NCBI GenBank assembly: GCA_032622095.1
Contig: CP136063.1
Coordinates: 70,099,980 to 70,163,979, forward strand
DNA from: Siphonodentalium dalli
Taxonomy: Eukaryota; Mollusca; Scaphopoda; Gadilida; Siphonodentaliidae
Length of the DNA stretch: 64,000 nt
Direction: 5' to 3'
The position numbers and the translations under genes were made by a program. The notes below the pieces were generated by a model. The model was given only the letters and a program-made list of their open reading frames with translations, made no database searches and was not told the DNA's origin. This document shows, piece after piece, positions 1-64,000 of the stretch (position 1 is its first letter; each line of letters begins with the position of its first letter).

Positions 1-925
1 CCATTCCGGTGATTGTATGCTCGTTCATGCTGGTGAAGTTTGCTTGATCATAGAGGTAGACAGTGCGTTTGTTATGTTTTTCGTGTCTGAGTGGGTCACA
101 TAAAGATATTTTGACGTAGACGGGGACATGGTAGCGGATCAAGTTACAGAAAAAGGATTCTAGTGTGCCACTTTCCTTTTTAAGACAGTTGTCATTGATA
201 AGAATGACGTCTATGAGCGTTTCTGAATATTCAGTGAAATTTGTCGAGTCTTTGATAACTTGATCAAGAGTGAACTGGGTACATATAGAGGATACTTTTG
301 TCTTTGCGAGATTGAATTGATTTTCATTCAGATCGCCACATATCACTATTTTATGAGTTGGATGAGCATTAGCTACATCACTAATATTTCCTTCTATGTC
401 TTTCCAGCATTTGGTATTTGGTGGGCGATAAAATGTACCGACTAACACGTTTGGGCCATTCATTGAGATTTCGATCCATATATTCTCTAAAGTTATTTTC
501 TCTAAGTCCGCTCTTCGTTTAAATGCAAAGTTATTTTTAACATAAACTATTACACCACCTCCGACTGTGTCGGTTTTTCTATCTCTTCGTTCGGGTTCGT
601 GGAAACCTCTTATGAATAGGTCATTTTGATCAGTTTTTTCACCTAGCCAGGACTCCGTAAAATCACACACATCGAAATTTTGTATCTATATAGAGAGAAC
701 GTCAAGTTTTGGGATTATGCTCTGCACATTTAAGTGGAAAATTGATAACTCCGAATCAAGCCGAGGCCCAGGATTAGGTAAAATGTTGCCAGATATTATT
801 AACAGCTGTCTGAACCATGCTGGTATTCCAGTTATGTTCCTATATCTGGGTGTGTTTATTGGATTTCCAGTTCTATTAAATTTAGCATGGTGCATTGATA
901 TGTTAGTATAGTTCACAATCGACAT
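1..925 (-). pseudogene. Non-LTR retrotransposon (LINE) endonuclease domain, partial
   Basis: On the minus strand this is an almost uninterrupted frame of about 300 codons that runs off the left edge of the window. It reads as an apurinic-type endonuclease/exonuclease/phosphatase (EEP) domain, the enzyme that nicks the target DNA to start target-primed reverse transcription in LINEs. Recognisable blocks, in order, are LSIFHLNVQS, FTESWLGE (catalytic Glu), DTVGGGVIVYVKN, VGTFYRPPN, CGDLNEN (the GDxN motif) and LIDVILIND. The usual SDH near the C-terminus is replaced by RYH, so the His is kept but Ser and Asp are not. One in-frame TAG interrupts it at about 686-688, in the same frame on both sides, so this copy is probably dead. 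The reverse transcriptase would lie to the left of the window. The true start is unclear; 913-1095 may be 5' leader. Confidence 0.85.
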
Positions 926-1247
926 GATAAGTAGTATGATACGGCTTTGATTTGGCTTGTGCCTTTAATTACTAGTTTTAAGAAATGGAGAAGTAATTTC
1001 GATGAATGCGAGTCAAAGCGCTCTTTACGTTTCGCATACCGCGCGCGGGAATAGAATGTGCCTACCCTCGAGCGGTAGTAGTTATCCAGGATCATGTTGT
1101 TTGGTTTGGTTTGGTTTGTGCACCGTATAACACATGAGTATATATATGGATGGCCGGTCTACTAACGTATTATACTTCCCGTTCCATGGGACGTTACTCC
1201 ATAAATTATGATACTGCTTCCCAAACAGAACGAGGTATATTATATGA

Positions 1248-1686
1248 TTACACTGGTGTAAATGTTTTCCATAGGTCTCAGTGCTAACGTTTTAGCGTTT
1301 ACTGTTGGCTATATAAATATTGCTTTTTTTAATCTGAAAAAATTGACATTTGGGGAAACTTTTTACACAAAAAAATCATATCTGTCTAGCAGGAAATTCG
1401 CCTTTAAATCTTGTGATTTCGTAACTAGTGTCAGATCCGCTTAAAAAAATACTGTCATATTTTAGACCACACCAAAAAATTCAAACTTCACTACAAAAGG
1501 TTAATTCCTGTGCCAATGGCTATTTTACCTATGAGAAACCATAGGGAAGAGGTGTGATGAGTTTTTTATGCAAAAAAGCACACAATGCTATTGACCAATC
1601 AGGGCCCAGTGTCTATTTTATTCTCTCCTATACATTCCTCCCGCACCCGCTAGATGTCACTCCGAACCCTATTTACACCAGTGTAA
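1248..1686. mobile_element. Small inverted-repeat (MITE-like) element
   Basis: A 439-bp segment starts with TTACACTGGTGTAAAT and ends with ATTTACACCAGTGTAA, the reverse complement of the start. The first ~75 bp recur at 3823-3898 in the same orientation, which shows this is a dispersed repeat. I see no coding potential. The target-site duplication could not be settled because both edges are rich in TA. Confidence 0.45.
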
Positions 1687-3822
1687 CCTAAAGCAATAGC
1701 CCGCTTTTCGCGAAATAATTGTAACTCCCTACATTTCTTCAGAAGTACCAATCAATGGAAAAAATGTGTTCAAAAACAATATCACTTCTGTGGTTCTTTA
1801 TTTATCACACACAATTTAACACCACCCCTTTAATACATTATGCATCAAAAAAGCACAATTTTCCACCACAAGTCATGTTCAGGCCCCATTTTAACACAGT
1901 TTTTGGGGTCTGGTATTGCAAACTTGGACCAGATATGGAAGACTGTACCAGATTCTTTCCATGACAGAGATTCTGGTGATGTGAGGTCATTGAGTCCAGA
2001 TCTGATCAACTGAGCATCAAGCACATGCCTTTATCAGCACATGGAAGACTAAAATATGACATTTTCAGGTATGTAAGGTTGATCCAAGATAACTGGATGT
2101 GGGTGCATATTGAATTAGTTGAACAAAGATATGCCCTCTTTGAAATGCTGAAGCATTTTCTTAAATATGTCCAAGTTTTAGTGCTATTAAGGGTCAGACG
2201 CACGTTTTGCCAAAATGTCCTGGTATTTCAAAATGTATTTTCTCTAAATCTATCAGGAATATCTTTGTGAAATTTTGTACAAGAGATTATTGTGGTACCA
2301 TACATAAGAACCATTGGACATTTGGTTATTATAATCTCATTTACTTTACTTTTATGGCATGATTTTTGTTTAAATTTCACTGTGTTCAGGTACCGAGAAC
2401 TACTGTAAAACAGATTTTTTTCGAAAGTGCATTTCATATATACATGATATCATATCTGAAGATCATGAGAGGAGACTTAATTTTTCTTGATTCATGAAAT
2501 TAAATGATTATTTTCATTCAGTAAGACAACTACCATAAATATTTTTTTATTATTGAGAATTTTCATGTCGTACTTGTTGGTCATTGAAAATTTGGGCTCA
2601 GTTGAGTTCTGGGTCATGGGTTCATAACCAAGTTAAATCTGACCACCATATCTCTTAACACTGTGGCCTAATTTCTGTTGATTGCTCCCTGCTTGAGTGG
2701 ACAGCACCACATTTGAACATTTGTTTTCATTGGGCTGGCATATTTGTGACTGCTTTATTTTTCATTATAATACATGAGGTATGATGCTATAATATGCAAT
2801 TAAAAAGCTAACTCAACATTATGATACAATTGAAGCCTCCTCTCATGGATTTAAGATAATAAGCTATTTGATGGTTGACATGTTGTTTGAAATTATAAAT
2901 TTTTCTGGCAGTACTCGGTACCTAAAGGGACAGAAACGAAACAAATATTTTCAACCTCTCAAATGTATTAAAATCCATTATTGTTATTGTCTCTTTATAA
3001 TTGCTCTGATTCTATATATAATGAAAAATATCATATGTAAAATTCAAGATTTTGCACCAGATATATCCAGAGAAATTCTTTGTTGAAAATCACTTGCCAT
3101 TTCTGGCTGGATTTACTGTGATTTATGCAAAACGTGCGTCTCCCCCTTAACCTTCAAACGGCCATACCCACCAGTGAAAATGACACACTTTTATTATATA
3201 TATCTGTATATCACTGGCTATAAAATCCAAAATACGTGTTAGATTAGCTTCTTATAACAATTGGTATGTGTGTCATTGACATGCTCATCTCATGTTATGG
3301 GTCATTTGTATCATCATGTGACTATTACCACCTTGAAATGTTTTGAAAATACCTTGAAAAATTGGCATTTTTTAAATGAAAACTCATACTATTGTTTTGG
3401 CCGATGTAAGTGAAATAATACACCAGCAGCAAGCATAGCCACACCATGCATGGGAGATTCATTGGACTGAAAGACCAGGCTGTGAAAAATGCAATAAAAT
3501 ACTTTAAAGTGCATATATATGTTTATTCTCTCCTCCAATATACATGGTACAGAGACAGATTACAATAACAATACCTATCCCCTGTCACGTGCGGATAACA
3601 ATTTATATTAAATGGTAATGCATATTTACTTAAAATGTACGTTAGTTTTAGACGATTCGTTGCATGTACTTAATAAAATTTGCATCTGTGTGTTATCAGG
3701 ACGTGACAGGGGATTTGACAAAAAAGCATAAGGAGTGTAAGTGTATCGGTTTTGACATGTTTCAGGCTGCCTCCCGACTCTCAGGAATCAAAAATGCCAA
3801 AAAGCTCATTTTCCCCTTTATG
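1687..3822. other. Intergenic, AT-rich, no gene seen
   Basis: Several short open frames occur here but none shows a recognisable motif, protein-like composition or splice-supported structure. I see only simple AT-rich sequence and no strong tandem repeat. Confidence 0.5.
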
Positions 3823-3898
3823 TTACACTGGTGTAAATGTTTTCCATAGGCCTCAGTGCTAACGTTTTAGCGTATGCTGTTGGCTATATAAATATTGG
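3823..3898 (+). repeat. Truncated copy of the 1248-1686 element
   Basis: The 5' ~75 bp match 1248-1322 with a few substitutions and include the TTACACTGGTGTAAAT end and the internal CTCAGTGCTAACGTTTTAGC. Similarity stops abruptly after AATATTG, so only the left end is present. Confidence 0.6.
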
Positions 3899-4585
3899 GT
3901 CCACATTTTGTTTTAAATCTCAAAGAAATGGACCATAGAAAACATTTTCTGAACTATGCGCAATTGTAAATATACACATCTCGATTCGGGACGTAACTAT
4001 CGGCGATAAACCAACGCAAATGATTTCGCCATCGAAAGTCATTGCATTTAATTAATATATACGAATGACGGTGTGTGTTGTACATTTGGATTAATATTCT
4101 TAAAAATAACTATTTTAAGCAAGATTATTCTCCATTTCTATGTGATCACCCTTTCGGAGTGTTTCACATAACTTTAATCCACACATGCGAAGTCTCTCGA
4201 GTCTCGATGTCTCCATTTACGGTTGTGTGTACGGCATATATATCAAGTAAACACCATGGCCTGGATGCGGAGAGCGTTCGTCAAATCGAGTATCTGTGGT
4301 CTAAGTGAATTTATAATGTTCGGTTATAAAAGCATGATATACTTTTTTATACCGGCTATGTTTGGTAATTTTTTTTTGAATTGACTAAAATGGGTAATAC
4401 TAGTTTATAATTCATGATTTAAAAAATTGCCGTTATATATAGGATGTTTTTCTGGGACAAAAGCGAAAACGTCATATCCTTCAGCACAAGAAACGAGCAA
4501 AATTTTTGTAACAGTGTAAGACACAGAACATAGGTTAACTCAGACCACCGATAACTAGATGAGTATCTACATTTATTAATTAACT
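3899..4585. other. Intergenic, no gene seen
   Basis: AT-rich sequence with no supported coding region. The short open frame at 4075-4308 has no recognisable features. Confidence 0.45.
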
Positions 4586-4589
4586 ACAG

Positions 4590-4725
4590 GTTATCGGCCG
4601 CAATAAGTAGAACGCAGCCCGCGTCACAAGTAAAAAAAAGTCGGCCAATAAGTATAAAACGCGGCCAATAAGTAACAAAAAGTCGGCCAATAGGTAGAAA
4701 AAGCGGCCAATAAGTCAAGGTAACG
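4590..4725. repeat. Short tandem repeat with CGGCCAATAAGTA core
   Basis: Five to six imperfect copies of a ~22-bp unit (CGGCCAATAAGTA plus an A-rich spacer) are arranged head to tail. The reverse-strand open frame over it (4584-4844) shows the same periodicity and is not a gene. Confidence 0.65.
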
Positions 4726-5055
4726 TAAATGACGTCATACGTAATTAGCTCGATCGGCAAAAAATATTGGGTCGACGGAAGATATATTGCAGTTGATTTC
4801 GGATGAATTACGGACAGACACTGTTTTGGGGAGTAAATATACATGTACGTGGATGAACTTCATGTATCATTATCAATATCATTCCCAGTGGAAATTGACA
4901 GTACTGTGAAATCTCTGCAAGTTCTTCACAAAGTTCACAAGAATAAAAATTGCTGGAATAATTGTTAATTTAACAAAACACACAATGGTATATCTATGTT
5001 AATATATTCATCATGTGAAACAATTATTGCCATTGTTGCTAATTAATAAAATACT

Positions 5056-5184
5056 TATTAATTGGTTGTTTCCACATTGACCGAATTATGAGGCCTTGGT
5101 ATGTCGTATTAGCATTCGGCCTCAGGCCAATACGACATACCTCGGCCCCACAACTCGGCCAATATGGAAACAACCAATTAATAA
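5056..5184. repeat. Long imperfect hairpin (55-bp arms)
   Basis: The left arm 5056-5110 and right arm 5129-5184 are reverse complements with roughly eight mismatches, separated by an 18-nt loop that itself contains GGCCTCAGGCC. The outer ends read TTATTAATTGGTTGTTTCC and its complement. It could be a foldback MITE or could transcribe into a long hairpin RNA; nothing here decides between them. Confidence 0.75.
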
Positions 5185-6329
5185 CATATAATATGCCTAT
5201 AACGGCGCACTTTTAAATGTCTGACTGTGAACGTGTCAAAATATATGACAGATAGACCTATTCATGAGAGTATTCTGACTACATATATATATACTGTGTC
5301 AGCAAAAGACATCAAAATCAAGGTATATCTAAAACATTTGAACATTATTACACTAGGCTTGTAGTATACACTCAAAACGTAGCAACAGCATTCACACGGG
5401 GATGCAAGTGGTACGTTTGTACACAGTGTTGTTTGTATGACTACATATTCGAGTGGTTATCTCGGACAATTCCTCGAAGAGGATTCATGGTTCTTATAAC
5501 ATACGTTTCTGCAACAATTGTTTGTTGAAATTTCTACCACATACAGAGCATTCTTGAACACCATGGAACATCACCCAAAATGGGAATTTCAATCAATTTC
5601 GGCCATTTTGATGGTCATCTTAGAAGGTTTCGAAGTCACTAATAATAATGATAGTTTTATATAGCGCTTAACCAATTGCAATTAATTGTTCTAGGACGCT
5701 AATGGCAATGATTAACCTGACGATCGTTGACACCCATTAACCATCTAATGCTCCCCGGGGACAGGCATGGGGTATAGCCACAATTGTGGCTAGCATACTA
5801 ACAAGATCTTTCACTGTTCATAACCAGGTACCATTTCAACGCATGAGTGGTGCGAAGCAGACACAATAGGAGCGATCTTGCTCAAGTGTCATAACTTGAC
5901 GCAAAATTTGAAAAACGTACAATCCGACAATTGCACGTCAATCAATTCGACCAAGCCACTTCTATCTGAAACTCACAACAGACCAGCGGCGGGTTGCGAA
6001 CTCATCTAGCCGTGTTGCGATGCTTTATTAATAACTCAATCGTACTATTATGCACAAAATATAGAGTTATGTAACATATTTACAGTAAAGTTGACAACGA
6101 AAGCAAGTCTGCGTGACGCACTAATAATCACGGACCACGGAGCTCCACGGATACATGCACCCTGTGTCAAATTACATGAAGCATGCCGTATATATTTATT
6201 TCTGCATAATTGCCCAATACATTATAAACATTACAAAGGGATGAAAACTTATATAATCTTAAAAAGACAAATCACCCACTTATCATAACACACGGATATA
6301 CGTTCAGGTTACTTGTTGAATCGTGGATT
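5185..6329. other. Intergenic upstream of the Toll-like receptor
   Basis: No coding region is supported. A stretch near 5641-5765 beginning AATAATAATGATAG, with TATATAGCGC, resembles the tail of a SINE-like repeat common in marine invertebrates, but I cannot identify it securely. The promoter of the downstream receptor should lie here; no clear core promoter motif stands out. Confidence 0.4.
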
Positions 6330-8650
6330 ATGCCGCTGCGTTTAATATCCGGGTTGGTTTCTGTGATATATCTCTTGGTGGCCGTCGCGGATTCTTTAAA
6401 AACTGAGGAATACTCAAAACTTTGTCCAGACAGTTGTTCATGCAAACAAGAAGCAAGAGTCTCCTCTCTCTTCTGCAAAGGAAGTCCCCCCAAAGTAATT
6501 CCTGTCAGTGTACTCTCTGTCACCAACAGAAGATTGGCTTTGTCAAGAATGTTTCATCCATGTCTCGTGGACATCTGTGTTGAATTTAACCGTTTTGAGT
6601 GAATGGAAAAACGGTGTTACTATAAATAATAACACGTTCCTTGGTTTGGAAAAATTACAGAGTTTGTCTTTTTCTGGTGCTGTCGGAGAACGTTGGGATG
6701 GGGCTGCACTCCATCATCTACAGAACCTGGGACGTCTTAGTTTAGCTAACAGTCTGTTCATGATGCTGGACCACTACACCACGTTGGTGTCATCGCTTCC
6801 AAACGCTTCACTGAAGACACTCAATGCCAGCAGAACTAACCGATATTGGGATTCGGGCGGACAGCTGCTAAATTGGCAGATTTTCGACATGTTGAATACT
6901 CATCCTATAGAGATTCTGGACGTTTCTTACACAGGAACCCTGTTGTTATCATTCGAAGACCTTTTTGAATCACTTGTGAAGTTTGACACCATTAAGGAGC
7001 TTTACCTCTCTGGATCTATGTTTATAGGAGTGGGTGATTCCAAGGGAATTTTCTCTTGGGGTATGGTGGGCCGAGCATTTCCAAATATCATTAAAATTGT
7101 TTACAAAAACTTGCGACTTCCACCAGGAACCAAACTCATAGACACACCCGACGAGTGCTGTCACGAGAACCCACCCGAAATGTGCAGTGACGAATCGTAC
7201 AAAAACACTCCTTCGGCATTCCAAAATGTCATTGAATTAGATATAAGTGACAGCAATGTGTTCCCTCCTAATATCTTAGAATGCCATTTTCATATCTCAG
7301 TTAACCGAAATTTCGTATCTCAGAACCTTCATCGCAAGAAACAATAGCATCATGCAAATCGATGTCGATCTAGACTTCATTCCGAGTCTGGAGAATTTAG
7401 ACTTACGTGGGAACACCATTACCCATTTGAGATCTACTATATTCAAAGGCCTACACAAAATACGAAGAATAAATTTGGCGAACAATCGATTGGGAAGAGA
7501 TGAAAGCGATTCGTTACAGTATTTGTTTATTCACTCGAAGAACTTGGAACATATTGACCTGTCTGCAAACAGCATAAGACGTCTGTCGAGCGGCATGTTT
7601 ACAAACAACTACAAGCTGAAGTCACTTATTCTGTCCTATAATAAACTGGAAATATTCTCACTTAAGTTGACCAACATGCAAGAGTTATCTTTCGTGGACT
7701 TGAGTGGAAACAGAATCAGGGTCATCAGTGACATCACCATGGCAGACGTCACTTATATGATGAATGCGATGAGTCACCCGCTTATAGATATCCATGACAA
7801 CGACATTATGTGTTCTTGTGAATCAAAACAATTTGTGTCTCGACTTCAAAGACTTCATTCGGCATTCGTTGACTGGGAAACAATGTCTTGCTTCTTTCAA
7901 TGCAACGAAGTCTACCTCACCGATGTGAAACCAGAAGATCTTCAAATTCTTTGTTTAGACTTTCTGTGGAAGATAATTCTTCCATGTGTTTTAACCATCG
8001 GTTTAGTGGTTTTATTGGCATATTCGTGTTACCGCAAGCGACTTTACTTCATTAGGGTATATACACGCTTCCGGTTTTGGCTTATTAATAGGAAGAGAAA
8101 AGTACAAGTATATGTTGTTGATCGCATTTTCGTGGCATACTGCCATCACGATAAGGACTTCGTTGTGAGTACTATGTTTCCGAAAGTAAATCCAATACTA
8201 ATGACATTACTTGGAACAGAAACTGATGTCCTGTATGTAGGCGACAAACACTTTGGGATCGGCAGTGATATTAGCACGGAAATAGTGACTGCAATACTAG
8301 CATGCAGATGCACTGTCATCGTTGTCACTGAAAACTTCATTGATAGTCCGTGGATAACATTGGAGACCGGATTTACTTGGATTCACAACAAGCCATTAAT
8401 TCCGATATATTTGGAAAAAATTGATAAAAAACGTTTGCCTGGCGTGCTGCGGTATTACTATGACAAGAAAATTAGGTTACTGTATCCAAACGATGGGAGT
8501 CCAGGAAATGAAGAACTTTTCTGGCAGTCTTTTTTGGCAAGCTTGTCGAGTGTGTTTGGGAAGGAAATTGAACGACCAGATACAGTGAACGTACCAGCGC
8601 CTAGCATTTCTGACTATGACGATGTCGAACAAATGGAGACATTTATGTGA
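6330..8650 (+). CDS. Toll-like receptor, single exon, frame changed twice
   Basis: A transmembrane innate-immunity receptor. The ATG at 6330 opens a hydrophobic signal peptide (LISGLVSVIYLLVAVA). It is followed by a Cys-rich N-terminal cap (CPDSCSCKQE), leucine-rich repeats to about 7790 (ENLDLRGNTI, HIDLSANSIRRL, SFVDLSGNRI), and a C-terminal LRR cap with four Cys (7793-7955). Next come one transmembrane helix (about 7972-8031, ILPCVLTIGLVVLLAYSCY) and a cytoplasmic TIR domain (about 8117-8570: RIFVAYCHHDKDFV box 1, LYVGDKHFGIGSDI box 2, FW box 3). Reading needs three frames: 6330 to ~6560, ~6560 to ~7290, and ~7290 to the stop at 8648-8650. Each change is equivalent to one extra base. There are no other stops, so this is either a recent pseudogene or a good gene with assembly indels. 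Box 2 lacks the usual Pro of the BB loop. No intron is evident, as in many molluscan TLRs. Confidence 0.88.
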
Positions 8651-9040
8651 TTCGTTCTGTTGTGTGAAAGACACATACATAACCCCACTGTTGAAAGTAT
8701 CATGATACTACATGTATTGCTAAGACTTTTCTAATTAACCAGTTTCAGCCACACGTACGTGTTACATGTTACGTGTGATGCCATTGCCAACGGAGGTCAC
8801 CTGGCTTGTGCGATAATTTCGCCTGCAGGTACATGATCAAACCGCTTAGAATTGTGTGTCCAACGTGCATGTAGCTAATTGCATTAATCCAATCTGCTGG
8901 TCACTGAATGAGCAATACACAGCGCATGCAGATATTTGCCTGCATGAAAATAATTTAATTTGTGTGAAGCCAATTGAGAGTATCACTGGTCGCACTGTGT
9001 CAGCTTGTTCTCGCCACCGCCCATTACTTTTACTTCCTGA
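8651..9040. other. 3' flank of the receptor, no gene seen
   Basis: No coding signal. I did not see an exact AATAAA close downstream of the stop codon, so the transcript end cannot be placed. Confidence 0.4.
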
Positions 9041-9233
9041 TGTAATTATCATTTACTCTACACTGTGTGGCATGCTGGAACTATACTAATATTATATAAA
9101 TGTAATTATCATTTACACTACACTGTGTGGCATGCTGGAACTATACCAAAATTATATAAATGTAATTATCATTTACACTACACTATGTGGCATGCTGGAA
9201 CTATACCAAAATTATGTAAATGTAATTATCATT
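9041..9233. repeat. 60-bp tandem repeat, 3.2 copies
   Basis: Units start at 9041, 9101, 9161 and (partial) 9221, each with TGTAATTATCATTTAC and GTGTGGCATGCTGGAACTAT. The period is exactly 60 bp, so the open frame over it (9065-9331) repeats a 20-residue block and is not a gene. A CAGA microsatellite follows at 9244-9257. Confidence 0.9.
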
Positions 9234-9292
9234 CTATAGAACACAGACAGACAGACATTAGCAAATATAGATATAGAAGATATATATATATA

Positions 9293-10065
9293 CTAGAAGG
9301 TGACCCGACTTCGTCCGGGCATTCACCTTGAATTGACCATTTTGAAGGTCAAGGTCAGGTGGGGTCAAACACCAACACCCCAAAAATGGTGGAAATCGGC
9401 CCAGCGGATACCGGGAAATCGGCCCAGCGGATACCGAGATACCCTATATATGCATCAAATTTCGTCCGTAAAAATCCGCCAGTTTAACCCGATTTGATTT
9501 CCACTCAAGTATATAAACGCGCCTCATATACACACGCTCATTAATTATCAAGTTTCAACGTGCCCGAGATATCGCCAAGACGTCTGAAACAGTCAAATGC
9601 ATCGGTCGGTTAAGCGTTAACGTGATCTAACGTTATGACCTCTAACGGCGTCATAGAAGTTACGCATTGTTTTTATCCTGATGGAAGACAGTACCACTTC
9701 TTCTTGATAATTGAGGCAGATAACTAAAACGGATACATACGCATTATATATCGTTGGAAAGAGGAAACACGAAAGATTCTCACAGTGTCATTATTATGAC
9801 TGGCATTTTATTATTCGCGCTGTTTCGAATCGATTTGTAAGCACCGAACTCAAATGAAAGTCCCGTAACACAGCGTAAAAACAGATTTGACCTCGGCACG
9901 TGAAAAGTTTACCTCGGATCTGAAAATTAATATACCTATGCCACCCCCGGCCGAAAATATCCCCACATACCAAGTTTCATCGAAATCGGGTCGGCCGTTT
10001 TCGAGTTCATCGCGAACACACAGACACACACACACACAGACAGATCTTCCAAAATATATAATAGA
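9293..10065 (+). mobile_element. Non-autonomous element, family alpha, copy 1
   Basis: It starts CTAGAAGGTGACCCGACTT with an 18-nt GC stem-loop (CCCGACTTCGTCCGGG) and ends in a CA/CAGA microsatellite followed by ATCTTCCAAAATATATAA. The interior has AGGTCAAGGTCA blocks and a conserved 3' segment (CCAAGTTTCATCGAAATCGG) shared with copies at 10066-11236 and 19049-19973. No protein is encoded. Architecture (conserved head, repeated core, microsatellite tail) is like the pearl/Helitron-like non-autonomous elements reported from bivalves, but the class is an inference. Confidence 0.7.
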
Positions 10066-11184
10066 CTAGAAGGTGACCCGACTTCGTCCGGGCTTTGACC
10101 TTGAATTGACCATTTTGAAGGTCAATGCCAGTTGGGGTAACGATTTGACCCGTCCAAAACACTGCCCGGACAAAAGTACCCGACAAAAGTACCCGTCGAA
10201 ATCCATCCTGTTTTACCCGATTTGACCTTGAATTGATCATTTTGATGGTCAAGGTCAGGTCGGGGTCACGATTTGACCCGTCTAAAACACTCCCTGGAAA
10301 CAATTACCATCAAATTTTGTAAAAATCCGTCTGGCAGTTTTCCCAACACCAACACCCCAAAAATGGTGGAAATTGGCCCAGCGGATACCGGGAAATCGGC
10401 CCAGCGGATACCGGGAAATCGGCCCAGCGGATACCGAGATACCCTATGTATCAAATTTCGTCCGTAAAAATCCGCCAGTTTTACCCGATTTGATTTCCAC
10501 TAAAGTATATAAACGCGCCTCATATACACACGCTCATTAATTATCAAGCTTCAACGTAATGATAAATTAGCATTGAGTGGTAAATTTTAACTAATTATTT
10601 TCTCGCAGTCAAAGTTGAACAATATCGATGTTGTTGACATTGACGGCTTGGGCCACCGGTAGATTCCATTTCGCAACAAAGAAATAGCATTTCAGCTAAA
10701 TGGATTCTTGGATGAGATTCCAGACCCGCGGGGTAAATGTAAACGGCTTGAGCCTATGGGTGGTGTGAATATACAAAAAATAAATCTATCGACAATAGAC
10801 CTAAGAATATTAGCTGTAACAAAATTTATATATCAGAAATTGTAATAAATGATATATTTTGGGATAGATACATGAATTTTAATAGCTTATTGACAATATA
10901 TATTGTAAATGTTATAATTTTAGGAAAAATACACGATGCGTAATTACCTGCAAATTGCTTACGTTCGTCGACGTATGAATATAGAGTTATCCTACCTGCA
11001 TCGCAGTGCTAAATCCGCCGTGATTAGCACTGCGGATCCCGAGATATGAGTTTTGAAGGTCAAGGTCACGTCGCACGGGCAAATCAATAGGCATATGTTA
11101 ACCCCGGCCGAAAATACCCCCACGTACCAAGTTTCATCGAAATCGGGTCGGTCGTTTTTGAGTTCATCGATTACACACACACAG

Positions 11185-11215
<31 letters not shown>

Positions 11216-11236
11216 TCTTTCAAAATATATAATAGA
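10066..11236 (+). mobile_element. Non-autonomous element, family alpha, copy 2
   Basis: It has the same head as copy 1, directly abutting it, and the same 3' segment and CA microsatellite (about 11174-11213) ending TCTTTCAAAATATATAATAG. Its core contains about 1.5 copies of a ~140-bp unit with TTTGACCCGTCCAAAACACT. It shares with copy 1 a ~180-bp block (9388-9560 and 10373-10555). The segment 10560-10990 has no match elsewhere in the window. Open frames over it are repeat shadows. Confidence 0.65.
10373..10441. repeat. 22-23-bp tandem repeat inside family alpha
   Basis: Three copies of AATCGGCCCAGCGGATACCG in a row. The equivalent part of copy 1 (about 9394-9440) has two, so this is a variable-number repeat within the family. 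Confidence 0.8.
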
Positions 11237-11740
11237 CTAGCCGATGAGCCCGACGTTGTCCGGGCTATTCAAAAACCAAATTTCAAGTCGATAGCTCTAC
11301 CCGTTTCCGATATCTGGTCTGCGCATGCGCGAATCTGGCGTCGCACGGGCTCGGCGACCCGATAAAATTCGTATCCGGGGCAAGATACATTCACATAGCA
11401 AATTTCAAGTCGATAGCTCCACCCGTTTCCGAGATCTCGTCTGCGCATGCGCGAAGCTGGCGTCGCACGGGCTCGGCGACCCGATAAAATTCGTATCCGG
11501 GGCAACATACATTCACATAGCAAATTTCAAGTCGATAGCTCCACCCGTTTCCGAGATCTCGTCTGCGCATGCGCGAAGCGGGCGCCGCACGGGCTCGCCA
11601 ATACGACAACGTTCACCGCCTGGTCAAACTACACACACGAACAAAGTTTCGTCCCGATCGGTCGAGAATCGTAGATTTGTATAAATGACAGACAGACAGA
11701 CAGACAGACAAACAAACAAACAGAGGTCTTCAAAATATAT
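11237..11740 (+). mobile_element. Non-autonomous element, family gamma, with 122-bp core repeats
   Basis: It abuts family alpha copy 2 and has a related head (CCGATGAGCCCGACGTTGTC, same GC stem-loop position) and a related end (CAGA/CAAA microsatellite then GGTCTTCAAAATATATATG). Its core is a 122-bp tandem repeat with units at 11277, 11399 and a partial one at 11521, each with TTTCAAGTCGATAGCTC and TGCGCATGCGCGAA. Open frames on both strands here follow the repeat and are not genes. Confidence 0.7.
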
Positions 11741-11772
11741 ATGAGATATATATATATATATATATATATATA
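11734..11772. repeat. TA microsatellite at the left edge of the foldback element
   Basis: Runs of TA sit between the end of family gamma and the first unique base of the giant inverted-repeat element. A matching TA run sits at the other end (29132-29180), so the repeat probably belongs to the element ends or to its preferred target. Confidence 0.85.
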
Positions 11773-12440
11773 GATTATTAACTTCACATGGTGCGGCGCG
11801 GCCGCGAAAAGCGCGGAAAGTGCGGCAGTGGCCAGGCACGTCAGTTTTGAAGAATAGGTAAACTGCGATTTTTTTTTATTTTAAATGCACCCTATTATGT
11901 AATGAATCGACCGATAACTCCAGTTAGGGTAGTTTGATCTGAATCATAGTTGGTATGTGTATCTCTGTATTTCGTATCGTTTTACCGCTATAATGCTTTG
12001 ACGTATACAGGGGAAGTTCGAGAGCGAGTTTAGTACAATTTATTTTTACATGAGTTACGGGCATTTTTTACTTAGAACTGAACAATTTTGTCAACATTTT
12101 TGGTTTGCGGCCGATAACTCTGTTTGGATTTATCGACATGAACAAAAGTTGGTATAGGTACGTGTGCATTACCTGGATCGAAATACACGACAAATTTAAA
12201 TAAGGGACCGTCGAATCATTTTACACGAGTTATGGCCCTTGTTTTTACTTATAATTCTGCTGATTTTGTTAACATTTCTGATTTCTGACGACGATTTGGA
12301 TTATTTGAACTGAACCAAAGTTCACCAGCTAAACCAGCCAACATGCCAAGTTCGTCGAATAAGGGTTCTGTCCAATTATTTTTACCTACGTTACAACATT
12401 TTTCGACATACAATCAGCATTGACATCGGTTTAATTAGCG
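11773..12440 (+). repeat. Left terminal arm of the foldback element
   Basis: After the AT-rich tip comes a very GC-rich block (GGTGCGGCGCGGCCGCGAAA), then AT-rich sequence holding two diverged copies of a ~176-bp unit around 12052 and 12228, with the shared core TTTTGTYAACATTT. It passes directly into the 174-bp satellite. The internal weak periodicity suggests the arm itself descends from an older tandem repeat. No coding potential. Confidence 0.85.
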
Positions 12441-12838
12441 TGTTAATCTCACCCGCGCACCTTTGACATATAGGTCATCGCGCGTCACGTGATTATCATA
12501 TATATCAGTTTCAGCACATTGGGCTCGCTTTTCATCCCAGTGTGCACGGGATATACGTTTTCTGAACACAATATGGGCATGATTTGATTCGTGTGTTAAC
12601 CCTTTATCAGAATCTCACAACACGCAGCTCGGAATTTTGACATATAGGTGATCAAGGGCCACGTGACTATCATATATATCAGTTTTAGCGCACTGGGCTC
12701 GGTTTTCGTCTCAGTGTGCACGGGATATGCGTTTTCTGAACACAATATGGGCATGATTTGATTCGTGTGTTAACCCTTTATCAGAATGTCACCACACGCA
12801 GCTCGGACTTTTGACATATAGGTTATCAGGGGCCACGT

Positions 12839-15657
12839 GACTATTATATATAACAGTTTTAGCGCATTGGACTAGGTTTTCACCCCAGTGTGCACGGGAT
12901 ATGCGTTTTATGAACACAATATGAGCATGATTTGATTCGTGTGTTAACCCTTTATCAGAATCTCACCACACGCAGCTCGGAGTTTTGACATATAGGTCAT
13001 CAAGGGCCACGTGACTATCATATATATCAGTTTTAGCGCATTGGGCTCGATATTCGTCCCAGTGTGCACGGGATATGCGTTTTCTGAACACAATATGAGC
13101 ATGATTTGATTTGTGTGTTAACCCTTTATCAGAATCTCACCACAGGCAGATCGGATTTTTGACATATACAGTAGGTCATCGCTGGTCACGTGATTATCAT
13201 ATATAACAGTTTTAGCGCATTGGGCTCGGCTTTCATCCCTGTGTGCACTGGATATGCGTTTTCTGAACACAATATGGGCACGATTTGATTCGTGTGTTAA
13301 CCCTTTATCAGAATGTCACAACACGCAGCTCGGATTTTTGACATATAGGTCATCACGAGTCACGTGTTTATCATATATATCAGTTTTAGCACATATGGCT
13401 CGCTTTTCGTCCCAGTGTGCACGGGATATGCGTTTTCTGAACACAATTTGGGCATGATTTGATTCGTGTGTTAACCTTTTATCAGAATATCACCACACGC
13501 AGCTCGGATGTTTGACATATAGGTAATCACGGGCCACGTGACTATCATATATAACAGTTTTAGCGCATTGGGCTCGGTTTTCACCCCAGTGTGCACGAGA
13601 TATGTGTTTTCTGATCACAATATGAGCATGGTTTGATTCGTGTGTTAACCCTTTATCATAATCTCACCACAGGCAGCTCGGATTTTTGACATATAGGTCA
13701 TCACGCGTCACGTGTTTATCAAATATACCAGTTTTAGCGCATTGGGCTCGGTTTTCATCCCAGTGTGCACGGGATATGCGTTTTCTGAACACAATTTGGG
13801 CATGATTTGATTTGTGTGTTAACCCTTTATGAGAATCTCACCACACGCAGCTCGGATTTTTGACATATAGGTTATCAGGGGCCACGTGACTATTATATAT
13901 AACAGTTTTAGCGCATTGCGCTAGGTTTTCACCCCAGTGTGCGCGGGATATGCGTTTTCTGAACACAATATGAGCATGATTTGATTCGTGTGTTAACCCT
14001 TTATCAGAATCTCACCACACGCAGCTCGGATTTTTGACATATAGGTCATCAAGGTCCACGTGACTATCATATATATCAGTTTTAGCGCAATGGGCTCGAT
14101 TTTTTACGGGATATGCGTTTTCTGAACACAATATGAGCATGATTTGATTCGTGTGTTAACCCTTTATCAGAATCTCACCACACGCAGATCGGATTTTTGA
14201 CATATACAGTAGGTCATCGCTGGTCACGTGATTATCATATATAACAGTTTTAGCGCATTGGGCTCGGCATTCATCCCTGTGTGCACGGGATATGCGTTTT
14301 CTGAACACAATATGGGCTCGATTTGATTCGTGTGTTAACCCTTTATCAGAATGTCACCACACGCAGCTCGGATTTTTGACATATAGGTCATCACGAGTCA
14401 CGTGTTTATCATATATATCAGTTTTAGCACATATGGCTCGGGTTTCGTCCCAGTGTGCACAGGATATGCGTTTTCTGAACACAATTTGGGCATGGTTTGA
14501 TTCGTGTGTTAACCCTTTATCAGAATATCACCACACGCAGCTCGGATTTTTGACATATAGGTAATCACGGGCCACGTGACTATCATATATAACAGTTTTA
14601 GCGCATTGGGCTCGGTTTTCACCCCAGTGTGCACGAAATATGCGTTTTCTGATCACAATATGAGCACGGTTTGATTCGTGTGTTAACCCTTTATCAGAAT
14701 CTCACCACACGCAGCTCGGATTTTTGACATATAGGTCATCACGCGTCACGTGACTATCATATATAACAGTTTTAGCGCATTGGGCTCGGTTTTCACCCCA
14801 GTGTGCACGAGATATGTGTTTTCTGATCACAATATGAGCATAATTTGATTCGTGTGTTAACCCTTTATCAGAATCTCACCACACGCAGCTCGGATTTTTG
14901 ACATATAGGTCATCACGCGTCACGTGTTTATCAAATATAACAGTTTTAGCGCATTGGGCTCGGTTTTCATCCCAGTGTGCACGGGATATGCGTTTTCTGA
15001 ACACAATATGGGCATGATTTGATTCGTGTGTTAACCCTTTATGAGAATCTCACCACACGCAGCTCGGATTTTTGACATATAGGTTATCAGGGGCCACGTG
15101 ACTATTATATATAACAGTTTTAGCGCATTGGGCTAGGTTTTCACCCCAGTGTGCACGGGATATGCGTTTTCTGAACACAATTTGGGCATGGTTTGATTCG
15201 TGTGTTAACCCTTTATCAGAAGATCACCACACGCAGATCGGATTTTTGACATATACAGTAGGTCATCGCTGGTCACGTGATTATCATATATAACAGTTTT
15301 AGCGCATTGGGCTCGGCTTTCATCCCTGTGTGCACGGGATATGCGTTTTCTGAACACAATATGGGCACGATTTGATTCGTGTGTTAACCCTTTATCAGAA
15401 TCTCACCACACGCAGCTCGGATTTTTGACATATAGGTCATCACGCGTCACGTGTTTATCAAATATAACAGTTTTAGCGCATTGGGCTCGGTTTTCATCCC
15501 AGTGTGCACGGGATATGCGTTTTCTGAACACAATATGGGCATGATTTGATTCGTGTGTTAACCCTTTATGAGAATCTCACCACACGCAGCTCGGATTTTT
15601 GACATATAGGTTATCAGGGGCCACGTGACTATTATATATAACAGTTTTAGCGCATTG
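12839..15657 (+). repeat. Higher-order satellite block, copy A
   Basis: This block of about 16 satellite units is repeated at 15801-18619 with a fixed offset of 2,962 bp. The two copies share every unit-specific variant I compared, such as the truncated unit ending ATTTTTTACGGGATATGCG and the TGCGCGGGATATG variant. I saw only two substitutions (near 13510 and 13528). The amplification step was therefore recent. Confidence 0.85.
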
Positions 15658-15800
15658 GACTAGGTTTTCACCCCAGTGTGCACGGGATATGCGTTTTATG
15701 AACACAATATGAGCATGATTTGATTCGTGTGTTAACCCTTTATCAGAATCTCACCACACGCAGCTCGGAGTTTTGACATATAGGTCATCAAGGGCCACGT

Positions 15801-18619
15801 GACTATTATATATAACAGTTTTAGCGCATTGGACTAGGTTTTCACCCCAGTGTGCACGGGATATGCGTTTTATGAACACAATATGAGCATGATTTGATTC
15901 GTGTGTTAACCCTTTATCAGAATCTCACCACACGCAGCTCGGAGTTTTGACATATAGGTCATCAAGGGCCACGTGACTATCATATATATCAGTTTTAGCG
16001 CATTGGGCTCGATATTCGTCCCAGTGTGCACGGGATATGCGTTTTCTGAACACAATATGAGCATGATTTGATTTGTGTGTTAACCCTTTATCAGAATCTC
16101 ACCACAGGCAGATCGGATTTTTGACATATACAGTAGGTCATCGCTGGTCACGTGATTATCATATATAACAGTTTTAGCGCATTGGGCTCGGCTTTCATCC
16201 CTGTGTGCACTGGATATGCGTTTTCTGAACACAATATGGGCACGATTTGATTCGTGTGTTAACCCTTTATCAGAATGTCACAACACGCAGCTCGGATTTT
16301 TGACATATAGGTCATCACGAGTCACGTGTTTATCATATATATCAGTTTTAGCACATATGGCTCGCTTTTCGTCCCAGTGTGCACGGGATATGCGTTTTCT
16401 GAACACAATTTGGGCATGATTTGATTCGTGTGTTAACCTTTTATCAGAATATCACCACACGCAGCTCGGATTTTTGACATATAGGTAATGACGGGCCACG
16501 TGACTATCATATATAACAGTTTTAGCGCATTGGGCTCGGTTTTCACCCCAGTGTGCACGAGATATGTGTTTTCTGATCACAATATGAGCATGGTTTGATT
16601 CGTGTGTTAACCCTTTATCATAATCTCACCACAGGCAGCTCGGATTTTTGACATATAGGTCATCACGCGTCACGTGTTTATCAAATATACCAGTTTTAGC
16701 GCATTGGGCTCGGTTTTCATCCCAGTGTGCACGGGATATGCGTTTTCTGAACACAATTTGGGCATGATTTGATTTGTGTGTTAACCCTTTATGAGAATCT
16801 CACCACACGCAGCTCGGATTTTTGACATATAGGTTATCAGGGGCCACGTGACTATTATATATAACAGTTTTAGCGCATTGCGCTAGGTTTTCACCCCAGT
16901 GTGCGCGGGATATGCGTTTTCTGAACACAATATGAGCATGATTTGATTCGTGTGTTAACCCTTTATCAGAATCTCACCACACGCAGCTCGGATTTTTGAC
17001 ATATAGGTCATCAAGGTCCACGTGACTATCATATATATCAGTTTTAGCGCAATGGGCTCGATTTTTTACGGGATATGCGTTTTCTGAACACAATATGAGC
17101 ATGATTTGATTCGTGTGTTAACCCTTTATCAGAATCTCACCACACGCAGATCGGATTTTTGACATATACAGTAGGTCATCGCTGGTCACGTGATTATCAT
17201 ATATAACAGTTTTAGCGCATTGGGCTCGGCATTCATCCCTGTGTGCACGGGATATGCGTTTTCTGAACACAATATGGGCTCGATTTGATTCGTGTGTTAA
17301 CCCTTTATCAGAATGTCACCACACGCAGCTCGGATTTTTGACATATAGGTCATCACGAGTCACGTGTTTATCATATATATCAGTTTTAGCACATATGGCT
17401 CGGGTTTCGTCCCAGTGTGCACAGGATATGCGTTTTCTGAACACAATTTGGGCATGGTTTGATTCGTGTGTTAACCCTTTATCAGAATATCACCACACGC
17501 AGCTCGGATTTTTGACATATAGGTAATCACGGGCCACGTGACTATCATATATAACAGTTTTAGCGCATTGGGCTCGGTTTTCACCCCAGTGTGCACGAAA
17601 TATGCGTTTTCTGATCACAATATGAGCACGGTTTGATTCGTGTGTTAACCCTTTATCAGAATCTCACCACACGCAGCTCGGATTTTTGACATATAGGTCA
17701 TCACGCGTCACGTGACTATCATATATAACAGTTTTAGCGCATTGGGCTCGGTTTTCACCCCAGTGTGCACGAGATATGTGTTTTCTGATCACAATATGAG
17801 CATAATTTGATTCGTGTGTTAACCCTTTATCAGAATCTCACCACACGCAGCTCGGATTTTTGACATATAGGTCATCACGCGTCACGTGTTTATCAAATAT
17901 AACAGTTTTAGCGCATTGGGCTCGGTTTTCATCCCAGTGTGCACGGGATATGCGTTTTCTGAACACAATATGGGCATGATTTGATTCGTGTGTTAACCCT
18001 TTATGAGAATCTCACCACACGCAGCTCGGATTTTTGACATATAGGTTATCAGGGGCCACGTGACTATTATATATAACAGTTTTAGCGCATTGGGCTAGGT
18101 TTTCACCCCAGTGTGCACGGGATATGCGTTTTCTGAACACAATTTGGGCATGGTTTGATTCGTGTGTTAACCCTTTATCAGAAGATCACCACACGCAGAT
18201 CGGATTTTTGACATATACAGTAGGTCATCGCTGGTCACGTGATTATCATATATAACAGTTTTAGCGCATTGGGCTCGGCTTTCATCCCTGTGTGCACGGG
18301 ATATGCGTTTTCTGAACACAATATGGGCACGATTTGATTCGTGTGTTAACCCTTTATCAGAATCTCACCACACGCAGCTCGGATTTTTGACATATAGGTC
18401 ATCACGCGTCACGTGTTTATCAAATATAACAGTTTTAGCGCATTGGGCTCGGTTTTCATCCCAGTGTGCACGGGATATGCGTTTTCTGAACACAATATGG
18501 GCATGATTTGATTCGTGTGTTAACCCTTTATGAGAATCTCACCACACGCAGCTCGGATTTTTGACATATAGGTTATCAGGGGCCACGTGACTATTATATA
18601 TAACAGTTTTAGCGCATTG
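15801..18619 (+). repeat. Higher-order satellite block, copy B
   Basis: The second copy of 12839-15657. The unit order is the same, including the shortened unit (about 17050-17080) and the 178-bp units. After 18619 the sequence departs from copy A and continues with ordinary units. An assembly collapse or expansion could also produce such a pair. Confidence 0.85.
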
Positions 18620-19048
18620 GGCTCGGTTTTCACCCCAGTGTGCACGAGATATGCGTTTTCTGATCACAATATGAGCACGGTTTGATTCGTGTGTTAACCC
18701 TTTATCAGAATCTCACCACACGCTGCTCGGAGTATTGACATATAGGTCATCCCGGGCCACGTGATTATCATATATAACAGTTTTAGCGCATTGGGCTCGG
18801 TTTTCACCCCAGTGTGCACGGGATATGCGTTTTCTGAACACAATATGATCATGATTTGATTCGTGTGTTAAACCTTTATCAGAATCTCACCACACGCAGC
18901 TCGGATTTTTGACATATAGGTCATCATGCGTCACGAGATTATCATATATATCAGTTTCAGCACATTGGGCTCGGTTTTCATCCCATTGTGCACGGGATAT
19001 GCGTTTTCTGAACACAATATGGGCATGGTTTGATTCGTGTGTGAACCC

Positions 19049-19973
19049 TATTATATATTTTGGGAGATCTGTCTGTCTGTTTGTGTGTGTGTTTGTTCGC
19101 GATGGACTCGAACACGGCCGAGCCGATTTCGATGAAACTTGGTACGTGGGGGTACTTTCGGCCGGGACTGGCATGGGCCTATTAATTTGCCCGTGCGACG
19201 TGACCTTGACCTTGAAATCGGGTCAATTCAAGGTCAAATCGCGAATTTTGATGGGATTTCGACGAAATTTGATACGTGGGGTTACTTTTGTCCACTGAGT
19301 GTTTTGGACGGGTCGAGCCGTGACCCAGACCTGACTTTGACCTTCAAAATGATCAAATCGGGTAAAACCGGATGGATTTCGACGGGTACTTTTGTCGGGT
19401 ACTTTTGTCCGGGCAGTGTTTTGGACGGGTCAAATCACTTGACCTTGACCTTCAAAATGATCGAGTCAAGGTCAAATCGGGTAAAACCGGATGGATTTCG
19501 ACGGGAACTTTTGTCCGGGTAGTGTTTTCGACTGGTCAAATCGTGACCCCCACCACACCTTGACCTTCAAAATGGACAGTTCAAGGTCAAATGGCGCAAT
19601 TCGCCGAAAAGCCCGTGCGTCGTGACCTTGAAATCGGGTAAATTCGAGGTCAAATCGCGAATTTTTATGGGATTTCCACGAAATTTCATACGTAGGGTTA
19701 CCTTTGTCCACTGAGTGTTTTTGACGGGTCAAATCGTGACCCGAACCTGACATTGATCTTCAAAATCATAAATTCGATGTCAAATCGGGTAAAACAGGAT
19801 TGATTTCGACGGGTACTTTTGTCGGGTACTTTTGTCCGGGCAGTGTTTTGGACGGGTCAAATCGTGACCCCATCTGGCCTTGACCTTCAAAATGGACAAT
19901 TCAAGGTCAAATCGCGCAATTCGCCGAAAAGCAGAGGGGAAACAGCCCGGACGAAGTCGGGTCAACCTGCTAG
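19049..19973 (-). mobile_element. Family alpha element inserted in the plus satellite array
   Basis: Read on the minus strand it starts CTAGCAGGTTGACCCGACTT, has the same GC stem-loop, repeated AGGTCAAGGTC core and 3' segment as 9293-11236, and ends in a CA/CAGA microsatellite at about 19065-19100. The core holds repeated ~140-bp units with GGGCAGTGTTTTGGACGGGT. Satellite units resume on the far side, so it landed inside the array. No protein is encoded. Confidence 0.8.
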
Positions 19974-20148
19974 TGATATATATAAGGATTAGCACAACGG
20001 GCTCGGTTTTCGTCCCATGCAGTCTGCGCGGGATATGCGATTTCAGAACATCATATTCGCATTATTTGATTCGTGTGTTAACCCTTTATCGGTATCTCGC
20101 TAAACAGCTCAGATTTATGATATATGGGTCGTCACGGGTCACATGATT

Positions 20149-20204
<56 letters not shown>

Positions 20205-20365
20205 TTTTAGCGCATTGGGCACAGTTTTCCTCACAGTGTGCACGGGATATGGGTTTCCTGGACAACAAATGGTTTGACTAGTGTGTTAACCCTTTATCAT
20301 AATCACACCACACGCAGCATTCATATATAGATCATCACTGGTCTCGTGATGCTCATATATAACAC
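19974..20365 (+). repeat. Diverged satellite units near the centre
   Basis: Two degraded 174-bp units in plus orientation (GTGTTAACCCTTTATCGGTA, TCAGTTTTAGCGCATTGGGC). One has lost CACGTG (CACATG). They are more divergent than units in the main arrays, as expected for old, innermost units. Confidence 0.8.
20151..20200. repeat. TA microsatellite grown inside a satellite unit
   Basis: About 25 TA repeats sit exactly where ordinary units have TATCATATATATCAG. The short TA tract of the monomer has expanded in this unit. Confidence 0.95.
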
Positions 20366-20376
20366 TTTCAACATCA

Positions 20377-20453
20377 GACATTTCCCCACCCGGACAATTA
20401 CCCACCGGACATTTCCCCACCCGAACATTTACCCACCGGACATTTCCCCACCC
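20377..20453. repeat. Short tandem repeat, GGACATTTCCCCACC type
   Basis: Five alternating 15-16-bp units of two types, GACATTTCCCCACCCG and GACAATTACCCACCG, forming a ~31-bp dimer. It marks the end of the plus-oriented satellite. Confidence 0.9.
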
Positions 20454-20796
20454 TGATAATAAAATGCAAACATCAAAGAATGATTTGACTGATCAGTAAA
20501 GCCTAGTCAGTGAGGCCATCTCAAACGATATCAACTCAGTCGATGTAATGTTTTGACAGACATGAAAGCGCGTTTTGACAAACATGAAAGAGTGTTTTGA
20601 CGATAGTTTGGGACATCAACGCAGTTGAAACAATTTTGTGACAATTGTTACCACAGTATGAATTCTAGTTAGTGAACTCTAGACAGCAAAGTTATCATGG
20701 AATCATATCTTCAATCAGGGAACTGATTAATAACAATCGTGGGGGTGACAAATTACGTTTCGAACTTTCACATGCAAGGGGTGTGTCACAACTGAT
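20454..20796. other. Central unique loop of the foldback element
   Basis: About 340 bp with no similarity to the satellite and no supported open frame. It contains a short direct repeat around TTTTGACARACATGAAAG (about 20550-20605). It joins the minus array at CGAGGTATATCCCGTGCACA, in the middle of a unit. Confidence 0.7.
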
Positions 20797-23700
20797 GACG
20801 AGGTATATCCCGTGCACACTGGGACGAAAACCGAGCCCTATGTGCTAAAACTGATATATATGATAAACACGTGACGCGTGATGACCTATATGTCAAAAAT
20901 CCGAGCTGCGTGTGGTGAGATTCTGATAAAGGGTTAACACACGAATAAAATCATGCCCTTATTGTGTTCAGAAAACGCATATCCCTAGCAAACTGGGATG
21001 AAAACCGAGCCCAATGCGCTAAAACTGTTATATATGATAATCACGTGACCAGCGATGACCTATATCTAAAACATCCGAGCTGCGTGTAGTGATCTTCTGA
21101 TAAAGGGTTAACATACGAATCAAATCACGCCCAAATTGTGTTCAGAAAACGCATATCCCGTGCACACTGGGACGAAAACCGAGCCCAATGCGCTAAAAGT
21201 GATATATATGATAGTCACGTGGCCCTTGATGACCTATATGTCAAAACTCCGAGCTGCGTGTGGTCAGATTCTGATAAAGGGTTAAGACACGAATCAAATC
21301 ATGGCCATATTGTGTTCAGAAAACGCATATCCCGTGCACACTGGGATGAAAACCGAGTCTAATGCGCTAAAACTGTTATATATGATAGTCACGTAGCCCG
21401 GGATGACCTATATGTCAAAAATCCGAGCTGCGTGTGGTGAGATTCTGATAAAGGGTTCACACACGAATCAAACAATGCCCATATTGTGTTCAGAAAACGC
21501 ATATCCCGTGCACACTGGGTCGAAAACCGATCCCTATGGGCTAAAACTGATATATATGATAAACACGTGACGCGTGATGACCTATATGTCAAAAATCCGA
21601 GCTGCGTGTGGTGAGATTCTGATAAAGGGTTCACACACGAATCAAACCATGCCCATATTGTGTTCAGAAAACGCAACGGTTACCATACGAATCAAATCAC
21701 GCCCAAATTGTGTTCAGAAAACGCATATCCCGTGCACACTGGGACGAAAACCGAGCCCAATGCGCTAAAACTGATATACATGATAGTCACGGCCCTTGAT
21801 GACCTATATGTCAAAAATCCGAACTGCGTGTGGTGAGATTCTGATAAAGGGTTAACACACTTATCAAATCATGCCCATATTGTATTCATAAAATGCATAT
21901 CCCGTGCACACTGGGATGAAAACCGAGCCGAATGTGCTGAAACTGATATATATGATAAACACGTGACGCGCGATGACCTATATGTCAAAAATCCGAGCTG
22001 CGTGTGGTGAGATTCTGATAAAGGGTTGACACACGAATCAAATCATGTCCATATTGTGTTCAGAAAACGCATACCCCGTGCACACTGGGATGAAAACCGA
22101 GCCCAAATGCGCTAAAACTGTTATATATGATAATCACGTGACCAGCGATGACCTATATGTCAAAAATCCGAGCTGCGTGTGGTGAGATTCTGATAAAGGG
22201 TTAACACACGAATCAAATCATGACCATATTTTGTTCAGAAAGCCCATATCCCGTGCACACTGGGATGAAAACCGAGTCTAATGCGCTAAAACTGTTATAT
22301 ATGATAGTCACGTGGCCCGGGATGGCCTATATGTCAAAAAGCCGAGCTGCGTGTGGTGAGATTCTGATAAAGGGTTCACGCACGAATCAAACCATGCCCA
22401 TATTGTGTTAAGAAAACGCATATCCCGTGAACACTGGGTCGAAAACCGAGCCCTATGTGCTAAAACTGATATATATGATAAACACGTGACGCGTGATGAC
22501 TTATATGTCAAAAATCCGAGCTGCGTGTGGTGAGATTCTGATAAAGGGTTAACACACGAATTAAATCATGCCCATGTTGTGTTCAGAAAACGCATATCCC
22601 GTGCACACTGGGATGAAAACCGAGCCCAATGCGCTAAAACTGATATATATGATAATCACGTGACCAGCGACGACCTATATGTCAAAAATCCGAGCTGCGT
22701 GTGGTGAGATTCTGATAAACGGTTACCATACGAATCAAATCACGCCCAAATTGTGTTCAGAAAACACATATCCCGTGCACACTGGGACGAAAACCGAGCC
22801 CAATGCGCTAAAACTGATATATATGATAGTCACGGCCCTTGATGACCTATATGTCAAAAATCCGATCTGCGTGTGGTGATATTCTGATAGAGGGTTAACA
22901 TACTTATCAAATCATGCCCATATTGTGTTCATAAAACGCATATCCCGCGCACACTGGGATGAAAACCGAGCCCAATGTGCTGAAACTGATATGTATATAT
23001 GATAAACACGTGACGCGTGATGACCTAAATGTCAAAAATCCGAGCTGCGTGTGGTGAGATTCTGATAACGGGTTAACACACGAATCAAATCATGCCCATA
23101 TTGTGTTCATAAAACGCATATCCGGTGCATACTGGGACGAAAACCGAGCCCAATGCGCTAAAACTGATATATATGATAGTCACGTGGCCCTTGATGACTT
23201 ATATGTCAAAAATCCGAGCTGCGTGTGGTGAGATTCTGATAAAGGGTTAACACACGAATCAAATCACGCCCAAATTGTGTTCAGAAAACGCATATCCCGT
23301 GCACACTGGGACGAAAACCGAGCCCAATGCGCTAAAACTGATATATATGATAGTCACGTGGCCCTTGATGACTTATATGTCAAAAATCCGAGCTGCGTGT
23401 GGTGAGATTCTGATAAAGGGTTAACACACGAATCAAATCAAGTCTATATTGTGTTCAGAAAACGCATATCCCGTGCACACTGGGATGAAAACCGAGCCCA
23501 ATGTGCTGAAACTGATATATATGATAAACACATGACACGCGATGACCTATATGTCAAACATCCGAGCTGCGTGTGGTGAGATTCTGATAAAGGGTTAACA
23601 CACGAATCAAATCATGACCATATTGTGTTCAGAAAGCGCATATCCCGTGCACACTGGGATTAAAACCGAGCCCAATGTGCTGAAACTGATATATATGATA

Positions 23701-24059
23701 ATCACGTGACACGTGATGACCTATATGTCAAAAATCCGAGCTGCGTGCGGTGAGATTCTGATAAAGGGTTAACACACGAATCAAATCATGCCTATATTGT
23801 GTTCATAAAACGCATATCCCGTGCACACTGGGATGAAAACCGAGTCTAATGCGCTAAAACTGTTATATATGATAGTCACGTAGCCCGTGATGACCTATAT
23901 GTCAAAAATCCGAGCTGCGTGTGGTGAGATTCTGATAAAGGGTTCACACACGAATCAAATCATGCCCATATTGTGTTCAGAAAACACATATCCCGTGCAC
24001 ACTGGGACGAAAACCGAGCCCAATGCGCTAAAACTGATATATATGATAGTCACGGCCCT

Positions 24060-25385
24060 TGATGACCTATATGTCAAAAATCCGAGCTGCCTGTGGTGAG
24101 ATTCTGATAAAGGGTTAACACACGAATCAAATCATGCCCATATTGTGTTCATAAAACGCATATCCCGTGCACACTGGGGCGAAAACCGAGCCCAATGCGC
24201 CAAAACTGTTATATATGATAATCGAGTGACCAGCGATGACCTACATATGTCAAAAATCCGAGCTGCGTGTGGTGAGATTTTGATAAAGGGTTAACATACG
24301 AATCAAATCACGCCCAAATTGTGTTCAGAAAACGCATATCCCGTGCACACTGGGACGAAAACCGAGCCCAATGCACTAAAACTGATAGATATGATAGTCA
24401 CGTGACCCTTGATGACTTATATGTCAAAAATCCGACTTGCGTTTGGTGAGACTCTGATAAATGGTTAACACATGAAACAAATAAAGTCTATATTGTGTTC
24501 AGAAAACGCATATCCCGTGTACACTGGGATGAAAACCGAGCCCAATGTGCTGAAACTGATATATATGATAATCACGTGACGCGTGATGACCTATATGTCA
24601 ATAATCCCAGCTGCGTGTGGTGAGATTCTGATAAAGGGTTAACACACGAATCAAATCATGCCCATATTGTGTTCAGAAAACGCATATCCCCTGCACACTG
24701 GGATGAAAACCGAGCCCGAATGCGCTAAAACTGTTATATATGATAATCACGTGACCAGCGACGAGCTATATGTCAAAAATCCGAGCTGCGTGTGGTGAGA
24801 TTCTGATAAACGGTTTCCATAAGAATCAAATCACGCCCAAATTGTGTTCAGAAAACACATATCCCGTGCACACTGGGACGAAAACCGAGCTCAATGCGCT
24901 AAAACTGATATATATGATAGTCACGGACCTTGATGACCTATATGTCAAAAATCCGAGCTGCGTGTGGTGATATTCTGATAAAGGGTTAACACACTTATCA
25001 AATCATGCCAATATTGTGTTCATAAAACGCATATCCCGTGCACACTGGCATGAAAACCGAGCCCAATGTGCTGAAACTGTTATATATGATAGTCACGTGA
25101 CAAGCGATGACCTATATGTCAAAAATCCGAGCTGCGTGTGGTGAAATTCTGATAAAGGGTTCACACACGAATCAAAACCTGCCCATATTGTATTCAGAAA
25201 ACGCATATCCCGTGCACACTGGGATGAAAACCGAGCCCAATGTGCTGAAACTGATATATATGATAAACACGTGCGCGTGATGACCTATGTGTAAAAAATC
25301 CGAGCTGCGTGTGGTGAGATTCTGATAAAGGGTTAACACACGAATCAAATCATGCCCATATTGTGTTCAGAAAACGCATATCCCG
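24060..25385 (-). repeat. Higher-order block in the minus array, copy A
   Basis: This ~1.3-kb run recurs at about 26674-27999 with an offset of 2,614 bp. Shared rare variants include ACACTGGGGCGAAAACCG, the CTACATATGTC insertion and CGGTTTCCATAAGAATC. Beyond it the similarity continues at an offset of 2,440 bp, exactly one 174-bp unit less (25535-25830 against 27975-28270). Confidence 0.8.
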
Positions 25386-26673
25386 TGCACACTGGGATGA
25401 AAACCGAGTCTAATGCGCTAAAACTGTTATATATATTATAGTCACGTGGCCCGGGATGACCTATATGTCAAAAATCCGAGCTGCGTGTGGTGAGATTCTG
25501 ATAAAGGCTTCACACACGAATCAAATCATGACCATATTGTTTTCAGAAAACGCATATCCCGTGCACACTGGGACGAAAACCGAGCCCTATTTGCTAAATC
25601 TGATATATATGATAAACACGTGACGCGTGATGACCTATATGTCAAAAATCCGAGCTGCCTGTGGTGAGATTCTGATAATGGGTTAACACACGAATCAAAT
25701 CATGCCCATATTGTGTTCAGAAAACGCATATCCCGTGCACACTGGGATGAAAACCGAGTCTAATGCGCTAAAACTGTTATATATATGATAGTCACGTGGC
25801 CCGGGATGACCTATATGTCAAAAATCCCAGCGGCGTGTGGTGAGATTCTGATAAAGGGTTAACACACGAATCAAATAATGCCCATATTGTGTTCAGAAAA
25901 CGCATCTCCCGTGCACACTGGGATGAAAACCGAGCCCAAATGCGCTAAAACTGTTATATATGATAATCACATGACAAGCGATGACCTATATGTCAAAAAT
26001 GCGAGCTGCGTGTGGCGAAATTCTGATAAAGGGTTCACACACGAATCAAACCATGCCGATATTGTGTTCAGAAAACGCATATCCCGTGCACACTGGGATG
26101 AAAACCCAGCCCAATGTGCTGAAACTGATATATATGATAATAACGTGCGCGTGATGACCTATATGTCAAAAATCCGAGCTGCGTGTGGTGAGATTCTGAT
26201 AAAGGGTTAACACACGAATCAAATCATGCCCATATTGTGTTCAGAAAACGCATATCCCGTGCACACTGGGATGAAAACCGAATCAAATGCGCTAAAACTG
26301 TTATATATGATAGTCACGTGGCCCGGGATGACCTATATGTCAAAAGTCCGAGCTGCGTGTGGTGAGATTCTGAAAAAAGGTTCACACACGAATCAAACGA
26401 TGCCCATATTGTGGGAAGAAAACGCATATCCCGTACACACTGGGTCGAAAACCGAGCCCTATGTGCTAAAACTGATATATATGATAAACACGTGACGCGT
26501 GATGACCTATATGTCAAAAATCCGAGCTGCGTGTGGTGATATTCTGATAAAGGGTTAACACCCGAATCAAATCATGCCCATATTGTGTTCATAAAACGCA
26601 TATCCCGTGCACACTGGGATGAAAACCGAGCCCAAATGCGCTAAAACTGTTATATATGATAATCACGTGACCA

Positions 26674-27999
26674 GCGACGACCTATATGTCAAAAATCCGA
26701 GCTGCGTGTGGTGAGATTCTGATAAAGGGATAACACACGAATCAAATCATGCCCATATTGTGTTCATAAACGCATATCCCGTGCACACTGGGGCGAAAAC
26801 CGAGCCCAATGCGCCAAAACTGTTATATATGATAATCGAGTGACCAGCGATGACCTACATATGTCAAAAATCCGAGCTGCGTGTGGTGAGATTTTGATAA
26901 AGGGTTAACATACGAATCAAATCACGCCCAAATTGTGTTCAGAAAAAGCATATCCCGTGCACACTGGGACGAAAACCGAGCCCAATGCGCTAAAACTGAT
27001 ATATATGATAGTCACGTGGCCCTTGATGACTTATATGTCAAAAATCCGACCTGCGTTTGGTGAGACTCTGATAAATGGTTAACACATGAATCAAATAAAG
27101 TCTATATTGTGTTCAGAAAACGCATATCCCGTGCACACTGGGATGAAAACCGAGCCCAATGTGCTGAAACTGATATATATGATAATCACGTGACGCGTGA
27201 TGACCTATATGTCAAAAATCCCAGCTGCGTGTGGTGAGATTCTGATAAAGGGTTAACATACGAATCAAATCATGCCCATATTGTGTTCAGAAAACGCATA
27301 TCCCCTGCACACTGGGATGAAAACCGAGCCCAAATGCGCTAAAACTGTTATATATGATAATCACGTGACCAGCGACGACCTATATGTCAAAAATCCGAGC
27401 TGCGTGTGGTGAGATTCTGATAAACGGTTTCCATAAGAATCAAATCACGCCCAAATTGTGTTCAGAAAACACATATCCCGTGCACACTGGGATGAAAACC
27501 GAGCTCAATGCGCTAAAACTGATATATATGATAGTCACGGACCTTGATGACCTATATGTCAAAAATCCGAGCTGCGTGTGGTGATATTCTGATAAAGCGT
27601 TAACACGCTTATCAAATCATGCCCATATTGTGTTCATAAAACGCATATCCCGTGCACACTGGCATGAAAACCGAATCTAATGCGCTAAAACTGTTATATA
27701 TGATAGTCACGTGACAAGCGATGACCTATATGTCAAAAATCCGAGCTGCGTGTGGTGAAATTCTGATAAAGGGTTCACACACGAATCAAACCCTGCCCAT
27801 ATTGTATTCAGAAAACGCATATCCCGTGCACACTGGGATGAAAACCGAACCGAATGTGCTGAAACTGATATATATGATAATCACGTGCGCGTGATGACCT
27901 ATGTGTAAAAAATCCGAGCTGCGTGTGGTGAGATTCTGATAAAGGGTTAACACACGAATCAAATCATGCCCATATTGTTTTCAGAAAACGCATATCCCG
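26674..27999 (-). repeat. Higher-order block in the minus array, copy B
   Basis: The second copy of 24060-25385, somewhat more diverged than the pair in the plus array. It includes a one-base deletion in ATAAACGCATATCC and substitutions near 27671. This block is unrelated in arrangement to the 2,962-bp block of the other arm. Confidence 0.75.
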
Positions 28000-28454
28000 T
28001 GCACACTGGGACGAAAACCGAGCCCTATGTGCTAAATCTGATATATATGATAAACACGTGACGCGTGATGACCTATATGTCAAAAATCCGAGCTGCCTGT
28101 GGTGAGATTCTGATAATGGGTTAACACACGAATCAAATCATGCCCATATTGTGTTCAGAAAACGCATATCCCGTGCACACTGGGATGAAAACCGAGTCTA
28201 ATGCGCTAAAACTGTTATATATATGATAGTCACGTGGCCCGGGATGACCTATATGTCAAAAACCCGAGCTGCGTGTGGTGAGATTCTGATAAAGGCTTCA
28301 CACACGAATCAAATCATGCCCATATTGTGTTCAGAAAACGCATATCCCGTGCACACTGGGATGAAAACCGAGCCCAATGTGCTGAAACCGATATATATGA
28401 TAATCACGTGACGCGCGATGACCTATATGTCAAAGGTGCGCGGGTGAGATTAAC

Positions 28455-29127
28455 ACGCTAATTAAACCGATGTCAATGCTGATTGTATGTCGAAAAATGT
28501 TGTAACGTAGGTAAAAATAATTGGACGGAACCCTTATTCGACGAACTTGGCATGTTGGCTTGTTTAGCTGGTGAACTTTGGTTCAGTTCAAATAATCCAA
28601 ATCGTCGTCAGAAATCAGAAATGTTAACAAAATCAGCAGAATTATAAGTAAAAACAAGGGCCATAACTCGTGTAAAATGATTCGACGGTCCCTTATTTAA
28701 ATTTGTCGTGTATTTCGATCCAGGTAATGCACACGTACGTATACCAACTTTTGTTCATGTCGATAAATCCAAACAGAGTTATCGGCCGCAAACCAAAAAT
28801 GTTGACAAAATTGTTCAATTCTAAGTCAAAAATGCCCGTAACTCATGTATAAATAAATTGTACTAAACTCGCTCTCGAACTTCCCCTATATACGGCAAAG
28901 CATTATAGCGGTAAAACGATACGAAATACAGAGAGTACGTTCTTGCCCGTATATACACATAACAAAGCTACCCTAACTGGAGTTATCTGTCGATTCGTTA
29001 CATAATAGGGTGCATTTAAAATAAAAAAAAATCGCAGTTTACCTATTCTTCAGACCTGACGTGCCTGGCCACTGCCGCACTTTCCGCGCTTTTCGCGGCC
29101 GCGCCGCACAATGTGAAGTTAATAATC
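28455..29127 (-). repeat. Right terminal arm of the foldback element
   Basis: The reverse complement of 11773-12440, with a few substitutions and one replaced stretch near 28935-28970 (TACGTTCTTGCCCGTATATA). It ends with the same GC-rich block and GTGAAGTTAATAATC tip. Confidence 0.88.
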
Positions 29128-29131
29128 TCAT

Positions 29132-29133
29132 AT

Positions 29134-29180
<47 letters not shown>
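29132..29180. repeat. TA microsatellite at the right edge of the foldback element
   Basis: About 20 TA repeats directly outside the right arm, mirroring 11734-11772. Confidence 0.95.
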
Positions 29181-29183
<3 letters not shown>

Positions 29184-29711
29184 ATAAAACACGAAGCTGT
29201 TGGCAGATGGATCGGTTTAGCCTGCCCGTGTATTACGAGTCTCAGCTGTCTGGACATCGACGCAATCATGTCTGCTGTTTGCGCCACCTGTGACGTCCTG
29301 ATGTGCGTCGTGGCGCCCAGAAAGAAATCTTTCAATATTGTTCTTTTATGAACGATTTATTACCAAAATAAAACCAGATAACAATGCAATTTAAGTATAT
29401 ACGTGGATTTAATTTACAATTGGTTCAACCATTTCATATTAGCGCATGTGCATTCTTTACATTATGTACTTCCGGTATGACGTAACATATTCACGGAAGG
29501 ACAGATAAACAGACAAATAAACAGATAAACAGATATTCGGACCGAAAACATTACTTGCGTCCAGTATGGACTGGTGCAAGTAATAACGCTCTTTATGTTT
29601 ACCATATCCGGATCTAAACAAAAGCCAGGTACGGTAACGTAACATTTCTAATAAAGCCGCTGAATGCAATAAGATAACTATATATATTTTCTCGTTCAAT
29701 ATGATTCTTAC
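29181..29711. other. Spacer between the foldback element and the transporter exon
   Basis: No gene is seen. A short AACAGATAAACAGA-type microsatellite lies at 29497-29535. A fragment of the 35.5/43.6-kb inverted-repeat family lies at about 29587-29640 (ACGCTCTTTATGTTTACCAT). This stretch would be the start of the transporter's intron. Confidence 0.5.
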
Positions 29712-30850
29712 CAATCCACAGCTGCAAGGATTGTTCTGCCGGTCCCATCGCCAGAAACAGCAAAGCGTTGGAGATGGTTGCCGTGAATGTGATCATATCA
29801 TTATCCGCGCATTTATGCAATAGCCAAATCGCAGGAACGCTCAGCAATCCCTTGATGCTTGAGGCAGCCATGAAATAGCTCAACTGAACGGACGACCAAC
29901 AGAACGGTTGATTCTCTACATATAGAGGAAGTATGATGGTATTTCCGAAAATCGTCATGCTAGACAAGAGAAACACTACGGTTAGTGACAAAAACATCCA
30001 ACGCGGATATTCCTTCTCTTTGACGAAATAAACTTCGAATGTATGTTTAAGGTGGCTTCTGATGGTATCGCTATCCGTTGGCGTATAAGTTTCCTTGACG
30101 AAAATAACCGCCACTATTACCGCGAGAACTGAGATTAGGAACGATGTTGCTAGCGGGTAGAAGTAAGAATCCGTGTATTCGATCATATACCCGCAGGCCA
30201 ATGACGTCACTATAACTCCTACGTTTATGGTTGTATCGACGCTTGCCATGTAAAGTGTGCGCGATTTTGCTGCTTTCGAAATATCGGCTGCGGCGGCAAA
30301 CAAGACCATTATTGTTGTAAATTCGAATCCACAGAGAGCATCTATAAAATAGCCGACAAATGCAACTTCTATAGTGGCAGATTCCAGTAAGCAACTGCCG
30401 AAAGGACTGCGGTTCTGGCAATACTGCCAGAGGAGCTGACTATCAGAACTGGTTTCCGACCATATCTGTTGGACAGAGATCCCCATACAAAACCACACAC
30501 TACTCCCGGAATGCCGTAGACCAAGAAAAAGTACAGCAACCACGTTGAAGCCTGTGCTTGTGCGTTCTGCTGATTGTCGTAATCTGTGTCGTTTGTGCCA
30601 TTCAAGCAGGGAGAACTGGCCACAACATTGACGCTGAGGTTTGCGTAATACTGTTCCAGTTGCCTGTAGTAAACATACTGCCGCACCAACGGGAGTGTGA
30701 TGCCGAATCCAAATGAATAAAATAACAGTGAAATGTTCGCTCTTCGATGACTAATGTATCGTTTTCGTATTCGCTTTTCGAATTCTTCTGCTCGTGTTTT
30801 CTAATTAACGGTTGTCTGTCATCTGCATCAACATTAATATTGGTCATCAC
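29712..30850 (-). CDS. SLC46-type major facilitator transporter, exon, frame changed twice
   Basis: A membrane transporter of the solute carrier 46 (proton-coupled folate transporter-like) group; its substrate cannot be read from sequence. From the ATG at 30850 there is a short polar N-terminus, then a first helix (about 30680-30735, SLLFYSFGFGITLPLVRQYV) and an extracellular loop with N-glycosylation-type sites (ANLSV, LNGTND). The MFS signature GSLSNRYGRKPVL follows, then further helices up to LLFLAMGPAEQSLQLW. Three frames are needed, changing near 30740 and near 30385; each change equals one missing base. The exon ends at a good donor (GTAAGA, minus strand, GT at 29711-29710). About 380 residues are present, so the last helices must lie in an exon further left, in or beyond the satellite element. 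It may be a truncated gene. Confidence 0.8.
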
Positions 30851-31289
30851 GATCAGCCAGAAAATGTTACATGTATATCTGATTCCCTTACAGTCATTCT
30901 CTTAAATAATGTTACGAATTGCACGCACAAAGCCACGGGCACCACCAACGATATTCGGTGACGATGATTGACCATTCAACTTATTCTGCATTTAAATATT
31001 CTTGTGTTCTTGATGATGTGAGGCTGACAATTTGCATTCTATATGGAATCTGAAATCATAAACTAGTCTATAAATAGATCTCAATATCAATCGTCGCCTG
31101 AGAACTATAATGTCCTAAGCGCCATTTTCAAACAAGATGCCGGTCATGATCGGCAGATGTTTAACCCATACCTTCTACCATAGCAACTCGATCTAGACTG
31201 AATATACGGCAGTAGTCATACCATGGAAATTATTGCAAAGATATATTGATGGGTTTCATAATTTATTTGTATATGTATATACACTAGGC
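30851..31289. other. 5' flank of the transporter exon, no gene seen
   Basis: AT-rich sequence with no supported feature. The promoter of the transporter may lie here. Confidence 0.4.
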
Positions 31290-33055
31290 TGATAAGATAA
31301 GTATTGTTTTGGATAGCATGTGTCCATGTTGTGGTTATAGGTAGGGTTACAACTGATAAATCGATTGCACGATTAATCTGGATTAATCATGATTAATCTG
31401 GATGTGAATTATGGCGGGTGATATTTGACTTATCACATTGGATCTAGCATGTGTCTATAGGATGGGATTTATATAATTTGTGTAAGTGGTTGATATTTTG
31501 AGGCAAATCAACAAAATGACACGAACATATCTATCATGTCAGGGCTGTTCCATCATAAATGTTGCCATGAAAATAAATACAATCTGATAACAAATATTTG
31601 AGTTATCAACTCAGATATCATGTCTATGGTCGATAGAATGGCTTTAATATTTTCCAAACTCTTAAATCGACTGATCAATACAAAACGTTCATAGATAACA
31701 TGTGTCTGGTCGCATGCAATAAGGTCAATGTCGTGTTTACAAAAGAGGCCAAAATATACTGCTTCAAATACGAACCAACCTAAACACTTTTTTTGATGCT
31801 TATTAATTTACAGACATTAAGATTTTGAAAACAGGACATCGCCTATAATCTATAAGAACATTCAATATGTGTTTTATTGAGTTTCATTAATTAATGAACC
31901 TCATTCAATAAAATGGTTAATTTAATATTTTTCTGCATAATTGAAACAATAGGCATCTGTAGATTTATTTGCGTGTTTATTATACCCATTGCACAGTTAA
32001 TTCATATGGACTAGCAGCTATTAAATTAAATTAATATTAATAGCATGGTATATGGAGTAGGTGGTGTGAAGGGTTAATATAATTTATTTTCAAGATCAAT
32101 TGATCAATTTATACCAACATTATACAGGGAAGAGTGTGCAAGATACACAATGACAAGAACTATGAGGATGAGCCCATGCATAGCATTCCTTGGGAATTTT
32201 ATTTCTAAGCAATATCAATATACCGGACACATACCCAGGTGAGGTGTGTGTCATCCCAAAACATGTAATGACTTTTCAACAGAACTGCAATAGAGTGTAA
32301 TTCATTAATCGCATGTTGACATATATGGTACACAGTTACATACAATTACCGTTTATCTATAGTGAGATATCGTAACTATGACACTGTCCAGTATAATACT
32401 CTCAGTTTCGGATAGCATGTGGAAGCCAATATAATGCCATTAAATTCGAATGGAGTTGTGCATCTGATAGCTCTCTATAAAGTGGTTAAGAGATGTACCA
32501 GTACTCTCAGTATTGCATGTTCATTTAATAATTAAGTTATTGATATCATTATAAGACATGCAATTAGTCGAACAAAATCTTCATATTTCCAAAACAGGAC
32601 ATCACATCAAATGGTATAAAACTATTAAATAAGCGATTTATATATTGTTCATTAATAATTCTGGTTCAAGAGTAAAAAGGTTAGGTAAACAATACGAAAA
32701 CCCATACAGACGAAGAGCGTGAAAAAACTAAGTAAGAAATATAAGTTGGATAAACAGAACATTATTTGACCTATTGCATCGGATAGCACGCGTGTGAAAG
32801 GATCATTACTTTCTAAACCGACACCAACCAATCGATACCAAAAACTATACAGGTGAGGGGTGTGCCATCACAAAATACCGATATCGCATCGCATAGCAAA
32901 TGTCCATGTGTGGATGGAAAGTGTTAATAATTTCAAAGCCGATCAAGCGATCAATACCAAATACACTACAGGTGAGGGTGTTCAATTATAAACAGTCACA
33001 TCACATATAAAAATATATGAGTTATCGCATCTGATAGCAAGTGCCTACGGACAGA
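31290..33055. repeat. Diverged tandem repeat region with GCATCGGATAGCATGTGTC motif
   Basis: Degenerate units recur near 31305, 31435, 31620, 32230, 32390, 32775, 32885 and 33015. They share a head like TATCGCATCGGATAGCA, a middle like CCGATCAAGCGATCAATACC, and a tail like ACAGGTGAGGGGTGTGCCAT. Spacing is irregular, so this is an old, decayed array. It ends at GGACAGAGGACAGACG, a simple GACGGACAG-like tail. Confidence 0.55.
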
Positions 33056-33530
33056 GGACAGACGTCCCGATGGACGGACAGACGATTAGACCAACGAAAT
33101 GGTAGTTGTGGGACTTCCAGTTTGTGGGACCTTCGACAAGAGTTATGGGACTTCCAACGTGTGTTCTTGCTGGGACTAAACCACAACATTCCATATTTCA
33201 AGGCGTCCATAACTCCTGACAACTTGGGGAAAATTCGAAATTGACCAAGCATGTTCTGGAACTTTTACTGGTTTATGGGACTTTTTGAAGGCTCACACAA
33301 ATAAGGTTTCTATCATGGAGTGTCCAAAATGTCCATATCAAAAGATGTCCATGGGGTACTGGGACTTTTGTCTGAATCCAATTTTGACATGTTTGTGAGA
33401 TATAATAGTGAGATAATATACATTAAAATTGTGGGATTTTCAAAAAGCCTCACGAGCCAGAAAAAAAAGTCCCACACCACACCATTCGTAAAGACGGACA
33501 GGCGGACCAACCAACGAGACGAATGACGGG
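33056..33530. repeat. Repeat-rich segment with recurrent TGGGACTT
   Basis: GTGGGACTT/TGGGACCTT recurs about eight times, and the segment is bounded by GACGGACAGACGATTAGACC on the left and AAGACGGACAGGCGGACCAA on the right. The open frames on both strands show no recognisable protein. It is likely a decayed non-autonomous element. Confidence 0.4.
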
Positions 33531-33734
33531 TGCTTTATCCGGTCGCCAGCATTATGTGTAGCATACGTGGTCTGGGTACACATAAATGGAAGTGTCAATG
33601 ACAACTTGGGGAAGCGTTAATAATTTTATGCTGAGCAGTCAACAGACTGATAAAAAAGGAAAGTCAAAAAGTTTCAATAAATGGATTGTATTGTTAAAAT
33701 GAAATTTCATTTCAAACATTTCTCCAACTAAATG

Positions 33735-34700
33735 TGGGCTGCAGGTTGTGCCGATGGATTCAAATGTGAAATCCAGGATAGCTCCAGGCGCCCAAGTTTT
33801 TTAAAACAAACTTCGGAAAAATTGGTCACCTTCCATCTAGAGGTGGCACCAAAGAACCATATGGAGTTTGATGACGACGAACGAGGGATCTGGCCTTCAT
33901 GTTGTGCCGAATGATTTAGTCATGCAAAGAGTAAAATCCAAGATGGCCACTGGCAGCCATGTTTTTCAAGAATTTCGGAAACAAATGATGGGTCCCATCT
34001 AGAGGTCAACCTGAAGATGCATATACAGTTTGGTGATGATCGGACGAGGGATGTGGTCTGTGAGACGTGCCAAAGGATTTAGTCATGCAAAGAGTACAAT
34101 ACAAGATGGCTGCCGGCGGCCATGTTTGTAATCGAAAATCGTTGAAATTTGATAGCTCTCATCTAGATGTGATCCTAATCATGCCTGTAATATATAAACA
34201 GAACATTTCTTAGATATATGCGGGTTGCAGGGCGACGGATTCAGATTTGAAATCCAAGATGGCTGCTGGCGGCCATGATTTTGACGAATTTCGGAAACAA
34301 TCGATGGCTCCCATCTAGAGGTCACCCGAACATCCATATGAAGTTTGGTGGCGATTATAGATGAGGGCTGTGGAGTCACGCCAGGAGTAAAATACATGAT
34401 AACTGCCGGCGGCCATATTTTTCATCGAGAATCGCTAAAATTATATAGCTCCCATCTAGAGGTGATTCTAAACATGCCTGCAAATTTTCTAAAACATTTC
34501 TCCAATAAATGCGGGCTGCAGGGTGTGCCTATGGATTCAAATTTTAAATCCAAAATAGCTGCTTTTTTAACGAATTTCGGGGAAATAGATCCCGAAGAGT
34601 TTAGTGATGATCGGACGAGGGATGGGGCCTGTATGGTGAGCCAACGCAAATTGTTGACTGACGGACGCACGGACGCATGGACACACATATGTGAACCCAC
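33735..34700. repeat. ~148-170-bp tandem repeat with CAAGATGGCNGCC core
   Basis: Six to seven diverged units share GGATTCAAATNTGAAATCCA, AAGATGGCTGCTGGCGGCCA, ACGAATTTCGGAAACAA, CTCCCATCTAGAGGTCAC and GATGATCGGACGAGGG. They end in a GACGGACGCACGGACGC tail. Open frames on both strands (for example 34345-34704) follow the repeat. Two more units occur at 44240-44475. Confidence 0.75.
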
Positions 34701-35563
34701 ATAAATAGCTCAAACTTTACAAAGTAAAGTTATCAAACTTTACAAAGTAACGTTCAGCTAAAACGAGTATGATGTACCGTTGAAATCGACAAAACACGCA
34801 CTTTATGTTGGGCACGAATGCTATATAATTTGGTCAATTGCGGCGAAACTATTGAACATAACGCAATGATACATGACGTATTGAACCCAAATATCAGCTC
34901 CTAATGTTGATTATCTACGGCTTACTACACAACATATCCTCTTGCAAATAGGTTCATATTGGACTTACGTTCAGATTGGACGTATGTGATTCTGGAATAA
35001 GCCCATATAGTGGATTTACACCCGTTATTCCTTCGGATGGTGCGGGCCACAGTGATAACACATTATAAAGGGCGTACACCTGGTAAGTCGCGAGTTGGTT
35101 TATTCGCGTTATTTTCCAGCCTGTTCTCATGAAATTAAGCACAATACGGACTGATCTAAAATTCAAATAGTCACATATAGGGGTGTTTTAATAACCAGTA
35201 TTTATGCCCATATAAGTCGTATTGGAGTTTTCAAATAATGCCACCAGGCCACTATAAGCTTATTTCGCGCAATTATAAAGTAAGTCCGAATTGTGCCTAT
35301 CTTCACGAGAACAGGCTATTTTGGAGTAGATGGTTCTAAATGAGCAGTATGGCGTTTCCCTTACCTTTGATACAATTTCTGTAACTGGAACAGGATATCG
35401 TTCTGCCACATGTGTTTCGAGTGAAATACTAACCTCATTGATCAGACTCGCACGCTGAGTGCTGGCATCAACATATATGTTCTTGCAGATACAACGACAG
35501 AACGTGTGCGATGCTTAGGATCTTAATGGCGAATTGTTCTCAGCTTTATTTGTTTAAAGGCAC
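34701..35563. other. Intergenic, no gene seen
   Basis: AT-rich. Short similar phrases (AATAAGCCCATATAGTG, CCCATATAAGTCG) recur here and near 44470-44620, suggesting another old repeat, but no unit can be defined. Confidence 0.4.
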
Positions 35564-36242
35564 GGGCGGCGTTCGTTATAGAAATATTCATATTTGTTCA
35601 AATCGCCATCAACTTAAGGAATATTAAAATATATATAGTTTTGTTCATATGCCAAAATAATCAGGGCGTAAATAGTATACTGTCGGCAAGACGTACGATG
35701 GTGTACGTAAACAAGAACCTTCTCGTGTTACAGAAGTTTTGCTTCTATTTACATAACGCATTACCATTAAGGAACACAGTGGAAATAATCGAGCTTTGGC
35801 TTGCTTTCCTGTGCGCTCCTTGATGGCAATCGATGGCATGACTTGTCAGACCGAGCTTATTCATGTGTATATTTCTCCTCTACTTCTCTGTCTTTCTACC
35901 TCCATCTCTATCTTTTAATGTCTAACTTATCTACAGTTATCTTACTAGTATTTCTTAAGCAACATGACAGTCCTGTTGAGGGAGGAGGGTGGGATAGCAC
36001 GGGTTGATTATTCATGTTTGTATATAGATATAAAGGTATGAGTATATATTTAGTAGTTATTACTAAGCTAGGTGTATTCACTATCTTGTCCCTCTGCAGA
36101 ACTGTCAAGCTGCATTCTTGTTATATTTATATATCTATAATTTGTATATTTATACTATATGAATGTCACACTCTGTATTGCTCTTTTGTATATATGCTTA
36201 TGCTCAATTGTCTACAAGTTTTGCATCTATTAGCCATTAAAA

Positions 36243-36275
<33 letters not shown>

Positions 36276-36586
36276 CATAACAATTATATTGGTTAATCAC
36301 ACACAAATGATATAAACGGTCTTTATGATTTCCATATCAGGAAAACAGTAACAAATAACGCTCTTTATGTTTACCATATCAGGATCTAAACAAAAGTCAG
36401 GTTCGGTCACGTTTTTTGCTTTTGTTTACATAACAAAGGAAAACCATTTGACAATAACATAGTGTTTATGCCATATTTCTGATTGGTATAAGAACAAGGT
36501 CTGTCTATATTTTACTATTCTTTCTGTTTATGGCGGTTTTTGACGGAGCTGAATATTTTAACAGCATACCCACCGCCAACGCCGCC
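35564..36586. mobile_element. Inverted-repeat element R1, copy 1, split by a LINE tail
   Basis: It begins GGGCGGCGTTCG and ends with CCACCGCCAACGCCGCC, an inverted counterpart. The second copy (39340-44032) has the same ends and interior. Without its insertion (35758-36273) this copy is about 500 bp. It is non-coding and includes ACGCTCTTTATGTTTACCAT and TTTGCTTTTGTTTACATAAC blocks. Confidence 0.7.
35758..36273 (+). mobile_element. 5'-truncated LINE tail with TCTA microsatellite
   Basis: A 516-bp insertion ends in ATTAAAATATTATCTATC followed by about seven TCTA repeats, as expected for a LINE 3' end. It is flanked by direct repeats TACATAAC at 35750-35757 and 36274-36281. The paralogous copy R1-2 has uninterrupted sequence at this point (about 43710-43740), so the insertion is directly demonstrated. 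Only a few C-terminal codons could remain, ending at the TGA near 35821. Confidence 0.75.
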
Positions 36587-36907
36587 TGTATTTTCGTAGT
36601 TTCGTTGTGAGCAATTATGCTATTCCTGACCTGGGGTCACATATAATTTCTTTACTCTTGTCGTTTCTTTGGCTGTGGTCATACTATGGATTGATAACAA
36701 ATCAAAGGGGGTGAAACAAATAAATTCAGCGGTAGATTGATATATCCAACCTTAAAATTTAAGTGAAACGTCGGTGGTGTTGAGTCAAGTTGAATGTCAG
36801 AATATATCAGTTGAATAGAAACTTTTACATTCTATGCCCATCTCTCATCCTCTGTGGAGTCAGTTAAACAGCTCTATAAATATTGCGATTTATCAAACCA
36901 ACCTCAC
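36587..36907. other. Intergenic, no gene seen
   Basis: A short spacer between element R1 and the 1.86-kb element; nothing recognisable. Confidence 0.4.
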
Positions 36908-38767
36908 GGCCGGATTCGTCATCTCCGGGTTAAACCTCCGATTTTAAACCTGGTTTAAACCTACATTGGCGGTCCAGCCAAACCGGGTCTAAGGGGGCGT
37001 TTTTGTCTTTCAGTGGCCAGCTAATTGAAAACTCGATTCGGTGATATGATTATGCAATCAAACAACCCTCTTACCAATCGGACCAAAAGATAGGCCGATA
37101 TAATGGTTATTGCCAAGTCATAAATTATCGTGACCGCGTGCACGCTCAATGGATTTGTTCATTGAGAAACAAGTATCGCTCATTGACTATTAATCCGATC
37201 TCATTCTATGTTTAAATCAATTTAACAAAGGGCATGTTTCTCAACACGAGTTTCACGCTCTGTTCATCACTTTGTTTGTGATAGATATCTGCAAGATGCT
37301 TCACCCGCATAGACAAAATTTGGTGTATTTACATGTATATCTGTATATATTAAAGGGTATAGGAGATGTCTATCTGTATGTCCGTTTGTCTGTTCGCAAC
37401 TGTTCTCCAATACCCCTGGACCGATTTCAATTAATCTAGGTGTGGTGATTGACCGCAATTCATGTGGTGATTCGTTAGGTTTTAAAAGTTTTGATTTAAA
37501 AATAAGTAAAATATAATTTAAAAAAATGAAAACATTGTGTTAAATTGAGTAAGGAGTTGATTCTAAAAAGAAACAAAATTATTAACAGTTGTTTGTTTTA
37601 AATTTAATTAATTTTTTTTAAATTAAAACGTTCAAATGATCAAAATGTGCGCAAAGCCCCTCTGGCGCTGAATAAAGTCTCCATAATCGAGTCAATCCTG
37701 GACCAAGAGGCCAGTCAAGTAAATGCAATTTGCTTATGAGTGCACACCATAAGCGGCATCTGAACTGTTGGAAGTGGGCAACAATGCAGAGGGACAGCTT
37801 TTAATAAAGAAATATATTACATGCGTTGATTTTTGTTCAATGTCATACATTTCCCGTTATGCAGAAAATCAAAAAGGTTCCTAGGTTTTGAACTGGTAGA
37901 ATATTATAGGAATTTATGGGCGTAGCCAGAGTAGAGCTTTGTAGCATTATCTACATCAAAATAAGTTATCAAATTTTATTTATATAGCAATATAAGTTTA
38001 GGATTGAAAACTATGTGTATAGCATATCTGGTCATGCAGTAGCATCGTTTTTGGTGTCAAAATTAAATCGTTGAACCCTTCAAATGAATTCGTAGAAAAC
38101 ACCAGTATTTGTGATTGCCACAAGCCCAAAAAAAATCTACAAGATAGTTGTAAAAATCATTTAGTTAGGAACATATCTGAGCAAAGCTCGCGTGCAAATG
38201 AATCAACTGTGACATGATAACACCAGTCGGCAGTCGCCACTTAGACACGCCCTCGCTCGAGATTATTTACAGCTCCACCCTTTGACTGATTGTTTGACAA
38301 TTCTAAACCGCGATGAAGAAAAGACGGATTCGTCATCTCAAGTTTAGCCTCGATAAAGCTGGTTTAGCTAGGCCGCCGAATTAGATGGTTTAGTTGCCGG
38401 TTTAAGCTTATAAAACGCAAAAACAATTTTGAAATTGACAAAAACTTATCCCCATACGCTTTATATGTGTGACTGCTTCTCGCTTATATATTTCCAATCA
38501 AAATATGACCGCTGTCGTAATTATTGATTTTCGCAATCAATAAAACGAGGCGGTCCGCATTAGGAAAGTACGTTTAATTATCTCGACGATACAGAGACAC
38601 TGCTGCTAAACCACTGGTCTGGCTGGACCAGGTTTAAACCAGAGATGACGAATGCGTCACTTAGACCTGAGGTATCGGGTTTAAACCACGGATTTTGCTG
38701 ACTCATGGCGGTTTAAACCTAGCTGTTTACGTAGACCAGGTTTAAACCTGATATGACGAATCCGGCC
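36908..38767 (+). mobile_element. 1.86-kb inverted-repeat element T1, copy 1
   Basis: It starts GGCCGGATTCGTCATCTC and ends GACGAATCCGGCC, with TTTAAACC palindromes clustered near both ends. It is flanked by CAC on both sides, a possible 3-bp target duplication. A second copy in inverse orientation (45319-47078) is similar along most of its length. An internal copy of the end sequence (GACGGATTCGTCATCTCAAG, near 38320) suggests a composite origin. No transposase frame is seen, so the copy is non-autonomous or decayed. Confidence 0.75.
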
Positions 38768-38817
38768 CACATGTCTTGTGATGAGTAATCAAATATAATA
38801 TTGTATTAGCCATAGTT

Positions 38818-38945
38818 CATTACTTGAAGTTTTCATGGACACTATTATTAGGCACCTCACCTCTTTGTACACATGGTTTCATTACTGTAAGTTTTCTCAT
38901 ACATTTTATTAGGCACCTCACCCCAGTGGGCATATGGTCTCATTA
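38818..38945. repeat. 60-bp tandem repeat, two copies
   Basis: CATTACTNNAAGTTTTC and ATTAGGCACCTCACC recur 60 bp apart, with a third CATTACTGG at the end. Confidence 0.7.
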
Positions 38946-39339
38946 CTGGAATATACCTCAGCAGCAGTGCACTTACCGAATCGTAACAACTACGGCTTGC
39001 CACTGAAGGTTTCTCATTCACCACTCCAGCCTCTAAATTCGCACAGGAAATCTACTAATCGGATTAACTATACCCCGATACTTCGCAATATAACCTGCCA
39101 TACTGAGACATACTTTATCAGCAATGCCTGTTAGCTATTATATTATAAAATGTGTTCATGCAATACAATCTTCAAGTGTGGACCAGCCATTGTTCACACC
39201 TAAATATCGAAAGCAATTAACGCGGTCATTAATATTACACACTGAACAATGAGACATCCGCGAAGTTACATTGGCGAATACATACATCCTGCAAAAAGCC
39301 TAAACGGTACGCACATACCGATAACGTATTTAACGGAAT
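38946..39339. other. Intergenic, no gene seen
   Basis: No supported feature; short open frames lack recognisable motifs. Confidence 0.4.
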
Positions 39340-39402
39340 GGGCGGCGTTCGTTGCTGAAATATTCACATTTGTTCAAATCGCCATCAACAGAAGGAATAT
39401 TA

Positions 39403-42400
39403 TAGTAGGGCGGCTAAGCGTAAAATCGTTCACTTGGTGATACAAGCATGAAATTTGGCACGAATGATCAGTATGGGCCACTAAACAATATTGTTCGACA
39501 AACCACGCGAAAATCCAAGATGGCCGCCATTTTTAAGATGGCCGCCATTTTCAGCTACTCAGTTTTCAAATTTTGAAAAGTTAACGGATTTTATCGATGT
39601 ATCACTCAAACAAGAGATCGTATGTCATTTCTAAAGGTTGAATTGAAATGAAAACACAACCTGAGTATATTAAAACAATATATTGTAACAAATTAGCTGT
39701 TTCGTTTCAAAAGTTTTGCATTTTTATATCAATTAACTTTAAAAAAAATTCAATTTCAAACAATTTAACCTCACACTATTTATGATGTTGGTACTGGGAT
39801 AGCTACACACATTCATTACTATCAGTTCTTAGAGTCTTTTAAACTTGGCAGCAACAACTGCATAAAGTGGTGCATGGAAGCCCAATATGGTAGCATGTAC
39901 ATCACCCACTATACGCCTTCTTGCAGCCGCATTTGGTCAACTGACTGCAAGATTTGGCAATTGGTGGAAGCTCCGTCCAAAATTGTTCCCAGTGACTGCC
40001 ATTTTCTGCCCATACCCAATATGCAGGACTCGGATAAGCTGGTTTACGTGCCAATGATTGTCCCCATATATGCCCTGCCTCGTATGCGGCTCGCTTGACA
40101 TGCTGCAACAGCGCAGACCTTGTAGGTGGAATAGCATTGTACGGTCTGTTTCCGTGCAAACACAGTCTAGTCTTGCTTCATTAATGTCATTGGGTGTATT
40201 TGAACAGTCGTACATTATTATAACGAATCTCTCGATTACTGCAATGTCATTTTATGTGATGGACACTCGAGAATTGCCAAGACTGGAGAAAATTGATAAA
40301 GCTTCTGGAAATTCCATATATTCCATGCCTGCCATGCAGACTGTTTTCCTTTCCCGCGAATTGCAGATACCACATCGCATCTACTAATTGCATGGAAAAA
40401 GATAATTCCATAACATTTTGTTGTACCTTGATGAAACAATCTCATGAATTTGAATCTCTCTGAATGTCTTTCTATGACCGAATGCTTTCAAACTTGAGTA
40501 TACAATTACAGCTATAATCACTATATCCGTATCGGTGGCTTGGATTATGATGCTGTTGTGTTGGTTGATAACTGCGTGTTTTGCATCCACAAATATCCGT
40601 GTATCGGCCTCTTCATGTGTACATGGTGCAAGAATATACAAATCAAGTTCACGGTTACTTTGTACATGTTCACCTTTGGTAACAACAATGCCATTATCCG
40701 TATTAACAGTTATGATCTTGTCAGCAAGGAAGTGAAATACTAGTAGCTATGTTTTGTTGTTGTAATCGCGAAGACAGCTATGCCAGTCTGCTAGAGTTTT
40801 GCTAGATCCTGATTCCTTTTCCGCGCTTTGACCTAGTTTCCTGTTTGTGGCTACCTGTCTTGTACACGTCAAACACGATGTCAGTTCTCTTATATTTATG
40901 ACACTATTAGGTTTAAGAACATTTATTATGTCAGAACCATCTATTATCATGTGCAAAATGGTCATAAATGTCACATTATCTTGTCTGATAATAATTAAAC
41001 AACCGAGAGAATAAGAGTTGACAATCATCTTTCGTACTTGTTTCTTTGATTTGATTTCAGCTGGAGAAGACCGAAAAATTTAAATATAATTTCTTTTGAT
41101 TAGATCATAGAAAGTACATTTATTTTGGTTTCCCATTCCTTTTATGAAATAACGCAGACTATTCATTGCCTTTCTTATAGACAACCTGAATCAGTTCAGC
41201 ATTAACTGGGTCTACAATGTATCTGGTGTCCAATGCCAAGAGGTCTGTGGAGTGATCAGAAAACGGATTTCCCATTTCTTGTGTCACGTCTGTGAGGTTA
41301 TTCACATTATTGAAAAATGTTTTTTGATATGCAATTGTCTCCTCGTGATGCTTGGTTTCTTATGTGATATCCTTTGTACAAGCAATATTATCATAATCAG
41401 AAATAAGGCAACATAATTCTGGACTAGCGACCGTCCATCTATTGAGTGTGCTTCATCCTCAGTTATCCCAATTACTCCTCCACCCCTTTCATGACTGCGT
41501 TGTGCTGTTCATGGGTCTGATCTATTGCCATACTTGAGAAGTTTCTTTCAGTCTTGTGTACAACGAAGTTCCCTCTGTGAAATTCATTTGCTATTCTGGG
41601 ATGTTTCTTCTCTATTGTCATCATGTCTCTGAGGTGAATAGGTAGCAGTAAAATTGTCAATTCAATGTCAAGCACCAAACTCCAGAACTGGAACTGTGGA
41701 CATTTACTTTTACACCAGTCTTTGGAATTTGAGTGCCTACTATCAACATCGGATAAATCCCGACTGCAGTATTCTGAGTGTGCAAATTTCATGAGTTTGA
41801 ACAGACTACATGCTGTTATCTGATGTGCATGTTCGGTTTTTGTAATACGTGAAGCTTCGATGAATGAATCCGCTGTGCCTGGGCTTGCTATACCTGCTTC
41901 TACGAGAGCACTCATCCAGTCGCTATCCAGAAGCACTGAATCAACCATATTAGAGCATCCAATTCCAGATGTAACCCTCCAAGCATAACAACATATTTGT
42001 CCTCATCATATAAGTATGGCCACTGCCACTGTATCTGCTTAGCCAATGCATACAGAGGCTGGTCTGCAGTAATGACCGGTGTCTGCTCTGAGTTTAGAAG
42101 TTGAACCGATTCATTAATTTTGCGCATGCAATGTTTTCTCGTGGTTAAAAAGTGAGCCTGATCACGCAACAGAGGTAACATTGAGGTTATTGCTACATCA
42201 AACTGATGACCTTGTCCCGTGTAAAGATGCTGTGCTGGTAGTTGATGTATGGTTGTGGTCAATATTGTCCAAAGCAGATGTGGTGAACAATCCTTTTCTC
42301 AATAGAGGTGGACACACAACTCCATCTGTTTGATACTGTTTAACAACAACCTCTAACAACAACCTCTCCAAGCTGGTTTGAGTTGTCCATGACACGATCA

Positions 42401-43586
42401 TAAGATATACTCAGTCAGTTTTCATAGAACATGTAAAATCAGGCTTCGTTTCCTTGTTTTTTTCGTACAAAGTGATGCCAGTGTATATAGGGATTGGTGT
42501 TTCACAATCTTGACAGTGGGGATGATAAAAGGCTCTGTCCTTATATCTAGATGAGAAACAGTTGATCTGTAATAACTGCGCGATTGCTAAATCAGACTTT
42601 GTTGCACCATGTGTAAGCTGTGACTTGATGTCAGCACCATGCTCGATCATACATACAAATTGCAGAAGACTTTGTGGTACAGAGCATTGTATACATCCTT
42701 GTTCAAACTTGTTGTCAAATTTGGTATGATGTTCAAGCATATGTTTACGAATGATTTCTGCTGCTCCAGCAATTTGTAGCGCTTAATTATGTTTACAAGC
42801 TTGGGACAGTACAGAACTAACTAATATAAGCACATCGTGACCATGTTTGTGCTTCTCCTTCAGAGAAATTTGTCATCTGCTTAATAAAATAATCAATACA
42901 TTATGGTAGACCGATTTGTACAAAATATGGAATGACATGTCAACAGTATTTAATGACTTCAAATATGAAATGCATACAATTGATTACGCTATTAATATTA
43001 GCAATTGTGTTGTCAATAATATCAACACCAAGCATAACTTAAACATTTTAACTCACACTATACCAACTTGCACATGTATGTTAACAGCCTATTTACACAT
43101 ATAATTTAACAACATTCAATAACTCCAGAAGAGAAGTACCAAAGAAATCGCCTTAAACTAAGTATCTATGTTATACCCCGTATAGACCTATCCAATAGTT
43201 GCAGTTGCTGAAAAAGTAGTCATCTAGATATTTTTTGAAGAATTTTTAAGAAACAAACCTGTAAAAATATGAAAATAATCAATAAATTCCGAAAAATAAT
43301 AATATTTTTGCATACTTATGATAACGCAACCTTTAAAGGGATGATTTACTTATATATCGTAACAAAGAAAGAACCGAAAAGTGGTTAGTGTATCTTATAT
43401 ACTGGGTAGAAGTTCAATGTGGCGGCCATTTTGAAAAATGGCGGCCATCTTGAATCCGGTGGCCATTTTGATTGGTTTGTCGAGCAATTTGTTTTAGTAA
43501 TATATATTGATAATGCATACCAAGTTTCATGCTTGTATCACCAACTGAACGATTTTACCATAATTTTACACTTAGCCGCCCTACTA
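39403..43586 (-). mobile_element. 4,184-bp TIR DNA transposon with TTA target duplication
   Basis: The termini start TAGTAGGGCGGCTAAG on both strands, and the terminal inverted repeats extend about 150 bp with one ~13-bp indel. TTA flanks it at 39400-39402 and 43587-43589; the empty-site paralogue at about 35612-35626 has a single TTA, which proves the borders. Each terminal repeat carries two AAGATGGCCGCC-type blocks. The interior holds one decayed gene on the minus strand (39840-42783). The 3-bp TTA duplication suits PIF/Harbinger or a related group, but no Harbinger DDE protein is visible. Confidence 0.85.
39840..42783 (-). pseudogene. Decayed gene of an uncharacterised multi-copy invertebrate family, PIN/XPG-like?
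   Basis: About 950 codons are spread over several frames with stops. Family blocks I recognise, in order, are IQCSVPQSLLQF; LRKGLFTTSALDNIDHN with an SLHGT follow-up; VMLGGLHLELDAL; MSALVEAGIASPGTADSFI; TEHAHQITACSLF; MAIDQTHEQHNAVMKGVEE; GNPFSDHSTDLLALDTRYIV; APCTHEEADTRIF; ATDTDIVIIAV; LFHAISRCDVVS; and a tail with YWVWAENGSHWEQFW and KCGCKK. The pairing of EEAD (40611-40600) with DTD 24 residues later resembles the acidic motifs of PIN/XPG-type nucleases; this is an inference. The family is abundant and poorly annotated in molluscs and cnidarians. It is the only gene in the 4.2-kb transposon. Confidence 0.75.
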
Positions 43587-44032
43587 TTAAAATATATATA
43601 GTTTTGTTCATATGCCGAACATAATCAGTGCGTAAATAGCATATTGTCGTCAAGACGTACGATGTTGTACGTAAACAAGAGCATGCTCGTGTTACAGAAG
43701 TTGGGCTTCTGTTTACATAACACAGCGAAATTCCATTGGTTAATCACACACAAATGATATAAACGCTCTTTATTATTTCCATATCAGGAAAACAGTAACA
43801 AAAACGCTCTTTATGTTTACCATATCCGGATCTGAACAAAAGACAAGTAACGTAAAGTGTTTTGCTTTTGTTTGCATAACAAAGGAAACAAATTGACAAT
43901 AACATATTGTTTATGCCATATTTCTGATTGGTATAAGAACAAAGTCTGTCTATATTTTACTATTCTTTCTGTTTATGGCGGTTTTTGACGGTGGTGAATA
44001 TTTTAACAGCATACCCACCGCCAACACCGCCC

Positions 44033-44239
44033 GTATCTTTAATCAAAGTTATCCGATAACTCATATGACATCGCCAAATCAGCCTCGCGTTATATTAGAG
44101 GGCGTAATAATGTCATATGTATCACCAAACAGGCCTGACTAGCTGATTGGTTGAGTCAGGTCACCTCACCACTCACCACCCGGCTTGAAGCGATATTGGC
44201 AGCCTGTTCTCTCGGAAATAGGCTTATATATAACTTATT
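44033..44239. other. Spacer, no gene seen
   Basis: A short unique stretch; nothing recognisable. Confidence 0.3.
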
Positions 44240-44475
44240 CAAAAGTTTACCCGAAGATCCGTATGGAGGTTGGTGACGATGGGATGGGGGATGTAGCCTG
44301 TAGGTTGTGCCGAAGGTTTTTGTCATGCAAAGAGTAACATCCAAGATGGCCGCTGGCAGCCATGTGTTTCAACGAATTTCGGAAAAAAAGATGGCTCCCA
44401 TCTAGAGGTCACCATGAAGATGCATATGAAGTTTAGTGATGCTCGGATGAGGGATGCAGCCTGTAGGGTAGGCAC
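44240..44475. repeat. Two units of the 33.7-kb tandem repeat family
   Basis: It shares ACCCGAAGATCCGTATGGAG, GTCATGCAAAGAGTAACATC, CAAGATGGCCGCTGGCAGCC and CTCCCATCTAGAGGTCACC with 33735-34700. The minus-strand open frame 44156-44344 crosses it and is not a gene. Confidence 0.75.
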
Positions 44476-45318
44476 ATATATAACTTATTAAAACACACGA
44501 ATTAAGCCCATATAGTGATTATATTAATCTGAATTAAGCTCTATGTGAACCTGAATGGGACACGATCAAAACAGTCGTATACGAGCTTATTGTTATTCGA
44601 AATAAGCTCATATGGGCGCTATTTAATCTATGTACTTTTCTCATCGACACGACGTACCAGATGAACGCTCTTTATAGTGTGTTTTTACTGCGGTGCGCGC
44701 CATTCGTCGAACTAACCGATATAGGTAATACATGAGCTGATTTCAGAATCAAATAAGTTCCACAGGAACCTATCTGAATATTTAGGTCCCATGTTAACCT
44801 TTTTACGAGGATATATTGATAATGGACCGAACTGAACCATGAGCTGTAGCAAAGTCGTGACCGTCGGTCGTTCATTATCTCCGACACCACCACTCACGGG
44901 ACACATCAAACGACAAACATCGTGTCACATTAGGGGAGTCTTACCAATTGCAGTGAGGCGGAAGACATATTCTATGCCGATCCCACACCGGAGAATTACA
45001 GATATATGTCACGATACTTGAATGAGGTGGTAATCCAGATGCATTATTTAAACAGTGTATAATTCCCACACTCCTATGCTGATCTTCCAAATCCAATTAT
45101 TTTTATATGAGAATGTTTGATAAAACCCTTGTTGTACTAAATGGATTCTCCCACTCAGTTAAATAAGTATAAATTGGACCGGCCTATTATTAATTTGGAT
45201 GTGTGTTCAGGTAATAAAAGCAGACGACAAACAGAAAAACAAATAGTACAATATCAGAGAATGATTCATATTATTTGGAGATAAGTTTACAGATAATAAG
45301 TTCAAGAAACGACATGGT
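44476..45318. other. Intergenic, no gene seen
   Basis: Overlapping open frames on both strands near 44670-45021 have no recognisable motif. No repeat unit is clear. Confidence 0.4.
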
Positions 45319-47078
45319 GGCCGGATTCGTCATCTCAGGTTTAACCCTTTTAGTGCCAGGGACCGATCTCATCGGCCCTAATTTACGGTCTTTTTTTTAA
45401 GAGTGAGTCAGCCGTGAGTCAGCAAAATCCATGGTTTAAACACGAGACCGCAGGTCTAAGTGACACATTCGTCATCTCTGGTTTAAACCTGGTCCAGCCA
45501 GACCAGTGGTTTAGTAGTAGTGTCTCTGTATCGTCGAGATAATTAATCGTACTTTCCTAATGCGGACCGCCTCGTTTTATTGATGGCGAAAATCAATAAT
45601 TACGTCAGCGAGCATATTTTGATTGGAAATTTATAAGCGAGAAGCCCTCACACGTATAAAGCGTGTTTGGATACGTTTTTGTCAATTTCGTTACTTTTTT
45701 TGGGCGTTTTATAAGCTTAAACCGGCAACTAAACCGTCTAATTCGGCGGTCCATCTAAACAAGTTTTACCGAGGATAAACTTGAGATGACGAATCCGTCT
45801 TTTCTTCATCGCGGTTTAGAATTGTCAAACAATTAGTCAACGGTGGAGCTGTAAATAATCTCGAGTGAGGGCGTGTCTAAGTGGCGGCTGCCGACTGGTG
45901 TCATCATGTCACAGTTTATTCATTCGCACGCGAGCTTTGCTCAGATATGGACATGTTCCTTCAATATGATTTTTACAACTATCTTGTGGTTTTTTGTTTG
46001 GCCTATGGCAATCACAAATACTGGTGTTTTCTACGAATTCATTCGAAGGGTTCAACGTTTTAATTTTGACACCAAAACGATGCTACTACATGACCAGTTA
46101 TGATATACACACAGTTTTCATGTCTAAACGTATATTTCTATATGTGTCAAATTTGATAACTTATTTTTATGTAGATCATGCCACAAGCTCTACTCTGGCT
46201 ACTCCCGTAAATTCCCATAATAATCCACCAGTTCAAAACCTGGGAACTTTTTGATTTTCTGCATGACGGGAAATTTATGACATTGAAAAAAAGCTACGCA
46301 TGTAATATATTTCTTGGTGGCCCACTTCCAACAGTTCACATGCCGCTTCTTTTGTGCACTCATAAGCAAATTGCCTTTACTTGACTGACTTTTTGGTCCG
46401 GGTTTGGTCCAGGTTTTGGTCCAGGTTTATGGAGCCTTTATTCAACATTAGAGGGGCCTGCGGCCCCTTTGTGCGATAGAAGCCTGCGACACCTTTGCGC
46501 ACATTTCGATCATTTGAACATTTTAATTTAAAAACAAATTTAATTAAATTTAAAACAAACAAATTTTTAATTAAATTTAAGAACACAATTTTTAATTTTT
46601 TTTTAAATTAAATTATTTTTATTTTTAAATATTTTTTTTTTAAATTTAACGCCGTTATGCCATCCGAGTCACCACACCTAATTTGATTGAAATCGGTCCA
46701 GGGGTATTGGAGAACAGTTTCCAACAGCCAACCGGACATGCGCATAGACAGCTCTATACTCTTTAATATATACAGGTATACATGTAAATACACCAAATTT
46801 TGTGTTTGCGGTTAAAGCATCTTGCAGAAATCTATCACAAACAAAGTAATGAACAGCGCGTGAAAATCGCGATAATTTATGACGTGTCAATAACCATTAT
46901 ATCGGGCTGTCTTTTGTTGTGATTGGTAAGATAGTAGTTTAACTGCAGTCTCATATCATCGAATCGAGTTGCTAATTAGCTTGCAACTGAACGACAAAAA
47001 CGCCCCCTTAGACCCGGTTTGGCTTGACCGCCAATGTAGGTTTAAACCAGGTTTAAACCGGAGATGACGAATCCGGCC
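45319..47078 (-). mobile_element. Inverted-repeat element T1, copy 2
   Basis: The same ends as 36908-38767 (GGCCGGATTCGTCATCTC and GACGAATCCGGCC), with the interior in opposite orientation. Matching blocks include the segment around ACCGCCAATGTAGGTTTAAA, the one around GGTCCAGGGGTATTGGAGAA, and CAAAACCTGGGAACTTTTTG. There is no clear target duplication. A T/A-rich low-complexity stretch (about 46520-46640) sits in the middle. Open frames at 45873-46254 are not preserved in copy 1 and are rejected as genes. Confidence 0.72.
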
Positions 47079-47979
47079 AATATGTTTGTTGCACTTTTTA
47101 GCTGATCATTTCTCAAGGGAACCACTTGTCAATGAGTATTTAGTATAGACAGGGTTAAGACATGTTATTAGTTACAAAATATTGTGGTATTTTTGCCAAA
47201 CGCAACCAAGAATAGGTCAACGGGCGTAATAATTCTCGCCTCAGGGACGTGGCTAGAGGGTCTCCGTTGGGGTGGGAGTGCCAACTTTGGGAAATTCCAA
47301 CTGCACCCCCTTGAATCCGACCAAACACAAGTTTTGCATAATTCCATTTGCACCCCCCCATTGCATCTCAGTGCTCAGGCCCAATAACCTATATATTCAC
47401 AAACCATGCTTCTATATACCGTTATGAGAACATTCAGATATTTATTTGAACCTGAAAATTGCATAAATCCTAAATAAAAATGCAAATATTGGTCCAAAAT
47501 AATACCCCCCCCAATAAATAGTTTGAAAATCAAACCACAAGAACATTTTCAACCTATTGTTGGTGTGAAATTTCCAACTAATGTTGTGTCAGGTATTACA
47601 TTTCCAACTGTTGGAAATTTTGACCAAAGTTGGGGGGGGGGGGGACACCCCCACAAAACCCACCTGTCTCTGCCTCGCATGTATGGTTCACTTGTTTTTA
47701 TAATGGTAAGTTTTACCCCATGTCTTCTTTTACTTTCATGGTGAACCCATTTAACGCAATGTATTGAAATTTGAACCGTGTATGGATGTTTCCACCGTTT
47801 CCGCCTGGCAAACCACCATTATGTTCTCTTCCTCGTAGAGAAGAAAAGAAAAGTAATACTTACTCATTTTAGTAATAAATAATCAATGATGACATGAGCT
47901 GGTGATAGCACGTCGTGTCGTTTTGCGTGTAGTCATGCGATTAAGTACATTGAGTGACAATGCATTCGCCCCATACTAA
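47079..47979. other. Intergenic, no gene seen
   Basis: It contains repeated TTTCCAACTNNTGTTG phrases (47570-47620) and a 13-base G run near 47632. Open frames overlap on both strands around 47155-47387 without recognisable motifs. Confidence 0.4.
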
Positions 47980-48584
47980 CACGCTGGTCATCCGTGTAAC
48001 GAGGACCCGGATAAGTAACGACGGACGCGACTTCCATGTGAAGAAATTGTCTCGGGCTGGTCAAGAAAAACGGTGAGTAAATGCCTTTAAAATTAATCTA
48101 CCTATGTGTTAGTGTGCGTAGTGTTTTGGGACAATATTAGTCTAAATCGGTGAGTGCTAAATTGATGTCAACGTGTCCACAATTAATGTATAAAGAGGAA
48201 AGTTATTACAAAATCCTGAAATTGCACGGAAATTGACCCAATATATAATGTTATCACGTGCAAATCTGAACAATTCATGACGTTCAGGTATCGCCGGGAT
48301 CCCTGTCATTGAAATATAAGCAACACAACCACCGCCAAGCAACCAGTTTCCAGCAATTCTAATATTTAGCATTATCAACGAGTAACGGGGACCCGTTATC
48401 CTGTAACGTTGGACGCGCTTTAGAAATCACATTGAGTAACCGCGGACGCGAATATTCCGACAAACAATTTATTTAGAAACATAAATGTTTTGAATGTATA
48501 AGGAATCACATGTTTATGTGTTTTACCATTATTTGTCGCATTGTTAACCATCTGTTTCGCAGCAAATTTTAAACAGACGAAACG

Positions 48585-48941
48585 TTGTCAGGAGACTTGG
48601 GTGCTTCCTCTCACCATTATTCTGTTTCTCGTTGCACAACTAAGAGTGTATATGAATGTTTTCTATCGATAGACACGTGGCTGGGTGGATTTCGGACCCT
48701 AGCCGTCGGCGAGATATTATCACTCAAGCTAATATGGGACCCTGATGCAAATTACACGTATGTGGAGATCACTAACCCATGCCAGCAGGCATGTTGTGAT
48801 ACTGAAACAGTAAATTTGTTGTTGAACATTTCAGGCCTTACAGAATGTCCAAACCATATAAGACTTGTTAAGTTATCGATTTATTATAACCAGTGTGAGA
48901 TTTGTGATATTAGATTGAAAATTCCAAGGGGTCGCAAATGA
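48585..48941 (+). CDS. Hypothetical open frame inside the 9.7-kb element
   Basis: A 118-codon frame with a plausible protein composition and a Cys cluster (NPCQQACCDTETV, NQCEICDIRL) near its end; the family is not recognised. It is followed immediately by what looks like a 3' splice region (CTAAC, pyrimidine tract, TTCTACAG at about 48977), so it may be an exon whose donor lies near its end (a GTGAGA occurs near 48896). I did not find an upstream exon. It may be the remaining cargo or transposase fragment of the element. Confidence 0.35.
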   Translation: MSGDLGASSHHYSVSRCTTKSVYECFLSIDTWLGGFRTLAVGEILSLKLIWDPDANYTYVEITNPCQQACCDTETVNLLLNISGLTECPNHIRLVKLSIYYNQCEICDIRLKIPRGRK

Positions 48942-48978
48942 AATACAGTCTAACGCTTGCATTCTCTTATTCTACAGG

Positions 48979-49195
48979 AATAGACGAGATAACAGCTACC
49001 CCATTCCGATGTTACACCTGCAAACTGACATTCACCACTTTGGCTGACACGGTTGACCATGCCACCGCATCACACCCGAACACGGAACTCAATCTCAACA
49101 ATAAAACAGGAAAGTTTGTATATAACAAAAATAAGCCACCCAGGAATAATTCCATCGGACAACAGCAAAGAAATAATATTATCCAGCGACAATAA
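48979..49195 (+). CDS. Possible exon with a C2H2 zinc finger
   Basis: Starting just after the ACAG acceptor-like site, the frame contains FRCYTCKLTF with C-x2-C-x12-H-x4-H spacing (about 49010-49075), a classical C2H2 finger. An Asn/Gln-rich tail and a stop at about 49193 follow. Sequence from 49260 to 49480 stays codon-like (runs of Asn, Thr and Ser) in another frame, so the gene may be frameshifted and longer. A similar finger occurs at 63406-63651 on the minus strand. DNA binding is inferred from the motif only. Confidence 0.4.
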
Positions 49196-49983
49196 CATCA
49201 TTCACCGACATAAAAATGCCATAAAGAAAAGAAAAATTACAACGACCATCAGTATGAAATAAACAACATCTACGACCATAAGACCACCAATAATAGCAGC
49301 ACAAACAGCAACAACAACATCGACAACGTCATTCGTCATGCACACTGCAGAAGCTGCAACTCGGACAGTGCCGAGATCACTAGCATCAATAGTGGCAACA
49401 ACACCAGCCCTGCTAAAGAACCAGAGTCACTGGATTTCGACACCTTCCGTGTGCAGCTTGGTAACGTAATACAAACATGATATCGCCGACTGACTGAGTG
49501 TGGACACACAAATATATTTAAAGTTTTTTGTCAACTAATAGCATGGGGAACATTTCCAACGAACAGCGTAGCATACAACCTTCTACTTGACGTTGTCCGT
49601 TGGTTCCAGTGCTCCAATACATCTCAGATGAGATATCCGGATACATCACTGGATATCGCCTTTTTCGTGGCAAATTTCTGAGGTTGATGTCTGGGTGTAG
49701 GGTGTCTCGGTGCATTTTAGACAACCCTGGCGGTAGAGGATCTATGTCACACACTTCTCGCAGGGAACATTATGGTGGTGGCCAGATCTGTGAGCCCTGA
49801 ATTCGCCACTCGACCGGAAACATTTATGACAAGATAGTTATACACTACATTGGCTTGTCTTTTATATGAGAAAGTGAATGTTGCCGTAATGATTGCAGGT
49901 TTATATATTTCTTCCACATTCGTGGCACTGTTGGTTACCAGCACCAGAAGGCGGTGTCACCAGGAAGCTAGGCTGTCGTCGAA

Positions 49984-50085
49984 TGCTACCTGGACGTTTC
50001 GGCACCTGGGGTTGCCGTTAATCATCTGGACGTTTCGGCACCTGATTTTTCGGCACGTTGACGTTTCGGCACCTGCTAATTTTCG
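49984..50085. repeat. GACGTTTCGGCACCTG minisatellite
   Basis: Four copies of GACGTTTCGGCACCTG (one shortened to TTTTTCGGCACG) at ~25-45-bp spacing. The inverse form recurs at 56640-56755 on the other side of the foldback structure. Confidence 0.8.
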
Positions 50086-50633
50086 GACCAACGAAATTAA
50101 AGACTACATTTTTTTTTATTATTCTCTATTTCAATAAAATGTGATAAAACATGTGACATGGTAACAAAAACAAACACTGGGTGGAATGAATGGTAACGAT
50201 TGTGAACGTATAAAGTGCACAAGTCATACAAGGAACGATAGTCTAGGCTGTGCTGGGGGGTGATCGTCGCACATCGGGGGAATTTATGCGACCATCATTT
50301 TCTTATGGGAAAATTACTCTAGTTTTCGAATTCAGAGGGCGCCGAGCCGAGATAGGTGACAAAATATAACTTTTCACTATGTTTCATAGGGTACCCTACC
50401 TAAAAAATGACATATTTTCAAAGGTTAACAGGCATTAGCCAACTGGTTAACAGGGCAGCAACATCGGAAAGATTGTAAACATATTTGCAAAATATGGAAC
50501 GAATATAGACACTTAATCAGATTCAACATCGTTTTCCTGCTTTCGTTCTGATTTCGTGACGTCATGGTAAAATATGTAGCGTGACGCGTCAAAACTTCAT
50601 GGCGATTCAGACAAAGTGTTGTGCGTCAACTCT

Positions 50634-51365
50634 GTGCAAAGATAGCATATCTGTCGAATTCTTCCAAGTTATATATTTTTGGAAATGGAAGGGTACCCCC
50701 TATATAATGATGTTCATACTTACATTATATCTTTCCAAGTATTGACATTATAGACAAAAACTTAACCCTCCCCAATTTCACAAATAACCACATATATGTG
50801 TCCATGCAGTTTGTGTACATCAAATAAATTGACAATGCACAGTTTACCTTTTCATATTGTGTAGAATCGTACGGCGACACTTATAATGTAAAACATCGTT
50901 CAAATCCTAGATTAGGAAGGTAATATAAAATCCAAGATGGCGTCCAAGATGGCCGCCAATTTTTATATTGACACTCTATACACCAGATGTATGGTAACCG
51001 GACTAGATCATCAACTCATGCAAATATAGCATATCTGTCGAATTTTTCCAAGTTAAATAATTTTGCAAATGGAAGGGTATTGCCTACAAAATGATGTTCC
51101 TATCTTTATTATATATCTCCAAATGGTAAACTAATCGAGAAAAGCTTAACCCTCACCCCAATTTCACAAATATCCACTTAAATGCACCCATGCAGATTGT
51201 TTCCAATTAAATATCGACAATGCACATTTTGTAGTGTCATATAGGGCAGAACCATCCGAGGACATGGAGAATCTAAGATTCCGTTCAAATCCTAGATTAT
51301 GAAGGTAATAAAATCCAAGATGGCGTCCAAGATGGCTGCCAAGTTTAATATCGGCACTCTGTGCA
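50634..51365. repeat. Tandem duplication of ~380 bp in the left arm
   Basis: Two successive units share ATAGCATATCTGTCGAATT, AAATGGAAGGGTA, AATTTCACAAATAACCAC-like and CAAGATGGCGTCCAAGATGG. The right arm has one unit only, so the duplication postdates, or was lost from, the palindrome. Confidence 0.8.
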
Positions 51366-51559
51366 CACTGAGTGTGCACTGTGCACACTGAGTGTGCACA
51401 CCGGTTGTAACTGATCTTTATTTCATAGATGCTGTATTGTAATATGTATAAGTCAACTAGTTACGTAAAACCAATGATGGAGACCAAAATGGCCGCCATA
51501 AAACTAAAACAAAATCCGATAAAATTACCTGCTTCCGAGTTGCAATGTTATGTCATCTG

Positions 51560-54500
51560 CATGTTATGAGTTTTGTAGCTTATTCGTTCGTGCATATATG
51601 TCTGTTGATAATGTGATCCGAATCCAATAAAACTGTTGGCATTGAGAAATTAAATGCTCATTTTATTTCTCAAAATCGACATGCAATGCCAAATTGCCAC
51701 AATGGGATAGTGTTTCAACCTGACATCCATTTTGTGGTATACAAGTCAACGTTCTGCTTGGTGATGAAACTGCTGACTCAATAACCAATGTAGGTGTCCA
51801 CGGTAATGACTCATTAGACCCGCTTACACAAACCGTCAAGCAATAACAACCAATTTAGAATCCTGATAAATGCGGGTATGCAAAGAATGGACAATTTATT
51901 TTATATATCTCATCAATGTTGTCAATGCGTACTGGGGTAATTTATTTTCACGTTCATTTGAGTGATGTTCTATGGAAATAACCGAAACAAATCTCAAACA
52001 AATCTGACAAAATACGTATCTGTGTCGTTATATTCTCGCTATGATCCCATCAGACGTGGATTTATGCTTATTTACTTAAGCAGTTCATTTGAGTATTTGC
52101 TTATCTGTACTTAATTATATGCCGCTTGATATGTGTGGTTGCAGGTGTATTAATTATTTTATTGAATACACATTGACGACCAATAGTATAATTATTGTCC
52201 TGCTAATGTACTATAGATCTTGTATGTCTGAGTAGTGGCTGATGCCTTCGGCGAGTTATATATATGCATTCGCTTCCATATTATTTTATATCTTCCCGGA
52301 TGTCCAGAATTCGCGTTGCTATCACAATATATTTAAACACATTATATGTATTCAGTATTTAACTTCATACAAGGCATTGGTCATTTTAAATAATATCAAG
52401 TTACTTGGAACTTACCCCAAGAATGTTGCACAGAACCAACTTTCAGGTTTGGTTGGAACAGGTAGAATATTATCAAAACTGACCCCTCATTTGTAAATAC
52501 TAATGCTTTAAATGATAACGGTAAGTGTGAGGCCGTGGTATTGATTGTGCTAAGTCCCATGAAATTTGGATCCATGAAAGTTGGTCTCACACTGTAGGTA
52601 TCACACGACTCTCCGTCACACGTACCCAACTATGATAATCACGTACAGTACTCGAATGGGATAAAACTATATCATCCAATTTATATATCAGTATGGAGCA
52701 ATCTCGGCAATTAACCAAAGATGAAAAGTACAAGGATTAGAAAGCCACACAGTTAGAAGACGTGCTCAAAATGTCATATACTCAGTTGCTCAGCATTAGG
52801 ATGATGCTTGTCATACGAAATGTGTCCCTTTCACTGATGCTGATCCATTTCAAGCAACGGGATGGCAACTCGTTGGTCACATGTTATCAGCCATAGCCGC
52901 GGAATTAGTTTTTAATCAAAATAGAGTATAACCGCTACAGGTAGGACATTCTCAAGAAATATAGTAGCCGTGGAGTACTTTTAACACAAACAATAATTAG
53001 CAGCTCCTTTGCACGATCGCCAATTTTCTGCAATGGAACAACCTACGTATCTGATATATGTCAAATATTCATGATTGTGGTAATTGTCCCCAGGATACAT
53101 TTTACGATATGCGTGAACCAATTATATGTATCTGACCGAAAGCATATATGCAAGCATGCGATTATCACAAATATCAGATAATGTACTTAGGTGTGGTAGT
53201 TATTCATCTAAGTAAACGTCCCAGAATCCTTATTTTAGCTTAATATTGAGGAATTTGAAGCCGTAATGGGTCGGTATATTTTGAGTAAGTTTAACTTGTG
53301 AGCACCATACAATCAAACCAGGTTCCATCGTTGCATGTGGCGACGGTCCTATATTCGACAATGACACACGTTCTTGTTTAAATGTTGGATTGAATGTATG
53401 ACATATATAGACAATCGCAGTCGGACATGTGATGGCTGTTGGACCTATTTGCTAATAATATGGACTCTTCTGCGACATGGGGCAAGGCATATAGTAAACT
53501 TACACATAGTATCCCACACATATGAAACTTCGAAAGTAGCAACACCCTTTGCTTCCAGCATATTAAATTAGTAATCTCTCTACTTTCTTATGTGTACACC
53601 TGGTAGGAATTTAGATCGAGATACTTCATGCTTTGAGTTATGGTATTGTACGTGTAAAATTGCACACAAATAATGCAAACATATTTGCCCTTTGAAAACC
53701 AGTTAAGTGTTACATTTAATAAATGGATCTAGTCTCGACTAAGGTTATGCGATTGAAGTTAAGTTGTCTTCAAAATTGTCGATTCTAACTCGCCACCTTA
53801 TTAAATCGAAAAAAAGAAATATTTCTTATAATTTGAATTTAGTCCCAATATTAATAAAATTCGTCCATTTTTCTATTATATATACCCATGCCATTCAGTG
53901 CCATTTATGAATTACTTATGATAAACAATTACTTGTTGGGAACAATCACGTATCCAGCTGAAGAGTAATTGGATTGCATCATATGATTGGTCAGGTCAAT
54001 TTAATCCAACAATACTGTCACAGTGAATTAACTATTGCAACTTCTCGGCTTATCGTACTTGGCAGAAATGCCCGCGCACATGTGCCAACCAACTTTTTTA
54101 TAGTGTTCCCCGAGTTGACAGCTAATGATTAAATTAGGTTCACATAAGAACAGAACATCAACTTAATCGTGTCACCGGCTGTGTAGATCCGATAGATGTA
54201 TGTTACTCATAGCTGATAATTACCAGCATGATGAAGTCATGTTATCGGTGGTTAAATGTCTAACGAAATTGTCTACGAGTGGATAGGCCTTATCCAATAT
54301 AAAATATGGCAGAAACTTATTATTTCTTCGTCTCTTGACGAAATGGATGATCATCATAACAAAACGCTCAATAGATGTATTAATATATTGCGACAGCGAC
54401 GTGAAACCTGAACTGCAGGTGTGAAATAAAATGATATGGAAGTGAGGGCATAAACCTGTGAATTAACTCGTCAACCACCCATGACTATAGTACGTTGGTG

Positions 54501-55250
54501 GGAAATTGATTTAAACTATCGGTTGCAACTGCGAATAGTTCATAAAATGAGTATTTGCAATGAACATGTAACCGTTTATTGTTATCTAAATCTTCAGAGT
54601 TGAGAAGTACTAAACAAATACGAATTAGAACTGCTTATGTAAACACCCATTTCCGTGCGATGAGGCATCCCGAGGAAATGTAGAGAAAACAGTTTTAGTT
54701 CGGTCTAAATTGCTGGTGATTATTGTCCGTTATTACATTGGAACATCGCTTCTTTGAACGTAGAAACCAACCACCATGGTAAGCAGTTGACGACATTAGC
54801 GGGGTAATGTGAACACAGTTGGCCAACATTTTCGTATAAACAAAATATCCGCAATTATTGTAGGTCCGTTATCTCCAGCCGGTTTACGATTGCGGGTCTA
54901 ATGTGCTACTAGCATGGAAAAACTCCGTTATTTATTGATAATTGAATATATAACTATTAGTGCATACACTGCATAGGCATGTTTTAATCGGCATTGTGGC
55001 TTCCATTATTGCTGTACTATGGATGTTTGCAGTTGTAGCATCGTGTAGCAGAACATTGACATATATACCATCAAATGATTGGATGTCAGTTTGAAATTCG
55101 GTCCTATTTAGGCAATTTGACATTAAATGATGTCGTTATTTCGAGAAATTAATGAACAGTTACTATCTTAATGTCCCTAGTTCCTTCAGATACGGATCAT
55201 GTTGGACAAAATGACATATATGTACAAACAAAAAAGCTACAACAGTCATA
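51560..55250. other. Loop of the nested foldback structure, no gene seen
   Basis: AT-rich, with short open frames (52242, 53374, 54932) that have no recognisable motif. I see no transposase block and no tandem repeat. Confidence 0.45.
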
Positions 55251-56189
55251 CCATGTGATTTTATTGCAACTCAGAAGTTGGTCGTTTTATCGGAACAGTT
55301 CTGTTTATTTTGGCGGCCATTTTGGTCTTCATCATCGGTTTTACGTCGCCAATTGCCTTATACGTATTAAGATACAGACTCCATCCAAGACAATGCCATA
55401 TTACAAAAAGCACTCGCGATGATCTAGTCCGGTTACCATACATCTGGTGAATAGAGTGTCAATATAAAAATTGGCGGCCATCTTGGACGCCATCTTGGAT
55501 TTTATTACCTTCCTAATCTAGGATTTGAACGATGTTTTACATTATCAGTGTCGCCGTACGATTCTACATAACATGAAAGGGTAAACTGTGCATTGTCAAT
55601 TTATTTGGTGGACACAAACTGCATGGGCACATATATGTGGTTATTTGTGAAATTGGGGGGAGGGTTAAGTTTTTGTCTATTATGTCAATACTTGGAAAGA
55701 TATAATGTAAGTATGAACATCATTATATAGGGGGTACCTTTCCATTTCCAAAAATATATAACTTGGAAGAATTCGACAGATATGCTATCTTTGCACAGAG
55801 TTGACGCACAACACTTTGTCTGAATCGCCATGAATTTTTGACGCGTCACGCTACATATTTTACCATGACGTCACGAAATCAGAACGAAAGCAGGAAAACG
55901 ATGTTGAATCTGATTAAGTGTCTATATTCGTTCCTTATTTGGCAAATATGTTTACAATCTTTCCGATGTTGCTGCCCTGTTAACCAGTTGGCTAATGCCT
56001 GTTAACCTTTGAAAATATGTCATTTTTTAGGTAGGGTACCCTATGAAACATAGTGAAAAGTTATATTTTGTCACCTATCTCGGCTCGGCGCCCTCTGAAT
56101 TCGAAAACTAGAGTAATTTTCCCATAAGAAAATGATGGTTGCATAAATTCCCCCGATGTGCGACGATCACCCCCCAGCACAGCCTAGAC

Positions 56190-57608
56190 TACGAATACTG
56201 AACGGAATAGCACTGTTAGCACAACATGTTATGAACATGCATGTAGCAATGTCTCCAGGTGTGGATATACAAGCCGACAGAAGCTTTCAGGAAAAGAGCG
56301 TTCCATGTTAGTCTATCCTGATATGGTATAAATAAAGAGCGTTTATTTGAAAACAGTATTTGTCAGAGCGAATAAAAGTTTTCTTCTCTGTTTTGTTGTA
56401 TTCTTTGAATAATTATTGTCAATCACGGGTTATGACCAGTGGAAAGCACAACCTTGAATCGGGTACCCCAGAAAACGCTGCCGAATGGCCTGCCACATTC
56501 CAGCGTCGATCGAAGTCTAAGACAAATCGATCGAGTCTGATGTTCGATGGTAAATCGTTTGTCTGTGGCTCGGAGCACTGAATAGCAGTCGTCTCGTCTG
56601 CTTGTCTCGGTGCAGTGGACGTCATGGGCGTTGGCCTCTAGAAAGGCCGAACCGTCCAAAAACCTGGGCCGAAACAACCAAGTGCAGAAAATTCAGGTGC
56701 CGAAACGTTCAGAAAACCAGGTGCCGAAACTTCCAGGCGCCGAAACGTCCTGCACCCCTGTCATCGACTTCCAGGAATTCGCCTTCAATAGGCACTAATA
56801 TTTCTCCGTCTGCAAATGAAAAATAGGAAATTATAAATAATAAGACGCGCCGTCTCATTCATGGCTATTGTTTATGTATGGGGTGCAAATTTAATTTTTA
56901 GAACTTTTAGGAGTGTTTGGTTTGTTTCAAGGGGGTACAGTTGGAAAAATCCAGATCGACATGCATCACCCGCCCCAAAGGAGACGATAAGGACACGCCC
57001 CGGTGTGTTATAGTATATTTCCCAATATGTTGTGCAAAAATAAAATCTGATTATTAATTGGACATATCCTAAATATTTTACCTTTATTGTTTTTCAAACA
57101 TGACCATATATGCCCATGACGTATCATGTGATGGTAAATATTTCTGAGAAAAAAAAACGCGTCCGTCGTTACAAATTTTCGCGTCCAGTTACTATCCCAC
57201 AGAAAATTCAACGGGTCCTCGTTACTACCAATGTTGCTGGAAACGCGAATAAAAGTCCATTTTACTTGCATCTATAGCAATCCTGAAATTTCTACGGTAT
57301 GTTATATATGTGAACGTTACACACATCATCCGGCATGACAACATATATTAGAAAGGAGGTTTCGTATTTCTGAATTTTCATTAGTTATTTGAACATATTG
57401 TATTCGATAAATCGAAACCTCATAGTTTAGTGTCACAAATGATGCTAAAATATCTAATCCAGCATGACATAACAAGTTGTAATTGGAGAACCAACTATTG
57501 TTAACGATAATAATAGAACAAAATCGTCTGCTGAAACCGACAAGGTATTATAATAACGATCTGTGTGTACATACCTGAAGTCGTCGCTCGTGGAAAGCAC
57601 GAGGGACT
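56190..57608. other. Right interior of the 9.7-kb element, no gene seen
   Basis: It includes a short fragment like element R1 (ATATGGTATAAATAAAGAGC, about 56320), the inverse GTGCCGAAACGTYC minisatellite (56640-56755), and subterminal TAACGACGGACGCG-type motifs (57155-57225). Open frames at 56360-56826 cover the minisatellite and are not convincing. Confidence 0.45.
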
Positions 57609-57666
57609 AGTCGCGTCCGTCGTTACTTATCCGGGTCCTCGTTACACGGATGACCAGCGTGACTAA

Positions 57667-59106
57667 GGTCGAGATTAAATTATATCGACGAGGTACATAA
57701 TGTTTACTTAATGGCTAAACATAGATCTGAGCACATTTAAAGGCAAATGGCGACTTGAAGCCTCAAATAATATATAGCAACACTAGCTTGTGGCACTGGT
57801 CCCGTTCCACCGTTCCTGGTTTCGAGTTTATGATTTATGTCTATAATCGTAGGTTCATAGTATTAGCGGAATGATAAATTGTTATTTCTCACAAACAATT
57901 GTAGATTCTTACAAAGAAATCGCTTCATAGTATTGACCACTGATGATCAAATACAGGCTTTTATAGATAATTAAGTGCAGACAAATACCAAAAATAATGA
58001 CAAAAGTTTTATTCCCAAAATTTGGATAAACATACAGATGGATAATAAAAATGTCATTATACAATGTTGTGTACAGTATGAGTTTTTCTTGTACTCGTCC
58101 AGGTTGGTCATTGTGTGTGTAATTGCAATTACAGTATTTAGAAATGTGATCGAATAGTGCCCTTTATAGATTCTCATCCATGTTCTATCGGATGTTTATC
58201 ACAAAAACAATATTTCATGATTTTTGGGGTGAGGGGTAACATAATCCAAAATGTCTAAAATATGGTTACGAATTTGTCCTAGATGTTGTATATTTTGTTT
58301 GCAGTATACTATTCTGAAATTGTTAAGATCTTAACCTTTGATCCGCACTGAAACAGTTTTGAGAAATTGTCTGTTTATTATTCCGAAATAATTGAAATGA
58401 GAATGATTTTATGACAAAATTTCATGCTTTTGGTCCAAAAAGTGATAATTTTCGAATTTGGTCAGCCTGGATTGCTAATATCTTCAAAATATGACAATGC
58501 CGGATGGAATGACGCCTTTATTATGCATGTGCCTTAAATTGTATACCAGTTGGAACGTCATGGTGAAATAATGATTGAATTTGGCCGCCATCTTGGATTT
58601 ATACTGGAAACAAGGGTTAATATTGATCAGAAACCTGTTTCTAGTTCACTTTCTGAAAGAGCACACCTAACTTGACATAATATAAAAAATGGCACTTTTG
58701 GCCAGTCCGTTCCAATATGACAAAATTTTGTTGCTAAGTCACTACACTATATATACTAAGCCCGAGTAATGACTAATCAAATCCGATTTGCATGTCGCAA
58801 TGCCTCTGTGTTGACCGTGACTTATATATAACGGATGCGATTTTTGCTCACACGAACGACAACATTTTATTTGTATGTGCATGTCTGTATATATATTCGT
58901 TTACATAAGTGTGCGTGTACAAGTTGAATTGCTTTAGGGTCGTTTACAGTGGTGTAGATCTGTATACAGATCTGTGTGAAGTCACGTGTCGCGGATTACT
59001 GCGATCACAACATGATTTATGATACTGAACGCGCGCAGGTACTCTGGTAATTGACAATCCACCATGTACTAAACCCATCCATGCAAAATCCGCAATATCG
59101 ACCGTC
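57667..59106. other. Intergenic, no gene seen
   Basis: AT-rich. A single GGCCGCCATCTTGGATT block lies near 58581. No supported coding region. Confidence 0.4.
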
Positions 59107-59109
59107 TAA

Positions 59110-60518
59110 GGCCCGTTCCAAACGACGGATTTTTGTCGACTCGAATCTAATACCAGACCCACAATTGTATTAAATGCGTCTAAAATGCGACGTTTGAAAC
59201 AATTAGATCCGTGTCAGACGCACCACAGACGAATCTCCGTCCAATTCTGACGAATCTTCGTCGGTGATGCGTCTGAAATCCGTCTTGGTTTCAAACGACG
59301 GATTTTTGTCGACTCGAATCTAATACATGTGACGAGAAGAGCCGAAAGTTGCCGAAAAACGAATGCAAATGATATGATAATGATATGATAATGGTATAAT
59401 AATGAGGGAGTTCCCCTTATCTGCGGAAATACCCACATGACGTCATTTGTCACACGCTCTCTTTGTTATAAAGAAAGATATATCTCTAAGAATTGCTTAG
59501 GTAACATTGTGAAAATTGTAATTATTATGGTAGTTTGATTTCTCAACGAACATCTCATGTCACTGACGCACATCTTATAATGGATATAGTATCAATGATT
59601 TATAATAATTCATATATACCGGTATAAGGGATATGGGTTGTAGCAACTGATTTATAATAATTCATATAGACCGATATTCCTTATTGTAAGGGATAGGGGT
59701 GGTAGTCTCTGATGTATAATAATTAATATATACCGGTATTATTTATTATAAGGGGTAGGGGTGGTACCAATGATTTATAATAATTCATATATACTGACAT
59801 TACTTGTTATGAGGGGTAATTGGGTGGTAACCTCTTATTTATAATAATTCATATATTCCGGTATTACTTATTATAAGGGGCAGAGTGGTAGCCTATGATT
59901 TATAATAATTTATATATACCGGTATATTACTTAGTATGAGGGGTAGGGATAGTAGCCTATTATTTATAATAATTCATATATACTGGTATTCCTTATTATA
60001 AAGGATATAGGGTGGTAGCCTATGATTTATAATAATTAATATATTTCGGTATTCCTTGTTATAAGGGGTAGGGGGTGGTAGTCTCTGATTTATAATAATT
60101 ATTGTATACCGGTATTTACATGCATGGTATACACATAGATGGTAATTGGTTGCACGATATATAACATTTATTTGTAGCGCCTATTATAGTATATTATCTG
60201 TATGTACTATATACATCCTCATATACATGATCACATATATTCGCGCTGTGGTCGCGCATATATAAATATATACATAATTTATACCGTATTTTAGTATATA
60301 TATGTATAACATATACCGGTATATATAGGCCTCTATATCTACGCGTGACCATTTTTTGACGGTAACCGGGAATCCACCTTCAAATAAATCGACCGATGTA
60401 TTAGATTCGACGCGACAAAGATGCGTCCGTCTGTAACAAAATCGACCGCAGACGCATCACCGACGGATTTAATACAATTAGATTCGAGTCGACAAAAATC
60501 CGTCGTTTGGAACGGGCC
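59110..60518. mobile_element. Harbinger-type MITE, copy 1 (complete)
   Basis: It starts GGCCCGTTCCAAACGACGG and ends with its reverse complement; the terminal inverted repeats are about 42 bp and near perfect. TAA flanks it at 59107-59109 and 60519-60521. A TWA duplication with GGCCC-type ends fits PIF/Harbinger non-autonomous elements. Near each end further copies of GACGGATTTTTGTCGACTCG and CAGACGCATCACNGACG occur. The centre is a 60-bp VNTR. The minus-strand open frame 59214-59453 recurs in copy 2 only because the DNA does; it is not a gene. Confidence 0.82.
59588..60116. repeat. ~60-bp VNTR inside the MITE, about nine units
   Basis: Units of TGATTTATAATAATTCATAT, ATACCGGTATTCCTTATTAT and AAGGGGTAGGGGTGGTAG, nine in a row with small length changes. 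The neighbouring MITE copy has about four (61005-61205). Confidence 0.9.
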
Positions 60519-60563
60519 TAAGGCCCGTTCCAAACGACGGATTTTTGTCGACTCGAATCTAAT
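60477..60563. repeat. Perfect palindrome at the junction of two MITE copies
   Basis: The right end of copy 1 and the left end of copy 2 meet around a single TAA and form an ~85-bp inverted repeat (ATTAGATTCGAGTCGAC ... GTCGACTCGAATCTAAT). It can extrude as a long hairpin. Confidence 0.92.
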
Positions 60564-61275
60564 ACCAGACCCACAATTGTATTAAATGCGTCTAAAATGC
60601 GACGTTTGAAACAATTAGATCCGTGTCAGACGCATCACAGACGAATCTCCGTCCAATTCAGACGAATCTTCGTCGGTGATGCGTCTGAAATCCGTCTTGG
60701 TTTCAAACGACGGATTTTTGTCGACTCGAATCTAACACATGTGACGAGAAGAGCCGAAAGCTGCCGAAGTACGAATGCAAATGATATGATAATGATATGA
60801 TAATGATATAATAATGAGGGAGTTCCCATTATCTGCGGAAATACCCACATGCCGTCATTTGTCACACGCTCTCTTTATTATAAAGAGAGAGATTATATAT
60901 ATGCTATATCTAAGCATTGCTTAGGTGTTCTGGTAGTTTGATTTCTCAACCAACAGGGCATGCCACTGACTCACATCTTATAATGAATATGGTATCGCTG
61001 ATTTATAATAATTCATATATACCGGTATAAGGGGTAGGGGTGGTAGCAACTGATTTATACTAATTCATATAGACCACCGGTATTCCTTATTATAAGGGGT
61101 AGATGGTGGTGGCCTATGATTTATAATAATTCATATAATATACCGGTATTCCTTATTATAAGGGGTTGGGGTGATAGTATATGAAATTCATATATACCAG
61201 TATTTACATGCATAGTATACACATACATGGCAATTGGTTGCACGATATAACATTTATTTGTAGCGCCTATATAGT
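60522..61275. mobile_element. Harbinger-type MITE, copy 2 (right end missing)
   Basis: It repeats 59110 onward at an offset of 1,412 bp with high identity, including the whole left end. It then has a shorter VNTR (about four units) and the segment ending ATTTATTTGTAGCGCCTAT. It stops there and lacks the right terminal repeat. Confidence 0.82.
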
Positions 61276-61289
61276 CTATATCTATATTT

Positions 61290-63020
61290 GCGAATGTCTG
61301 TCTGTCTGTCTGTCTGTGTTCTATATAAATTCACAGGGACCATCTAGATGATACCAAAGGGGTATACTAGGGGTAACTTTTTACGAGAAAGATAATGGTG
61401 GGGGTTAGAATTTTCTAAAGTGACGCCGTTGCTGTCAGGGGCAGAACAGGGGGAGGGGCATAAATTGTTTTTGTCGCCGATTGCCACGAAACTTACATAT
61501 AATCATCCCCATGATATGAAGAATCTAATGGTGTGGTTTAGATATGTCAAAAGTGGCGTCGTTCGAGTCAGGGATGCACGGAGGGGGCGAGGGGCACCAA
61601 AATTGATAAAACTAATTTTAGCGCCGATTTCCACCAAATTGATATATATTCTTCTCCATGATACAAGGAATCTAATTATGCGATTTAACAACGCCAAATT
61701 GTTGTCGTTTGGATGACAGATTGGGGGTGGGCACTAAATTTGATAAGAATGGGTTTAGACGCCGATTGCCACCACACTTATACAAAATCATCCCCATGGT
61801 ATGAGGAGTCTAATGGTGTGGCTTAACTCTATCAAATGTGGCCTCATTCGAGCCAGGGGTGCAGTGAAAGGGAGACGGGCACCAGAATTGATACACAATA
61901 TTTTTAGCGCCAATTTCCACCAAATTGATACACGTTCTTATCTATGATACGAGGAATCTAAAGACGCCATATTGGTGATGCTTGAGTGAGAGATGGGGAG
62001 GGGGTGGGGTGGGCACCAAATTTGATAAGAATTTGTTTAGTCGCCGATTAGCACCAAACGTAAAAATAATAATCTCCATGATACCAGGAGTGTAATTGTG
62101 TGGTTTAAGGATGTCACAAGTGGTGCCAATCGAGTCATTGGTACCCGGTGTATAGAGGTGAGTGGGACACAAACAAATTATAACAATATGTTTAGCGCCG
62201 ATTTCCACTAGATTGATACATATTCTTCTTCGTGATACCAGGACTCTTATCTTGTGGTTTAGATTGGTGCACTCTGGGTGAGATATATGGGGATTAAATT
62301 TGATACGAATTTGTATACTCGCCAATTTTCACCAATTTTATATATATGCATCTCTAATGAGTCTAAGTGTGTGGTTTAACGGTGACAAACGTGCCGCCGC
62401 TTGAGTCCGAAATAGGGACGTAAGGGTCACCAAAACTGATAAAACATATTTTTAGAACCAATTACCATCAAATTCAGACACGTTCTTCTCAAATGATACG
62501 AGAAACCAAATCGTGCTGTCTGTCTTTCTGTCTCTGTATGCGTTCTATTGATTTAATAAACTATTTTGGCGCCTATTTCCACCAAATTGATATATTATTC
62601 ATCTCTATGATACGAGGAATATAATCGTGTGATTTAAAGACGCCAAATTGCTGCCGTTTGGGTGAGAGATGGGGGGGGGGGGGTCATAACTATTCAAAGA
62701 ATTTGTTTAGTTGCTGATTACCACCAAACCTATATATAATCATCTCCAGTACCGTATATCATGCATCCATGAGTCTAATGGACGTGGTTTAAATATGTCA
62801 ACAGTGGCGCCGTTAAAGTCATGCACGAGGATGGCAGTTGCACCAAAGCTGATACAAATATATTTAGCACTTATTTCCACCAAATCCATATACGTTCTTC
62901 TCTAATGATACGATGAATTAAATCACATTTGGTGTCGTTTGGGTCACGGATGGCGAGAGGATATGCACTATCATTGATAAGATTGCTATTCGCCGATATG
63001 AAACTATAAGTTATATATAG
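61290..63020. mobile_element. G-rich ~135-bp tandem-repeat element with TCTG microsatellite
   Basis: It begins with a TCTG microsatellite (61294-61318), then ten or more diverged units of ~130-140 bp. Units share TTTAGCGCCGATTTCCACCA, AATTGATATATATTCTTCTC, ATGATACRAGGAATCTAAT, GTGTGGTTTAA and a G-rich stretch. Alternate units differ (CGATTGCCACCAAACTTATA), giving a ~270-bp dimer pattern. A second microsatellite-like motif (TCTGTCTTTCTGTCTCTG) lies near 62516. Microsatellite head plus tandem core is like bivalve pearl elements; this is inference. Open frames on both strands here are shadows. Confidence 0.72.
61995..62013 (+). other. G-quadruplex-type motif
   Basis: Four G runs (4, 5, 4 and 3) are separated by single bases, an ideal short-loop G4 pattern. 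Other units of the same repeat carry weaker G-rich stretches (61435-61460, 61580-61595) and a G13 run near 62670. Confidence 0.75.
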
Positions 63021-63405
63021 TCACCCATGCCATCTCCGTATCATTTAAAGGAGTTTTTGGCGTTCAAATTTCACAATCTCGACAAATGGTGAACCATTTA
63101 AGTCACTTGAACAATTATATCTTCTCAACTGTCATATTTATACGGGGTGGCAATCAGGGCATTCACATAATGAGCTAGCAAAAAGAGATACATAGAAGAA
63201 GCATTAAAATTATATTTATCATTCTATTTAAGAGATACATATATTCTTGCAAACCGAGAGACCTCGAACTGTCAAAGGATTGCATATATATTATAACAAA
63301 ATTGAGTCTGTTCCATTCAATACAGTTTCCACAAAAAAGTTACAATTTGTCAAGAGATATGGAAATGTATCGAAGGCCTGTTCCAAAATAGTGGTCAGTG
63401 TGCAG
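63021..63405. other. Intergenic, no gene seen
   Basis: AT-rich, nothing recognisable. Confidence 0.35.
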
Positions 63406-63651
63406 TCAAATTTTCTTCTGATATAAAAGAAAAAGCAGTCCAGTAGCAGATGACTTTTCAGGATACTCCAATACTGACATCTGACAAGGGTATATCTCCC
63501 CGATGCAGCAGATTTTTAGAACAGATTCATTGACTGACATAAACAATTCAAAATCTCGCTCTGTGTCTGTCACATGTAGCTGATATACGTGCGCAGCAAC
63601 ATTTCTTTTAAACTGAGAATATGTAGCGCATATATAGCACCATGAACAGAG
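63406..63651 (-). CDS. Possible terminal exon with a C2H2 zinc finger
   Basis: On the minus strand a frame of about 80 codons contains CSWCYICATY with C-x2-C-x12-H-x4-H spacing (CYIC ... HVYQLH), a classical zinc finger, and then a non-descript tail to a stop at 63406-63408. It follows an acceptor-like sequence (AAAGAAATTTCCAG, ending near 63652), so it may be an internal or last exon of a gene to the right of the window. The finger resembles the one at 49010-49075 in spacing. The protein family is not recognised. Confidence 0.35.
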   Translation of the reverse strand, partial: LCSWCYICATYSQFKRNVAAHVYQLHVTDTERDFELFMSVNESVLKICCIGEIYPCQMSVLEYPEKSSATGLLFLLYQKKI

Positions 63652-63659
63652 GAGCACCT

Positions 63660-64000
63660 GGAAATTTCTTTAAAACATCTGTATCTTCATGGAGATATGA
63701 TAGCCAGGTGTCCTCAAGATCTTAGTCCAAACCACTAGATGTATTGATACATCTCTATATGTAAAACCCAATTGTCGTCTTTTATTTTTGCGAACTAATA
63801 TGTTTATGATGTTCATGTATCATAGTATAACGTCTGAAGTATACGCAGTTGTAAATAAATAAATACTTCATTATTGGTGGAACGGATTAATCGCGATAAA
63901 CAAAATGACAATCGACAAGGTGATCGAGCCACCATACTTATATTCCATGACTGTGTAAGAATCATGTTATGTGATGCTATGTGAATATATAATTTATGAG
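63660..64000. other. Right edge, no gene seen
   Basis: AT-rich sequence without a supported feature. Confidence 0.3.

Follow-up and report, generated by a model that had tools for sequence, protein, structure and literature searches.

The window, that is, the whole 64,000-nucleotide stretch of DNA of the scaphopod Siphonodentalium dalli analysed here, contains a dead and internally deleted cut-and-paste DNA transposon, most likely a member of the Academ superfamily and its AcademX lineage. It is probably an ordinary dead copy of an Academ element, and the unexpected feature of its group is an asymmetry between the two transposon ends.

The transposon occupies 4,184 bp, begins with TAGTAGGGCGGC, finishes with GCCGCCCTACTA and is flanked on both sides by TTA, with inverted ends that reach about 150 bp inward. 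When its flanks are joined they align over 209 bp with another part of the window, with 186 identical positions (89%) and 1 gap, which lies away from the junction; this paralogous site is unoccupied and holds one TTA only. The letters of the window had already suggested a transposon of exactly this length, with inverted ends, with TTA duplicated and with a paralogous site left empty, and all of these points are borne out. At 36282-36353 there is another piece of the target repeat, which matches at 94% over 72 bp and is shifted relative to the empty site. The features of the window are as follows.

39403..43586, no strand: whole transposon copy, a non-autonomous deletion derivative (ends, inverted termini, duplication and sister comparison)
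39400..39402, plus strand: left copy of the 3-bp target duplication TTA (flank comparison)
43587..43589, plus strand: right copy of the 3-bp target duplication TTA (flank comparison)
39403..39551, plus strand: left inverted terminal region, gene-end side
43435..43586, minus strand: right inverted terminal region, gene-start side
39403..39453, plus strand: short end, 51 bp from the tip to the end of the AAGCATGAAA box
43525..43586, minus strand: long end, 62 bp from the tip to the end of the AAGCATGAAA box
39854..42851, minus strand: decayed transposase remnant which matches, in several frames, parts of residues 307-1526 of the intact relative (1,533 aa)
41472..42002, minus strand: remnant of the conserved central region, containing DQTHEQHNAVMKG
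40384..41079, minus strand: remnant of the putative XPG-like domain with CTHEEADTRI and ATDTDIVII and one stop inside (motif positions in relatives)
35553..35760, plus strand: unoccupied paralogous repeat with one TTA only, at 35624-35626 (flank alignment)

The host genome that was searched comprises 2.23 Gb in 9 contigs, and the 12-bp terminus occurs in it 361 times vs 35 for the backward control. Six of the loci recovered (L001, L002 and L005-L008) share the first 12 bases and continue with TCCGTGAC, TCCGTGTC or TACGTGAC; these ends are another family with a common tip. Ten copies of the terminus lie on one strand at G000:C2:42552953-43532762 with a spacing of about 75-165 kb, which suggests a large segmental repeat.

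Among the 28 loci examined, both ends were found in 21 (17 paired-end copies, L046, L050, L051, and L044 joined with L052), one end only in L025, L042 (the same place as L044), L043 and L048, and no pair in L045, L047 and L049. An exact 3-bp duplication flanks 28 of 32 elements, namely the window copy, 14 of the 17 paired-end copies, all three of L046, L050 and L051, the single 9,116-bp element and 9 of 10 further pairs; it is absent in 3 of the 17 paired-end copies and in 1 of the 10 further pairs. The duplicated triplets vary widely and include TTG, CTT, TGG, CAG, CCA and AAA. The TTA duplication is thus true of the window copy, but the group as a whole shows 3 bp of varying sequence, and the target has no fixed sequence.

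The gene of the window copy, on the minus strand, is reduced to a remnant with frameshifts and stops, whose matches to the intact relative begin no earlier than residue 307. Two fuller elements, of 6,444 bp (L024) and 6,446 bp (L033), have ends of the window type, duplications TTA and ATT, and the protein; they are 97.7% alike and both frames are slightly broken. Compared with them, the window copy lacks about 1.7 kb after position 727 plus several smaller pieces, and it is a dead deletion derivative of the 6.4-kb element. Three other copies (L028, L029 and L032) are collinear with it over their whole length at 96.6-97.2% identity, and since they have target duplications of their own (ATA, ATA and CTT, respectively), the deleted form has moved, presumably in trans. 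The transposon group also includes young copies (L042 group, 97-99% alike). The dN/dS values in this young group were 1.26, 1.10 and 0.62, with no clean signal, and those of the two frames of the L024/L033 pair were 0.38 and 0.24.

The association of these ends with the protein was examined across the host genome using the pattern TAGT followed 28-58 bp on by AAGCATGAAATTTGG, which was found at 135 sites vs 0 for the backward control; the AAGCATGAAATTTGG box by itself was found at 262 sites vs 2. The 84 ends counted, which include the left end of the window copy, are 100 listed ends minus 4 rows that overlap others, 11 that belong to a cluster on contig C4 and 1 with its TAGT away from the tip. 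Among the matches listed, the protein lies within 7 kb inward of at least 52 of the 84 ends and outward of none, and these numbers were unchanged in a recount with every listed protein place on contigs C1-C5. The cluster that was set aside (G000:C4:134924019-135001351) has eleven such ends on one strand, spaced by about 2.4-12.5 kb, and is a cluster or tandem array containing a transposon end.

The transposase-like protein group is large: one genome search, in which 150 of 558 candidates were scored, gave at least 218 matches, and a second, in which 100 of 3,690 were scored, gave at least 108. Four of five terminal groups are linked to the protein; for the remaining one (TAGTCCAGGCGCTTGG) no link was found. 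Pairs of TAGTCCAGGCGCTTGG ends such as G000:C1:119373215-119377832, and similar pairs of 4.6 kb, enclose no protein among the matches listed; they may be non-autonomous elements, or their protein may be a more distant relative. Because fuller relatives sit between inverted ends of the same kind with 3-bp duplications, the protein is the element's own, as the sequence-only reading had supposed; the inverted repeats that it proposed looking for around intact family members are present, in the host genome, around fuller ones, and capture by a Harbinger element need not be invoked.

In the fuller relatives, of 6.4 and 9.1 kb, a single protein of about 1,530 residues is encoded, which has a cysteine-rich tail. 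The intact form is an uninterrupted frame of 1,533 aa (L042:548-5146) inside a 9,116-bp element (L052 joined with L044) which has its own duplication, CAG, and whose next longest frame is 194 aa. Upstream of the long frame, L052 and L045 contain diverged tandem repeats in the long 5' leader of the 9.1-kb family. The N-terminal part of the protein has two CxxC...HxxC modules (C43/C46/H112/C115 and C160/C163/H213/C216); across the 8 loci compared, each of these positions is conserved in 7 or 8. In the central region D680 is conserved in 17 of 18 copies and E902 in 16 of 17. Invariant residues in the alignment of 12 members are D1134, D1173, D1177, E1267, E1268, D1270, D1294 and D1296; with decayed copies added, 16 of 17 have D at 1294, 16 of 17 have it at 1296 and 12 of 17 have it at 1353.

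The order of the C-terminal acids (D1134, D1173/D1177, E1268-x-D1270, D1294-x-D1296 and mostly GCD1353 followed by GKK) is that of FEN1, whose residue roles we presume to be as commonly given. It parallels the order D, D, ExE/ExD, DxD, D and a GxGKK-like turn of FEN1/XPG nucleases, from which the protein differs in that the sequence score is not significant and in that the domain is C-terminal in a much larger protein. A profile of the protein group scored 21.9 against 51 FEN1 sequences, which is not significant given that the reversed alignment scored 23.9 and that 2 of 60 column shuffles were higher (23.4 and 26.0); a longer profile scored 20.5 (P 0.12) and a comparison with other gap settings 23.9, again not significant. 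The profile of 12 members gave a best E of 0.18 in the PDB, where the central region has no detectable similarity to any solved structure. The intact protein had no match in PHROGs (E up to 1), in PDB sequences (E up to 5) or in Pfam, where E values up to 5 were admitted and, for a near-twin, up to 10; other members gave weak Pfam matches to unrelated families only, under the family cut-offs. Pfam XPG_I was found at 7 places in the genome, none of them among the transposase places listed. Two scans of viral contigs for relatives returned 106 and 46 pattern matches with no relative confirmed, and the fold prediction of the decayed window fragment was unusable (mean pLDDT 31.7). The earlier guess of a PIN/XPG nuclease stands as regards the acidic motif order and falls short in the profile score; motif order makes an XPG-like C-terminal part quite likely.

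The two ends of the elements differ in the distance from tip to box. A looser pattern (TAGT, GGC, then AGCATGAAA after a free gap, with 42-73 bp allowed from tip to box) occurs at 452 genome sites vs 0 for the control. In the 100 of these sites that were listed, the distance from the tip to the end of the box is 50-52 bp in 40 and 60-62 bp in 56, the other four being 45, 54, 57 and 59 bp, a difference between long and short ends of about one helical turn. Within the 100 listed ends there are 22 convergent neighbour pairs no more than 12 kb apart, and every one of them consists of one short (50-52 bp) and one long (62 bp) end; when these ends were shuffled among the pairs, 1 of 100,000 trials did as well, a figure to be read with the common descent of the copies in mind, since the pairs are not independent and the terminal groups (n=5) are the better units. 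By direct measurement of 22 elements, 21 have one end of 50-52 bp and the other of 62 bp; in the L044 element the AAGCATGAAA box is not recognisable at one end. The terminal groups are listed below with the short and long distances.

Terminal group 1, TAGTAGGGCGGC: 51/62 bp, long end on the gene-start side
Terminal group 2, TAGTCCAGGCGATTA: 52/62 bp, long end on the gene-end side
Terminal group 3, TAGTCCAGGCGCTTGG: 52/62 bp
Terminal group 4, TAGTCAGG/TAGTAAGG: 52/62 bp, long end on the gene-start side
Terminal group 5, TAGTATAGCGG: 62 bp at one end, at the other a shared block offset by 10 bp (by eye), long end on the gene-end side

The TAGTCCAGGCGATTA and TAGTCCAGGCGCTTGG groups have TAGTCCAGGC in common and may be related.

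Unequal ends are known from the P element, and RAG/Transib elements follow the 12/23 rule. In both, as here, the position of the inner binding box is about one helical turn different at the two ends; the end motifs are other ones, and the present elements make a 3-bp duplication. By analogy, it is conceivable, as a tentative reading, that the transposase always brings a short end together with a long one, whose box is farther from the tip by one helical turn (10-11 bp). RAG/Transib elements have heptamer/nonamer ends and a 5-bp duplication, and the present group, with TAGT ends and 3-bp duplications, does not share these features of membership.

The Academ superfamily and its AcademX lineage are reportedly the subject of work by Kapitonov and Jurka in 2010 and Kojima in 2020. 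The assignment made here is by published descriptions of features, no Academ protein sequence having been compared. According to the parts of the literature consulted, AcademX has duplications of 3 or 4 bp and AcademH of 9 or 10, a difference tied to the encoded helicase and nuclease (PMC10045372), and 100 curated bivalve Academ elements have a mean length of 5,565 bp (PMC10294476). The present group resembles AcademX, as far as these sources describe it, in the 3-bp duplication (exact in 28 of 32), the nuclease-like domain, the lack of a helicase match, the element length and the abundance in some invertebrates (bivalves). With respect to the nuclease, which in Academ is of the XPG type, the acidic motif order is present, the FEN1 profile is not significant and there is no Pfam XPG_I match; with respect to a DDD/E core, D680 and E902 are conserved, with no match to solved structures. 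The group differs in that the one-turn end asymmetry goes unmentioned in the AcademX descriptions consulted, and the likeness is by description only. In the Academ literature searched, in the portions consulted, no mention of the asymmetry was found, the feature itself not being a search term, and the corresponding portions of PMC10799480, PMC9783078, PMC4455052, PMC8290104, PMC12210899, PMC4298943 and PMC5753468 held nothing bearing on the Academ assignment. The sister lineage in the published classification, AcademH, has a helicase and 9-10 bp duplications in the accounts consulted, and the 3-bp duplications and the lack of a helicase match speak against it.

Other readings of the element were considered. 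An undescribed superfamily, kin to no named group and using the XPG-like nuclease as transposase, had been suggested in the sequence-only reading; the intact protein is indeed without a match in Pfam, PHROGs and PDB, and its Academ likeness is known here from descriptions and not from sequence. This proposal is nevertheless improbable, because 3-bp duplications, a nuclease-like part and element size agree with what is described, in the texts consulted, for Academ and its AcademX lineage. PIF/Harbinger elements make a TWA-specific 3-bp duplication and have a separate DDE transposase and a Myb-like gene. That such an element had captured a host gene would agree with the 3-bp duplication and with the TTA of the window copy; it is rejected because the duplications vary, many other 3-mers being present and the target not being fixed. 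The protein moreover recurs in four terminal groups, and in the intact element it is the only long frame, without a Pfam match and with no other frame above 194 aa, so that this origin is extremely unlikely.

A variant of the preferred Academ reading, compatible with Academ membership, takes the central region (D680...E902 and the acids between) as a DDE/RNase H-like core for all cutting and joining, with the XPG-like domain as an accessory, e.g., in flap trimming. The conservation of the two residues in almost all copies favors it, as does the counting of Academ among the superfamilies with a DDD/E transposase in the part of the source consulted (PMC9587614), while the central region resembles no solved structure, the whole protein has no Pfam family and the second residue of the triad cannot be assigned. 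The arguments for and against this variant are evenly balanced.

On the Academ reading, a mechanism can be proposed. The protein would bind the TAGT... block at the terminus and, subterminally, the AAGCATGAAATTTGG box, and a short end, in which the box ends 51-52 bp in, would be paired with a long end (62 bp in). The element would then be excised and inserted with a 3-bp stagger into targets without a fixed sequence. Candidate catalytic acids lie in the conserved central region, and the C-terminus has a putative XPG/FEN-like nuclease domain. The window copy would have been moved in trans, as suggested by the deletion structure common to its sister copies.

Through ends, target duplications and an intact frame, all from a single genome, these results link mobile elements with a protein that Pfam does not match, and this linkage would account for the high number of such genes in the host genome. 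Should the protein prove to be a nuclease transposase of the XPG type, a pairing rule of this kind, if it holds, would not be confined to RAG/Transib and P elements, and the end asymmetry offers a concrete prediction on how the ends are assembled in these little-studied transposons.
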